Positions 1 to 64,000 of a stretch of 64,000 nucleotides of DNA are shown one piece after another. The notes under the pieces were generated by a model. The model ran no database searches. It was given only the letters and a program-made list of their open reading frames with translations, and was not told where the DNA came from. The translations under genes were made by a program, and so were the position numbers. Position 1 is the stretch's first letter; the number at the start of each line of letters is the position of its first letter. This DNA comes from Rosellinia necatrix (lineage: Eukaryota > Ascomycota > Sordariomycetes > Xylariales > Xylariaceae), in the NCBI GenBank assembly GCA_021209875.1, contig JAGYVD010000006.1:2108001-2172000 (forward strand), written 5' to 3'.

Positions 1-2677
1 CGCGTAGGAGTCAGGGTATAGGAAGTGTGGATAATACGAGGGACTTCGTCAGGTAAGCGAGGTTCAGTTCTTCTCGATGCCTGATCTCATTACAATTCAT
101 CCATGCATTAATAGAGGGCCTTGAATAGACGAACTTCAGCACATTTATTCACGTGATAATGCTTTGCTTGATATCAGCATGGTTCAAAGCATAACTGACT
201 AGATCGACGACCAGCAAAGTGAAACTCTCGCCGTACGAGCTCTATCCATAGAAGAGGAGTGAATCGTGATTTGTATTCATCACCACCTCTTATCACCGGG
301 GTATTAATGGGTCGCCCAATATTTGGCCGATCGATACGACGGGATCTGTGGCTTCACCTTTGATCCCTTAAGCACAAATGATGGGGGATTTTCGGAAGTG
401 ACCACATGCTGAGAATGTAACCGTAAGCAAGCAGCGGCTTGCGGTAACATTCCGAGAATATAAAGTCATACCACCTCCCCGTTCCTTTATTGGGTGTCGA
501 ACTGGGGCTGTGATGACCTAGGGCTGAGACAAGACGTGGCAGCCTTAATGAGGACGTACAAACAGCGTCGGGACATGGTCGATATAAAACATGTCTCTGC
601 AGAATTAATAACTCGGTGTGATCGCCTCTGTTGTGGATAGACAGCAGTGCTACCGATTCTATCAGAATAGGTCAGGAGGAGATATCAGGCATATTACCAG
701 TAAGGGTAGCATTATAAGGGCCTACGTGGTTATATAGCTATACAGTGTTTCCCGACACGCGAGTCTATCACGTGTGCAACCGCGACTACCTATTATGTAG
801 ATAGATTATGTAGGTACTTACGTGCTCATATATGGTCGTCAGTTCACCATTTTCTCTCATCACGTATCCCACCGGGCCACCCCTCACCCTCCCCTTCTAT
901 GCACCCCTCCCCTTGCCACGCCAACCACCAATGCCATATGAAAAGTACTCATCTCCCCTTTTCCAGCCTTGAAATTCCCTAGAATTGTGTTGGGATAGTT
1001 TACTTTACACGCCTCACTGCATCCTCGGCGAGTCTTCTCGGAAGAGCTCGTATCACGGCTCATCTGTCGCGAGGAGCTAGGCCACTATGGCATGATACGT
1101 AAAATCCCTCCGGAAAAGTCTTCTCGTATACGTCATGAATCCCTTCACTGATCTTTTGGCTCACTCAACAGACTCCCAGCTGAGATTCTACTGCCCACCC
1201 TAGATCTTAGACTTCCAGTTGCTGCCTCGAATCTCGTGCGTTTTCCTCAAGGGTAAACCCGTTGTCGATAACCTCCCCGCCTTATAGATAAGTAGCTTAA
1301 GGCGATCCCCACTCTGTATAGAATCTAGGGGTGAGAATTTGACTGTATCGTATTAGATGGTCCGACCGTAGGGCGCGATTTCACACCATAGTTATCCCCT
1401 TCACTCATGGTGATGAATGTCACCTGTTCCCTTTATTCCAGTTCAATGAACTCTAGCAAATCACGACACAAAAAGATTCTCACTTGTACTCGTTCCGTTG
1501 TGTGGTTAAAGCCCGGGAAGCAATCTCAACCCCTGATATAGTAAAGGGACTCCGATAATTATCAGATATCAGAACAGAACACCCAGTCCCAGAAGCTCTC
1601 ATACCAATGATCTAATATTTGTATGCAACATGAGCAGTGTGGATATACGCACCTACCCACTAAATCACCAAATTGAAGTCTGATGTCATCCTCAAATTTT
1701 GATAGATGAAAATCACGGTGTGGCACACGGATTTGATACGAAAGCTTCGGTAATTGCACAATTTTCAACGGGGGAGATTTCAAACAAATGTGTAGGCAAT
1801 TAACAGGCATATATCAGTTGGCAGCTAATTACAAGCCCATGAATCGTCCATGAATACGGTTAGTGTAACTTACTGTTCTATTTTTGAATTGCAAAAGTCA
1901 CCGCAATGCGCATAGGATTACGGAATACTTGCGGCCCTGAACATGACATACGACCAGTCTGCCATCATCGCCTCTCTATTACCCTTTGAGTAGCCCAAAA
2001 GGTAAGAGTGTCTCGTATCTGAGGCATGATCGCTTGTCGCCTTGATGATCCTAGGACTTTAGACTGGTGACCTATAATTACGAGTATAGGTAAGGACTGA
2101 GTCGCGAAAGGCTGATGCACGAAAATCGGATGCTGACCGGCTTTATTTTACGCAATAATACCGAACAATCCGGTTGGTATAGGTTTGTTTTTAACTTCTA
2201 GAGGGGCTATGGTGCGTCTGCGTATCAGCCCTTTATTGACCAGTGATGAAAGAAATAAGCTTAGCTGAGGCACTGGGATCCTTGTGGCGCTGTGACGGCT
2301 CCGGGGTTCCCCAAAGATATGTGAGACTATTTTCTTACCCACCAGGAAATGTGGCCGGATAAGACTACCAATTACTTCAATTCCGTGCTCCGCCATCGAA
2401 AAGCTCAGCAACTGGGCGTTTCTATGACATACACAACTAATCATGAGCTCACATGGGCTGACAATATTGCCGATCGATTCAGAAAAACCATTAGTCCTAT
2501 CGAATGTAGAGAGACCAGGTTAATATTCCTCGGTTTTGCTTTGCATCTAAATGAATATAAAAAGAAGAGTATCCCGCGACGGCTTGAAAGAAAACTCTCA
2601 CCATCAACAAGCACTTATTCACAATTAAAAACTCTTGGCATCGCATTATCCCACACAAAATCTAAACTTTCATCAAA
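1..2677. other. intergenic stretch with no recognisable gene
   Basis: Both strands were read and nothing shows the codon structure or a motif of a known family. The short open frames at 1,562-1,810 (minus) and around 2,148-2,747 (both strands) overlap each other, begin at arbitrary codons and match nothing I recognise. The last few hundred bases before 2,678 presumably hold the promoter of the small secreted protein. A decayed gene between about 2,160 and 2,620 is possible but cannot be shown. Confidence 0.5.
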
Positions 2678-3073
2678 ATGCAGTTCGCTACCTCTCTCAT
2701 CGCTACCCTCGGCCTTATCGCTGGAACCCAGGCGCACCCCGCTGTAGAGGCGAGAGTTGCGGTTGCACACCTCACCTTCCACGGTGGCCCGGCTTCGTAC
2801 TCGTTGGCTGTTCCTGCAGACGGAAGAACTGTCCAGACCAGTATATAACCCCTAAACGAAATTACAAAATTCCAACAGTTTGCTAACACGTCCCTAGACA
2901 ACGAGATCTCGGTTGATACCATCGATACCCCTGACTATGATGCGATCAACCTGTGCACCTTCAACACGCCTCACCAAGCCACTTTGGTTGGCTCAGTGAC
3001 TCCTGAGGGCCTTAAGCAAATCACTGTTGGGCCGCCTCAGCCGGTCCTTAGTGTTAGCTGCCGATCCAAGTAA
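2678..3073 (+). CDS. small secreted protein, effector-like, 112 aa
   Basis: Exons 2,678-2,840 and 2,898-3,073 are separated by a 57-base intron with GTATAT donor, a GCTAAC branch site at 2,882-2,887 and TAG acceptor; the joined frame is open and 112 codons long. Residues 1-19 form a signal peptide (hydrophobic core LIATLGLIAG, then TQA). The mature part is about 93 residues and contains TFHGGPASY, VPADG, APDY-like TPDY and VGPPQPV. Its two cysteines (in NLCTF and VSCRS) probably pair. This block pattern recurs in uncharacterised small secreted proteins of ascomycetes; the function is unknown to me. Role at the host or microbe interface is inference. The start codon follows an A-rich leader (catcaaaATG), which fits fungal context. 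Confidence 0.8.
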
Positions 3074-4715
3074 GGGGTATCTGGTGATGCCCACAGGCAG
3101 CCATAACCAGTGGATCACTCCTGGTTCAAGGAAAGGAATTCACTAGCGACAACTATAAGCCCTTGGGCTCCCGAGAAAACAAATTGTAGTTAGATGCTAA
3201 ATACCGGAATTCAGATCACATAATATTGGTCATGTTTCTTGCGAGAGATTGTCCCTAGGCATACCTAGTCCAGGTCAATATACCAACGTCTATCTGCTAG
3301 CCATACATTTATTTGGCCTATGATATCAAAATACCATAAGATTATAAAACGTAAGGGTTTATTTTAATATCGCTTGCCTAGGCTGAATGGTAATATTATG
3401 GACCAAATGTCGACAGCAAGGTCTAGCTGTAGAAGGATAGATAGCGTGGTATAGGGGGTTCTAACTCAATTCTATTAATTCCTAGGACTACTATCTAAAA
3501 TAGGAGAGCCGATACGCTCCTATAGCTACACCGTAGAAAGTAGCGAGTGCCTCACTACGTGAATTATTCACTTGACAAGTAATGACAGTTGACTATTTGA
3601 ACTAAGCTAGGTAAGGCACCATACCACCCTTTTGGGGCTAAAGTATGTTTAATACAATCAAGGAACAACAAAAAATGGGAAGATTTGCTTTAAGCTACGA
3701 TAGGTAAGTATATTTAGAGAAAAGGGGGATTAATTTATTGAATCCAGGAAGCATAAATCATGGAAATATAACGAAATCCTCAAGGGAAAACAGTGCTCCG
3801 AATCCCTAGTTAGACTTAAATATGCATCTGCGGTTTATTATATTATGACGACAATACAATTGCTGGGTATGGATGATCGAGTTCAGACCTCCTCTCTAGC
3901 TTTTTGGATAATGAACGTTAACAATTTCAGATTAGAATGATGCTGAAGACGCCGCTTTTTCTGCGTGACCTATTCCATAACTAGGCTATCACCTGCACCA
4001 CCCGCGAGCCACTTCTTGGTCGCAAGTGGCTGCACTGAGTGGCCTTCGAGTAGAGCCTTGCGCTCCTTCCTCGTGCATGCGTTTAAACCAACCTCTGCTT
4101 TGTTCTTATTACCTGAATTATCACAATCCTCACGAATTCCAAGAGTGCCAGGAGTCAATTATGCTTATTCATTTGGGTGTTAGTTCAGGGAACAAACTAC
4201 ATTGTGCTATACTCGGCATTGGAGATCAGGTATTAATAGCTGTCCAACGACGTAAGTGATCGAGAGGGCCTCCTTCCTTTTCGTCAGTTCCTTGAGGCCT
4301 GAAAGGGATATTAGATGAATAGAACTCTTTTCGTGCTCCATGCTCTAGATAAATAGTCCCTGTCACGTGAACAGAAGGTCCAGATCTAGACGAAGGCTAT
4401 AAATAAGATAAACTATTTCCTTTTAAGGAAATGTAGAGAATGGGAACTCTATAAATTAGAACGATTCAGAACGAGAACACGGAAAGATACTAGTAAGGAA
4501 TATTCAATGTGACTAAGAAAAGCTTTTCCGTACATTCTATCATAAATGGAGTTTGTAAGTGAAGTTGATAATGGAATAATTAAAGCGCTGCAGAGGAAGC
4601 TAATATAGAGAGCGGCATTAGACGAAACAGCAAGCTGCTAATTTGCTATCGTGACCATAATAGATAGCTGTGCACCCTTGTAGATAGTTATTACTCGTCT
4701 GGGAAACAAGAAGCC
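3074..4715. other. intergenic, no gene seen
   Basis: A moderately A+T-rich stretch of about 1.6 kb. Short frames at 3,965-4,259 overlap on both strands and have no recognisable domain or secretion signal. I see no RNA gene. It separates the small secreted protein from the 3' end of the HET-S-like gene. Confidence 0.5.
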
Positions 4716-5618
4716 CTAATTCCAGAAGTCGTCATTGTCTGTATACCTATTCCCGTTCATTACCCTCGAGTTGCCTGTAGCTTTGACAGACCCGATGTAG
4801 CCTCGACTGCGGTCATTTGGGAGTACAGCTCCTTTCCAGGTGGAGGTCACGGTATTGCCTTGCATGAGGCGAGCATTATCGGAGAGTGATATGGAACCTA
4901 TCTTGCCACCCCCCTCCTCGGTCATGACGAGTGCCTTGGCCTTAATTACTTCGTCCACCCCGTCAGCGAGGCCGTGGACTACATTGAGGATCTCAGCTAG
5001 GCTCTCCGAGTTGCCGTCGCGCCCACCGATGATTTCCTCCAACTCCTCTCGTGCTAGTTGAGCACTGCGCTTCTCGGGGGCTGGGAATATTTGCTCGAGG
5101 AGGTCAAGAAGCTTCGTAATATCTTCGACCAGCCTGGAGCAGCGCTCCCTATCGTGGAGCACCCAGCGCACTTTCTTGATAAAGCCGACCCCTTTTTGCC
5201 GGCGCTCTGCAATTTTGCGCATACGCTTGTTGAGTTTTCTCAAGAAGGCATTCATATCAGCCTCTGACAACGCTGGTAGACCCTCTTCAGGCTGCTGCCC
5301 GCCCGAGTTGTAAGGGCGGCTGACATTCTCTGAGTCTTCAAAGAGCATTGAAATCTTCTCAATCGCTTGCCGAGCGTTGGCGATGTCAGCGGGTCTGGCG
5401 TCCGGTTGGGACAGCGAGAATGGCGGATCGGACGTGACGCCGACGGCAGCACCCCATCGTGAGAGGCGCAACTGCAATAGAGTGAGTGTTAGGCGGTGCG
5501 TCTCGAAGTCCTTGCCAAAGCGCCGGCTGAGCTGCACGTAGTCGAAGGCCTCCACGCAGGAGCTAAAAGCGGAGGCGATGCCCACGGCGCCTGATACAAC
5601 ACCGAACACTTCAGCCAT
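4716..5618 (-). CDS. HET-S-like protein: HeLo domain plus two amyloid repeats, 300 aa
   Basis: A single uninterrupted frame from ATG at 5,616-5,618. Residues 1 to about 225 are a HeLo (prion-inhibition and propagation) domain, with the glycine- and alanine-rich N-terminal helix that in Podospora HET-S inserts into membranes (starts MAEVFGVVSGAVG), then FDYVQLSRRFGKDF and RLSRWG. The C-terminus carries two pseudo-repeats of the HET-s beta-solenoid motif: residues about 239-260 (core DNARLMQGNTVT) and 274-295 (core GNSRVMNGNRYT), followed by the aromatic DDFW tail. Length matches the 289-residue family founder. By family knowledge, amyloid templating of the tail activates the HeLo domain, which permeabilises membranes in heterokaryon incompatibility or NLR-triggered cell death. 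Whether this allele is killing (S-type) or inert (s-type) cannot be read. A NACHT remnant lies divergently about 1.2 kb away. Confidence 0.9.
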   Translation of the reverse strand: MAEVFGVVSGAVGIASAFSSCVEAFDYVQLSRRFGKDFETHRLTLTLLQLRLSRWGAAVGVTSDPPFSLSQPDARPADIANARQAIEKISMLFEDSENVSRPYNSGGQQPEEGLPALSEADMNAFLRKLNKRMRKIAERRQKGVGFIKKVRWVLHDRERCSRLVEDITKLLDLLEQIFPAPEKRSAQLAREELEEIIGGRDGNSESLAEILNVVHGLADGVDEVIKAKALVMTEEGGGKIGSISLSDNARLMQGNTVTSTWKGAVLPNDRSRGYIGSVKATGNSRVMNGNRYTDNDDFWN

Positions 5619-6840
5619 GATGCAGTTTACAGGACAAGCAGAGAGGTGTTACTTCGTCGTTATCGACTCAAAATCTGGTGACTATTCTTAGACTGGTATT
5701 GGATTCCACGTGTTTCACTGGCTCCCAGTGTTGCGTTTTGGCTAGGTGAGAATCCGTGAGATGAAGAAGCGTGAAGAGGGGGGCTAAGGCGCGAAAAGAG
5801 TGACCCGACAGCCTCAGGCTTTTATCGAGTTTTAAAGCATGGTACACTAGTGGGCTTAAAAAGGAAATACCGAAATGCGCAGCCTATTACGAGAAGCCAT
5901 CCATTCCTTAATAACCTTGGTATGCCGCGGGAATTTGGGGGCTAGAGTCGTATTGTCTCGGCGCGGCAGGATACAGCGAATTGTTGTTAACCCCGCCTTT
6001 CTGGCTGAAGTGTAGCCAACTAAGTGTAGTTCAAACGAGATAGGGGGAGGAGGGGGGATTCCTGAGGAGCATAAAAAGACTCCTGCAGCCTGAACTTTTA
6101 GACAGACTGGACTTTCGCATCTAAAATGGCAACGACAAACACGGCTGCGATCGGTGGTGATAGGAGGCCAAGCGGTCCTATCCCACGAGTGTTCCCGAAA
6201 AGGTTTAATCCTTTATTGTCACCGTGAAAGACTGGCCTCCGTGAACAAAACATTGTATCTGGTGCCAGGGCCCAGAATAAAACAACTACATCTAGCAATG
6301 GCGGGCATCAACCTCTGATAGACGCCGACCTGATGTCATGAAATGGCTCTCGTCGCTCAATTTCGATGGCGTTCACGCGCGGATCCACGAAGCTTATGTT
6401 ACGCATTAATCCGAGTTCTCTCGCGACAGACGATATGCCAGTAAATAGCGCTTAAATCTCGATAAGTTCGATGCCTAGAAAAACACGCAAGCTATGGTAT
6501 TTTAGTATGTGTGAGTTTCATTTTCCTCTAGCAAACCCTTGCATGCTTTAATATGACTGACTTCATTTATATCTGAAGCCGGTGCTGAAAAAACAGTCCC
6601 CGCGTGGGTTTGTGATATTTCACGTATGTTGCGATTGGGACTGACGGAAAAACTAATAAAGATCTATTATTGTTGAGCATCTGCTTCAGCTTCAAGCTAC
6701 CTTGAAAAGAACTAGAAAATCTCAATAATACCCTTTTTTTACTCTAGTTACAAGAACATAGATACACTCGAGCAGCTTTTCGGTTCTGTTATTAAGTAGC
6801 TGGTTCAAAACGAGAAACCCCTTCCAGAACCAGGAACTAG
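5619..6840. other. upstream region of the HET-S-like gene, no gene seen
   Basis: Holds the promoter side of the minus-strand HET-S-like gene. The 66-residue frame at 6,098-6,298 (minus) has no recognisable feature. I looked for a P-loop (GxxxxGKS) in plus frames here, as expected upstream of the NACHT remnant at 6,841, and did not find one. Confidence 0.45.
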
Positions 6841-7160
6841 ATATGGGCACGACGCAACCGAGGTGACGACCCTGAGACGGTTAAAGATTTGGTAGTGCTT
6901 CTCGATGATCTTATTTGGGATCGTGACGGGTATATTATAATTGACGCATTAGGCGAGTGCTCATCGATCTATCGGTCTCATTTGCTCGTGGCGCTCGGTG
7001 TCAAATCAAACAATATCCGTTTCCTTGTTACACTCGGCTGTTAGACGACTTTGATGACATTTTTAAGACGTCTGCCACTATGATGACAATGATGGTGGTG
7101 ATTACGATGATGGCGATGATGAGAGCAAAGAAACAAACGATGCTTAGACTTAGGCGCTGA
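6841..7160 (+). pseudogene. NACHT/NLR fragment, frameshifted
   Basis: Reading from 6,841 gives a peptide with DPETVKDLVVLLDDLIW and then DGYIIIDALGEC, which is the Walker B segment of fungal NACHT domains (usual form hhhhDALDEC), followed by HLLVALGVKSNNIRFLVT, the next strand of that fold. A stop lies at 7,042-7,044. The expected continuation (RLLDDFDDIF) is found one frame over from 7,035, so a one-base frameshift has broken the gene. It then runs into a methionine-rich low-complexity stretch made of ATG/ATGATG repeats. P-loop and sensor parts are missing. In Podospora the NLR gene NWD2 lies next to het-S; a lost NWD2-like partner is inference, since the diagnostic N-terminus is not preserved. 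Confidence 0.6.
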
Positions 7161-7402
7161 AACAGCTGCTCGCTCGAGTGCGGAGGGCTGAGGGGAAGCA
7201 GGACTTGAGTCTAAAGCAGCACGCGACGATATTAGGTGCCGTTGCGGCCTAGCTGGCTGAATTAGAGGGCGGAGAAAAGGAGGGGCCGTGGCTGGATACC
7301 AAAAGCAAGAAGGCTGACGCAGAGTGGGAAGAGAGTCTAGATGGTAAAGTTAAAGCCCTTTTTGCAAGATTAAAAAGACGTTTTAAGGAGACGATTGGTT
7401 AA
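7154..7402 (+). pseudogene. decayed reading frame of unknown origin, charged C-terminal fragment
   Basis: From 7,154 a frame of about 81 residues ends at TAA 7,400-7,402, interrupted by one in-frame TAG. The peptide is highly charged and probably helical (LLARVRRAEGKQDLSLKQ, then KVKALFARLKRRFKETIG). Codon-like base use and the single internal stop suggest a coding relic and not noise. It could be the C-terminal end of a transposase or of the adjacent broken NLR; I recognise neither with confidence. Confidence 0.35.
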
Positions 7403-7611
7403 GCTAGGGTAAGAAAAAAGTAAGTTACAGAAGCGAAGCGAGCGTAGATTTAGTCGTATAGGAGGGTACTATCTAGAAAACATGGGAGCGGATTGTAATA
7501 ATGTAGAGTATAATGAGTTAAGAACGAAGTCCTATTGAAATAGGTTATTTTCGTAGCGTTTACTACTTATAGTTTTGAGATATAGACTTCAGCAGATCTT
7601 ATCAACGTTAG

Positions 7612-7630
7612 TATATATATATATATATAT
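7612..7630. repeat. (TA)n microsatellite
   Basis: About nine to ten TA units just downstream of the UstYa-family gene's stop codon region. No function seen. Confidence 0.9.
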
Positions 7631-7779
7631 TTCTCTGACTAAAGGCGAAGTACGTGTGTATCACATGAACAGATTCTCCGGCCTCAACGTGATGCCCCTG
7701 AGCCTGCGGCTTAAAAGAGCACAGCAGAAAACTCCTAGATCTTGCTGAAGCAGAAGAATTACTGAAAGTCACTTCACCG

Positions 7780-8954
7780 CTAGACGAAGTCCGCGGGAGG
7801 CTTATAATTTCCCCGCAGAGTCCCGTTGCGGTACCGAGGCCGCACGGCCAGTTTCCCATTGTACCGACTTGAAGCCCATTCCCTAATCTTGGTGAAGTCT
7901 CTGCAGGTGTGTGGCCTGTTTGAGTCGATATAGTTGTGACCGACAGACTCGAAATAACGTGTTGGTATGATGGTCATGTCTGAGTTGCATTGGATCATCT
8001 GCCGCAAGTGATCGACGCAGTGAACTTTCGGATATGGTTAGCATCGTGATGTTAGCGGCGGTGCAATTAGTGGAAGAGCCTACCCTGATGTATATGGTCA
8101 TGAAGCCCGCGATGCTCGTGTTTATCTGGGTACAAGGACATGCGGATATGATCCTACATGTATTGGTCAGTCTAGTGCGTTCTCCGTGCTAGCAGTGTTG
8201 CCTTTGGACAGAGGCAACGAACCAAACAGTGAAGGGTATGGAACATGTCAAGCCTAGGTAGATGTCAGCACGTAAATAGCTCTGGGCCGCCGGTAGTAAT
8301 CACCCTCCGAGATAGCCACCTCTGAGCTCGTCCCAAAACTCGGTATAATTTTCGCCCAGAGTTTCCCTGGCCTCCTCGTCGGTAAGTAAAAAATAGCGAT
8401 CTATTTACTTGTCAGTAACCTTTAGACCATCAAGCTCTCGCGCGCCTCACTCACTCTTCACAAGTTCCCCCCACGCTTTCTCCACCTCGGGGCTGGAGCC
8501 GATGTATTCTAAACTCGGGGAGTCAGGCGGGATGTACTCCCCCCTCTCCTTATCGAATCTGGGGCTCCCGGTGAAGACCCGCTGTACACTACTGGCGGCC
8601 ATCCGTGCAGGACCTAGGGGAGGAGAGTCAGGACAACGGTTACGACTGTCAATCGCCTCCGTATATGGGAGATAAGCAATATGTCTTACGAAAATCAGTG
8701 GAGTACCCGGAGGCAAGTGTGCCCAAGGGGTCGTGGGCCTGCATTTTTAATGTAATGAACACGGTCGTTACGACTGTTAAGATGATGGACAATAGCCAGA
8801 CGAGCCCCAGGATTAACCATGGCGCCTTCTTGCTATCCTTGTATGTCCGCTGTAACACGCCCCAGCGTAAGGGATCGGCTTGCGATTCGCTGAAGGCACT
8901 GTCGGGCTCATCAGATAGGTATTTCTCCTCTTCAATCTGGGAGTATTTTGCCAT
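7780..8954 (-). CDS. UstYa-family (DUF3328) membrane-anchored oxidase-like protein, 288 aa
   Basis: Six exons on the minus strand: 8,954-8,690, 8,613-8,455, 8,400-8,304, 8,253-8,223, 8,153-8,084 and 8,024-7,780. Every junction is GT...AG and the sum is exactly 289 codons. Residues about 45-68 are one membrane segment (LILGLVWLLSIILTVV). The family landmarks follow in order: GYSTDF, VFTGSPRFD, EYIPPD, RYFLLTDEEA, FWDELRGGYL, first HxxHC (HTLHC, 179-183), second HxxHC (HQVHC, 206-210), CRDFTKIREWA. Both HxxHC motifs, thought to bind metal in UstYa/UstYb-type oxidases, are intact; the second is split by an intron and the first lies in a 31-base exon. Relatives act in ribosomal-peptide (ustiloxin, asperipin, phomopsin) and other metabolite cyclisation or chlorination. 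No precursor peptide with KR-bounded repeats was found nearby, so the substrate is unknown. Confidence 0.9.
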
Positions 8955-9924
8955 TGTTTCAAACGGGAATCTTCCCCAAATTGAGTATCCAAGGGCCGTT
9001 TCAAGTCAACATTGAGACAGTAAATATTAGTGATGAAATATGTAATTACATGCTGAAGGAAGGAAAGGAAACAAACAGAAGGCAGGCCGCAGTGAAGGGA
9101 TTCGCCTGCCAAGCCTATATCGTTAGACTTACACTAATGCTACAATCTGTAATTATTTAGGTGTATGTATACATGCTTTATGATAGAACAGGATTAGCGT
9201 GATTCCTCTTCCTTACGACCAGATGGCGAAATACTAGTCAAATCCCAATCTTGCGCAGTCCCCACATAAGATCGAGACTAAGGCATGGCCTAGATGAAGG
9301 CTTTTTGAGCCATCAACATATTACTGTTGCCGGTGTCAGACAGTCGGCGAACGTTGGTCACTGTGGGGATAACAGGTGACATGGGTTTCCCAGCTGCCTC
9401 TTATCTGCACGATAACCTTATCTACATGATAACTACGTTAGGATCTTTTTCTCTTCACGTTAGGAAGTTGGAAGTAACATCCATCACTACCTACCTACCT
9501 ACCTACCCACCTAGGTAGGTAGATAGGCAGTCTGCATTATGCAGCGCCGTGCAACATGCTCCAATAACAATATGTTGGGGCCGGCCTACCTAGGCAGAGT
9601 GTTCACACTCCTCGCACTCCTCGTGCTAGCGCTTTTTAATCCAGTGCAATTCCCGCATCCGCACTTTGGTGCCGGTACTTGCTTGATATTCACATGGATG
9701 TAGAGGACGCGGATTCCTTGTAAGTGTTTTTTTTTCATTCAACGTTTAGCTAGGTACAGGTTTACGTTATGTGCTACTATCGCTTCCATCCTGAACCTTT
9801 GATTCCGACCCGCCCAAAGAGAGCTAGGTATCCAACAATGTCGGTCGGCAAAAGACCAGACAGATCCAAGGATCCACCGCAGCTCAGGCGGTGGTGCCGA
9901 CGGCCATGACAAGCCGGGCTGGAT
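8955..9924. other. intergenic between the UstYa-family and protease genes
   Basis: Holds the promoter of the UstYa-family gene (upstream of 8,954 on the minus strand) and the 3' flank of the protease gene. Apart from the fold-back microsatellite at 9,487-9,526 nothing stands out; short frames here are not supported by motifs. Confidence 0.5.
9487..9526. repeat. inverted CTAC/GTAG microsatellite, fold-back
   Basis: Repeated CTAC units run directly into the complementary GTAG units around a central CCTAGG, so the tract can fold into a hairpin. It lies in the intergenic space between two minus-strand genes. Confidence 0.85.
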
Positions 9925-11061
9925 TTAAGAGCGGACCAGGGTGAGGCCGTAGGTCGACAGAATCTCGTTGACGGGCTGGAAGTAGGTGGTGCCGCCGCTG
10001 GTGCAGTCGCCGGAGCCTCCCGAGGTGACACCCTGGGCCTGGGCACCAGAGTAGAAAGAACCGCCGGAGTCGCCGGGCTCGGCGCACACGCTGGTCTGGG
10101 TGAGGCCGGTGACGCGTCCCTGGGAGTAGGTGACGGTGGCGCCGAGGGCGCGGACGGTGCCGCAGTGGACACCGGTGGTGGAGCCGGAGCGGCAGATGCT
10201 GGCGCCGACGGCGGACGCGGTGCTGCCGGACACGGGCAGGTTGGCCGAGCCGTAGCCGTTGATCTGGCCGGTGAGGGTGGTGCCGCTGACGGTGCGGATG
10301 TAGCTCATGTCGGCGCTGCCGGGGAAGACGGAGCCGGCGAATGTGCCCAGGGCCGCGCCGCTGGTGGTGGTGGCAGAGCTGCCTACGGTACCGCAGTGGC
10401 CGGCCGAGACGAAGCCGGTGGTGACCGAGAAGCCGACGGAGCACCGGGCGGCGTTGTTGATCAGGTAGGCGTCGCCACCGTGGACCGTGGCGAAGGTGCT
10501 GGGCATCGCCTCAACTGTGCGAACCTCGAACTCGGAGGCGGAGAGACCGACCTGCGAGGCCAGGGCCTCGGCGTGGGCGGTGCTGCCGGAGAGCGCCTCG
10601 AGGACGAGCTTGTTGGAGGCGAAGTCGACGTAGTAGGCGGCGATGCCATCGGCGGAGCCGGCGGCGAGGGTCTTGGCTTGGCTGATGTCCTGCTTGTCAA
10701 GTGCCAGCTTGGCCTGCTCAAGCTTGGAGAGGCTGTTGGGCATGATCGCGGGCGTGGCACCGGCAGCGGTGACCTGGGCGGCCAAGGCCTCGTCGGTGAC
10801 ACCGACGTTCAGCGTGGTGCCGTCCTCGGCGATCCAAGCGCCAGCGAAGGCGTCACCGGTCGAGGTGCGGAGCTGCTCGATGACATCGGCGGCCCAGTGC
10901 TCCCGGGCGACGCGAGCAGAAGCCTGCTTGGCGTCCAGGCCCAGGTCGCGCTTCATGGCAGCCAGGATCTCGGGGTGGAGGCTGGTGGCGACCGGCGAGG
11001 GAGCACCGTAGACAACGGGCAGGACGGCGGCCAGGAAGGCGAGGAAACTGGTGAGCTCCAT
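9925..11061 (-). CDS. secreted streptogrisin/chymotrypsin-like serine protease (S1E type), 378 aa
   Basis: One intronless frame from ATG at 11,059-11,061, much richer in G+C than its neighbours. Residues 1-20 are a signal peptide. Residues about 21-185 form a pro-region of the alpha-lytic/streptogrisin kind (folding chaperone, removed on maturation). The mature chymotrypsin-fold domain begins near 186 and has the triad His222 (SAGHCG), Asp251 (SADMSYI) and Ser332 (EPGDSGGS). Six cysteines fit the streptogrisin disulfides (207-223, 290-300, 326-353). The family is actinobacterial; a very similar preproprotein, CHY1 of Metarhizium, was described as a lateral acquisition from an actinomycete. 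The missing introns and high G+C agree with that origin. It probably digests extracellular protein of host or prey. Confidence 0.93.
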   Translation of the reverse strand: MELTSFLAFLAAVLPVVYGAPSPVATSLHPEILAAMKRDLGLDAKQASARVAREHWAADVIEQLRTSTGDAFAGAWIAEDGTTLNVGVTDEALAAQVTAAGATPAIMPNSLSKLEQAKLALDKQDISQAKTLAAGSADGIAAYYVDFASNKLVLEALSGSTAHAEALASQVGLSASEFEVRTVEAMPSTFATVHGGDAYLINNAARCSVGFSVTTGFVSAGHCGTVGSSATTTSGAALGTFAGSVFPGSADMSYIRTVSGTTLTGQINGYGSANLPVSGSTASAVGASICRSGSTTGVHCGTVRALGATVTYSQGRVTGLTQTSVCAEPGDSGGSFYSGAQAQGVTSGGSGDCTSGGTTYFQPVNEILSTYGLTLVRS

Positions 11062-12839
11062 GTCTGATGTTCTGAGGACACTACGTGGGAGACAGGGGCG
11101 TTGATATTGTAGGAGCTGGGTCAGGAGCGAGATGAGTCGATGATCTACTGAAAACTTCCGGACTGGATGAGAGCAAGTCTGCCCATTTATACTTCTCCCG
11201 GCCTCAGCATCGTGACTTGCATCACGCTCCTGTTGTCGCTATCCAAAACAGAGCCCTACATTAGACCAGCCGGCGCTAAATCTCTCCTTCCTAATCCGCC
11301 TCCATCGGCCGGGGGCGATGTTATCGCCGACCTTGATAGTATCGGCAGGACAGTCCTCAAAAGGCACGTAGCTTTGGATAGATAAGCTGCTGCAACTCCA
11401 GCCCGGCAGCACAGCCCCCCTTTACGTTTAGCAACATGTCAAGTCAGGTCCAGAGCATCGGCCTCGGATCAGCCGTATTTTCCAATTCGGCAGGCCGACG
11501 GCGACGTTCTGGCCCCGCGTCGTCTCTGGCCCATACACGGGGGCGATCGACGCCTTCGCCTTCGCCCGCAAGATTCAGGCTGCCGGCGGCGGACACTAGC
11601 AGGCCATCTCACATGGACCCCCAGCCACCGTCCACGGTGATATGCGTCCCCAGCCTTACGGAGAACGTTACCATACTCCGGTCATCGTCAATCATGCTGT
11701 ATAATACGTGCTCTGTGCTGGGAGCAGCCCGGCGGCAACCTGCATGCCCGTTCTTCTGCTAGGCCAGGAACTCAACAACAGTCGAAGGACCAGACCAGCC
11801 AGGTGACCATTTGCTCACCGTGGACCGTGGGCTCGCTCGGCGCCCTCTCCAGGCTGGCATAATGGTCGATAGGCCGAAAATACCCAATTAGGAAGGCAGG
11901 GGAATTTGGTTTCTTGGTGTTTGTTTTCTACACCTTCTTGGAGGTAGGCTGGTCAGGGCGGCCAACCTATCAACCGCTGTAACCCCGTATCTCGATGTCT
12001 GGCGGGCATCGAACCGCCTACTCGTATAATCCGAAGTTTGTCTGCTTATGCCTTCACAACTTCCGTTCCAGGTTGTTGCCAAGATGTTGGGTATGCGCTA
12101 TAACACGCTGTACGGTACCTTCTCTTTCAGGCCATGTCGCAATTGAGCCAATTCGCGGAGAATCACACTGCCGATAGCTAATTGCCACTTGCAGTTACAA
12201 ATGGGCCCTGATTAATAGCCGCCCGACGGTGCCAAGATCCCCTAGACCGGGACCTACCTGGAGAAGGGTCTCCTCCTGCCCCCTTCCCCTGTTGACTTGG
12301 CCTAAGCTTGTCATGTGATCCAGCATCCGTGCACACAACTAATATCTACTAGCCATTTTCCATCTAGCCAATTTCCGAAAGTTCTCCATCTTGCTCTCAA
12401 CAGACAGATCAGTCTCCAACTAGGAGCTTTGTCTTCTTACAGTAAATGTTACAAACTAACAACGTGGCCGGCCACCTGACAAGCCAAGCCCGGGGGAAGA
12501 ACCAACTAAGAAGAGGGGCTGAAATATGAGCGAGCGACTGCTGTAGTAAGAGGCCACGGTTCTACCCCAGGCAACGGAACCATCAAGCCCAAGAGCCACT
12601 CTACGGCCTCTACCCCTCCTCTCCTGAACAGTGCTACGCATATTTTGGATACCTATCTTCGCCCCCTTCACTGACACCGAATACCTTAAGCGTACTGGCT
12701 AGCGCTATATCTTGCATTTGCGCTGTGCCAAGCCGACAATAATCACATCTCCGGGCCCATTCCCTTTTGTACCGCAGGATTTGGGCAAGTTGATATAGGA
12801 CTCTTACCTGTGGGATCCTACCTGTGAACATTACCGGCA
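11062..12839. other. intergenic, about 1.8 kb, no confident gene
   Basis: The left part is the protease promoter. A G+C-rich patch at about 11,440-11,860 has coding-like composition, and one plus frame reads without stops for about 50 residues, but no family is recognisable and stops follow. It may be a worn-out gene. The remainder shows short overlapping frames only. No tRNA or other RNA gene was found. Confidence 0.45.
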
Positions 12840-13475
12840 ATGGCGGACACTATTACCGTCCGAACTCGTAAATTCCAAATAAACCCCCTGTTATCCCGTG
12901 TAAGCCGTCGGCATCTACGCTCTATGCCGTAGAATTGTTATTAACCGGCCAGCGATACGATAGAGACAGATGGTTGTGTGAGTATTCTCTCTCATGCTTT
13001 ACGGCCTATGAAATGTATGTTAACCGAGCCTTTCAGGGATGTAGTACACCCTAATCAATCCGCCATATCGAGGTCTCACTTAGAGCAATTGCTAGCAACG
13101 CTGTATAAGGCGAGGCCAGAACAGATCAGCATCTTTGGGCTGCAAACAGCTTTTAAAGGCGGTAAAACGACCGGTTTTGTATGTATCTACAACTCCGTCT
13201 CTGCGCGGACCACGTTTGACGCCAGGTATCGACTGAAACGCGCGGGCTTGGCGTCCCGAGCCGATCGCCAATCGAAGCAGAATCGTATGTCCTTCTCCAT
13301 TTAGCTTCCTTTTCTACACTTCCTTCCTGTTACTGTGATAGTGAGCTTATGCGTGCGCGCGCTTTTTGTGGTCATAGGAAGCCACTGGAAGAACTGGAGG
13401 AAGAGGTTTCGAGGTACCAAGAAGCCAATATATCCTTCTTTATCTGTGCGCTGGGTCACGAATACGCCGCTTTAA
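12840..13475 (+). CDS. divergent 40S ribosomal protein S24 (eS24) paralogue, 139 aa
   Basis: Four exons (12,840-12,899; 12,964-12,977; 13,037-13,284; 13,378-13,475) with GTAAGC, GTGAGT and GTATGT donors and TAG, CAG and TAG acceptors. The joined frame is exactly 140 codons, close to the usual eS24 length of about 135. Recognisable eS24 pieces in order: MAD..TVRTRKF..NPLLSR, RQMVVDVVHPN, LYKARPEQISIFGLQTAFKGG, GGKTTGFVCIYNS, YRLKRAGLASRADR, and KRFRGTKK near the end. Several normally invariant positions differ and the lysine-rich tail is replaced by PIYPSLSVRWVTNTPL. The second exon is only 14 bases. The intact introns argue against a retrocopy; the divergence argues that this is not the main ribosomal gene. 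It could be a specialised paralogue or a gene starting to decay. Confidence 0.75.
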
Positions 13476-13803
13476 ACCTGATAAGACAACTCGTCATCTC
13501 TGCTGTAAAAGAGGTATGTATGAAGCTTAATATCACGGTACATACTGCTAGCGGTTCTAGAAATAACTTGTTGTTGTTTCCCTCTGGCGTTGTACATATC
13601 GCTGAACAATGCCCCCCGTGAACGTTACGAGGGTCTCCGCCACAGAGGTATGCACGCATTACTATTCCTAAATCCGACGATACGTAGGAACAAGAGATTC
13701 CCCAGAATACATAATTCTATGTCGTGATGTATCCTGTAGGATGCATCAGGACTTACTTTGCGGCGTGCTTACCGGCCTCAAGGGTCAATTATGTATAAAC
13801 ACA
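13476..13803. other. convergent intergenic region
   Basis: Short spacer between the 3' ends of the S24-like gene (plus) and the dioxygenase-family gene (minus). Nothing else is seen. An open frame spanning 13,349-13,621 is an out-of-frame reading of the S24-like last exon and its flank. Confidence 0.5.
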
Positions 13804-15010
13804 CTACTCCCTCGGCTTCACTCTCACCTTTCGAGCTGTGTTTGTGTCGTCCTCTGAATACGCGACCACGGTCCATCGCTCATCAAACGGCTTGCTCTTG
13901 TCGACGAATCGCAGGTCGGTAGCGACGCGGATTCGACCTGTCTCGGACTCGTTGATGGCGCCAGCATGGACGGTGTAGGGAGTGTGGAAGAGAACGTCAC
14001 CGGCCTCATAATTTCCCTTGCGTCATTATGAATTAGCAGAGCCGAATAACGCATCTGGGGGGGAAGCGATGTATGCCTACCACGAGCCAAGACCGTGACC
14101 AGTTCTCGCCGAACCTAGCCGCGTTCTTATCTAGCCACCCTCCCTTCTCCATATTTCTATTGAAAGCGGACAGCCTCTCCTCGTCTGGCAGGTCGGCGTT
14201 CATCCGCGAGAAGTCCTCCTCGTACCTCTTCCCGACATCGTGCGCGTGGTCGAGGTAGATGAGCCCGCCGCCCTTGACGTCGATGTCCCCGAGAGGCACC
14301 CAGGCTGTAACGCTTGTGGGGGGGCCAGCGCGCAGGAATATTTGGTCGTAGTGCACAGGCGTGGTCTCGCCGCCGGGCACGGAGCAGCGCAGCAGCGAGC
14401 GCGGTAGGCACCATGGCTGCTCAAAGCCGCACAGCCGGCCCACAAACGGCTCCAGCGCGCGCGCCGCGCCGTCCTTAAAGTCCCGGTAGAATTGCGCGTC
14501 GTGGCTGTGCACCGCCCTCTCCACGAAGACGCCGTCATCGCTGAGCCCGTGCGCCACCCGCAGTGCCCCAGGGAGCAGGAACTGCCGCCAGTCCGCCTCG
14601 GGCGAGAAGATCCCGTCCACCGGGTCCGTTCCCGGCTTCAGCATGCCGGTGCCCTCGTTCACGAAGCTTAGATACTCCCCCCGGGCTTTGTTGACCTTGG
14701 CTGGGTCTAGTAATCCCTTGACCTGTATCCATATTTAATAACGGGAACCCCCACGAGGAATAAGGCGGCGATCAAAAAGAGGGTTAGGGGGACGCTTGAG
14801 ATTTCAGGAACATACCCAGAGTACGCCATCTTCGGTGTATCGTCGTTTCAACTCTTCGATGGGGGTATCTGTCACGAAAGGTGTTAGGTACTTAACCCCC
14901 GTGATGGCAGAGCCGGATCCGTGAAGAGTCAGGCCATCGTCATTGAGTCGAATTGGCTCAAATGTAGGTTGGCTATGAGGAGCCGAGTTAAGTTGGAGGA
15001 CCTCGGCCAT
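13804..15010 (-). CDS. phytanoyl-CoA dioxygenase (PhyH) family enzyme, 349 aa
   Basis: Three exons on the minus strand (15,010-14,816; 14,722-14,081; 14,016-13,804), introns of 93 and 64 bases, all GT...AG, giving 349 residues. The start is the ATG at 15,008-15,010 (MAEVLQLN). Fe(II)/2-oxoglutarate ligands are visible: His189-x-Asp191 in TPVHYDQIF and a distal His296 in YTVHAGAINES, followed by Arg307/Arg309 (GRIRVATDLRF) that would hold the 2-oxoglutarate carboxylate. AWVPLGDIDVKGGGLIYL is the usual PhyH core strand. The fungal family mostly hydroxylates or desaturates small metabolites; the substrate cannot be told. It lies at the edge of the regulator/transporter group and points the same way as the next three genes, so a shared role is possible but unproven. 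Confidence 0.88.
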
Positions 15011-15569
15011 GTTGATCAATTCCAAAAGTATTCAGGGAGGTAAAGTTTGTTACCTTCTCCCTACCTGTAGAATGAGTACGTTTTTCTGTGTTTAATGTAA
15101 TCTGGGGTTTTCCAATGCGCACATCAAGGTGCAAACAACAGCCTGATGTTTTACATTTATATATACACGTGTGCAGCGATCGCTACCGAACACACAATTG
15201 GGCACTCTATGCCATCGGTGATCTGAAGATCTCCCGTGTCTGAGACAAATTAGGGCTGAGAGGGCCGGGGAACGGGGAACGGGACGGGAGCTAACATGGT
15301 AGCGTCTTTTAGCGCCGGGGAAGCATGTTCCTATTTTGGCAATCACACTGGCTTCCCCAGAGCATCCTGATTGGCAGAGCCGCGCTATGCCCCCTGCTAT
15401 CAGCTTTAAGGACTGTGTAAAGTGGTGGTTCTTTATGGCTATGACGACCTACTCTTGTTCTGACAGCCTACCCACCATGAAGCTAGGAAAGCAATGTGAC
15501 GTGTGTTATAATTACCAATGAGGTGTGAGAATTACAGTCAGGAGGTATGACACTGTTGCCCCCGCCCCC
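15011..15569. other. intergenic (dioxygenase promoter side)
   Basis: Lies between the start of the dioxygenase-family gene and the stop of the regulator gene, both on the minus strand. No further gene, repeat or RNA is seen. Confidence 0.5.
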
Positions 15570-17735
15570 CTATCCGTTTGTGTTGTAGCCCACCACCATC
15601 TCGTCAAGTAGCGAAGCATCAAAGAAATTAGCCCACTGTCCTTGGTCCGAGCTCTCATTTCCTAGAACTTCAATCTGGGCCTCTGGGGAACTATCAAATA
15701 TTAGAGGACAACCCCGGTACGACCCGTCCCGAGCCCTCACCGTCATCTCCAGCAATTCTTTCAAGGTGGCTAAATATCGCTGACCTACAGGGTCGCCATC
15801 AATTCCTGCAGGAAATTCCGCCATGGCATCCTCTGCTGTCTTGCGTGCCGTGATGTCCTCCGGCCAGAGATAAGAGTACATGAGAAGCGTACCAATCGAA
15901 GCAAACTGCATGTATGTAACGAGCCAAAATGTTCGCGAGAATAGGCCGCGTTGGCTTAGGTAATGGCATTCAGAGACTACGGTTTTGGCAGCTTCAATGC
16001 ACTTCTCATGACATGTCTTGATCCATTGGATATTAGAAGTTTGCTCCGCGTTTCTGTTGATAGCGTGGAGTATGAATGGCCGATAGAGAAGGAGACTGGC
16101 GTGCGCAGACATTAGCTTTAGTGTACACATCTGCCTCTGCGCCGTGACAGAAACCGCGGACGGGGGCAAAACTATGTAGTTAAGATACGGTGGCAGGCCA
16201 TCTTCCCAATCTCTTAGCCCCTTTTCAAAGACCGTGGCGGATGCGTGGAGTTGCGAGACGTCTTGCAATCTGCTAGCGGGGGTATAGAACCCTCGTAGTA
16301 TCTGCCCTAGGATGCGAGCAATACGAGCGTAATGGACCAATCCAGCAGATGAACAAAATAACCCGTCTTTTGTAAGCTTGCACTTTGACTCATCGATGTC
16401 TTCGTCGTTGGCCAGCGCACACTCGTCTTGGTCAATGTCGTCGTCGTGTATGGCCAGCGGCCGTCCAAACATACTACTTAGAATCCTGTCGTTGATGTAA
16501 ACGCACCAGAACAATCTCTTACGGTACTCATATCTGATGCAATCCGCATCCGCCGGCCGAGAGCGGCGATGGAGCCCGAGGGCTTGAACGTGCCGCACGA
16601 CAATACCAAAAGCCGACCAGGCTTCGTGCATGCGGGCATGGTTTAATAGAAAATGAATAATCAGTAACCTAGTCTGTGATGTAGCCAGAGTGATTAAATC
16701 TGGCGTCTCTTCGAGCTGGGCATGAGCCACGTCATAGAATCGGACGCTGTGGCGATCAGCTATCACGAAGAAGTCTAATGGAAGTGGTATAGCTATCTAC
16801 TGTACCTTGCCGAGTGTCCAAAAAAAGGGCTTGTATGATCAGAATAATGCGAGCCAAGCGCAAGCACAATGTATGCAAGCGCTAGATCGTCTGGTCTGCA
16901 CTCTTCGCCGCTATATATCTTATCTACTATATGGATCAAGCTGGGTTTATGCACGAGGCGCGACGTTGATAGACCAAACTCAAAATATCTTGCGGTGAGC
17001 TGGTCTGCGATGTCTTTGGGGGGAAGGACTGCTGCAAGACCCGCAGGACATGGTAAAGGGTCGTCGGGAAAATCAATGGACATGGCTGGTAAGTTCGCGA
17101 GTCTCTTCTTTGCCAACTGCATGAAAGCGAATTCCGAGGCACCGCCGTGGATATGGCCATTCTTGTCTTCTTGTAGTGATTCATCCGGCGCGTCCGGGTT
17201 CGTGACGTTGCTGCTACAGCTGGCGCCCCGACTATGGCTGTGATGACCTTGATTCCCCCCATGGCCGCAGTCGCTAGGAAGTTGGGGCGGCTGAAACTGG
17301 GTTGTGTTGGCGGACACAATGCTGAGGGTCGGAGAAGCATTTAAGTTCCTCCGCGGCTGGGTCCCTTCAAGTGCCTGGGTCGATACTATAGGCATGTATT
17401 GGCAAGATTGGCCGTTCTGTTCACACCGGATGCATGGTTGGTGACCTGAGCAACGAGTTTTCTTCCTACACAGACCCGTATGAGTTGAACGTACATGGTA
17501 AAACAACGAAGCAAAGAGGGACACTGTACTCTCGGCACGTTATACAGGCGTTTCGTATTTTTGAAGCTGTTGGGCCTCGATTAGCGCCATGGGTCCATTC
17601 CCTTTTACGCTTCCTAGGACCTGAATGCTTCATCGTTGGCGCCCGATAAGAGATGAAGGTCAATGATTCGGGAGATTTAGTTGCTCTTGATTCTTCCCTC
17701 GAGGTTGGGGTTTCACGGCTCGCCGACGGTGTCAT
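15570..17735 (-). CDS. Zn2Cys6 transcription factor with fungal-specific regulatory domain, 686 aa
   Basis: Exons on the minus strand: 17,735-17,530, 17,465-16,801 and 16,759-15,570. Intron 1 (64 bases) splits the zinc cluster; intron 2 is short (about 41 bases by the only junction that keeps the frame) and is the least certain point. The DNA-binding cluster has the canonical spacing C64-x2-C67-x6-C74-x5-C80-x2-C83-x6-C90 and follows a basic stretch (PRKRKREW). The middle and C-terminal parts show the Fungal_trans domain: LALAYIVLALGSHYSD, then HEAWSAFGIVVRHVQALGLHR and YEYRKRLFWCVYINDR. Such proteins are pathway regulators, often of the genes beside them. Here the neighbours are two transporters and an amino-sugar enzyme, so local control of that group is a reasonable inference. 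Confidence 0.9.
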
Positions 17736-18222
17736 AGATATTGGTTGAACTACTTGTACATACGGCGATATGAGGCGAAACTTGGCGATAGAGAAAATAT
17801 GGTGAACGAGGAGAATGTAGTCTGTTCTACCTAACTAAGCCCCCTTTCCTAATTCTCCGGTTGGCTAGGGGCATATACCCCTGTCCTGAGCTAAAATTCA
17901 CGTCAAGCTGCATTACGCCGATCTGGAGGTTCATGGGGTTTGCGCCCTATACCATACCGTACAGTTAAGCATCGTGGAATCTCTTCTCCACGTTCTCGCA
18001 AAGTTAAACCCCGCACCCCATATTTTTACCCCATGTCTCGGGATATTGATCACGGCAGATCTATGACCAGGTTTATTGCTACGTTTGGATCAAAGTATTT
18101 CCACCAATAGCTAAAGCTTATGTATGTAAACTATAAGACGGGACTAATGATGATATTATGATTCTCGTGGAGCCAAAATGCTATGCGACAACTCCCATTC
18201 AATCCCAGAAATACGCACCATG
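17736..18222. other. intergenic (regulator promoter side)
   Basis: About 490 bases upstream of the regulator's start and downstream of the MFS transporter's stop. No gene or repeat is seen. Confidence 0.5.
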
Positions 18223-19992
18223 TTAATAAATGTACTCAAAATTAGGATTCTCCTTATCTGTTAGATCTTTAAACGCAGTCTGGTTAAGTGTTTCGAGAGT
18301 GCCGTCGAGGCGCATTTGCTCCCGTACCTTCTCTTTGCGCTTATTCTCCCACATAAAAGTGTATCGCAAAATAAAGAACAGTGCGAGTTCGAGAAAGTTG
18401 GCGACCAGTAGCGACCCGATTCCGAGGTTGTAGCTTGGCGCCTGTTCGGATTTATAGAAGAAGGGACTGACGATGTTTCCAAGACAGGCGCCCAACCACA
18501 CCATACCACCTGTGATCATCTTCTTGGATTGACCACCGGTATTTCCGATGATGACTGAGAGGCAAATAACGAACGATGCTTGATAGGAGCCCGTTAGATA
18601 GCTAAATGATTAAAATGTTAATTTGTTGATCATCTCGCGCTTATTGCAGACGATGGTTAATGAGGGTCTTACAAGCAGATCAAGCGACCAACATAGGCAT
18701 CAGCAGGGGCTAGAAGGAATCCAAAGGCGCCTGCAATAGTTGGGAGCATAAAAATTGCGCTCGCAAGGGTACGGCAATTCTTGGGCATATAGTGATTGCA
18801 TACAGCCCCGAGGCCAATCCAAATGACGACGAGCACGCCTTGGGGAATACCCAGAAGCGCTGTATGCAGAGTATCGAATCCTAGGCCTTGGATGACTAGG
18901 GTTGAAAAGTTCGAGATGCCCCCGTTTGGAATATTTCCTACAAAGCCTAAGAAGAAGAAGAGCCAGGTCTTGTAGTCGAGGAACGCTTCCATGATCTGGC
19001 TCCAGTTGATACGGCGCTGTTCGATGCCGGTCTGGTTCTGCCGCATGCGTGCGATCATCATCAGGCGTTCCTCGTGGCTGAACTCACTGAATGTAGCTGG
19101 AGAGTTTGGTACGAGAAAGAACAGGACGATAGCCCAGAACGTGCAGAAGGCACCAATAATCAGGAACTCGTAACGCCATGACTGGAGCGCACCCTTTATA
19201 TTTCCGATACCATAGCCTACCCAACGCCATATTAGCTATCGGTTGCTGCGCGTAAATACGGGGGTAGACAAACCGATGAGGCCGCCCCCTGCAACGCCGA
19301 CACCGTTAAAAGAATACCATATAGATATGCGGATCGGTTGTTCGGCTCTGGTGTAGTACATGCTTGTGATAAGCATGAATGCCGGATCGGCAATGGCCTC
19401 GAAGGCTCCAGAAAGGACTCTTAGCGCCGCTAGAGTGCCAAAGTTCCGCGATGCAGCCTGTGCCATCAGGAGTGCCCCCCACAAGAAAATATTGGCGGCA
19501 AGGTACCAGCCCGGAGGGGAACGCTGCATAATCAAGTTCGATGGGATGGCCCAGGCAAGCCAACCAAAGTAAAAGAGCGATGATAGCCATGAATAATCGA
19601 CTGAGGTGAGGGCTAAGTCGGTCTTGATACCGAAGATAGCAGCATAAGACAGGGTCGTCTTATCAACATACTGTTATAGCAATGACAGTTAGATACCAGG
19701 GTGATTGGAATATTGACTTGTGATATAGTTAGATATAACCCCCTAAACTCACGTAGAAGAAGTAACAAATGCTCAGCAATGGCAAAATTCTGTAGTCTAG
19801 CTTTCGCCTCAACTTGGCCTCTTCTACTTTGTCAAAGTGCTCGTCGGTAGGGTAGCGAAGAAGTGCCTCGGTGTAGATCCCGTGATGTGGATGGCGAATG
19901 TCGGGCGGTATGCTATCTTTCTTGACATCTTCAACACAGACGTCTTCGGCGGCGGCCAAGCCGTTGGATTTACCCTGTTCGAGGCGAGACAT
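18223..19992 (-). CDS. MFS transporter, allantoate permease (Dal5/ACS) family, 519 aa
   Basis: Four exons on the minus strand: 19,992-19,753, 19,670-19,274, 19,216-18,673 and 18,601-18,223; introns of 82, 57 and 71 bases, all GT...AG, give 519 residues. The start is ATG at 19,990-19,992 (MSRLEQGK); a frame extending further upstream begins with GTG only. Family marks: LRRKLDYRILPLL before helix 1, YVDKTTLSYAA, then SLFYFGWLAWAIPSNLIMQR, LRVLSGAFEAIADPAFMLI and YLTGSYQASFVICLSVI; twelve hydrophobic helices are evident. The family imports small anionic or acylated compounds (allantoate, nicotinate, biotin, pantothenate). Its place beside a MurQ-kinase gene makes an acyl amino sugar or its lactyl form a candidate substrate, by inference only. 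An apparent stop near 19,242 is intronic, so the gene is intact. Confidence 0.9.
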
Positions 19993-20205
19993 AATGGCCA
20001 AGGTTATTATGTGTATCACAAACGCATACCAAATCGGGATATTTATAACAATAGTTATGGCCGCCGTCTCACACTCGTTACCTGGGGTCCATTAAGGACT
20101 AGTGTACGTAGGGTAAAGACCACTATCTAGAAGCAAATGCCCGAAACACTGCTTTTATCATGACCCTTCAGCTACCAACAACAACCCAGCACAATCTCAG
20201 CGCTT

Positions 20206-20280
20206 CTGGGGATGGGGTAATGGGGACATTCCCCGCGTTGTCGCTCTATGTTGTGGGGGTTCAGTGGGGGTTTGGTGGGG
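20206..20280. promoter_or_regulatory. cluster of CreA-type SYGGRG sites upstream of the MFS gene
   Basis: Within 75 bases upstream of the MFS start there are five matches to the carbon-catabolite repressor consensus SYGGRG: CTGGGG at 20,206, GCGGGG (reverse strand) at 20,231-20,236, and GTGGGG at 20,253, 20,264 and 20,275. Clusters of two or more are what CreA usually needs. Matching is by eye and the tract is generally G-rich, so some matches may be chance. A run of 16 or so A follows at about 20,370. Confidence 0.4.
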
Positions 20281-20467
20281 AAGCTTTCCGGGGGTATACC
20301 GTCTTTAGAGCTTCTGAGGATATGCTTTTCCCTGTTGTCTATCGATTGTTTCCCGAGGTGACTTTCGAAAAAAAAAAAAAAAAACATCTACGCTCATTCG
20401 CTATTGCTATCGAGGCTACATAATTCGTGCGCACGTGAACACCAAGCCAAGAAAGAGCGTTCCTTGG

Positions 20468-22017
20468 TTAAATATCTTCATCATCAACAGCCTTAGGGAT
20501 TGGTTCCGGCTTCCTTTCTCCGTATGCGGCCTCTGATTCGGCTGTTGTGTGGTCTGAAACAGTCCATACAGTAGGCAGCACGACGAGCAAGGAACCGACA
20601 CAGAGGCCCCAGTTCATACCCAACTGCGTCAAAGCGCTGACATGAAGCGCGTTGATTCTCCACGCCATGGCGCCGCCTGTAGCCTGGAACGTTTTGTATG
20701 CCCCGACGAGGATGGCGGCTCTTGCTGAGCTGTTCGACTCCGTGCCGATAAGCCAGTATGCAAAGCCCTGCCACAGCGCGTCGTAGCCACCGTAAAAGAT
20801 GTACAATATGATGGGCCCGGTGGAGATATTTCCCTGCGTGTAGTCGATGTCCTGGATGAGGCCGGCGGCGATGCGCTTGTTTTCCCACAGCTGGAACGCA
20901 TACCCACCTCCCCAGATGGTCGTGCCGGTGACAACAAGGACGGCCCAGCCAATGCGGGCACGTATGCTGCGGCGAAACCAAGGCATGTCGAGAAGCAAGC
21001 CTATGATGAGGCCACCAAGCATCTGCGCTATCCAGTACAGTGCGCCGTTCAGGGAGCGTGTACGGATGTTGAAAGTCCGGCCGTTGACTTCGTTCTGCTG
21101 GTAGCTGTAGAAGACGTTGGCAGAGTAGAAGAGGGGGATCATGCAGGCTACACGCCACTTGGTTATGGTCTTGATGGCCATGGTGAGGGTGCCTTTGACG
21201 GTCCGCCTCTCAGTCTCGACGGCATTGTGCAATTGGGCAAGTTGGATCCGGGACGGCGAGCAGATGAAGAAGCCGAGGAAGTAGCCGAATACCATGATGA
21301 CAAGTAGGGCAATGTATGTCGAGTCGGTGACAGTTCCGCTCTTCGAATGGTAGTTCAGGCCAAAAGACACGAGCGATCCAATGCCACCACCAAGGTTGAA
21401 GATGATCCAGAAGACCGCGATGGCTCTCCCCTTCTGTGACTCGTCCACGTACGTGGTCATGATAGCACCATGCACGATCCAGATGAAGGAGGCACCGATG
21501 CCCAGGATGGCGCCCGAGGCGATGACGAAAGCGCCGTTCGCATAATGGTTGAAGTGCAGCAGGCTGCCGGTATAGAGTGCGTACGTCCACCCACCGATGA
21601 GGAAGCAGATACGTGGGCCGACCCAGGAGAAGATTGGACCTGCGATAAAGAGAGCTGTAGCGGCGGTGGTAGAGAGCAACGCGACAGTGGCGTTAGCAGC
21701 GACGGTCGGGTCGACCTGGCCGGATCCTCCGATGCCACTTAGAGCATTATATATCTGCTCAGGTCAGTATAGTTATGTCTAAACCCTTTTTTTTTTTTTC
21801 CTTTATTGGCACCGAGTGATGGGATTCCAGGGTTACGTACGCCTGGGAGACAGAAGCAGATGGCGCTGATGAGCAAAATCTGCGTCCACGGATGGGCATA
21901 GAAACCAACCAACTTAGATGAGTGCGGTCGCATGAGCCCATTGCCTTCCTGCTCAGAACGGGGACGGAGAGTCGCCGGGTCGTACTCCGGAGATGTCTCT
22001 TTTGCTTCATCAGACAT
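20468..22017 (-). CDS. UNC93-like (DUF895) MFS-fold membrane protein, 487 aa
   Basis: Two exons on the minus strand, 22,017-21,841 and 21,754-20,468, with an 86-base intron containing a T-rich run; total 487 residues from MSDEAKETSPEY. After a soluble N-terminus come WTQILLISAICFCLPG and IYNALSGIGGSGQ, the hallmark first-loop segment of fungal DUF895/UNC93-like proteins, then about ten more hydrophobic helices and an acidic tail (KAVDDEDI). Fungal members are uncharacterised transporter-like proteins. The gene is divergent from the MurQ-kinase gene and shares its 0.7 kb upstream region, an arrangement often seen for co-expressed catabolic genes. A role in amino-sugar uptake or efflux is inference. 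Confidence 0.88.
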
Positions 22018-22724
22018 GCTGTGCGGTCTATTACCATCTGATAGCTGTATGATAGCTGTATGGTAGCTGTAGCCTGGAGGCTATTAGGAACGGCATCGAC
22101 CCGACAGTGCCCGCCCTACTTCTATCTTCTATGGGCGAGCACAGTCCCATATAGGCCCAAGGAAGAGGCCGATCGCCAGACTCCGGAACGTGTGGTGACC
22201 CATAGCTAGCCAGATACGTTACATGCACGAAGGCCACTCACGTCGATCGTATCCTGTTGTGGAGTGTCGCAGATATATTTCCGATGCGACCACACGCTGT
22301 GCGGAATGCAAGCGGTGCTTGATTGACGTAGCACCCATCGAAGCATGAGGAATCCTTCCGCCCCATCTCATCAAACCCCACCGCCGCCGTCATCCCCTCG
22401 TCGTCCCCCCTTGCGGTGATAGGCGCCCGCCGAGCTGCGGGGAAGGACGGTCAGGCGCCAGACCGCAAGAAGTGGCGAATACCCATCAATTACGGAAAGA
22501 AACTCAATGGCGGCGTGGAATAGGATCCTACCGACATCGGGTCAGCGAGCTTCATCGAGTCTCGTGCAGCTCCCTTTCCGGCCTCGTGCTGTCGATGGGC
22601 CGGCTCGCGTATCACGATGACCAACGAGTTCATAATGAAGCCCTCGTTGTCTCCCATGTCTCGGCGCTTGTGCTCACCGCGGACGCAAGCCAACGGCACG
22701 AAGCCAACGTAAGCGGCTTGAGCC
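22018..22724. promoter_or_regulatory. divergent promoter between UNC93-like and MurQ-kinase genes
   Basis: A 707-base shared upstream region between two start codons pointing apart. It holds individual matches to the SYGGRG motif (for example GTGGGG on the reverse strand at 22,377-22,382 and GCGGGG at 22,437-22,442). Short frames here overlap and have no domain. Shared control of the two genes is inferred from geometry. Confidence 0.45.
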
Positions 22725-24975
22725 ATGGAGGCCCCCGTTGTTCAGCTCGCCGGCTTGCAGACTGAGCATCGCAACACCCGGACGGCCACTATCGACAAAG
22801 TATCGACCCTCGAGCTCTGCCAGATCCTCCACCGAGAAGACCGCGAGATACCAGACGCGGTCGAGCGATGCATCCCAGTAATCGCGCAAGTTGTCGACGC
22901 CTTAGCCAAGCGCGTTCGTAATGGCGGCCGGGTTTTCTATATCGGTGCTGGAACTAGCGGAAGGTATGAATCTAGCCCTGCGGCACATACCTAACCTTAG
23001 GCGGTGGTGGCCATAGATCTGTGAAGCCAATAATGGTAGCTAACCCACGAGACAATCTAGGCTAGGCGTCCTTGACGCATCCGAAATCCCCCCTACCTAT
23101 TCGTCACCACCGGGCCAGTTCGTCGCATTGATAGCAGGCGGCGACGGCGCCCTCCGCCGTGCCAAAGAAGGCGCTGAAGACGACAGGGATGGCGCTGAGT
23201 CCGACTTACGATTGTTCAACCTAGACCCGAATCTCGACTCGCTAATTGGGATCGCATCTTCTGGTCGCACGCCCTACGTTCTAGGTGGGCTATCTTACGC
23301 GAAGTCATTGGGAGCTACTACTGTCGCGCTCGTTTGCGTCTCCCCTTCGGCGGCCAAGGCCGAGGGCAATGCCGACTACCTCATCTCCGCTGTCACAGGG
23401 CCGGAGGCGGTCACTGGCAGCACGAGGATGAAGGCCGGGACGGCGACGAAATTGATCTTGAACATGATCAGCACCGGCATCATGATTAAGCTTGGCAAGA
23501 CGTACGGGAACATGGTGCGCGCCCTGCCCGGCTTATTCCGTGTGGGTAACGCATCCCAGATAGCTGACTTGGCGCAGATGATCGACGTCAAGGCCACCAA
23601 CCTCAAACTTAAGCAACGAGCTAGGAACATCCTTCGATTCGTCGGCGGCGATGCCTGTACGCAGTCCGACACCAAATTAGACCGCATACTCGAGAACTGC
23701 CATGGGAGCGTCAGGCTCGCGGCCGTCGTGATTGTGCTAAAGGTGCCAGTGGCGGAGGCGGAGGACCGGCTTCAACAGAATGACGGCGTCCTCGCTCGTG
23801 TGTTCGGGGAGGCTCGCAAGGAAGACATGCTGCCACACAATGATGATAATAAACTAGTACTCTGCGTGGATGCGGGAGGTACTAGCTGCAAGGCTGTAAT
23901 TATGTCTCAAGACGGAGAGATGGGGATGGGTATCGCTGGTCCTTGTAATGTGTATGTACCCCTCCACCCCCTCAAGCCCCCTTCCAATCTCCTCCTAACA
24001 GCTAACAATCTCAGAACCAACATCAGTGTTGATACCGCCATTTCCACGATCTCCGACGCCATTCAGGGAGCCGTGGATAACTGCGAGATTACCGGGGGAC
24101 GTCGGATGGAATCCGTAAAACTATCCGCTGCCTGGGTTGGCATGGCTGGTTATGGCAGGCTGTCTCCGTCTACGGAAACCCACAGTGCGCTATCGCAAAT
24201 CCTCGGTCTCCCCCTGGGCGCGAAGCTGAAGGTCACTACCGATATCGACCTCCTCCCGACTTCCATGGCTGACCAACCAAACTTGGACTCGGTGGTCGTT
24301 ATCGTGGCCGGGACAGGGTCAAGTGCTATGAGCTATGCGAAAGCGGACGGCCAGTTTCGACGAACACACCGTGTTGGAGGATGGGGCCATTTTCTCGGCG
24401 ATGATGGCTCAGGCTACGGTATAGGACGCGAAGCACTCCGTACAGCGTTATATTCGTATGATCTCTATAATATTCAAGCGAACAGCAGTTCTGCTCCAGT
24501 TACAGGGGCACTATCACCCCTCACGCAGGCAGTTATACGGCACTTTGAAGAGCTCTACCCTGAGTCCACATCAGGAGATCTTCTCAGCACAATCCTCGCC
24601 CCTAACCCGGCTTCCCACGGGAATGGAGGGGCTGATCTCGCCACGACCAAGCGGATCGCGGGCGTGGCCAAGGTTGTCCTTTCCACGGCGAGCTACGATG
24701 TCGAGGCAAAGCGAATTATTGAAACGGGGGCATTGAGTCTTGTAGATCTCGTGGCGCTATTGATTCGCACTGGAAGAATCAATCCCGCGAGATCAGGCCT
24801 TGTGCTAGCCGGCGGAATGATGCGAGACGAAATGTATAGAACGACACTGGTAAAGGCACTGGAGGCGAAGTGTGGCACATTCCAGCGGACTGAGCTTGTA
24901 GCAGAGCCAGCTATTTTGGGGGCACGATATATGCTACGTCACCTAGTCCCGACCCAGATTGATATCTCTACTTAA
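22725..24975 (+). CDS. MurNAc-6-phosphate etherase (MurQ) fused to BadF-type amino-sugar kinase, 696 aa
   Basis: Exons 22,725-22,963, 23,061-23,951 and 24,015-24,975; ATG in good context (gccATGG). Residues 1 to about 340 are a MurQ-type SIS domain: [41 protein letters not shown] and VTGSTRMKAGTATKLILNM. The catalytic glutamates of E. coli MurQ (83 and 114) align with Glu88 and Glu119, so the etherase looks active, unlike the regulatory relative GCKR. Residues about 344-696 are a BadF/BadG-type kinase: phosphate loop VDAGGTSCK (349-357), VAGTGSSAMSY, GGWGHFLGDDGSGYGIG and VLAGGMMRDE. The closest functional models are MurK of Clostridium (MurNAc/GlcNAc kinase) and GlcNAc kinase. Expected chemistry: phosphorylate MurNAc, then split the lactyl ether to GlcNAc-6-phosphate and D-lactate. 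Fungal relatives are often labelled glucokinase regulator family. The 63-base second intron has no stop and keeps frame. Confidence 0.92.
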
Positions 24976-25667
24976 TATAATAGAACCCTCGACGGCGTAG
25001 TCACACTTGAGACGATACCTTCAAATGTTATGCTGACGGCCAAGGAAAGCCTGACATACATGTAGAGGCAATGGCTACTGGCCTAATGCTTTACCTAGCC
25101 TAATAACTGCAAGTAAATTGAACTTAAGCTCTACACGTGTACCATCAAGTTACTCGTCAGCTGTTCCTCTTTTTCACGTCCTCCTAATAATACGTTGGAA
25201 TAACTCCGGTGTACATGTCCGAGGGTGTTTGGGCTACATAATTCACTTCAAGATGCGATTTATGGCAGGTATACAACTCAATAGGATATACTTAACCTGG
25301 GATCTCCGTACACTGGACTACTGCGTGAGTCTTGGAAAGGAAGCTGTAAGAGAGATCAATAAGTAGTCAAGTGCCCCGTTTCCCGCCCCGCATGCCCATG
25401 TAGTAAATGTAACCTTACGCCCCTACCAGACTAGGTTGAATCCTTACCTTCTCAATGAAGCGAACTAACCATCACGCCACGGCGGCAGTGACCCCGCAAC
25501 TATAGTTCGATGACGGTAAAGACTAGTATTCTAGACTTCACAGATATATGTTAGGATGATGGCATTTGCTAGCTGAACTGTGGTTGCCCTTGTTGCCTTT
25601 CGTTGTTCCCATGTGATCGGTGGAATAGCATCACCTTTACAGCCACTTGGTAGATATACCGCCCACA
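24976..25667. other. intergenic between MurQ-kinase and hydrolase genes
   Basis: About 690 bases joining two tandem plus-strand genes; it must hold the hydrolase promoter. An 82-residue frame at 25,118-25,366 has no recognisable feature. A stretch near 25,430-25,500 vaguely resembles a tRNA on the minus strand but does not fold properly. Confidence 0.5.
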
Positions 25668-26999
25668 ATGACTTTCATTATTCGGAATATGTTTTTTGCT
25701 ATTAGTGTTCTCATCGCAGCATCACAAGCATCAGCAGAGACTAAATGGCAGAAAGATGTGTTGCAATATGGCACACCTGAGTCTGTGGGGATGCTGTCCA
25801 AGCCATTAGAGGATATGGTGGCCAACTTAACCCATTTCACAGAGGCAAGAAACTGGGGAACGAAAACGTCGAACCAGATTGTTCCCATTGAGCCTGGTGG
25901 TGTGACTCTTGTTGCACACAAGAGCGTGATTGTCAGTCACTTTGCATTTGGAAAGAGGAACCTGTGGGCTTCAGTAAACGGCTCAACGGGACAAATGCTC
26001 CCTCTAAGTGAGAGAAGCGATGCGACAACCGACACTATTTACGATATGGCCAGCTTAACTAAGCTCTACACGACTATAGCGGGACTTCGCTGCATCGATG
26101 AGGGTTTGATCACCCTCGAAGGCAGAGTCGCCAGTTATCTGCCCACGTTTGCTGCGAATGGCAAGGGGAACATCACAATTCTACAACTAATGACACACAC
26201 AAGCGGCTTCTCGGCGGATCCGAAGATTGGTCTGTGGACGCCTCAATACCCGACCTACGAGTCGCGCATCCAACAGATTCTCAACGAGACTCTCCAGAAC
26301 ATTCCGAACTCGACGTATCTCTACTCCGATATTAATTACATGACACTGATGCTAGTGATCGAAAGCGTTACCGGCAAGCGACTCGACGACGTCATCTATG
26401 AATACACCTCGATGATGGGAATGCAGGATACGTTCTTCAACCGGGGTAACGTGGAAGGTCCCGCGTTTCCATTCTACGATAGAATGGCCACACAGGAGTT
26501 CCAGGCGGCGGTGCTCGGCGACGGGGAGCCCCAGCGGCCGCAGCCAGTCAGGGGGACTGTGCACGACGAGAACGCGTGGGGCCTCGACGGCGTCTCCGGC
26601 CACGCCGGGCTCTTCTCCACCGTCCTGGACACGGCGCGGTTCTGCCAGATGATCCTCAACAACGGGACGTACGGCGGCAAGCGAATTCTCTCGCAGGGGT
26701 CCGTCGATCTTATCTTCACCAACTTCAACGCCCGCTTCGGCTCAGGCGCCTCTCACGGCGCCGGGTTCGAGCTCAACCAGTACTACACCGCGGGCCCCAT
26801 GGCCAACCCCCTCTCGGCAAGCCATACGGGATACACTGGCACGTCTTTGGTCATCGACCGCGCAAGCAATACGATGTTCCTGCACTTTGCCAATAGGGTT
26901 CATCCCTCTAGGAACTGGTCTAGCAACAACATTGTCAGGGAAACTCTTGGGGCATGGGTTGCGACTGCGCTCGGGAGAAAGGTGGCATTTCCTTCCTGA
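25668..26999 (+). CDS. secreted S12 (class C beta-lactamase-like) hydrolase, AmiE/YfeW type, 443 aa
   Basis: Intronless, from ATG at 25,668-25,670; a longer frame would start at TTG. Residues 1-23 are a signal peptide (MFFAISVLIAASQASA). Catalytic motifs: Ser129-x-x-Lys132 in YDMASLTKLYTT, Tyr219-Ser-Asp in YLYSDINY, and HTG at 386-388. The stretch GTVHDENAWGLDGVSGHAG (296-313) followed by LFSTV is typical of the bacterial AmiE (YbbE)/YfeW branch. B. subtilis AmiE is an exported N-acetylmuramoyl-L-alanine amidase that frees MurNAc from muropeptides, and yfeW lies in the E. coli murQ-murP cluster. The adjacent MurQ-kinase gene repeats that neighbourhood. Base composition turns markedly more G+C-rich from about 26,460 to 26,810. 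Esterase or transesterase activity (LovD-like) remains an alternative. Confidence 0.88.
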   Translation: MTFIIRNMFFAISVLIAASQASAETKWQKDVLQYGTPESVGMLSKPLEDMVANLTHFTEARNWGTKTSNQIVPIEPGGVTLVAHKSVIVSHFAFGKRNLWASVNGSTGQMLPLSERSDATTDTIYDMASLTKLYTTIAGLRCIDEGLITLEGRVASYLPTFAANGKGNITILQLMTHTSGFSADPKIGLWTPQYPTYESRIQQILNETLQNIPNSTYLYSDINYMTLMLVIESVTGKRLDDVIYEYTSMMGMQDTFFNRGNVEGPAFPFYDRMATQEFQAAVLGDGEPQRPQPVRGTVHDENAWGLDGVSGHAGLFSTVLDTARFCQMILNNGTYGGKRILSQGSVDLIFTNFNARFGSGASHGAGFELNQYYTAGPMANPLSASHTGYTGTSLVIDRASNTMFLHFANRVHPSRNWSSNNIVRETLGAWVATALGRKVAFPS

Positions 27000-28540
27000 G
27001 TGCCAGTTAAAAGATACATTGAGTACAGTATTTGCTATGCTGAGATTAGAATTCCTGGGAATGAAGAAAAATCACGTTCAGGATTGACAAAGCGTGTGGT
27101 GAATAGAGCAACGTCATCAAGGCTCCTCTAATGGGCATATAAGAGAGATGGTTTTGGCTAAGTTAAGTGCTATAAACATTTCAACATTGCTGTATATCAT
27201 TTCTTTGATCGAATCAATTTAGCCATTCTTCGACGTAACACTCAATTACTATTTTCTTTCGTTAGGACCTCCAGCCCTTCGTTAGAGGTGTTGGGGACGA
27301 TCCTGTTCCCAACGGGGACAGCAGCTGTCAACTATATCGAGTGATTGACTTTATTATAGAGATTTAAACACCAATCTTACCGCCTTAGATCCGAAATTGA
27401 ACTTTTGGAGGGACACGTGACAAGTTTTTGCTGTTGAAGTACTTGAGAAACCACACTCTAACCCCCATTCTAGGTCACCGAGTCTAGTTGGATCAATCCC
27501 TTTATACTCCGTCAAACTTAGTAAAACTTCCCAACTAGAGAGAGGTTTCAAATTATTCGTTATTGCAACGTAACCTGAGCTTATCTCTAGATGTTTATTA
27601 GTTGGACATGATTTATCCTGTTGGGATATAGGCTGATCGCTGAGATATAGGAAAAAGGAGCCGTAGTTAGGGTTAGAGTAACGAATTAGAATGATGGGAG
27701 ACGTGTTATGGAGTTGATAGACAGCTCTTCTATTGAATAATCCACCCATTCTGCCTTAGCTTGGACTCGTAGCCAGTCAATCGAGGATCCACTCCTCAGA
27801 ATAGAGAAAGCATACTCGTGAAGATTCATCTCTGGCTCCCCACGTTGAGAAGGCGCATAGTCAGTTAACTGTGTGCTGGGCTCAATCATCAAGGAGAGTG
27901 GACTAGTTGCCAGAATGACCTCGCGCTAACGCATAGCTGACAATTGCGAGAAATAGGAGTGAAAAAAAGCCTCCCTACCAGCACTAAATCACCATTCACT
28001 TCGTAGAGAGGTAGAAAAGTGGTGTGACGAAGAAAAACTCGTATGCACTAAACGCGACGCGGATAGAGCCCTGGAGGGGGTATTTACCGGTGGGGTCTAG
28101 TGGACGCTAGCCTAGTTAGGTGTAGAACAAACTATTCAGCACCTAACCAGAAAATGTACAAGTCCAAGGAAAAAATGACAACATTGTCAAGTTCTTACCT
28201 GTATAAAATGCCGAAAAAGGAGAGAGACAATGCCCTATATCGCTCCGGGTGCCATTTAGCCCAATATTAGGAAAGGAAGGTCTTCAGTAAATTCCCCTAG
28301 TCAACCGAGATATGCACTAGAGAGAAGTCACTTCCAACAACTCAAAACGATGATAGAAAGAGAGACGAGAAAACTATATTTCCAAAAGAATTTCTAGGTG
28401 CGTATTTTTGGTCTACGTATCGCCCCTGGGCACGAAGGGCTCAATTTGTGTAATGTGGGGAAGAAAAATCGTTATCAGATCCTAAATAATGCCAAAAAGA
28501 AGATTCAAAATGAGGTCTCATAAAAAATATAGCCATAGCT
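27000..28540. other. gene-poor flank before the transposon nest
   Basis: Contains the terminator side of the hydrolase gene and the doubtful frames at 27,354-27,889. A short perfect stem (GTTAGGTG with CACCTAAC) occurs near 28,116-28,151. Composition is still near that of the gene-bearing half until about 28,500, then falls to almost pure A+T. Confidence 0.5.
27354..27889 (-). pseudogene. two overlapping open frames, possibly one broken gene
   Basis: On the minus strand a frame from ATG at 27,887-27,889 runs about 67 residues (EPEMNLHEYAFSILRSGSS...) and overlaps a second frame (27,749-27,354, about 131 residues, ending SKAVRLVFKSL). Both have reasonable residue composition and a one-base shift would join them, so a frameshifted gene is possible. 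No good splice sites for an intron were found and no family is recognised. Confidence 0.25.
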
Positions 28541-29475
28541 AAAATATAACGCATATTAATGTTGAAATAATATAAAAAAAATTAATATGTCGATTTTTAT
28601 ATTTAGGTGCCCTTTTAGTTTCTGTTGTGTTTCATAAGCTTTCAGCTTTTATAGGTTTTTGTAGGCTTGAGGCTTTTGATAAAACTTGACCCACGTTGAT
28701 ACAGGTAAGCTAACCACACAGGCCACGGGCAACACCCTTACGGGCCACTTAACGCCATTTTATTAACGCGTTAACGCGTACTTTAGCAATTTTATCTAAC
28801 TTATTAATTTATTTTTAATTTTTATTTAATATTTAATTTGTTAGTATTATTAGAATTGCCTGCTTTTTTAAAAAAAATGTATATAAAAGCTGCAATTTAT
28901 AACGTTTAATTTAGCATGTTTGTCCGCGGAGCAGCATTTAAATAAAACATATAATATATTTATTTCTAACGCTGTTTTTAAAATATTTTAACTTAAAAAA
29001 AAACTAATAAAAGCTTTTAAGCTTTATTATTATATTTAAAATACTAGTTAATTATTTAATATATTAGCTAAACTAAATTAAGCTATATATTTAGCTTAAC
29101 TAAGTTATAAATAATAGCTTAATAAGCTTTAGCCGTTTTATTTAGCTTTTAAATATTTAAGCCGACGTAATATTATTAATTTTTAACTTAAAACTTGTTT
29201 ATATAGTTAATAAAATGCTATATTATTAATTATTAACGCGTAACCAAGGCTACAGCTTAAAATATATACGTTTTTTTTAACTTTTTAAATATGAAAAAAT
29301 AGCTAATATTTTATTAAATTATATATATAATATAAACGAAATAAATATCGGCTAAAATATTAATAGCAACTATTAAGTTATTATATTAAATAACCGGTAA
29401 AAAGCTAAAAAAAAAAGCTAAAAAAAAAAAAAATTATTATTTTAAAATGTATTAGCGTATTTAATAATAGCTTTC
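28541..29475. other. A+T-saturated DNA with a G+C-richer island at 28,690-28,770
   Basis: Left edge of the RIP-type region. No coding frame. The island around 28,690-28,770 (containing GGCCACGGG and CGGGCCAC, which are inverted with respect to each other) is much less mutated than its surroundings and may be the end of another element. The sequence is the presumed target of element A1. Confidence 0.5.
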
Positions 29476-29721
29476 TGTTGCACCAGTCATATATAAGAAG
29501 TCAAGGCTCCAGCAATAAGTGATATATAGTACGAAAAATCTACAGATAAAAAAAAAAAAATAAGTAGAAGGAATTAGCCTATTAGAATTCTGGCTAAATG
29601 CAGGTGTAAAGTAGGTCTAGTCTATGCGTTATAGCTGGTCTATGCGTACTAGTTGGCAATAAATATATAAATATCTTATGCATGCTATGTATGTTATAAA
29701 AAAAACCAGCTATTTATAACT
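29476..29721 (-). repeat. LTR of element A1 (reverse orientation)
   Basis: 246 bases beginning TGTTGCACCAGTC; reverse complement of the LTR copies at 33,693, 40,112 and 59,278. Moderately RIP-mutated. The partner LTR of A1 must lie beyond the window. Confidence 0.85.
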
Positions 29722-29763
29722 ACTCCTTTTTAAAAAAATAGCTTGTTTATAAAATATATTTAG

Positions 29764-30076
29764 TGTTGAATGGGCTTTATACATGCGATGCACATACTGT
29801 TTACGCGTGAAATAGAATATAACTTTTTGTTATACGATGTTTATTATGTTTGATTATTTTATTTAAGTAATTATTATATATAGCATTATTTTAAGTTTTA
29901 TATAAAAATTCTGCTAGCGTATAACTTATTAAAATAATAGCAATAATATAGCTTGTTTTATATATAAAATATATATGCTATATATATATATATAATATAT
30001 ACGTTATATATTTATATAAAATATATATATATATAACAGCTATAAATAACTATAATTAATTGTTATAGTTTTAATA
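29764..30076. repeat. left LTR of B1
   Basis: 313 bases; shares the landmark GGGCTTTATACATGCGATGC with three other copies at 41,536, 48,823 and 51,280. Ends in AGTTTTAATA, a C-to-T version of AGTTCTAACA. Confidence 0.85.
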
Positions 30077-30379
30077 TTAGTTTTTTTTTTATTAGTTATA
30101 GTTTTTTATTTATATATTGTTTTTTGCTTATATATAGTTGCTTATATATATATAATTATTTATTTATACGCAGCTTTTAATTTATATATATTTTATATAG
30201 CTGCTGCTTAATATTTAAGCTTAGGCCTAAACTTGCTAGCATGTTTTCTGCTGCTTAAATATATATACAGCTTTATTTATAGCTAATTTTTTGTTTTGTT
30301 GTTTTATTTGTTTTTTATATATATATACGTAGTAGTTTTTTTTTTATATAATATAAATGCTGACTTTTAAAAGCTGTAG

Positions 30380-30410
<31 letters not shown>

Positions 30411-33400
30411 GTTTATTACTACTTTTGCTGCTGCTGCCGCTGCTTTTGCGCTGCTTGCTTATTTTTGTTTTTATTTTATGCTTTTTTTAATAAAAAATAT
30501 TTTATAGTTTATAAACTTTATTTATATAAAAAAAAACAGCTAAATAAAAGTTTATTGCTTTTTTATAAAAACTTAAGCTTGTTAAGCTTTAATATAGTTT
30601 TTATATATTAACATGCGTAATTTTTTTTTTAAGCAGATAATTGTTGATATGTTTTTATTTTTTTTTTTATTAACAGGTTTCCGCGTATAATAAAATACTA
30701 AAAGTGCTGTTGCTGCTGTTTTTTTTTACAATATTTTGTTTTAAATAGCAGTTTTAAATGTTTTTGCAGACGTTTAAACTAAATTTATCTGCTGTAAAAA
30801 CTACTTCTAAGCTTTTTTAGTTTAAAGCTAAAAAACTTAATGCTTAAAAATATACGTAAATAAACTATATAATAGCTGCTGCTATAATTAAAAAGCTTTA
30901 TTTAATTTATATTATTAAATTTTTAGTTTTTAAAAAAACGTTTATATTTTTTATATTTAACGCTTATATAAAACGCGATGTTTTAATTATAACTAAAAAA
31001 AAAAAAAAAAAATTTATTTTTTTTTTTTTATGTTTTGTTTTTTATATATAAATAATATAAAAATTAAAAATAGCTTATATATAGTTTTTTATACATAAAA
31101 AAAAAAAAAAAAGTAACTTTTAATCTTTTTTTTTAAAAAAATAATTAATTGTTATATATAAATAAAAAATATAAAGCTTAAAGTTTATTATATTAGTTTA
31201 TTTATAAACTATAAACTTTTAAGCTTTATTAGTTTTAATTAAAAATTAAATTTAAAATATATAATAACTAACTATTATATATATTATTATTATATTATTA
31301 AAGCCTGTTTTTAAAAAATTAAACTTTTAATAATAATTATATATATTTTTATATAAATAAAATAAAGTTTAAACTATTATTATATAAAAAAAATAAAAAT
31401 ATTTAAAAATAAAAAAATAATAAAATAATAAAGCTTAAAGTTTATAATATTTTTTATAAACTTTAAACTTTGCAAACTTTAGCTAAAAATTAAACCTAAG
31501 TTATATAATAATTAAATATAATTTATATTATTATTATATTATTAAAGCCTGTTTTTTAAAAATCAGTTTTTAATTATATTTATATTTTTATTATATAATA
31601 AAATAAAGTTTATATTACTATTATATAAAAAATAACGTTTATTATTATATAAACTTTATTTTTTATTATTTTGCTTTTAATTTATTTTATATACGCTTTA
31701 ACCTATATAATTAATTTATTTATAAATATTAAGTTTTTAAAAGCTTAGTTTAGCTTTTATTTAATAAATACGTCTGCTAAGTTGTTAGCACTATTAATCT
31801 ATTATATTTTAAAAAAATTTTTTATATAATTTTAAAACAATATAATATTTATTATTAAACGTTTTTTTATATTATATTTAGCTTAATTAAATAATTATAT
31901 AGTAATTTTAAGTTTAAATATAAAACTGCTAGAACTAAAAAACGTTTAAAATAATTAAAATTTTTAAATTATTATATATAAAATTATTATATTATTAAAT
32001 CTATTAATTATGTTATACAGCTTATTTATTAAAACGTTTTAAATAATTTTTTATATTTGCTAAAGTTTTAATATATAATATTTTTAATTATTTTAAAACT
32101 TAACTTTTTTTAAATAATGTTTTATTATTAATATAATAAAAATTTAAACTAAAAACTTATATTAATATTATTTATAAAAATTTATTAATAAAAATAAACA
32201 GTTTTATATATATTAAGTTTAATAATATAAAGGTTAAACTTTATTTAAAGTTATTTATTTATTATTAAATTTTTAGTTTAAGTTTTAATATTATTTAAAA
32301 CTAGATTAATTATTTAAGCAGCTATTAATAAATTATATAAAACTTCTGGTTAGCATATACTATTAATATAAGTTTTTTAACCTGTTATAAAATATAGTTT
32401 TAAACAGTTTTTATTATATAAAAGTTAACCTAAGCTAATTATTTACTTTATTTTTTTATATTAAAGTTATATTTTTTTATATAATAATATAATTTAGCTG
32501 CTATTAAATTTAATTAAATGTTTTAGTTAAAATATTTTTTTAATTTTATATAAAAATTAGCTTGTTTTAGCTTATATTTTTTTTTTTAAAAGTTTAATAT
32601 AATAAAACTAAATATATTATTTGTTTATAAGCTAATAATATTAAAGTTTTTAGTTGTTTTATTATATAAAATAAATATAAGTTATATATAAATATAAAAA
32701 TATTTAATTATTTTTAATAATATTAATAATAAGTTTTAAACTAATATAGTTTTAATTTTACTAGTTTATATAACAGTTATATAATTTTTAAAATTATTTT
32801 TTAAAATATTTTAACTTAAGTTTACTAAATAATTATATAAAAACTTTTTTATTAATTTGTTTTTAATTATATATATACTTATATAATATTTTAAAGTTTA
32901 TTTAAAATATTATAATTATAGATTAGCAAAAGTTTAAGTGCTAGTAGTAGTTTTTAGCTTATTTATTAAATAATTAGAGATTATATAAATATTGTTTTTT
33001 TTTCGGCGTTATTATATTTTTATATAATAAGTTTTAATTTTTTATATAGTTAGGTTGTTTTTTTTTTTAATTTTTATATAAGTTTGGACTTAAAAATTCA
33101 AGCTTTATTATACTTAGATTTAATATATTTAATAAACTGGAATATTTTTTATATAATAAAATTATTAATTTTAGTTGCGTTTAATTTTTTAAATAATATT
33201 TCCGGCGTAATAATTATATTGTTTTTTTAAAACTTTATTATTAAAACGTATATCTGCTGTTTTTTTGCTATTATAAAAATATTGTTTAGCTTTTATATAA
33301 ATATAGCTTATATATTAATATTTATAATAATATTTTTTTTAATCTGTTATATTTTTATATAATAAATAATTAAACAGTTTAAAATGTTTTTATTTATTAA

Positions 33401-33692
33401 TTTATTATTTATTTATTATATAATAATATAATTTAATTTAAATATATTAAAATTATATTAAGCTATTAATTAAATCGATAACTATATTACATCTTTTAAT
33501 TAATTAAATCTTATATAGCTTTTGCTAACTTTTTTTTTTTTTATTAGAACTTCGTTTTTAAAAATAGCAAAAAATATTATATATAACTAAGCTATTATAT
33601 TTATTAATTATATAATTAATTTTAATTTTAGCCTGTTTTTTGCGCAACATTTTTATAGCTTTTTTTATTGCTTTTATTTTTTATATAATATT

Positions 33693-33939
33693 AGTTATGG
33701 ATGGCTGGTCCTTCCTGTAGCGTGCGTGGCACGCGCAGGATATTTGTATATTTGTTGCTAACTGGTGTGTATAGACCAGCGGTAGCGTATAGACTGGACC
33801 TACTCTATATCTGTACTTAGCTAGAATTTTAGGAGGCTAATTTCTTTTATTTATTTTTTTTTTTTTTATTTATAGATTTTTTATATAATATATTATTTAT
33901 TGCTAAAGCTTTAATATTTTATTTATAATTAATATAATA
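33693..33939. repeat. left LTR of A2
   Basis: Starts AGTTATGGATGGCTGG and ends in AATATAATA, matching the less mutated copy at 59,278 (AGTTACGGATGACTGG ... GGTGCAACA) after C-to-T and G-to-A changes. Confidence 0.85.
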
Positions 33940-36900
33940 ATTTATAAATTATTTAATTAATTTTAAAAGTATTAAAACTACTTTTTAAATATTTTTATTA
34001 ATTAATTTTAAAATAGCTTTTATTATAAAAGCTAAAAATAGTTAAAAACAAGCTAAAACTTTAATATATTAAAAATAATTTTATTTTATATAACGTTTAA
34101 ATTTTTTAATTATTTTATTAATAAAATTTTTAATAATATATATAAAACTAAATATATTTAATTTAGTTTTAAAAACCTGTTATAATATAATTTATTATAA
34201 AACTAAAAATAAAATTAATATTAACGTTTAAAAACTACTAATAAAGCTAGTTTTAAAATTTTATTTATAAATTTAAAACTTTAAATTTAAAAATATTATA
34301 TAAAAAACAAGCAAGTTTTTTTTAAAGCTGTTAATTTATTAATATAATAGTTTATAAACCTAGCTGTTAAAAATAAATAAATTATTTTTTATAAAAATTA
34401 ATTATAAAAAAAATATTTTAGTTTAATTAAATAATAAAAATTAATTAATTTTAAAATATTTATTAATTTAGTTTAAACGTTTTTTATTACTGCTGTTTTA
34501 TTTAATAAAATAAAACTTTAAATATATATATTAATAATATTTTAATAAATAATAATAAATTATTATTTTTTATATAATATATTATAAAATAAATAAAAAT
34601 TATTTTTAAATAAACTAAAAATTTAAAATATATATAATTTAATTAAATAAAAATTAAAAAAATATAAAAAACTTAAAAACTAAACTATAAAACTAAAAAT
34701 AATATAAAGCTATTTTATTAATTTATAAAAAATTATATTAAAGCTTAATAAAAATTAAATAAGCTGCGTTAAACTATTTTTTAAAAACTTTTATGTTTAA
34801 ACTAAAAAAGTTTTAATAACACTGTTATAAACTATATTATAACTAAACTTAAATTAATAATTAAAAAATAAAACTATTTATAAAATTTTTATATAAATTA
34901 AACTAATAAAAATTAATTTATTTAATTAAATATAAAATATATGTTTTTAAAAGTTTTAAAAATTTTTTATAAATTTATTAAAATTTTAATAAATAAATTC
35001 TATAATAAAACTATAAAAAATAAAATTAATTTTAAAGTTTAATATTATAATATAATAAATTATTTAAAATTAATATAAACTAGTTTATAAATAATTTTGC
35101 AAAAATAAGCAACATTAAATTTTATTTTATTAAAAAGCTTTATAAAACCTGATTTTTTATTTATTAAACAAATATTTTAATATAATTATAATATTTAAAA
35201 ATTTAATATAATATTTATATAATATTTATAAAAACATAAACTTTTAAAAAATAAAAGTTAATTATAAAATATTAAATTTTAATAAGTATTTTTATTTAAA
35301 TTTATTTAATTTAAAACAGATTTTATAAAACTTATAAAAAAACATGTTTTAATAAAGCTAAATAAAAAAAATTTAAAAACAAGTTGTTTTTATAATTTAT
35401 AATTAAAACGATTTTTAAATATTTTAAAAATTAGTAAATTTTAACGCATATATAAAATATTATATATAAATAGCTTATTATTTATTAATTAATAATTAAA
35501 AACGTATTAACGCTTATAAAATAAAAAACTATTAAAAATATGTTTTATATTTAATATAACTATATTTTTATCACGTTTATTAAAAATAAATGTTTGCTTT
35601 ATTTATGTTATTATTAACAGGTTAAAACTAAACGTTTAAATTATTAACTAAAAAATAAAACAGTTAATTATAAAAATAAATATTTTTATTATAAACAAAA
35701 AAATATATTATAAAAATTGTTTTTAAAACTTTTTAATTAAATATAGTATAACGTTTATATTAACGCTATTATAAACAAATATAAACTAATTTTATTATAA
35801 TATTAAAAAAATACTTTTAATATTAAAACAGAAAAAAATAACTTTAAAACAAATAAACTTTTTTAAAACTAATATTATTGTTTATAAATAAAAAAATATA
35901 ATAAATAATTATTTAAATAATAAACTTTTATTATATATATATATTTTATATAATAATAAATTATTTTTAACAAGTTATAACATATTTAAAAACATAAAAG
36001 CAGGTGTATATATATATATAAATATATTTTTATTAAAAACTAATAAAACTATTTAATTTATTAATTATAAATAAGTTTAAATAATAAATAATTATTAAAT
36101 ATAATAAAAATCTTATTAAAAATTAATACAGCGTTATAATTAATTTTAAAAATATATAATAAAACTTTTAAAAACGTTTTTATTAATATATTAAATATAA
36201 ACCATAAAGTTGTAATTAAAAAAATAGTTTAAACAATAAAATATATTATTAAATATAAAATAATATATTTTAGTTTTTAATTTATTAAAAATTATAAATA
36301 TAGTTATATATTAGCAATAAATAAAACAAAACTTGGTTATAATATTTAAAGTATTAAAAAACGCTGATTAATAAAACTATAATATTAAACTTAATAAAAA
36401 AAAAAAATATTAAAAGAAAAGTGCTGCAGCAAATATTTTTAAAAACATGCTGTTAAAAATAAAATAAAAAAAAAACGACTTAACGCAAGATTATTTAAAA
36501 AAAATAAAAAAAAACTTAAAAAAAACTACTCTTTTTATATTAAAAATAAAACCAATTTTAAAAAAAGTCGAAAAAGTGTTACTTTTATAAAAATCTAATA
36601 TTAGCAGACTTTACCGCATAAAAAAAAATAGTATAAGCTAGTATAAAAAAGACCTAACTTTTAAATTATTATTTTTAATATTATTATATTTATAACTTTA
36701 ATAAAAAAAACTAAAGCGTTAATAAAATATAAATTATTAGTATTTATTAAATTAATAAATTAATAAATAAAAACAAAAAAATAAATAAAAACAAAGAATA
36801 AAAACAAGCTAAAATAAAAACGTTAAAACTTATATTTTTAAAACATTATAACTTTTTAACGCGTTTAATAAAAAATCAGATAATTTATTTTTTATCAACT

Positions 36901-39900
36901 TTATATAAATTATAAAATAAATTTTGCAAAAAATAAATTAGCTAAAGACCTAAAGTATAGTTTTTTATATAAAATATTACTTAATAAATTAAAAACTATA
37001 TAAAAATATCTGATCGACAACTTATAAAAAAGTTTTATTAAACTTAACAACATGTTATATACGTTGCTTATACTATTTATAAAAAAAGCTAATAAAAAAC
37101 TCTGTTTTTATATAAACTATTAAAAACTAAACGAAATTATAAAAAAAAACCGGTATTTTTTATTATTTATTAAAAAAACCTTGTTTTATATTTTAAATAT
37201 TAAAAATTTTATAAAAATCGATATAAAACAGGCTTTTTATTATATTTATATATATAAAAATAATAAAAGTTTAATTATTTTTTATATAAAATATAAAATA
37301 TACGGTTATAAAATATTATTATTTAAACTAATAAACAGTTTATTTATATTTTAAAAATATATTAATAATATATTATTTAACTTTTTAAATAACTTTTATA
37401 ATATATATATAAATAACGTATTTATTTATTTAAACAATTTAAAATATATAAAATATATATAAAAAGTTTTTAAAAGCTGCGTAATATTAGTTTATAAGCT
37501 GATTTAAAAAATCAGAGTTTTATATATAATAAACTAAATTTCTAAGTTATATTATTAATATTAAAAATATATAAGTCGACTTAATAAAAGTTAAAGCTGT
37601 AATAAATTAAAACTTTTAATTATAATAAAAATATATAATTTTTTTAAAATTTTATAACTTTTATTAAAAGTTTATTAATTAATATAGTTATATTATAATT
37701 TTTATAAATTATTTAATATAAAAAACAGAGTTTTTAATTAAATAAATAACTATAATAAAGCTTTTATTAATTAAAAAGCTTTAATAATAGTTTTTTATTA
37801 AAACATTATTAATATAAGCTGCTTATAAAAATTAAAACTAACTTGTTTAACAAAGTTATAGCAGAAGTATTATTATAGCTATATAAAAATAAATAATATT
37901 TTATAGCTTATTTTTAAAATATTATATAATGTTAAACTAAACTATAATATTTTTAATAAAAAATACTAGCTGTAATTATAACATTAAAAAATAAAAGCTA
38001 AAATTAATAAATAGTTAAAAAAAATTTTTTATAATTATAAACTATTAAATATTAAAATATTTTAATATAAAATAATATTTAAATTTAAAACAAGCTAAAT
38101 AAACCGAACTATTTTTAAAATATAACTTTTAATTATTTTTGTTTTAAAAAAAACGTAGTAGCTAACGCTTTATCGCGTAAATAAAAGATTTAATAATATA
38201 AAAGTTAAAAAAAACATAAAACATTTAGCGATTTTTTAATTTATTATTAGCAAAACAAAACCGATATTTTTATAAATAAAAAATATTAAGTTTTATATTA
38301 GCTTTAAAAAAAAATTAAAAATTAACTAGTTTTTAATTAATCGATAAAATATTAAAAAAACTAAAAAATCTTAAAATAAAAATTTATTAATAAAAAGCTA
38401 AAAAACAAAAATAACAACTTTTAGCAACTTAAAACAGATTAATAATAATATATAAAAACTAGTAGTTTTTAATTATTTTTATTTAAAAACCAGGCTTATT
38501 TAAAAATTTATAATTATATGCCTACTGCTTATTTAAATAAACATAAAACTAAAAACTAATATTAAAAAATATTAATAGCTTAAACTAGCCGATAATTATA
38601 ATATATACGTAGTAAATTATATAAAATGCTAACTAATAAAAATATTTCACGATAAAACCCCAGGGTTTTTAAAACTACTATTAATTTTTAACTATATATA
38701 ATAATATTTAATAATAAACTTTAAACAAATATTTAAAAATAAATATAAATATAATAACGCGTTAATTATAATAAACTGTTTAAAAAAAAATATAAACGAT
38801 TTTTTATATAATATAAGCTATAACAACTAATACAGTAAAATATATTATAAAAGTTTATTTAAAATATTTAATATATTTATAATTATAACGTTAAATAAAA
38901 ATTATAATTTATTTTAGCTTTTATTAATAAATTATATAAATTAATAAGTATAAAATATATATTAATTTTTATAAAATATTATAAAATTATTAAATAAACA
39001 AAAATAATAAATAAATATTTCAATTAATAATTAAAGCTTTATATTAACTATTATTAAAACAATTAGTTAAAACAAATACTAGTAATAAATTATATTTAAA
39101 TATTACTATTTTATAAGTCTACAGAACTATTGCTTTATAAAATGAAAATAAAATTTTTAATGCTTTTTAATTTCGATTAAAAAAATAAAACAGCCGCAAA
39201 AAAACTAAAAAAACTACTAGTTAAAAAAAAAATATTTAAAATAAAAGCATAAAATAAAACATTAAAAATAGTTAATTTTATAAACTCTGCTAAAAACATT
39301 TAAAATAAACTTAAATATAAATAATAAAATAAACTAACCGCAGATAATAAAACTTTAATTTTAATATAAAAACTATATATTAATATTAAAAAAACAATTA
39401 TAAAAATAAACTGTTTATTTAATAAACTAAACTATTTTATAATATAATAAAAGTTTAAAATAATTAATAAAAATAAAAACATGTTTATTTTAAAAGTACT
39501 ACTTAATTAAAAATTAATAAACTAATATTACGCCGACTAATTATAATTATATTTAAATAACCTATTATTAGGATAAAAAGCCGAAAACCTGGATAAAAAA
39601 CTGGTTAAACCGCAAAAAAAAAAAAAACTTATTATAAAAAAAATTAAAGCTTTAAAAATATATTATAAAAAGCTATAATATTAAATTAATTAAAAAATTA
39701 AAATGTTAATAATAAATAATATTTAATAAAAAACTTTAAAAATAATATAAAATTATTAAAAAAATTTTATAATATAAATCTAAAAATAGCAGAACTTCTA
39801 ATAAAATTAAATAATTAGTTATAAGCTGCAAAAAAAAACAGGTTTAATATAATATATAAAAATAATAATAAAGCCGTATAAAAAAATATAATAAAATAAA

Positions 39901-40111
39901 AATAAAAGCAAGCATAAATTAAAATAAACGTAAAAAAAATAACATAATATAAAAAACTTATATAATAATTTAATAATATAAAAGCTTAAAAAGTATTATA
40001 TAAATAAATACCTGAAGCAATTTTTTTTTTTGCTAAAAAACACTACATAAAAGTTACAGGTTTAAAACTTAAACATGTTTTATAAACAAGCTATTTTTTT
40101 TAAAAAAAGGT

Positions 40112-40358
40112 AGTTATAAATAGCTAGTTTTTTTTATAACATGTATAGCACGCGTAGAACATCTGTATACCTGTTGCTAACTAGTGCGCATAAACTAGCT
40201 GTAGCGCACAGACTGGACCCACCCTACACCTATATTTAGCTAGAATTCTAATAGGCTAATTCCTCCTACTTACTTTTTTTTTTTTTATCTATAGATTTTT
40301 TGTATAATACATTACTTATTGCTAAAGCCTTAACTTTTTATTTATAACTAGTGCAACA
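40112..40358. repeat. right LTR of A2
   Basis: 247 bases, ends GTGCAACA. Less mutated than its partner in the central part, so RIP hit the two LTRs unevenly. Confidence 0.85.
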
Positions 40359-41535
40359 ATATTTAATAAAAAAAGTAAATTTTAATTAATTTTAAAGTAT
40401 ATTTTAAATATTAACAAAATAAGTATTAGTCTGTTTAAACCTGCGGTATTATTTAAAGCTTTAATTATTATTTATAAAATTAATTTTTATTTTATATAAT
40501 GTTTAATTTCTGTTTTAATATATTATATGTATAGCAAAATAGTTTATATATTTATTTAATCTTGCTTATTATTTAATAAGCTTTAATAAATATTATATAA
40601 TATTATATATTAATTATTTTAGCTTAGTTTTAAAATTTTTTAATAAAAATTTATATTTAAGTTATATATAATATAATCAGAAGGTTTTAATATATATATT
40701 AATTTAATATTTATATAATACTTTTTCAGCGTTATATATAAATATAGATTTTAAAAATATTACTGCTTAAAATAATATTATAATATTAATAATATAAAGC
40801 ATTTATTTATTATTTATTTATATAGCATTAATTATAATTTTATAGTTAAAATTATAATTGTTTTTAATTAAAAACTTAAAACGTTTTAATACTTAATTAT
40901 ATAACTAATAATAATAATAGAACTTTTAGAGTTTTTTAAAATTAAATAGTTTATATTATATTTTATATAATTTAATAGCTTATATAATTTTTTATATAAA
41001 AATATTTAAAACAGCAGTATAAACGTTTTAACTCTGTTTTAATAAAATATGTTCTAGCTTTTAAAAGCTTATATTAAAAATAAATGTTTTTATTTATATA
41101 TAATAAATATAATTTTTTATTTTATTATATAATAATGTTTTTATATTATTAAAATAAGCTTATAAATAGTTTATATTTTTAAAAAAAATAAAAACAGTGT
41201 TAAAATGTTTAAAATATAATATATTGTTATATTAAAAGCGTTTTTATTTTAACTGTCCTAATTAATATAATAATTTTTTATTTTTAAATTATATAAAAGC
41301 AGTTTTTTATTTATTTAACTTATATATAAAAGTTTATTTAAATATATGTTTTAATTATACTTTATTTACTATTAAATAATTAAAAGCATTTATATTTTAT
41401 AGTTTATTTTAATATTTTATATAATATTAGTTGTTTAATATAAATTCGTTAAACAAAACATTTATTTTTTAATTTTAAATGTTTTTTTTATTATATAATC
41501 TATAAATATACTGTTTATTAAAAACTAAATTAATT

Positions 41536-41850
41536 GTTAAATAGGCTTTGTACATGCGATGCATATACTGTTTATACATAAAACAGAATACAACTTTTTG
41601 TTATATAATGTTTATTATGCTTGATTATTATTTTATTTAAATAATTATTATGCGTAGCATTATTTTAAGTTTTATATAAAAATTCTGCTAGCGTACAACT
41701 TATTAAAATAATAGCAATAATATAGCTTGTTTTATATATAAAATATATATGCTGTATATATATATATAATATATATGTTATATATTTATATAATATATAT
41801 ATATATATAATAGTTATAAATAATTATAATTAATTACTATAGTTTTAATA
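41536..41850. repeat. left LTR of B2
   Basis: 315 bases, starts TGTTAAATAGGCTTTGTAC; the first bases TG are preserved here, which fixes the LTR boundary for the family. Confidence 0.85.
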
Positions 41851-44800
41851 TTAGTTTTTTTTATTAATTATAGTTTTTATTTATATATTATTTTTGCTTA
41901 TATATAATTATTTATATATATATAGTTGTTTATTTATATATAATTGTTTTTTATATAAAATTTTCTGTTTATATATAGCTTTTAATTTATATATGTTTTA
42001 TATAGCTGCTGTTTAATACTTAAGCTTAGGCCTAAAATTGCTAGCGTGTTTTTTGCTGCTTAAATATACGTATAGCTTTATTTACAGCTAACTTTTGTTT
42101 TGCTGTTCTGTCTGTTTTTTTTTTTATATATATATATATAGTAGTTTTTTTTATATAATATAAATGCTAACTTTTAAAAACTGCAGCATTAATAATAATA
42201 ATAATAATAATAATATCTGCTGCTGCTTCTGCTGTTGCTGCTGCTGCTTTTATACTGCTTGCCTGTTTTTGCTTTTGTTTTATATTTTTTTTAATAAAAA
42301 ATGTTTTATAGTTTATAAACTTTATTTATATAAAAAAAATAATTAAATAAAATTTATTATTTTTTATAAAACTTAAGCTTATTAAGCTTTAATATAGTTT
42401 TTATATATTAACATGCGTAATTTTTTTTAAGCAAATAATTATTTATATATTGTTGTTTTTTTTATTAACAGGTTTTTATATATAATAAAATATTAAAAAT
42501 ATTATTGCTACTATTTTTTTATAATATTTTGTTTTAAATAACAGCTTTAAATGTTTTTATAAACGTTTAAACTAAATTTATTTATTATAAAAGCTATTTT
42601 TAAGCTTTTTAATTTAAAGCTAAAAATTTAATATTTAAAAACATATATAAATAAACTATGTAATAGCTGCTGTTATAATTAAAAATTTTATTTAATTTAT
42701 ATTATTAAATTTTTAGTTTTTAAAAAACGCTTATGTTTTTATATTTAACGCTTATATAAAACATAATGTTTTAATTATAGCTAAAAAAAAAAAAAAAAAA
42801 TTTATTTTTTACTTTTTTTTTTTTTATTTTTTGTATATATATAAAATAAAAATAAAAATATAGTCTATATAAATATAAAAATAAAAATATAGTCCATATA
42901 AACATAAAAATAAAAGTGTAGCTTATACGTAGTTTTTTTTCGTGCGTAAAAAAAAAAAAAAAAATAACTTTCGATCTTTTTTTTTTTCAAAAAAAAATCA
43001 ATTATCGTACATAAAAAAATAAAAAATATAAAGCTTAAAATTTATTATATTAATTTATTTATAAACTATAAACTTTTAAGCTCTGCTAGTTTTAGTTAAA
43101 AATTAAATTTAAAATATATAACAGCTAATTATTATATATATTACTACTATACTACTAAAGCTTGTTTTTAAAAAGTTAAGCTTTTAATAATAATTATATA
43201 TTTTTTTTATATAAATAAAATAAAGTTTAGGCTATTATTATATAAAAAAAATTAAAAATATTCAAAAATAAAAAAAATAATAAAAAAATAGCAAAATCTA
43301 AAGTCTATAATATTTTTCTATAAACTCCAAACTTTGCAAGCTTTAGCTAAAAATTAAATATAATATATATTGCTACTATACTACTAAAGCCTGTTTTTTA
43401 AAAATTAAATTTTTAATTATATTTATATTTTCTATTGTATAATAAAATAAAGTTTGTACTACTATTATATAAAAAAATAATATTTGTTATTATATAAACC
43501 CTGCTTTTTTATTATTTTTGCCCTTTAGTTTATTTTATATATGCTTTAATTTATATAGTTAGTTTATTTATAAATACTAGGTTTTTTAAAGCTTAGTTTA
43601 GCTTTTGTTTAATAAATACGTTTGTTAAATTATTAGCACTATTAATTTATTATACTTTAAAATTCTTTTTTTTATATAATTTTAAAATAATATAATATTT
43701 ATTATTAAACGTTTTTTTATATTATATCTAGCTTAATTAAATAGTTTTATAATAATTTTAAATTTAAACATAAAACTATTAAAATTAAAAAACGTTTAAA
43801 GTAGCTAAAATTTTTAAATTGTTGTGTATAAAACTATTGCATTATTAAATCTATTAATTATATTGTATAGCTTATTTGCTAAAACATTTTAAATAATTTT
43901 TTTATATTTGCTAAAGTTTTAATATATAATATTTCTAGTTATTTTAAAACTTAACTTTTTTTTTATATAATGCTTTATTATTAATATAATAAAAATCTAA
44001 GTTAAAAACTTATATTAATATTATTTGCGAAAAATCTGTCGGTAAAAATAAATAGTTTTATATATATTAAGTTTAATAATATAAAAGTTAAACTTTATTT
44101 AAAATTATTTATTTATTATTAAATTTTTAGTTTAAGTTTTAATATTATTTAAAACTAGATTAATTATTTAAGCAGCTATTAATAAGTTATATAAAGCTTT
44201 TAGTTAATATATATTATTAATATAAGCTTTTTAGCCTGCTATAAAATATAGTTTTAAATAGTTTCTGTTGTGCAAAAATTAATTTAAGCTAGTTGTTTGC
44301 TCTGTTTTTTTATATTAAAATTATATTTTTTATATAATAATATAATTTAGCTGCTATTAAATTTAATTAAATATTTTAGTTAAAATATTTTTTTAGCTTT
44401 ATATAAAAGTTAGCTTGTTTTAGCTTATGTTTTTTTTTTTTAAAAATTTAATATAATAAAACTAAATATATTGTTTATTTATAAGCTAGTAATATTAAAA
44501 TTTTTAATTATTTTATTATATATAATAAATATAAGTTATATATAAATATAAATATATTTAGTTATTTTTAATAGTATTAATAATAAGTTTTAAATTAATA
44601 TAGTTTTAACTCTGCTAATTTATATAATAATTATATAATTTTTAAAATTATTTTTTAAAATATTTTAGCTTAAGTTTACTAAATAATTATATAAAAATTT
44701 TTTTGCTAGCTTATTTTTAATTATATATATGTTTATATAATATTTTAAAGTTTGTTTAAAATATTATAGTTGCAGATTAGCAAAAATCTAAATATTAGCA

Positions 44801-47800
44801 GCAGTTTTTAGTTTATTTATTAAATAGTTAAAATTATATAAATACTGTTTTTTTTCGGCGTTATTATATTTTTATATAATAAATTTTAATTTTTATATAA
44901 TTAAATTATTTTTTTTTTTTATATAAGTTTAAACTTAAAAATTTAAGCTTTATTATATTTAGATTTAATATATTTAATAAACTAAAATATTTTTTATATA
45001 ATAAAGTTATTAATTTTAATTACGTTTAATTTTTAAATAATATTTTTAATATAATAATTATACTGTTTTTTTAAAGCTTTATTATTAAAATATACGCCTG
45101 TTGTTTTTTTGCTGTTATAAAAATATTATCTAGCTTTTATATAAATATAGCTTATATATTAATATTTATAATAACGTTTTTTTTAAATCTATTATGCTTT
45201 TATATAATAAATAATTATATAGTTTAAAATATTTTTATTTATTAGTTTATTATTTATTTATTATATAATAATATAGTTTAATTTAAATATATTAAAATTA
45301 TATCAGGCTATTAATTAAGTTAATAATTATATTAAATCTTTTAATTAATTAAATCTTATATAGCTTTTTTAACTTTTTTTTTTTATATTAAAACTTTGTT
45401 TTTAAAAATAGCAACAATATATCGTATATAATTAAGCTATTATATTTATTAATTATATAATTAATTTTAATTTTAGCCTGTTTTTCGCGCAATATTTTTA
45501 TAACTTTTTTATTGCTTCTGTTTTTATATAATATTTAATAAAAAAATAAATCTTAATTAATTTTAAAATATGCTTTAAATATTAATAAAATAAATATTAG
45601 TCCGTTTAAACTTATAATATTATTTAAAGCTTTAATTATTATTTATAAGATTAATTTTTATTTTATATAATATTTAATTTCTGTTTTAATATATTATATA
45701 TATAATAAAATAGTTTATATATTTGTTTAATTTTGTTTATTATTTAATAAGCTTTAATAAATATTATATAATATTATATATTAATTATTTTAGCTTAGTT
45801 TTAAAATTTTTTAATAAAAATTTATATTTAAGTTATATATAATATAATTAAAAAGTTTTTAATATATATTAATTTAATATTTATATAATATTTTTAAATA
45901 TTGCGCGTAAATATAAATTTTAAAAATATTATAGCTTAAAATAATATTGCTATATTAATAACATAAAATATTTATTTATTATTTATTTATATAATATTAA
46001 TTATAACTTTATAATTAAAATTATAGTTGTTTTTAATTAAAAACTTAAAACGTTTTAATATTTAATTATATAATTAATAATAATAATAAAACTTTTAAAT
46101 TTTTTAAAATTAAATAGTTTATATTATATTTTATATAATTTAGCAGCTTATATAGTTTTTTATATAAAAATATTTAAAGCAGCTGTATAAACGTTTTAGT
46201 TTTATTTTAATAAAATATATTTTAGCTTTTTAAAGCTTATATTAAAAAATAAATATTTTTATTTATATATAATAAATATAGTTTTTTATTTTATTATATA
46301 ATAACGTTTTTATATTATTAAAATAAACTTATAAACAGTTTATATTTTTAAAAAAATAAAAACAGTGTTAAAATATTTAAAATATAATATATTATTATAT
46401 TAAAAGCGTTTTTATTTTAATTGTTTTAATTAATATAATAGTTTTTTATTTTTAAATTATATAAAAACAGTTTTTTATTTATTTAGCTTATATATAAAAA
46501 TTTATTTAAACATATATTTTTAATTATATTTTATTTATTATTAAATAATTAAAAATATTTATATTTTATAGTTTATTTTAATACTTTATATAATATTAGT
46601 TGTTTAATATAAATTAATTAAATAAAATATTTATATTTTAATTTTAAATGTTTTTTTATTATATAATATATAAATATATTGTTTATTAAAAACTAAGTTA
46701 ATTATATATTTTATTTATTATTAATTTTTTTTATTATTGTTTAAATTTAGCTTAAAATATTTTTTATATTTTATAAAATATATTAAAAATCGTTAAATAA
46801 TAAAAATAGTTAAAAATTATTTTATATAAGTTAAAATATATATTTTTATATAAGCTTTTTTAAAATATATTATTTATTAACTAGCAGCTTATTTTTTATA
46901 TATAAAATATTTTTATTTATATAAACGTTATAATTAAGCTGTTTTTAAGTTGTAAAAGTTTTATTATATGTTAAGCTGGCTTAAAAGTTTACGTATATTT
47001 TTAAATTAAAAAGCTTTTATATAATTATTTTAATTATATTTTTAGTTGGTAAAATAAACGTTATTTATTTTTATATAAAATGTTTTATTTTATTTTTATT
47101 TATAACTTACAAGCATATTTTTAAAGTAGCAAAAAGTTTTTGCACGTAAGTTTTAAAATATAAAAGCTGTTGTTAATTTTAATATGCTTTAATATATTTA
47201 TATAATAATTATATTTAATTAGATTTTGTTTTAATAACTTGCTTTTAAAGCTTGCTGTATTTTTGCTAGCTTAATAATTATTAAATCTAATGTTTTATAT
47301 ATAACTAAATTTAAATTGTTTTATTTTATTTATATAAAAATAATATTAGTTTAATCGGTTTAATATTAGCTATAATTTATATTTATATTAAAATAAATAT
47401 TTATTATATAATAAATTTTATTTTAAATTTTATTTAGTTTAATATTATATATATAAAAGTTTTTACCTAGACTTTTTAATATAATTAAAAATATAACGTA
47501 ATATTAATTTTTATTATTTTAAGTTGTTAATATAAAGTAATAAACAGTTATATTTTATTATATAATAAATTATATAGTTTATTAAAATAATTTTTTTTTT
47601 TATGTTTTTAAAAAATAATATATTTATTAAAAAATATATTTTGTTTTATATCTTTTAAAAAAAATAAATTAAAAATATGTTTGTTATAATTAGGTTAAAC
47701 GTTATATATATATATAATAATTATTTAAAAGTTTATAAAAATAATATATAATAAAATATTTATAAACTAATTAAAAGTTTAATTTATATTTTATAAATAT

Positions 47801-48822
47801 TATACGCTTGTTTATTAAATTAAAAATATTTATAATTTAATTATTTATTATATAAATAATTTATTAGTTTTTTTTTAAAGTTTAAAAATATATATTAAAT
47901 ATTAATTTTAATTATAATATATTAAATAATATTTTAAGCTATAAAATGATTATATTATTTATATTTATATAAAACTATTAGTTTAAAATAAATAAATTAA
48001 ATGTTTATATAAACATTAATATAAATATAAACAAAAATATTTTAATTTGTTTAATATATATTATTTTTATATAATTTATATAAGCTTAACTATTTATATA
48101 AAACTGTTGTTACTGCTAAATCGTACGTTTTTTTATTTAATATATTAAGCAGCTTTTATTAGATCAGCTTATAAAATTAGTTTTATATTTTATATGTTTA
48201 TAATTTAAAGTTTTTAATATATAATTTTATAATAGCTAGCCGGTTATATTTAAATATTTATATTTTAAAATATAACAAGCTGCTTATATATTAAATATAA
48301 TTAAAATTATAGTTGCAACATTAAGCTTTTATTTTTAATATTATATATTAACAGCATTTTATATAATATGTTTCTTAATTCTATAGTTTATTACGATTTT
48401 ATTATATTATTTAATATTATTATATATAATAAAAGTTTTTTTATTATATAATTATTTTAAAGTTATTATAAAAATATATTAAAAATAAATAAACAAGTTT
48501 TAATAATAAATTAATAAACAAGTTTTTAAAAGTTTATTTATATATTATTTAGTTTTTATATAATAAATAATTTTATATAATTATATATTATTGCTTTTTA
48601 ATATTTAATTTTATATTATAATTTTAAAATATAATAAAACATATAAAAATATAAATATTTAAAATTAATTTTTTTAAGCTTTTGTTATACAAAAATAACT
48701 TGTTTATATAAAACAAAATTTTCAAAGTATAATATAAAAACTTATTTAAGTTTATTAAACTTTAAGCGTGCTTTATTTTTACTTTTATTAATTTATAGTT
48801 GTGTTCTATAATTACTAATTAG

Positions 48823-49138
48823 TATTAAATAAGCTTTATACATATAATGCATATACTGTTCACGCATAAAATAAAATATAATTTTTTGTTATATAATGTT
48901 TATTATGCTTAATTATTATTTTATTTAAATAACTATTATATATAACATTATTTTAAATCTTGCATAAAAATTCTACTAGCGTACAACCTACTAAAATAAC
49001 AGCGATAATACAGCTTATCTTATATATAAAACATATACGCTATATACATATATGTAACATATACACCATATGCTTGTATAAAATATATGCACATATAACA
49101 GCTGTAAGTAACTATAACTAATTGCCATAGTTCTAACA
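48823..49138. repeat. right LTR of B2
   Basis: 316 bases, ends CATAGTTCTAACA, with the terminal CA preserved. Confidence 0.85.
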
Positions 49139-51279
49139 TTAATTATATATTTTATTTATTATTAATTTTTTTTTTATTATTATTTAAGTCTGGCTTAAAA
49201 TGTTTTTTATATTTTATAAAGTGTGCTAAAAAATTATCAAGTAATAGAAAGCAGTTAAAAATTGTTTTATATAAATTAAAATATATGCTTTTTATACAGG
49301 TTTTTTTTTAAAATATATAATTTATTAATGAACAGCCCGTTTTTTTATATATAAAATATTTTTTATTTATATAAGCGTTATAATTAAGCTGTTTTTTAAA
49401 TTATAAAAAGTTCTATTATATATTAAGCTGGCTTAAAAGTCTGCATATATTTTTAAGTTAAAAAGCTTTTATATAATTGTTTTAATTATATTTTTAATCG
49501 GTAAAATAAGCGTTATTTATTTTTTATATAAAATGTTTTGTTTTATTTTTATTTATAATTTATAAACATGTTTTTAAATCAGTAAAAAAGCTTTTATATA
49601 TAAGTTTTTAAAACATAAAAACTGTTGCTAATTTTAATATGCTTTAGCATGCTTATATAACAGTTATATTAAGCTGGATTTTATTTTAATAGCTTATTTT
49701 TAAAGCTTGTTATATTTTTATTAGTTTAATAATTATTAGATTTAATATTTTATATATAACTAGATTTAAATTGTTTTATTTTATTTATATAAAAATAATA
49801 TTAGTTTAATTAGTTTAATATTAGCTGTAGTTTATATTTATATTAAAATAAGTGTTTATTATATAATAAATTTTATTTTAAATTTTATTTAGTTTAATAT
49901 TATATATATAAAAGTTTTTAGCTGGACTTTTTAATATAGTCGGAAATACAACGTAATATTAGTTTTTATTATTTTAAGTTGTTAATATAAGCTAATAAGC
50001 AGCTGTGTTTTATTATATAATAAATTATATAGCTTATTAGAATAGTTGTTTTTTTTTTATATTTTTAAAAAATAGCGTATTTATTAAAAAATATATTTTT
50101 GTTTTATATGTTTTAAAAAAATAAGTTAAAAACATATTTATTATAATTAAGTTAGGCGTTATATATATATATAATAATTGTTTAAAAGTTTATAAAAATA
50201 ATATATAATAAAACATTTATAAATTAATTAAAAGTTTAGTTTATATTTTATAAATATTATACGTTTATTTATTAAATTAAAAATATATATATTTAATTAT
50301 TAATTATATAAATAATTTATTAGTTTTTTTTTAAAGTTTAAAATATATATTAAATATTAGTTTTAGTTATAACATATTAAATAATATTTTAAGCTGTAAA
50401 ATATTTATATTATTTATATTTATATAAAGCTGTTAATTTAAAATAAATAAGTTAAATGTTTATATAAGCATTAGTATAAATAAAAACAAAAACGTTTTAG
50501 TTTATTTGATATATATTATTTTTATACGATTTATATAAGCTTAACTGCTTATATAAAACTATTATTACTATTAAATCGTATATTTTTTTATTTAATATAT
50601 TAAATAGTTTTTATTAAATCAGCTTATAAAATTAGTTTTATATTTTATATATTTATAGTTTAAAGTTTTTAATATATAATTTTATAATAATTAACTAATT
50701 ATATTTAAATATTTATATTTTAAAATATAACAGGCTGCTTATATATTAAATATAATTAAAATCGTAGTTATAATATTAAGCTTTTATTTTTAATATTATA
50801 TATTAACAGTATTTTAGATAATATATTTATTAATTTTATAATTTATTACGATTTTATTATATTATTTAATATTATTACATGCAGTAAAAGTTTTTTTTAT
50901 TATATAATTATTTTAAAATTATTATAAAAATATATTAAAAATAAATAAACAAGTTTTAATAATAAATTAATAAACAAGTTTTTAAAAGTTTATTTATATA
51001 TTATTTAGTTTTTATATAATAAATAATTTTATATAATTATATATTATCGCTTTTTAATATTTAATATTTATATTATAACTTTAAAATATAATAAAATATA
51101 TAAAAATATAAATATTTAGAATTAATTTTTTTAAGCTTTTATTATATAAAAATAACTTGTTTATATAAAATAAAATTTTCGAAATATAATATAAAAACTT
51201 GTTTAAATTTATTAAATTTTAAACGTGTTTTATTTTTATTTTTGCTAATTTATAATTATATTTTATAACTATTAATTAA

Positions 51280-51591
51280 TATTAAATAAGCTTTATATAT
51301 ATAATACATATATTATTTATATATAAAACAGAATATAACTTTTATTATATAATATTTATTATGCTTGATTATTTTATTTAAATAACTATTATATATAATA
51401 TTATTTTAAGTTTTATATAAAAATTCTGCTAACATATAACTTATTAAAATAACAGCGATAACACAGCTTGTTTTATATATAAAGCATACACGCTGTATAT
51501 ATATACGTGATATATACGCTATATGCTTGTACAAAACATATGCACTTACAACAGCTGTGAGTAACTGTAACTAATTGCTATAGTTCTAACA
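51280..51591. repeat. right LTR of B1
   Basis: 312 bases, ends TATAGTTCTAACA, followed by the TCTAG target duplication. Confidence 0.85.
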
Positions 51592-51621
51592 TCTAGGTTT
51601 TAAACTTGCAACTTTTATATA

Positions 51622-51877
51622 TAATAAGTCTGGTCAGGGGTATAAAGCTGTAAATAGCTGTATTTTGCTGTATGCTGGTCAAGTTTGTAGTATTATATAT
51701 AGTTTGTGATAAAAATAGTGGAATTCTAGGTGCAGTCCTAAAATTCCATCTACTAGTACAGGTAAATAAGTGGGCCTAGCTTAAATAGGCTAGCCTAAGT
51801 GGCCTGGGCCACTTTATCTAATCTTATAGTAAGGCAAGTAGTAGTACTAAGCCTAGCACCTCTTGCCTACTCTAACA
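51622..51877. repeat. left LTR of C
   Basis: 256 bases. Compared with the right copy it shows mainly G-to-A and C-to-T changes (GTAGTACTAAGCCTAGCACC against GTGGTGCCAAGCCTGGCACC). Confidence 0.88.
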
Positions 51878-54106
51878 AAATGCTGGGCATTTAAAAAGCA
51901 GTTGCTGCTTTTAGCAACTATTTAGCAGCGGCTAGCTAATTAATTCTTTAAAATTCTATTAGTTTAATTTAAGCCTTTTATTTAGTTTTAAGCGTTTTAT
52001 TTAGTTTTAAGCTTTTAATTTAGCTTTAAGCTTTTTTAAAAGTTAATTTATATAAAAACGTAATAAAAATAAACTGTTATTTAGCTAATATACTATTTAA
52101 CTACTTTTTTAATTAGAAATTCTGCTGGTCTAGCTGCAGCTGCTGTTTTAATTATAGTTTTAGCCGCTTTTAGTTCTTCTGCGGTTTTAGCTATATATAT
52201 TAAAACTAACACAACTACTAGCTTTACTAAAATAGTTAAAACTTTTAATATTTTAAAAATTATTTTATTTATATAGTTGTTATTAATATTTTTGCTTAAT
52301 AAAGCTAAAGCTAAAGCTATAAAAACGTTTAGTTTTTTGTTTAAAGCTACTATAAGCTTGTTTAATTTTTTTTATATAGCTTTTTAAAGTTTTTTTAGCT
52401 TTTAGTTATTTTATATAATTAAAAATAAGCTTATTTTATTAGTTTTAAATAGTTGTTATAATTTTTAGCTAATTAAAATTATTTTTTTTAAAAGTTTTAT
52501 TAGCTCGCGCATATTATAATTTACGCTGTATAAATTAAAGCATTACATGTTTATTTTTAGCTATATCACGCAAAAACAGGTTGCTAGTTATAAATAAACG
52601 TGTAGCACGTTTAAACTATATTTTAAAACAGTTTTTTAAAGCCGCGATAATTTTATTTAAGCTAGCCTTACATAAAATACGCTGTTAATTAGCTGGTAAT
52701 TTGCTGTTTTATTATTTTAAAGCTTAGCTATATAATAAATAATTAATTTAATTAAAAATTTAGTTCAAAAAAATATTACTTTTTAACTAAAGCTTGTAGT
52801 TTATTTATAAACAACTAAATATCCGTATAAACAACGTTATTTTTAGCAGTTATTATTTTAATATCTGCTGGATTAAAATAATTAAAATTAAAATAGCTTA
52901 TATTTAAAGCTTTTAAACAAGCTGTATATCTAAAGCTTTAATTAGTTAGATTAGTTTAACTAGTTTAGTTAATTATATTAAATTAGCTAGCCTGATTAGC
53001 TGGATTAAAACAATTGTTTTAATAAGCTAGATTATTAAAATAATTAAATATTTAATTAGCTAGATCGGCTTAACTAAAATTAATTAGCTGTATTAAGTTA
53101 TATAAATAGCTTTAATTAGCTAGATTATAAATAAAATATATAGCTGTATTAATAACTAAATATATAACCAGTTTATAATATATAGCCGGGTTAACTAAAG
53201 CTGCAGTATTTGCAGAAAAAAAGCTAATATTAATATTTTTAATAGCTGGAGGCCTTATAGATAAAATCTTTAAGCTAGTACTATTAGCTTTAAAAAAAAT
53301 TATTAGCTTTAATAAAGTTGTTAGCTTTAAATTTGTTAGTTTAAGCTGTTTTAGTTTAATTATTTGTTTAGTTTTTAAAACTACTGCTATTTTATATATA
53401 GCTAATTAATAAGTTTAAGCGGTTATTTATAAAGCTTATAATTAATTTCAAAAATTTTATTTTTAATTTTAAAAAGCTTAGTTTTATATTTAAAACATTT
53501 ATTTTTAAATTAAACGATTTAGTTATAGCTTATAACTTAACATAAAATACTTTTAATTTAGTAATATCTGCAGCTAATTTATTATATTTTTTGTTTAAAC
53601 TGTTAACATGTTTTTATAACGTATTTATATTTTTTTATATATTATTTATTAAAACAGCTTTTATTTAATAATTAATAAAAGCTATAATTTAGCTTAGCTA
53701 GTTAATTAAGCTAAGCTAGGCTAGGCTAGGTCGGCTTAGCTAAAATAAGCTAAGTTAAGATAAGCTAAGTTAGCTAGAGCTAAAATTAATAGAATTAATA
53801 GCTTGGTTAAATTAGCTAAAATTAATAGATCTGGCTAAAAATGCTAAAAATAATAAAATTAATAAAACTAGCTGGAATCGATAAATCTAAAGCTTTAATT
53901 AATTAGTTAGTTAGTTAAAGATTTAATTAGTTAATAAGTAAGATGACGTAATTTGCAGCTAATTTTATTAGTTTTTTTGTATTTGGCCGCGCAATATAAA
54001 CTGCTGCAGAGCAAAAAAGCTGTTTTTAACCGCAAAACTTAAATAAATAGTTTGCAAAAGCTGTTTAAAAAAATACTTTTAGTCCATCGTTACAAAAGCA
54101 TTAATT

Positions 54107-54362
54107 TAATAAGTCTGGTTAGAAGTATAAAGCTGTAAATAGCTGTATTTTGCTATATGCTGGTCTAGTTTATTGTATTATATATAGTTTATAATAAAAA
54201 TAATAGAATTTTAAGTGCAGTCCTAGAATTCCACTTATTAGTACAGGTAAATAGGTGGGCCTAGCCTAAGTAAGCTAGCCCAAGTGGCCTGGGCCACCTT
54301 ATCTAATCTTACAGTGGGGCAAGTAGTGGTGCCAAGCCTGGCACCCCTTGCCTACTCTAACA
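54107..54362. repeat. right LTR of C
   Basis: 256 bases, ends CTACTCTAACA. The better preserved copy, with a GGCCTGGGCC palindrome. Confidence 0.88.
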
Positions 54363-54592
54363 ATATAGTATTTTTTAGCAAAAAAAAAAAGTGCTTTAAA
54401 TATTTATTTATATAATGCTTTTTAAGCCTTTATATTATTAAGTTATTATATAAGGTTTTTATATTATATTATTTTTTTTTGCGTTTGTTTTAATTTATAT
54501 TTGCTTTTGTTTTTGCTTTATTATATTTTTTTATATAGCTTTATTATTGTTTTTATATATTATATCGAACCTGTTTTTTTTTACAGCTTATA

Positions 54593-54870
54593 TGTGATGG
54601 CTGCAATAACAGCAGTTGGAGCAATGCCCAACTATACCTATGTATTGGGAAGAAAAACTAAGGTTGAAGAAAAGAGAAAACTACATACAGGGCCGACGGC
54701 CGGAATTCCTACTTGTACATACTACTGGCCATTCACTACGTGACTGGCCTACCTACCACATTTACCATTCCATACCTGTACCTGCCTAGCCAGGTGGCCA
54801 ATCAGGGATTGGCTGGCCGGTTGGCCAGCCGGCCAATCAGAGATCACCATCATGGCTGTGGGCCATGACA
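54593..54870. mobile_element. solo LTR of a fourth family (D), 278 bases, little mutated
   Basis: Starts TGTGATGGC and ends GCCATGACA, an imperfect terminal inversion of the TG...CA kind, flanked by TTATA at 54,588-54,592 and 54,871-54,875. The empty site can be read in A2 (reverse complement near 39,830). It keeps normal base composition and two GGCCAATCAG (CCAAT-box) copies at 54,796 and 54,831. A short frame across it is not a gene. Confidence 0.8.
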
Positions 54871-55582
54871 TTATAACTAATTATTTAATTTTATTAAAAG
54901 TTTTGCTGCTTTTAAATTTATATTATAAATTTTTTTTAATAATTCTGTATTATTTTTAAAGTTTTTTGCTAAATATTATTTATTATTAATATTTTAATTT
55001 TTTAATTAATTTAATATTATAGCTTTTTATGATATATTTTTAAAGCTTTAATTTTTTTATAATAAATTTTTTTTTTTACAGTTTAATTAATTTTTGTTTA
55101 AGTTTTTAGCTTTTAGTTTTAATAATAAGTTATTTAAATATAATTATAATTAATTAATGTAGTATTAGTTTATTAATTTTTAATTAAATAGTATTTTTAA
55201 AATAAATATGTTTTTATTTTTATTAATTATTTTAAACTTTTAATATATTATAAAATAGTTTAGTTTATTTAAACAAACGGTTTATTTTTCATAATTATTT
55301 TTTTAGTATTAATATTTAGTTTTTATATTAAAGTTAAAGTTTTATTATTTATAGTTAGCTTGTTTTATTATTTATATTTAAATTTATTTTGCATATTTTT
55401 AATAAAGTTTATAAAATAAATTATTTTTAATGCTTTATTTTACGTTTTTATTTTAAATGTTTTTTTTAATTAATAGTTTTTTAATTTTTCTGCCGCTGTT
55501 TTATTTTTTAATTAAAATTAAAAATATTAAAAATTTTATTTTTATTTTATAAAATAATAGTTGTATAAACTTATAAAATAAT

Positions 55583-55770
55583 TAATACAGTCAGGAAGGG
55601 GGGCTCCTTATCTAGCTAGCGCAGCTAGCTAGATAAGGATTGTGTAGATTAGATAAGGTACTAGCCTAAGGCTTCTGGTCCCTGCGGGACCAGAAGCCCT
55701 TCCTTCTTTAATTCTATATTACACTTTTACAGACTTAATACCATACTACCTTTAGTAAACTATATTAATA
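55583..55770. mobile_element. small fold-back insert (MITE-like), about 188 bases
   Basis: Interrupts the A1 interior, as shown by the uninterrupted counterpart in A2 (reverse complement near 39,110). Ends are loosely inverted (TAATACAGTC against TAATATAGTT). Inside are two near-perfect palindromes, CCTTATCTAGCTAGC with its complement, and GGCTTCTGGTCCC with its complement, plus GGAAGGG and CCCTTCC. Exact ends and target duplication (ATAAT is likely) are uncertain by a few bases. Confidence 0.6.
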
Positions 55771-56264
55771 ATAATGCTTAAACGTAATTTATTACTAGTA
55801 TTTGTTTTAATTAGGCGTTTTAATAATAATTAACGTAAAGTTTTAATTATTAATTAAAATATTTATTTATTATTTCTGTTTGTCTGGCGGTTTTATAATA
55901 TTTTATATTTATTAATTTATATTATTTATTAATAAAAACTAAAATAAATTATAATTTTTATTTAACGTTATAATTATAAATATATTAAATATTTTAAATA
56001 AGCTTTTATAATATATTTTTGCTATATTAATTATTATAGCTTATATTATATAAAAATCGTTTATATTTTTTAAGCAGTTTATTATAATTTATATGTTATT
56101 ATATTTATATTTATTTTTAAATATTGATTTAAAGTTTATTATTAAATATTGCTACATATAATTAAAAATTAGTAGTAGTTTTAAAAACTTTAAAGTTTTA
56201 TTATAAAATATTTTTGCTGGTCGGCATTTTATATAGTTTGCTATATATATATTATAACTATCAG

Positions 56265-56469
56265 TAATACGCGCGCGTAGAAGGAGCCCTTATATAAGCC
56301 CCTCGCTTGGGGTGCTGTGGCCCGTGGCCACAGGCACAACTTAATTAGGACTAGCCTTATATATGTAGGCCTTAGCCTATATTTAAATAAAACTTTAGCT
56401 TAGCTTAGATTTGCTAGTTTTTTATTTTTTTTATAATATATATTTTATATTTTTATAATACACTTTTTA
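56265..56469. repeat. left LTR of E
   Basis: 205 bases with a TATATAAG box and two hairpins (CCCCTCGCTTGGGG and CTGTGGC...GCCACAG). Followed at about 56,503-56,525 by a short AACTA repeat. Confidence 0.82.
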
Positions 56470-59277
56470 AATTAGTGCTTTTATAACGTTTTTTTATAAA
56501 AACTAAACTAAACTAAACTAAACTATTAAACTTTATTTTTTTAAAAACAAGACTATTTTCTACTGTTTTTATAATTATAAAAACATATGCTTGTTATTAA
56601 AAGCATATTTTGCTTAAGCAAGCTAAACAGAAGCTTTTTTTTATATTTAACATATTTATTAAAGCTAAATATTATTTTTATTAGCGATCTGTTTTAAAAA
56701 TTAAAAATTGCTTAAATAGCACAGCTAATTAAAAACGTTAAAAAAAATTTTATAAACATGTAATAAAAATAAAAAATAAGTTTAATATATATTTTTATAT
56801 TTTAGCTAATAATAAAACAAATGTTATAAATATTTAAACTAGCTGTTTAATATAAATTATTTATTTTATTTATTTTTTATATTATAGTTTATTTTATTAA
56901 TTTATTAAGCCTGCCGGCGGTTATAAAAAAAATATTTATATATTTAAAACAATATTTTAAAATAAAAATAGCTAAATAATAAATTAACTAAAAAATAATT
57001 AAATTTTTAAAGCTTAAAATAAAGCTATTAATAAAACTTAGAACTAAAAAATAATAACTGTTTAAAATAATAAATTAAAAAAAAAAAGCTTAAAAAAACT
57101 TTGTTTAAAAAAAAAAATAGCAATATTTTTTAAAAAATAGGCCTAAACTAACATATTATTACTTATTTTTTTATTTAAAATAATAAATAAATAAAAGCTT
57201 TAAAAAAAATACAAGCTATTATATCGGACATATTTAAAATAATAAAATAAAGCTTAAATTTAAAAAAGCAAAACTATGCCGCGATTTACTACAAAAAAAA
57301 AAAAACGCGATAAAAAAAAAAAATTAATTTATATAAAAAAAAGCTTGTATTAATAAATAATTAAACAGCAGGCTAAACATTATAAAACAGTGTATTATTA
57401 AGCTAACTATTATTTATATAACTTAAAAACTTTAAAAATTTTTAAAAAAATATAAAAACAGAAGCACTTAATAACTTAGACTTATTTAATTATTTATTAA
57501 ACTTTAATTATAATATAAATAAAACAAATAAATAAAAAAATATAAACAAAAAGCTTTAACTTGTTAAATATTTAATTTATAAATATTTATAATAAAAATA
57601 TTAAGCTAAGAAAAAAAAATTAGTATATTTAACCTGTTTTATAACAACTTTAATAATCTTGGCATAATAATAAAAAAAAAATATTATTTTTATTAATATA
57701 TATTTTTTATAAACTATCTGCTTTTATTTTTAAAAATAAAAAATATAATATAAAATAAAACAATAAATTTTGTTTTTATTTTAAATATTTTTATAAAACT
57801 AGCAGTTTTATAATAAAATAACAAGCTAAGCTTTATAACATATATAAAGCTATGTTATAAAAATATAAACTAAATAATTAAAGCTATACAGCAACATTTT
57901 ATAATAAACGCTAGTATAGCTATTTATAAATTTAAAACTAATTATTTAACGTTTTATAATATATATTAAAACTTATATATTTTATTTTAATATATATAAA
58001 AATAACTAAAATATATACATGCTATAAATATTTTAAACGTAAATAATAGCAACTAATATAAAATTATAGCTTAAATTTATAACAATATAAAATTAAAAAT
58101 TAAACAGTTTTAAAACTATTTTTTAAAATTAGCAAATAAAAAATATATACTTAAAATTAAAAAATTAAAAAAATTTATAAAATTTAATTAAAAAATAATC
58201 AGCAGATAAAAAATATAGCATATTTTATATAATTAATAACTTTTAATACTTAAAAATATATATATTAATTTAAATCTTTTTTAAAATAATTATTATTTTA
58301 AAACTAATTAAAAATTGCTTATATAACCAATTTAAAAATAGTATTAAAAAATAATAATAAAACTATTAACGTTATAACAGCAGTAAATATAATTATAATA
58401 ATTAATATAACTAAAACTAATAAAATAATTAATTATCTAGCTTTTTATAAAAACGCAGAGATTATAAAAATTATAACTTTAATAAAAATAATTAATAATT
58501 AAAAATAATAATAAACGTAGCAAAAATAATTATAATATTAAAAATTGTATTAATAATTAAAATAATTAAGTTTATTTTTTAAAAAGCTGATAAAAGTTAA
58601 TTAAACTATTATTTATTAAAAAAAAAAAAGAATAATATATTTAAAACGTTATATTAACTAGTAGCAGATTTAATATATTATTAATATTATAAAAATTTAT
58701 TATTAATAATAAAAAATTTAATATTTATATAAATATAAACTTAACATTTATTTTAAAAATTAAATATATTATTTTTATTTAATTTAAAAATATATATATA
58801 AATATAGCATTATATTAATACTATTTTATAATTTATTTTTAAATATTTATAACATTATAAATAAGTTAAAAAATATAATAAAAATATAATAATATATTTT
58901 AAGCAAAAATAATAACTAAATAAATAAAAACTATTAATTATTTATAAAATGCTAAAAAATAAAATATATTAAAAAGCTTTTTATATAATATAAAAAAAAA
59001 AAATTTGCGCGTTATATCTGGTTATAATTTAAAACATAAAACTTTAAAACAAACAATAAAATAAAAATATGCGTAAATTTAAGCATAAATATAACATATA
59101 TTAACAGAGCTTTTTTAAATATTTTAAAACATATAATAAAAAAATAACGTGGATTTTTTTAAAATATTAAATTAAAGCTAATTAAACTTAAAAAATAAGC
59201 TAAGTTTTTATTTATTTATAAAAAAACTAATAATAAAAAAAAACTAATAAAATAAAAATTTTATAAAAAAAGCTGGG

Positions 59278-59534
59278 AGTTACGGATGACTGGATAACTG
59301 GCCACACGCGGCATGCGTGGCATGCGCGTGCGGAACATCCGTACACCTGCTGCCAACTGGCACGCACAGACCAGCTGGCGCACAGACTGGACCCACCCCA
59401 CACACCTGCACTTAGCCAGAATTCTAGTGGGCTAATTCCTCCCACTTACTCTTTCCTTTTTCATCTGTAGATTTTTCGTACAATACATCACTTATTGCTG
59501 GAGCCTTGACTTCTTAATTGTGACTGGTGCAACA
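59278..59534. mobile_element. solo LTR of family A inside E, little mutated
   Basis: 257 bases, starts AGTTACGGATGACTGG and ends GGTGCAACA, flanked by a 5-base duplication CTGGG at 59,273-59,277 and 59,535-59,539. It has ordinary base composition while the surrounding element is almost pure A+T, so it entered after the surroundings were mutated or escaped because of its short length. It serves as the near-original sequence against which the other A LTRs show RIP changes. Confidence 0.87.
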
Positions 59535-62500
59535 CTGGGTAATAAAAAAATTAAAACTTAATTTATTTTTTAAAAACAACTTTTTTTTTTTATATTAAAT
59601 AATTATAAGCTATAAAATTAATATAATTTAATTTTTAATTTTAAATAAATTTTAATTAAAATTTAACGTTTAAACCTAAAAATATAAATATATAAAAAAA
59701 TAACAAATAAAAAAAATAAATTTTAAAACAGAAAAAAGCTTATATAGCTGTTAAATATAAAGCTTTATTTACCGGCCGTAATTTTAGCTTTTTTATGTTA
59801 AAAATTACTCTAGCGGCTATAAATATAACTATTAATATAAGAATATTTTATATTATATTAATAATTAATATGTTTAAAAAATATATTATAATTATTAAAA
59901 GCGTTAAAATAGATATAATATAAAAAATAAAAATTAAGGCTATTTTGCTACAACTATAAAAAAGCTTTAAGCATATTAACAGTTACTGCTGCAGCTATAA
60001 TTATTAATATAAATAATAATATAAAATTATTTTTTAAAAATATTTTTATATTTATAAAAAAAAGCTTTCTGTAAATACTTAACTAAATTAAAATATTAAT
60101 ATATATAAATATATAGTTTAAAATAATTTTAATAATTATAGCGGTAGCAATAAACAACGTATTTTTATATAACACGTTAATATTAAATAAGATCGCTGAT
60201 TTTATAAAAGCTTATTTAATTATATTTTTTTAAAGCGCTGCTTATAAATGCTATAAAAATATAATAAACTTTTTAAATAAAAAATATAAGTATATTAATA
60301 TTAAAAATAACGCGTTTTAAAATCTTTAAAATTATATTTATATTAAAAATTAAACAACTTATAAATATATTAAAAATAATTATTTTTATAAATATATATA
60401 TATATACTAAAAAACATTTTTAGTTAAAAATTTAAAAATATAGCTAAAGCTTTTAATATTTAATAAAATAAAAAATAGTTAATATATTAATTAAACAGCA
60501 ATTAAAAGCGTTTTTAATAAAAGGTTAGCAAAATTAAAGCATTAAGCTTATAAATCGTATATATTTATTTAATTATAAAAATATAGATTTTTTAATAAAT
60601 TTTATAACGACTTTTATAAAAAAAACGTATAAAATAAATTAATAAACTAATTTTATTTATATATTTTATATTTATAACATAATAATTAATACTAAATAAA
60701 ATAAAACTTTTAAATATAATAATATAAAAGGCTAAATATTTATAAATTTAAAAATTTTAATAAAATAGCTATATTAAACAACTATTTATTATTATTATAA
60801 GCAAAAATAATTAAATTTTTAAAAAAAATATTTTATAACTATTATTAATATAGTAATATTTTTTATTAGTTTTTAATATATTTAAACTTTAAAAACCGGT
60901 TTATAATAATAAGCTTAAAAAATAGAAAAATATTGCGTTATAATAATAAAATTTTATAATTTTTAGTTTATATATAACGTTATATAAATAATTTTTTAAA
61001 ATATATTAAAAATACTATAAAATATTTATAAATAATATAATAATATTTTTAAATAGTATTAAATAATATAAAAATATTTAAAAACTATATTTAAACTATT
61101 TAAAAGAAATATATAGCTATATTATTAATAAAATCTTTTATTAGCTATTTTTTAATAAATTTATTTAAATTTAAAATAAACGCGTTTAAAATAACAATAT
61201 TAAAAAGCTGCGTTGCAGCTATTTATAATTTAGTTTTTTTAAGTTAACTAAAAGCTTTTAAATAATATATAAACATAACAGGATTTTTATATAGCCTGAT
61301 CTTATATTATATAAAGTTAATTAAGCTGCTGCTGCAAAAAAAAAGCTGTTTTATTAGCTAAAAATAAGTAAATAAAGTATATTAAAACAAAAAAACTAAA
61401 TAAATATAAAATATATATAAAAACTAAATATTATAAATTAACCGCTTTAAAAATAACTTTATTTAAAGCTATATAAAATATTATATATAAAAAACTACTT
61501 TGTTTTATTATAACTTATATAAAAACTATTTTTATAAATTAATAAATTAATATAAAAAGTTTTAAAATAATAGTTTTTATTTAAAGCTAAAAATATATAA
61601 AAACTAAAAAATAATTTTTAGTATTAACGTTTAATTAATAATATATTTAAATAAATTGTTAGCTAACATAAAAATAAACTATAGATTTTTAGAACTAAAA
61701 ATAACATGCTTAGTTTAAACAGCAAAAAAGCTGCGCATAATAATATAATTTAATAAAAAACTAGTAATTATATTAAGAGACTATTTAACTATTAAAAGCA
61801 TTATCGAACAAATAATACTAAGAACCGCAGCTATAAAACGCGCTAATTATAAATTAATTAATTTATTTATTTATTATAATATAAACTATATATATATTAT
61901 TTACCAGGTAGGCTAAACTATATATTAAACGTTTTTAGCTATTTATAAATAGTATTAAATGTTTAAAAAGCAGATAAAAAACTAGTAAAACAGATAATAA
62001 ATTTATATTAAATATAATATAAAAAGAATTAAAAGCTGCGTTTTATATGTTTATATTAGAAATAATTATAAATAAAATTTTAAAAACAAATTTTTAGCAG
62101 CATATATAAAGAACTATAAATAAATATAAATATTAAAAATTTAAAAATATTTTTAAAAAAAAAGCAATAAAAACGTTGTAATTTATTTTAAGCTTAAATA
62201 TTTTTTTAATATTACTATAAACGGACTAATATATAATATATATATAAACATAAAACGTTTATATATCCCGATCAGCATAATTAAAAAAATTTTAAAATAA
62301 ACGTATAATAAAAAATAATATTATAGTGCTTAATAAATAATATAAACATTAGAACTATTTATAATAGCTAATAAAATATAAATAATAAAAATTATATTAA
62401 ATATTATAACGTATATAACTTGAACTAAATTAATAAACAGCTATTTATAAAAAAATTAAAATTAATTAAACTTAAAAACCTGTTATTTATATATATTATA

Positions 62501-63707
62501 AGTATAAACTTTATTTTAGTACTTTTAAAAGTTAAAATTAAAAGTATTTTTAACAGTTAAATAAAAAAACTATATTTTAATATATATAACGTTATAATAA
62601 TAGTTTTATGTTTTATTTTAAAATATATATTATTAATTTTTAAATATAAAAATATATAGCGGAAAAATAAAGAACTGTTTTAATTAAATAATTTTATTAA
62701 ACAACTAGGGTATTTTTAAAAAATTATTTTTAATAAAAACCGAAAGTTTATATCTAACTTTTAATAAAATATATAAAAATTATTTAATATTAAATTAATA
62801 ATAACAGCTATATATTATTTATAAATAAACGGCTTGTTAAAACGTAAAAACTAAACAGTTAAAATAATAATATAATATTATATATTTATTAAACTAAAAG
62901 CAAATTAAATAAATATTATATTTTTTTATAATAAAATTTAAACGTTATATATAATAATACTATATATTTAATTTTTATAAACAGCTATTTAAATTTAAAC
63001 TGTTTAATATATTAAAAATATTAATTAATTTTAATAATAATAAAATTTTTTAAATATATTTTTTTTGCAAGCATTTATGTTAAAACGTTTATTTAGCGAT
63101 AAATTTTGTTTAAGCTGTAGCAAAATATAACTATAATATTAAATACTATTTATTAAAATTTAATAAAAAAATTAAATTTATTTATAACTATATAAAAAGT
63201 ATTATTTATTTAGTTAATTATTAAGAAAATATTTTTAATAAAGATTAGGATTTTAAATAATTAAGCGATAAATAAATAATTTAGCTTATAAATTAGATTT
63301 TTTAACGATTTTTATATTTATTTAGTAATTTCTGTAGAATATTTATATATAACCTCTGAAAAACTTAACTTATTTAAATAATAAATGCAGCTATTTAAAT
63401 TAGTAAAAGCTAAATAAAATTTTAGCAAAAAAATATATATAAAATAGAAATTATTTTTAAACATTGTTTTAACTAAAAATAAAACGGCTTTAATTATTTT
63501 ATTAAATAAAAAAATAAAGTTATAAATATAATTAATAAATAATAGAAAAACAATTTTAATATAATAGAAAACTTATTAAAAAATATTAAAACTAATATAG
63601 TTTATGTTTTATTATATAAGCTAGTATTAAAAAAAAAGGCCGATTATAACTAGTTATATAATAAACTCTGCTAAAATTAGTAGAACGTTTTAATTAGCGC
63701 GGCTTTT

Positions 63708-63912
63708 TAATACGCGCGCATAAAAGGAGCGCTTATATAAGCCTCTTGCTTGAGGTGCTGTAGCCTGTAGCTACAGGCACAACTTAATTAGGCCTAGCCC
63801 TATATATATAGGCCCTAGCCCACACCTAGGTAAAACTTTAGCTTAGCCTAGATTTGCTAGTTCTTTATTTTTTTTATAATACACATTTTACACCCCCATG
63901 GTGCACCTTTTA
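63708..63912. repeat. right LTR of E
   Basis: 205 bases, starts TAATACGCGCGC, ends CACCTTTTA; same hairpin layout as the left copy and better preserved. Confidence 0.82.
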
Positions 63913-64000
63913 ATCAGCTAATTTAAACTATTAGCATTTTTTTAACACCAGCTTTTTAGTTTTATATTTATTTAAATAAGCAATAAATATATAATTATAA

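Follow-up and report, generated by a model that had tools for sequence, protein, structure and literature searches.

What might a fungus do with a MurQ gene that lies beside a gene for a putatively exported serine hydrolase? Fungi are not known to make peptidoglycan, so a conserved pathway for N-acetylmuramic acid (MurNAc) would imply that many ascomycetes can draw carbon and nitrogen from the debris of bacterial walls. The locus described here is best read as a pathway for MurNAc catabolism in ascomycetes, bacterial in origin, whose enzyme is a fusion and whose transporter does not belong to the PTS class; we put the probability that the genes serve to break down MurNAc at roughly three in four. 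What was observed comprises genes, domains, conserved residues, a conserved three-gene neighbourhood, bacterial counterparts and downstream genes.

Five adjacent genes in Rosellinia necatrix

We analyzed a 64,000-nt window of Rosellinia necatrix (assembly GCA_021209875.1, contig JAGYVD010000006.1, positions 2,108,001-2,172,000 of the forward strand). A previous sequence-only reading had placed five genes side by side at 15570-26999, and all of them are present, intact and open after removal of introns, with splice sites picked by eye. On the minus strand, the expected Zn2Cys6 regulator gene (15570-17735; exons 17735-17530, 17465-16806 and 16746-15570) encodes 680 residues matched by the Pfam models Zn_clus and Fungal_trans. 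The allantoate-permease-type gene was likewise recognized: 18223-19992 (minus strand, four exons) encodes a 519-residue MFS permease of the allantoate-permease/sialin type, matched by MFS_1. The permease has as its best solved relatives sialin (E 7.4e-8) and a D-galactonate transporter (E 6e-6). Both genes are candidate members of the cluster.

A candidate MurNAc importer of the UNC93 type, 487 residues in two exons and matched by UNC-93 and MFS_1 (Pfam), is encoded at 20468-22017 on the minus strand, divergently from the MurQ-kinase gene, with which it shares an intergenic region of 707 bases and 58% GC (22018-22724). The motif CGG-N9-CCG has seven matches in the window, one of them in an intergenic region of the cluster, and 3 of 100 shuffles reached as many. 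Pairs of CGG half-sites in the UNC93/MurQ-kinase promoter are uninterpretable, since they are too common in GC-rich sequence, and no 9-mer was common to three of the four intergenic regions of the cluster. Control by the Zn2Cys6 protein is putative.

A MurQ-kinase fusion

The MurQ-BadF kinase gene occupies 22725-24975 on the plus strand (exons 22725-22963, 23061-23514, 23578-23951 and 24015-24975). With a third intron, in frame at 23515-23577, removed, the product has 675 residues. The fusion that had been proposed stands, with both halves matched by family models (GKRP_SIS_N and BcrAD_BadFG in Pfam). The 21 residues that this intron would encode break the match to MurQ chains in a 696-residue model, and the orthologue of Rosellinia necatrix P0001 lacks them. 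Scored on that 696-residue model, with the third intron unspliced, the MurQ half reaches 310 bits against TIGR00274 and so passes the curated equivalog cut-off of 302. Residues E88 and E119, which we take to be the two catalytic glutamates of MurQ, line up with MurQ chains and are invariant in the 46 fungal relatives aligned. Fungal proteins of this kind are currently labelled glucokinase regulator or hypothetical.

Animal GKRP, a regulator with two SIS units and without a fused kinase, derives from the MurQ fold, as does the MurQ half of the fungal protein. The fusion could be viewed as a GKRP-like sensor or regulator, in which the MurQ-like part serves to bind sugar phosphates and the kinase part acts on GlcNAc, MurNAc not being the substrate. 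We consider this very improbable. Whereas GKRP carries two SIS units and no kinase, the fungal protein joins one unit to a kinase: GKRP_SIS_N and SIS_2 overlap on a single unit, and the Pfam model of the second unit, GKRP_SIS_2, finds no match in the fusion. Solved relatives and the fold of the R. necatrix orthologue place the MurQ half far closer to MurQ chains than to GKRP. The single SIS unit, the etherase score above cut-off and the retained glutamates thus disfavor a regulator, and the gene neighbours, which correspond to those of bacterial murQ loci, also speak against one.

The kinase half scores 79.8 bits against PF01869 (cut-off 31.5), and the ATP motif, GTGS and catalytic Asp of the BadF domain are kept in 46/46 fungal rows. 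Its GGWG pocket stretch is as in MurK 8zo3, without a bulky Glu or His, an arrangement with which GlcNAc is also compatible; for the kinase half of the orthologue, the best fold match is a tie between a Sulfolobus hexokinase and MurK. From its sequence, we predict that the fusion combines a MurNAc-6-phosphate etherase with a BadF/NAGK-type sugar kinase. A weak match to a second MurQ at C7:224 kb was judged by eye to be a glutamine-fructose-6-phosphate transaminase frame.

The hydrolase and the gene neighbourhood

The last gene, intronless at 25668-26999 on the plus strand, encodes a 443-residue serine hydrolase of the beta-lactamase fold (Pfam Beta-lactamase). It had been described as an AmiE/YfeW-type hydrolase with a signal peptide, which is partly borne out: the start is signal-peptide-like, the active-site motifs are in place and the best NCBIfam model is PBP4B (YfeW), but the score of 151.7 bits falls below the cut-off of 385 (next model, 45.2). 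For comparison, the protein at the amiE place in Bacillus sonorensis scores 746.6 with PBP4B, and other murQ-adjacent proteins score 149 and 139.2. The Ser-x-x-Lys, Tyr and His-Thr-Gly motifs (S129, K132, Y219, H386-G388) are kept in 33/33 fungal rows.

Comparison of gene order around fungal MurQ-kinase homologues, which the sequence-only reading had proposed, showed that the UNC93-type gene and MurQ-kinase have consecutive locus tags in all 12 genomes in which both tags are visible, and that the hydrolase gene is at most three tags away from MurQ-kinase in 7 of 9. The objection that the neighbourhood is not conserved therefore fails, and because these neighbours recur in other fungi, their association is more than chance. 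The linkage of the hydrolase is not universal. In Aphanocladium and Conoideocrella a long distance separates it from MurQ-kinase; in Coniochaeta sp. 2T2.1, Pleurostoma and Mariannaea the two are on different contigs, and in Purpureocillium takamizusanense it is 327 tags away from UNC93; the best 120 hydrolases include no Rosellinia necatrix row.

Could the hydrolase then be an esterase, an acyltransferase or a beta-lactamase that serves a separate purpose such as detoxification and neighbours the MurNAc genes for some unrelated reason, leaving a pathway of MurQ-kinase and UNC93 only? Its distance from MurQ-kinase in several fungi and its score under the PBP4B cut-off are in keeping with such a role, as are its fold matches, which are topped by a macrolactin acyltransferase, EstG and further esterases. 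In the hydrolase tree the fungal rows fall on the murQ-adjacent side (support 91/51), yet the alternative that groups them with other beta-lactamase-fold proteins is not rejected (AU p 0.162). Against a separate role stand its proximity to MurQ-kinase in the seven genomes and the GxSGHAGLF motif, found in 15/15 fungal and 10/15 murQ-adjacent rows and in 0/19 others. Moreover, the search covered 11 bacterial genomes that have a hydrolase gene next to murQ, and in nine of them no other protein of the genome matches the fungal hydrolase better than the murQ-adjacent one. We regard a separate role as unlikely and assign the protein, by sequence, to the murQ-associated AmiE/YfeW type as a putative amidase, a class for which its tree position is not decisive.

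Among the best 80 bacterial murQ loci, a kinase gene lies within 3 kb of murQ in 19, always as a separate gene, and a hydrolase homologue is present in 14; MurQ, BadF kinase and hydrolase homologue occur together in 8. None of the 80 has MurQ and kinase fused in the same open frame. Loci with a BadF/MurK-type kinase (for example L063, L080, L023) resemble the fungal one in having both enzymes, but as separate genes. The neighbouring of murQ and an AmiE/YfeW-type gene that had been noted for Bacillus was observed in B. sonorensis (L099), whose genes presumably represent the murQ-murR-murP-amiE-nagZ-namZ operon; in E. coli the order is murQ-murP-yfeW. In both, as in the fungal cluster, MurQ has a transporter, a regulator and a hydrolase as neighbours; the hydrolase is exported, as is predicted for the fungal one, with which it probably shares a branch. 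The bacterial transporter is of the PTS type and phosphorylates the sugar on entry, whereas in the fungus the transporter is an MFS protein and a kinase forms part of the MurQ polypeptide. NamZ, part of the Bacillus operon, had no match in the host genome, and neither had AnmK.

A candidate route for MurNAc

In the pathway that we propose, a GH25 lysozyme and N-acetylglucosaminidases would release MurNAc-peptides from bacterial walls, and the AmiE/YfeW-type hydrolase would cleave off the peptide outside the cell. MurNAc would enter through the UNC93-type protein, perhaps together with the sialin-like permease; the BadF half would then phosphorylate C6 in the cytosol, and the MurQ half would strip the lactyl ether to yield GlcNAc-6-phosphate and D-lactate. 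Activities, substrates, secretion and direction of transport are all predicted. The host genome also encodes NagA, NagB, D-lactate-dehydrogenase-type oxidases and a GH25 lysozyme. UNC93 is the transporter seen to travel with MurQ-kinase; its single match among solved structures, a solute-binding protein (E 0.015), is not credible, and the literature searched contained nothing on kinship with the GlcNAc transporter Ngt1.

Muropeptides might instead be handled as bacterial signals or be disarmed, the kinase making or the etherase destroying phosphorylated muramyl compounds. NAGK-phosphorylated MDP is reported to be the agonist of NOD2 (PMC9477735), and a review table lists induction of Candida hyphal growth by MDP through Cyr1p (PMC6448482). 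However, the genome encodes NagA and NagB, which could consume the product, and sugar-catabolic genes are also found in bacterial loci of matching composition. We find signaling or disarming quite improbable and favor catabolism.

The proposed cluster for salvage of bacterial wall sugar is thus supported in part, for a core of hydrolase, UNC93 and MurQ-kinase, by fungal neighbourhoods, bacterial loci, sequence and fold; its conservation between species covers these three of the five genes. The recurring neighbourhood suggests that such fungi may feed on bacterial wall remains. Whether ascomycetes share a widespread, dedicated MurNAc-eating pathway, taken from bacteria and rebuilt so that kinase and etherase are fused and MurNAc enters the eukaryotic cell through an MFS protein of the UNC93 type, we regard as an even bet. 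If so, proteins now annotated as glucokinase regulators or hypothetical would gain a role, fungal UNC93-type transporters would have a suggested substrate and may carry amino sugars or muropeptides, and fungal use of bacteria as food would become testable by single-gene deletion. No description of a fungal MurNAc pathway or MurQ-kinase was found in the literature searched, which covered few subscription papers, and an earlier mention of the fungal fusion is possible.

Amino-sugar catabolism in ascomycetes is also represented by the GlcNAc catabolic cluster of Trichoderma, which is under RON1 control (PMC4950302); it probably corresponds to the downstream route, which is found in the host genome, and in the accessible part of that paper neither MurQ nor a MurNAc kinase nor an AmiE-type hydrolase is mentioned, its text being free of any muramic term. 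Another bacterial murQ in a eukaryote genome is that of Camponotini ants, gained as a single gene from Mollicutes (PMC13320244). The part of that report available to us describes no fused kinase or cluster, whereas the fungus has both.

The five genes and their predicted pathway

In the 49.1-Mb host genome (12 contigs), where the window corresponds to C4:2108001-2172000, five genes lie side by side at window positions 15570-26999. A Zn2Cys6 regulator (15570-17735), an MFS permease (18223-19992) and an UNC93-type transporter (20468-22017) are on the minus strand, and the MurQ-kinase fusion (22725-24975), followed by a beta-lactamase-fold hydrolase (25668-26999), is on the plus strand. With splice sites picked by eye, all five reading frames are open once spliced, which confirms the genes as the sequence-only reading had listed them. 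The third MurQ-kinase intron (23515-23577) carries no in-frame stop and was recognized because its 21 residues break the match to MurQ chains and are missing in R. necatrix P0001. Protein searches were read for the best 120 of 7179 (MurQ-kinase), 5339 (hydrolase) and 602 (UNC93) matches over threshold. Among these, the closest relatives of MurQ-kinase (92% identity) and UNC93 (98%) came from R. necatrix itself, and no R. necatrix entry was present for the hydrolase.

Homology, neighbourhood and conserved residues together suggest, with a probability of roughly three in four, that the cluster encodes a MurNAc catabolic pathway. The salvage role first proposed for all five genes was strengthened for three of them, hydrolase, MurQ-kinase and UNC93. 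MurNAc catabolism is already known in bacteria; a eukaryotic, fused, PTS-free pathway with an UNC93-type transporter would be new, as far as the literature searched shows. The closest solved relatives of the MFS permease are sialin and a D-galactonate transporter, both acidic-sugar carriers, and such relatives would suit MurNAc, an acidic sugar. Two UNC93-type paralogues, 44% (host stretch L014:4449-5732, C9:3289 kb) and 23% identical (L015:3999-5402, C1:674 kb), would be useful outgroups for transport tests.

Conserved gene neighbours in other fungi

A conserved neighbourhood was found around fungal MurQ-kinases, for three of the five genes. Adjacency was judged by locus tags, counting only genomes where both tags were visible among the matches listed. 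MurQ-kinase and UNC93 had consecutive tags in 12/12 such genomes (Xylaria grammica, X. hypoxylon, X. multiplex, X. curta, Nemania bipapillata, Cladophialophora psammophila, C. chaetospira, Capronia coronata, Talaromyces marneffei, Metarhizium humberi, Aphanocladium album and Conoideocrella luteorostrata). The hydrolase lay 1-3 tags from MurQ-kinase in seven of nine (X. hypoxylon, X. multiplex, X. curta, N. bipapillata, Cadophora sp. M221, C. gregata and Zasmidium cellare) and was distant in the other two, Aphanocladium and Conoideocrella. Four genomes among these matches repeat the window's order of hydrolase, MurQ-kinase and UNC93. The fungal genera listed belong to several classes of Pezizomycotina.

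In a second test, contigs of equal size were taken as shared; those below 5 kb were dropped because one chance equality (1676 bases) turned up, leaving 115 MurQ-kinase, 107 hydrolase and 97 UNC93 sizes. Within the best 120 matches each, MurQ-kinase shared 35 contigs with UNC93 and 20 with the hydrolase, and 11 held all three, counts that are weaker than locus tags because many such contigs are large (8 of the 35 are below 100 kb). On one three-gene contig, from Purpureocillium takamizusanense, hydrolase and UNC93 are 327 tags apart. Separate contigs carry MurQ-kinase and hydrolase in Coniochaeta sp. 2T2.1, Pleurostoma and Mariannaea, and UNC93 and hydrolase in Sporothrix eucalyptigena.

Bacterial counterparts and probable origin

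Fungal MurQ patterns, run against a collection of genomes at species level, gave at least 80 loci, of which the best 80 were analysed. MurQ was present in all 80; 19 of them had a BadF kinase homologue within 3 kb, and none had the two joined in one open frame. A hydrolase homologue occurred in 14 of the 80 (12 within 3 kb), and together with the kinase in eight. The orders are MurQ, RpiR-type regulator, PTS EIIBC, hydrolase, GH3, NamZ in B. sonorensis; BadF kinase, other gene, MurQ, hydrolase, other gene, GH3, AnmK in locus L063; and hydrolase, BadF kinase, ABC-type ATPase (by eye), MurQ, glucosamine-6-phosphate isomerase family protein, amidohydrolase in locus L080. In the murQ locus of a Clostridia MAG, a BadF kinase is accompanied by two distinct hydrolases that both match the fungal enzyme.

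A quick MurQ tree was built from 80 bacterial sequences and 16 of the 22 fungal ones, with GKRP left out. In it, the fungal domains formed a single clade (SH-aLRT 99). The rest of the enclosing group (98) was mostly Planctomycetota, Chloroflexota, Acidobacteriota and Armatimonadota. The tree fits a single bacteria-to-fungi transfer with fusion afterwards, and picks out no particular donor.

Other host genes and the surrounding sequence

NagB (C4:807 kb) scored 295.9, above its cut-off, and the NagA main exon (C4:826 kb) 180.7 bits, below 225.65. An Ndt80-type regulator and a GH3-acetyltransferase fusion lie close by (stretches L012 and L013, C4:817-837 kb; L018, C4:807 kb), and these GlcNAc genes resemble the RON1 cluster of Trichoderma (PMC4950302). 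The host also has FAD-linked oxidases, a family including D-lactate dehydrogenases, and one GH25 lysozyme with a signal-like start by eye. NamZ and AnmK gave no match in the host genome, so lysozyme and N-acetylglucosaminidases would be needed to yield MurNAc-peptides, from which the hydrolase would then free MurNAc.

From window position 28500 to 64000 and on into C4:2172001-2182000, at least 45 kb have 8-25% GC and nearly no long open frames. This block, near the middle of the 4.36-Mb contig, ends before C4:2192001 (53% GC) and is a candidate centromere or repeat-mutated island; another AT-rich stretch (17% GC) lies at C4:2282001-2292000. A minus-strand frame (9925-11064), situated about 4.5 kb to the left of the cluster, has an alpha-lytic-protease prodomain (PF02983, E 8e-10), of a bacterial-type secreted protease family. 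Between it and the cluster lies a PhyH-type dioxygenase fragment (14033-14734, minus strand; 29 bits, cut-off 22). A HeLo-domain protein (4716-5618, minus strand; PF14479, E 6e-46), possibly a cell-death amyloid protein, weakly matches the HET-s prion region at its C-terminal end, with 21 bits against a cut-off of 32.2.
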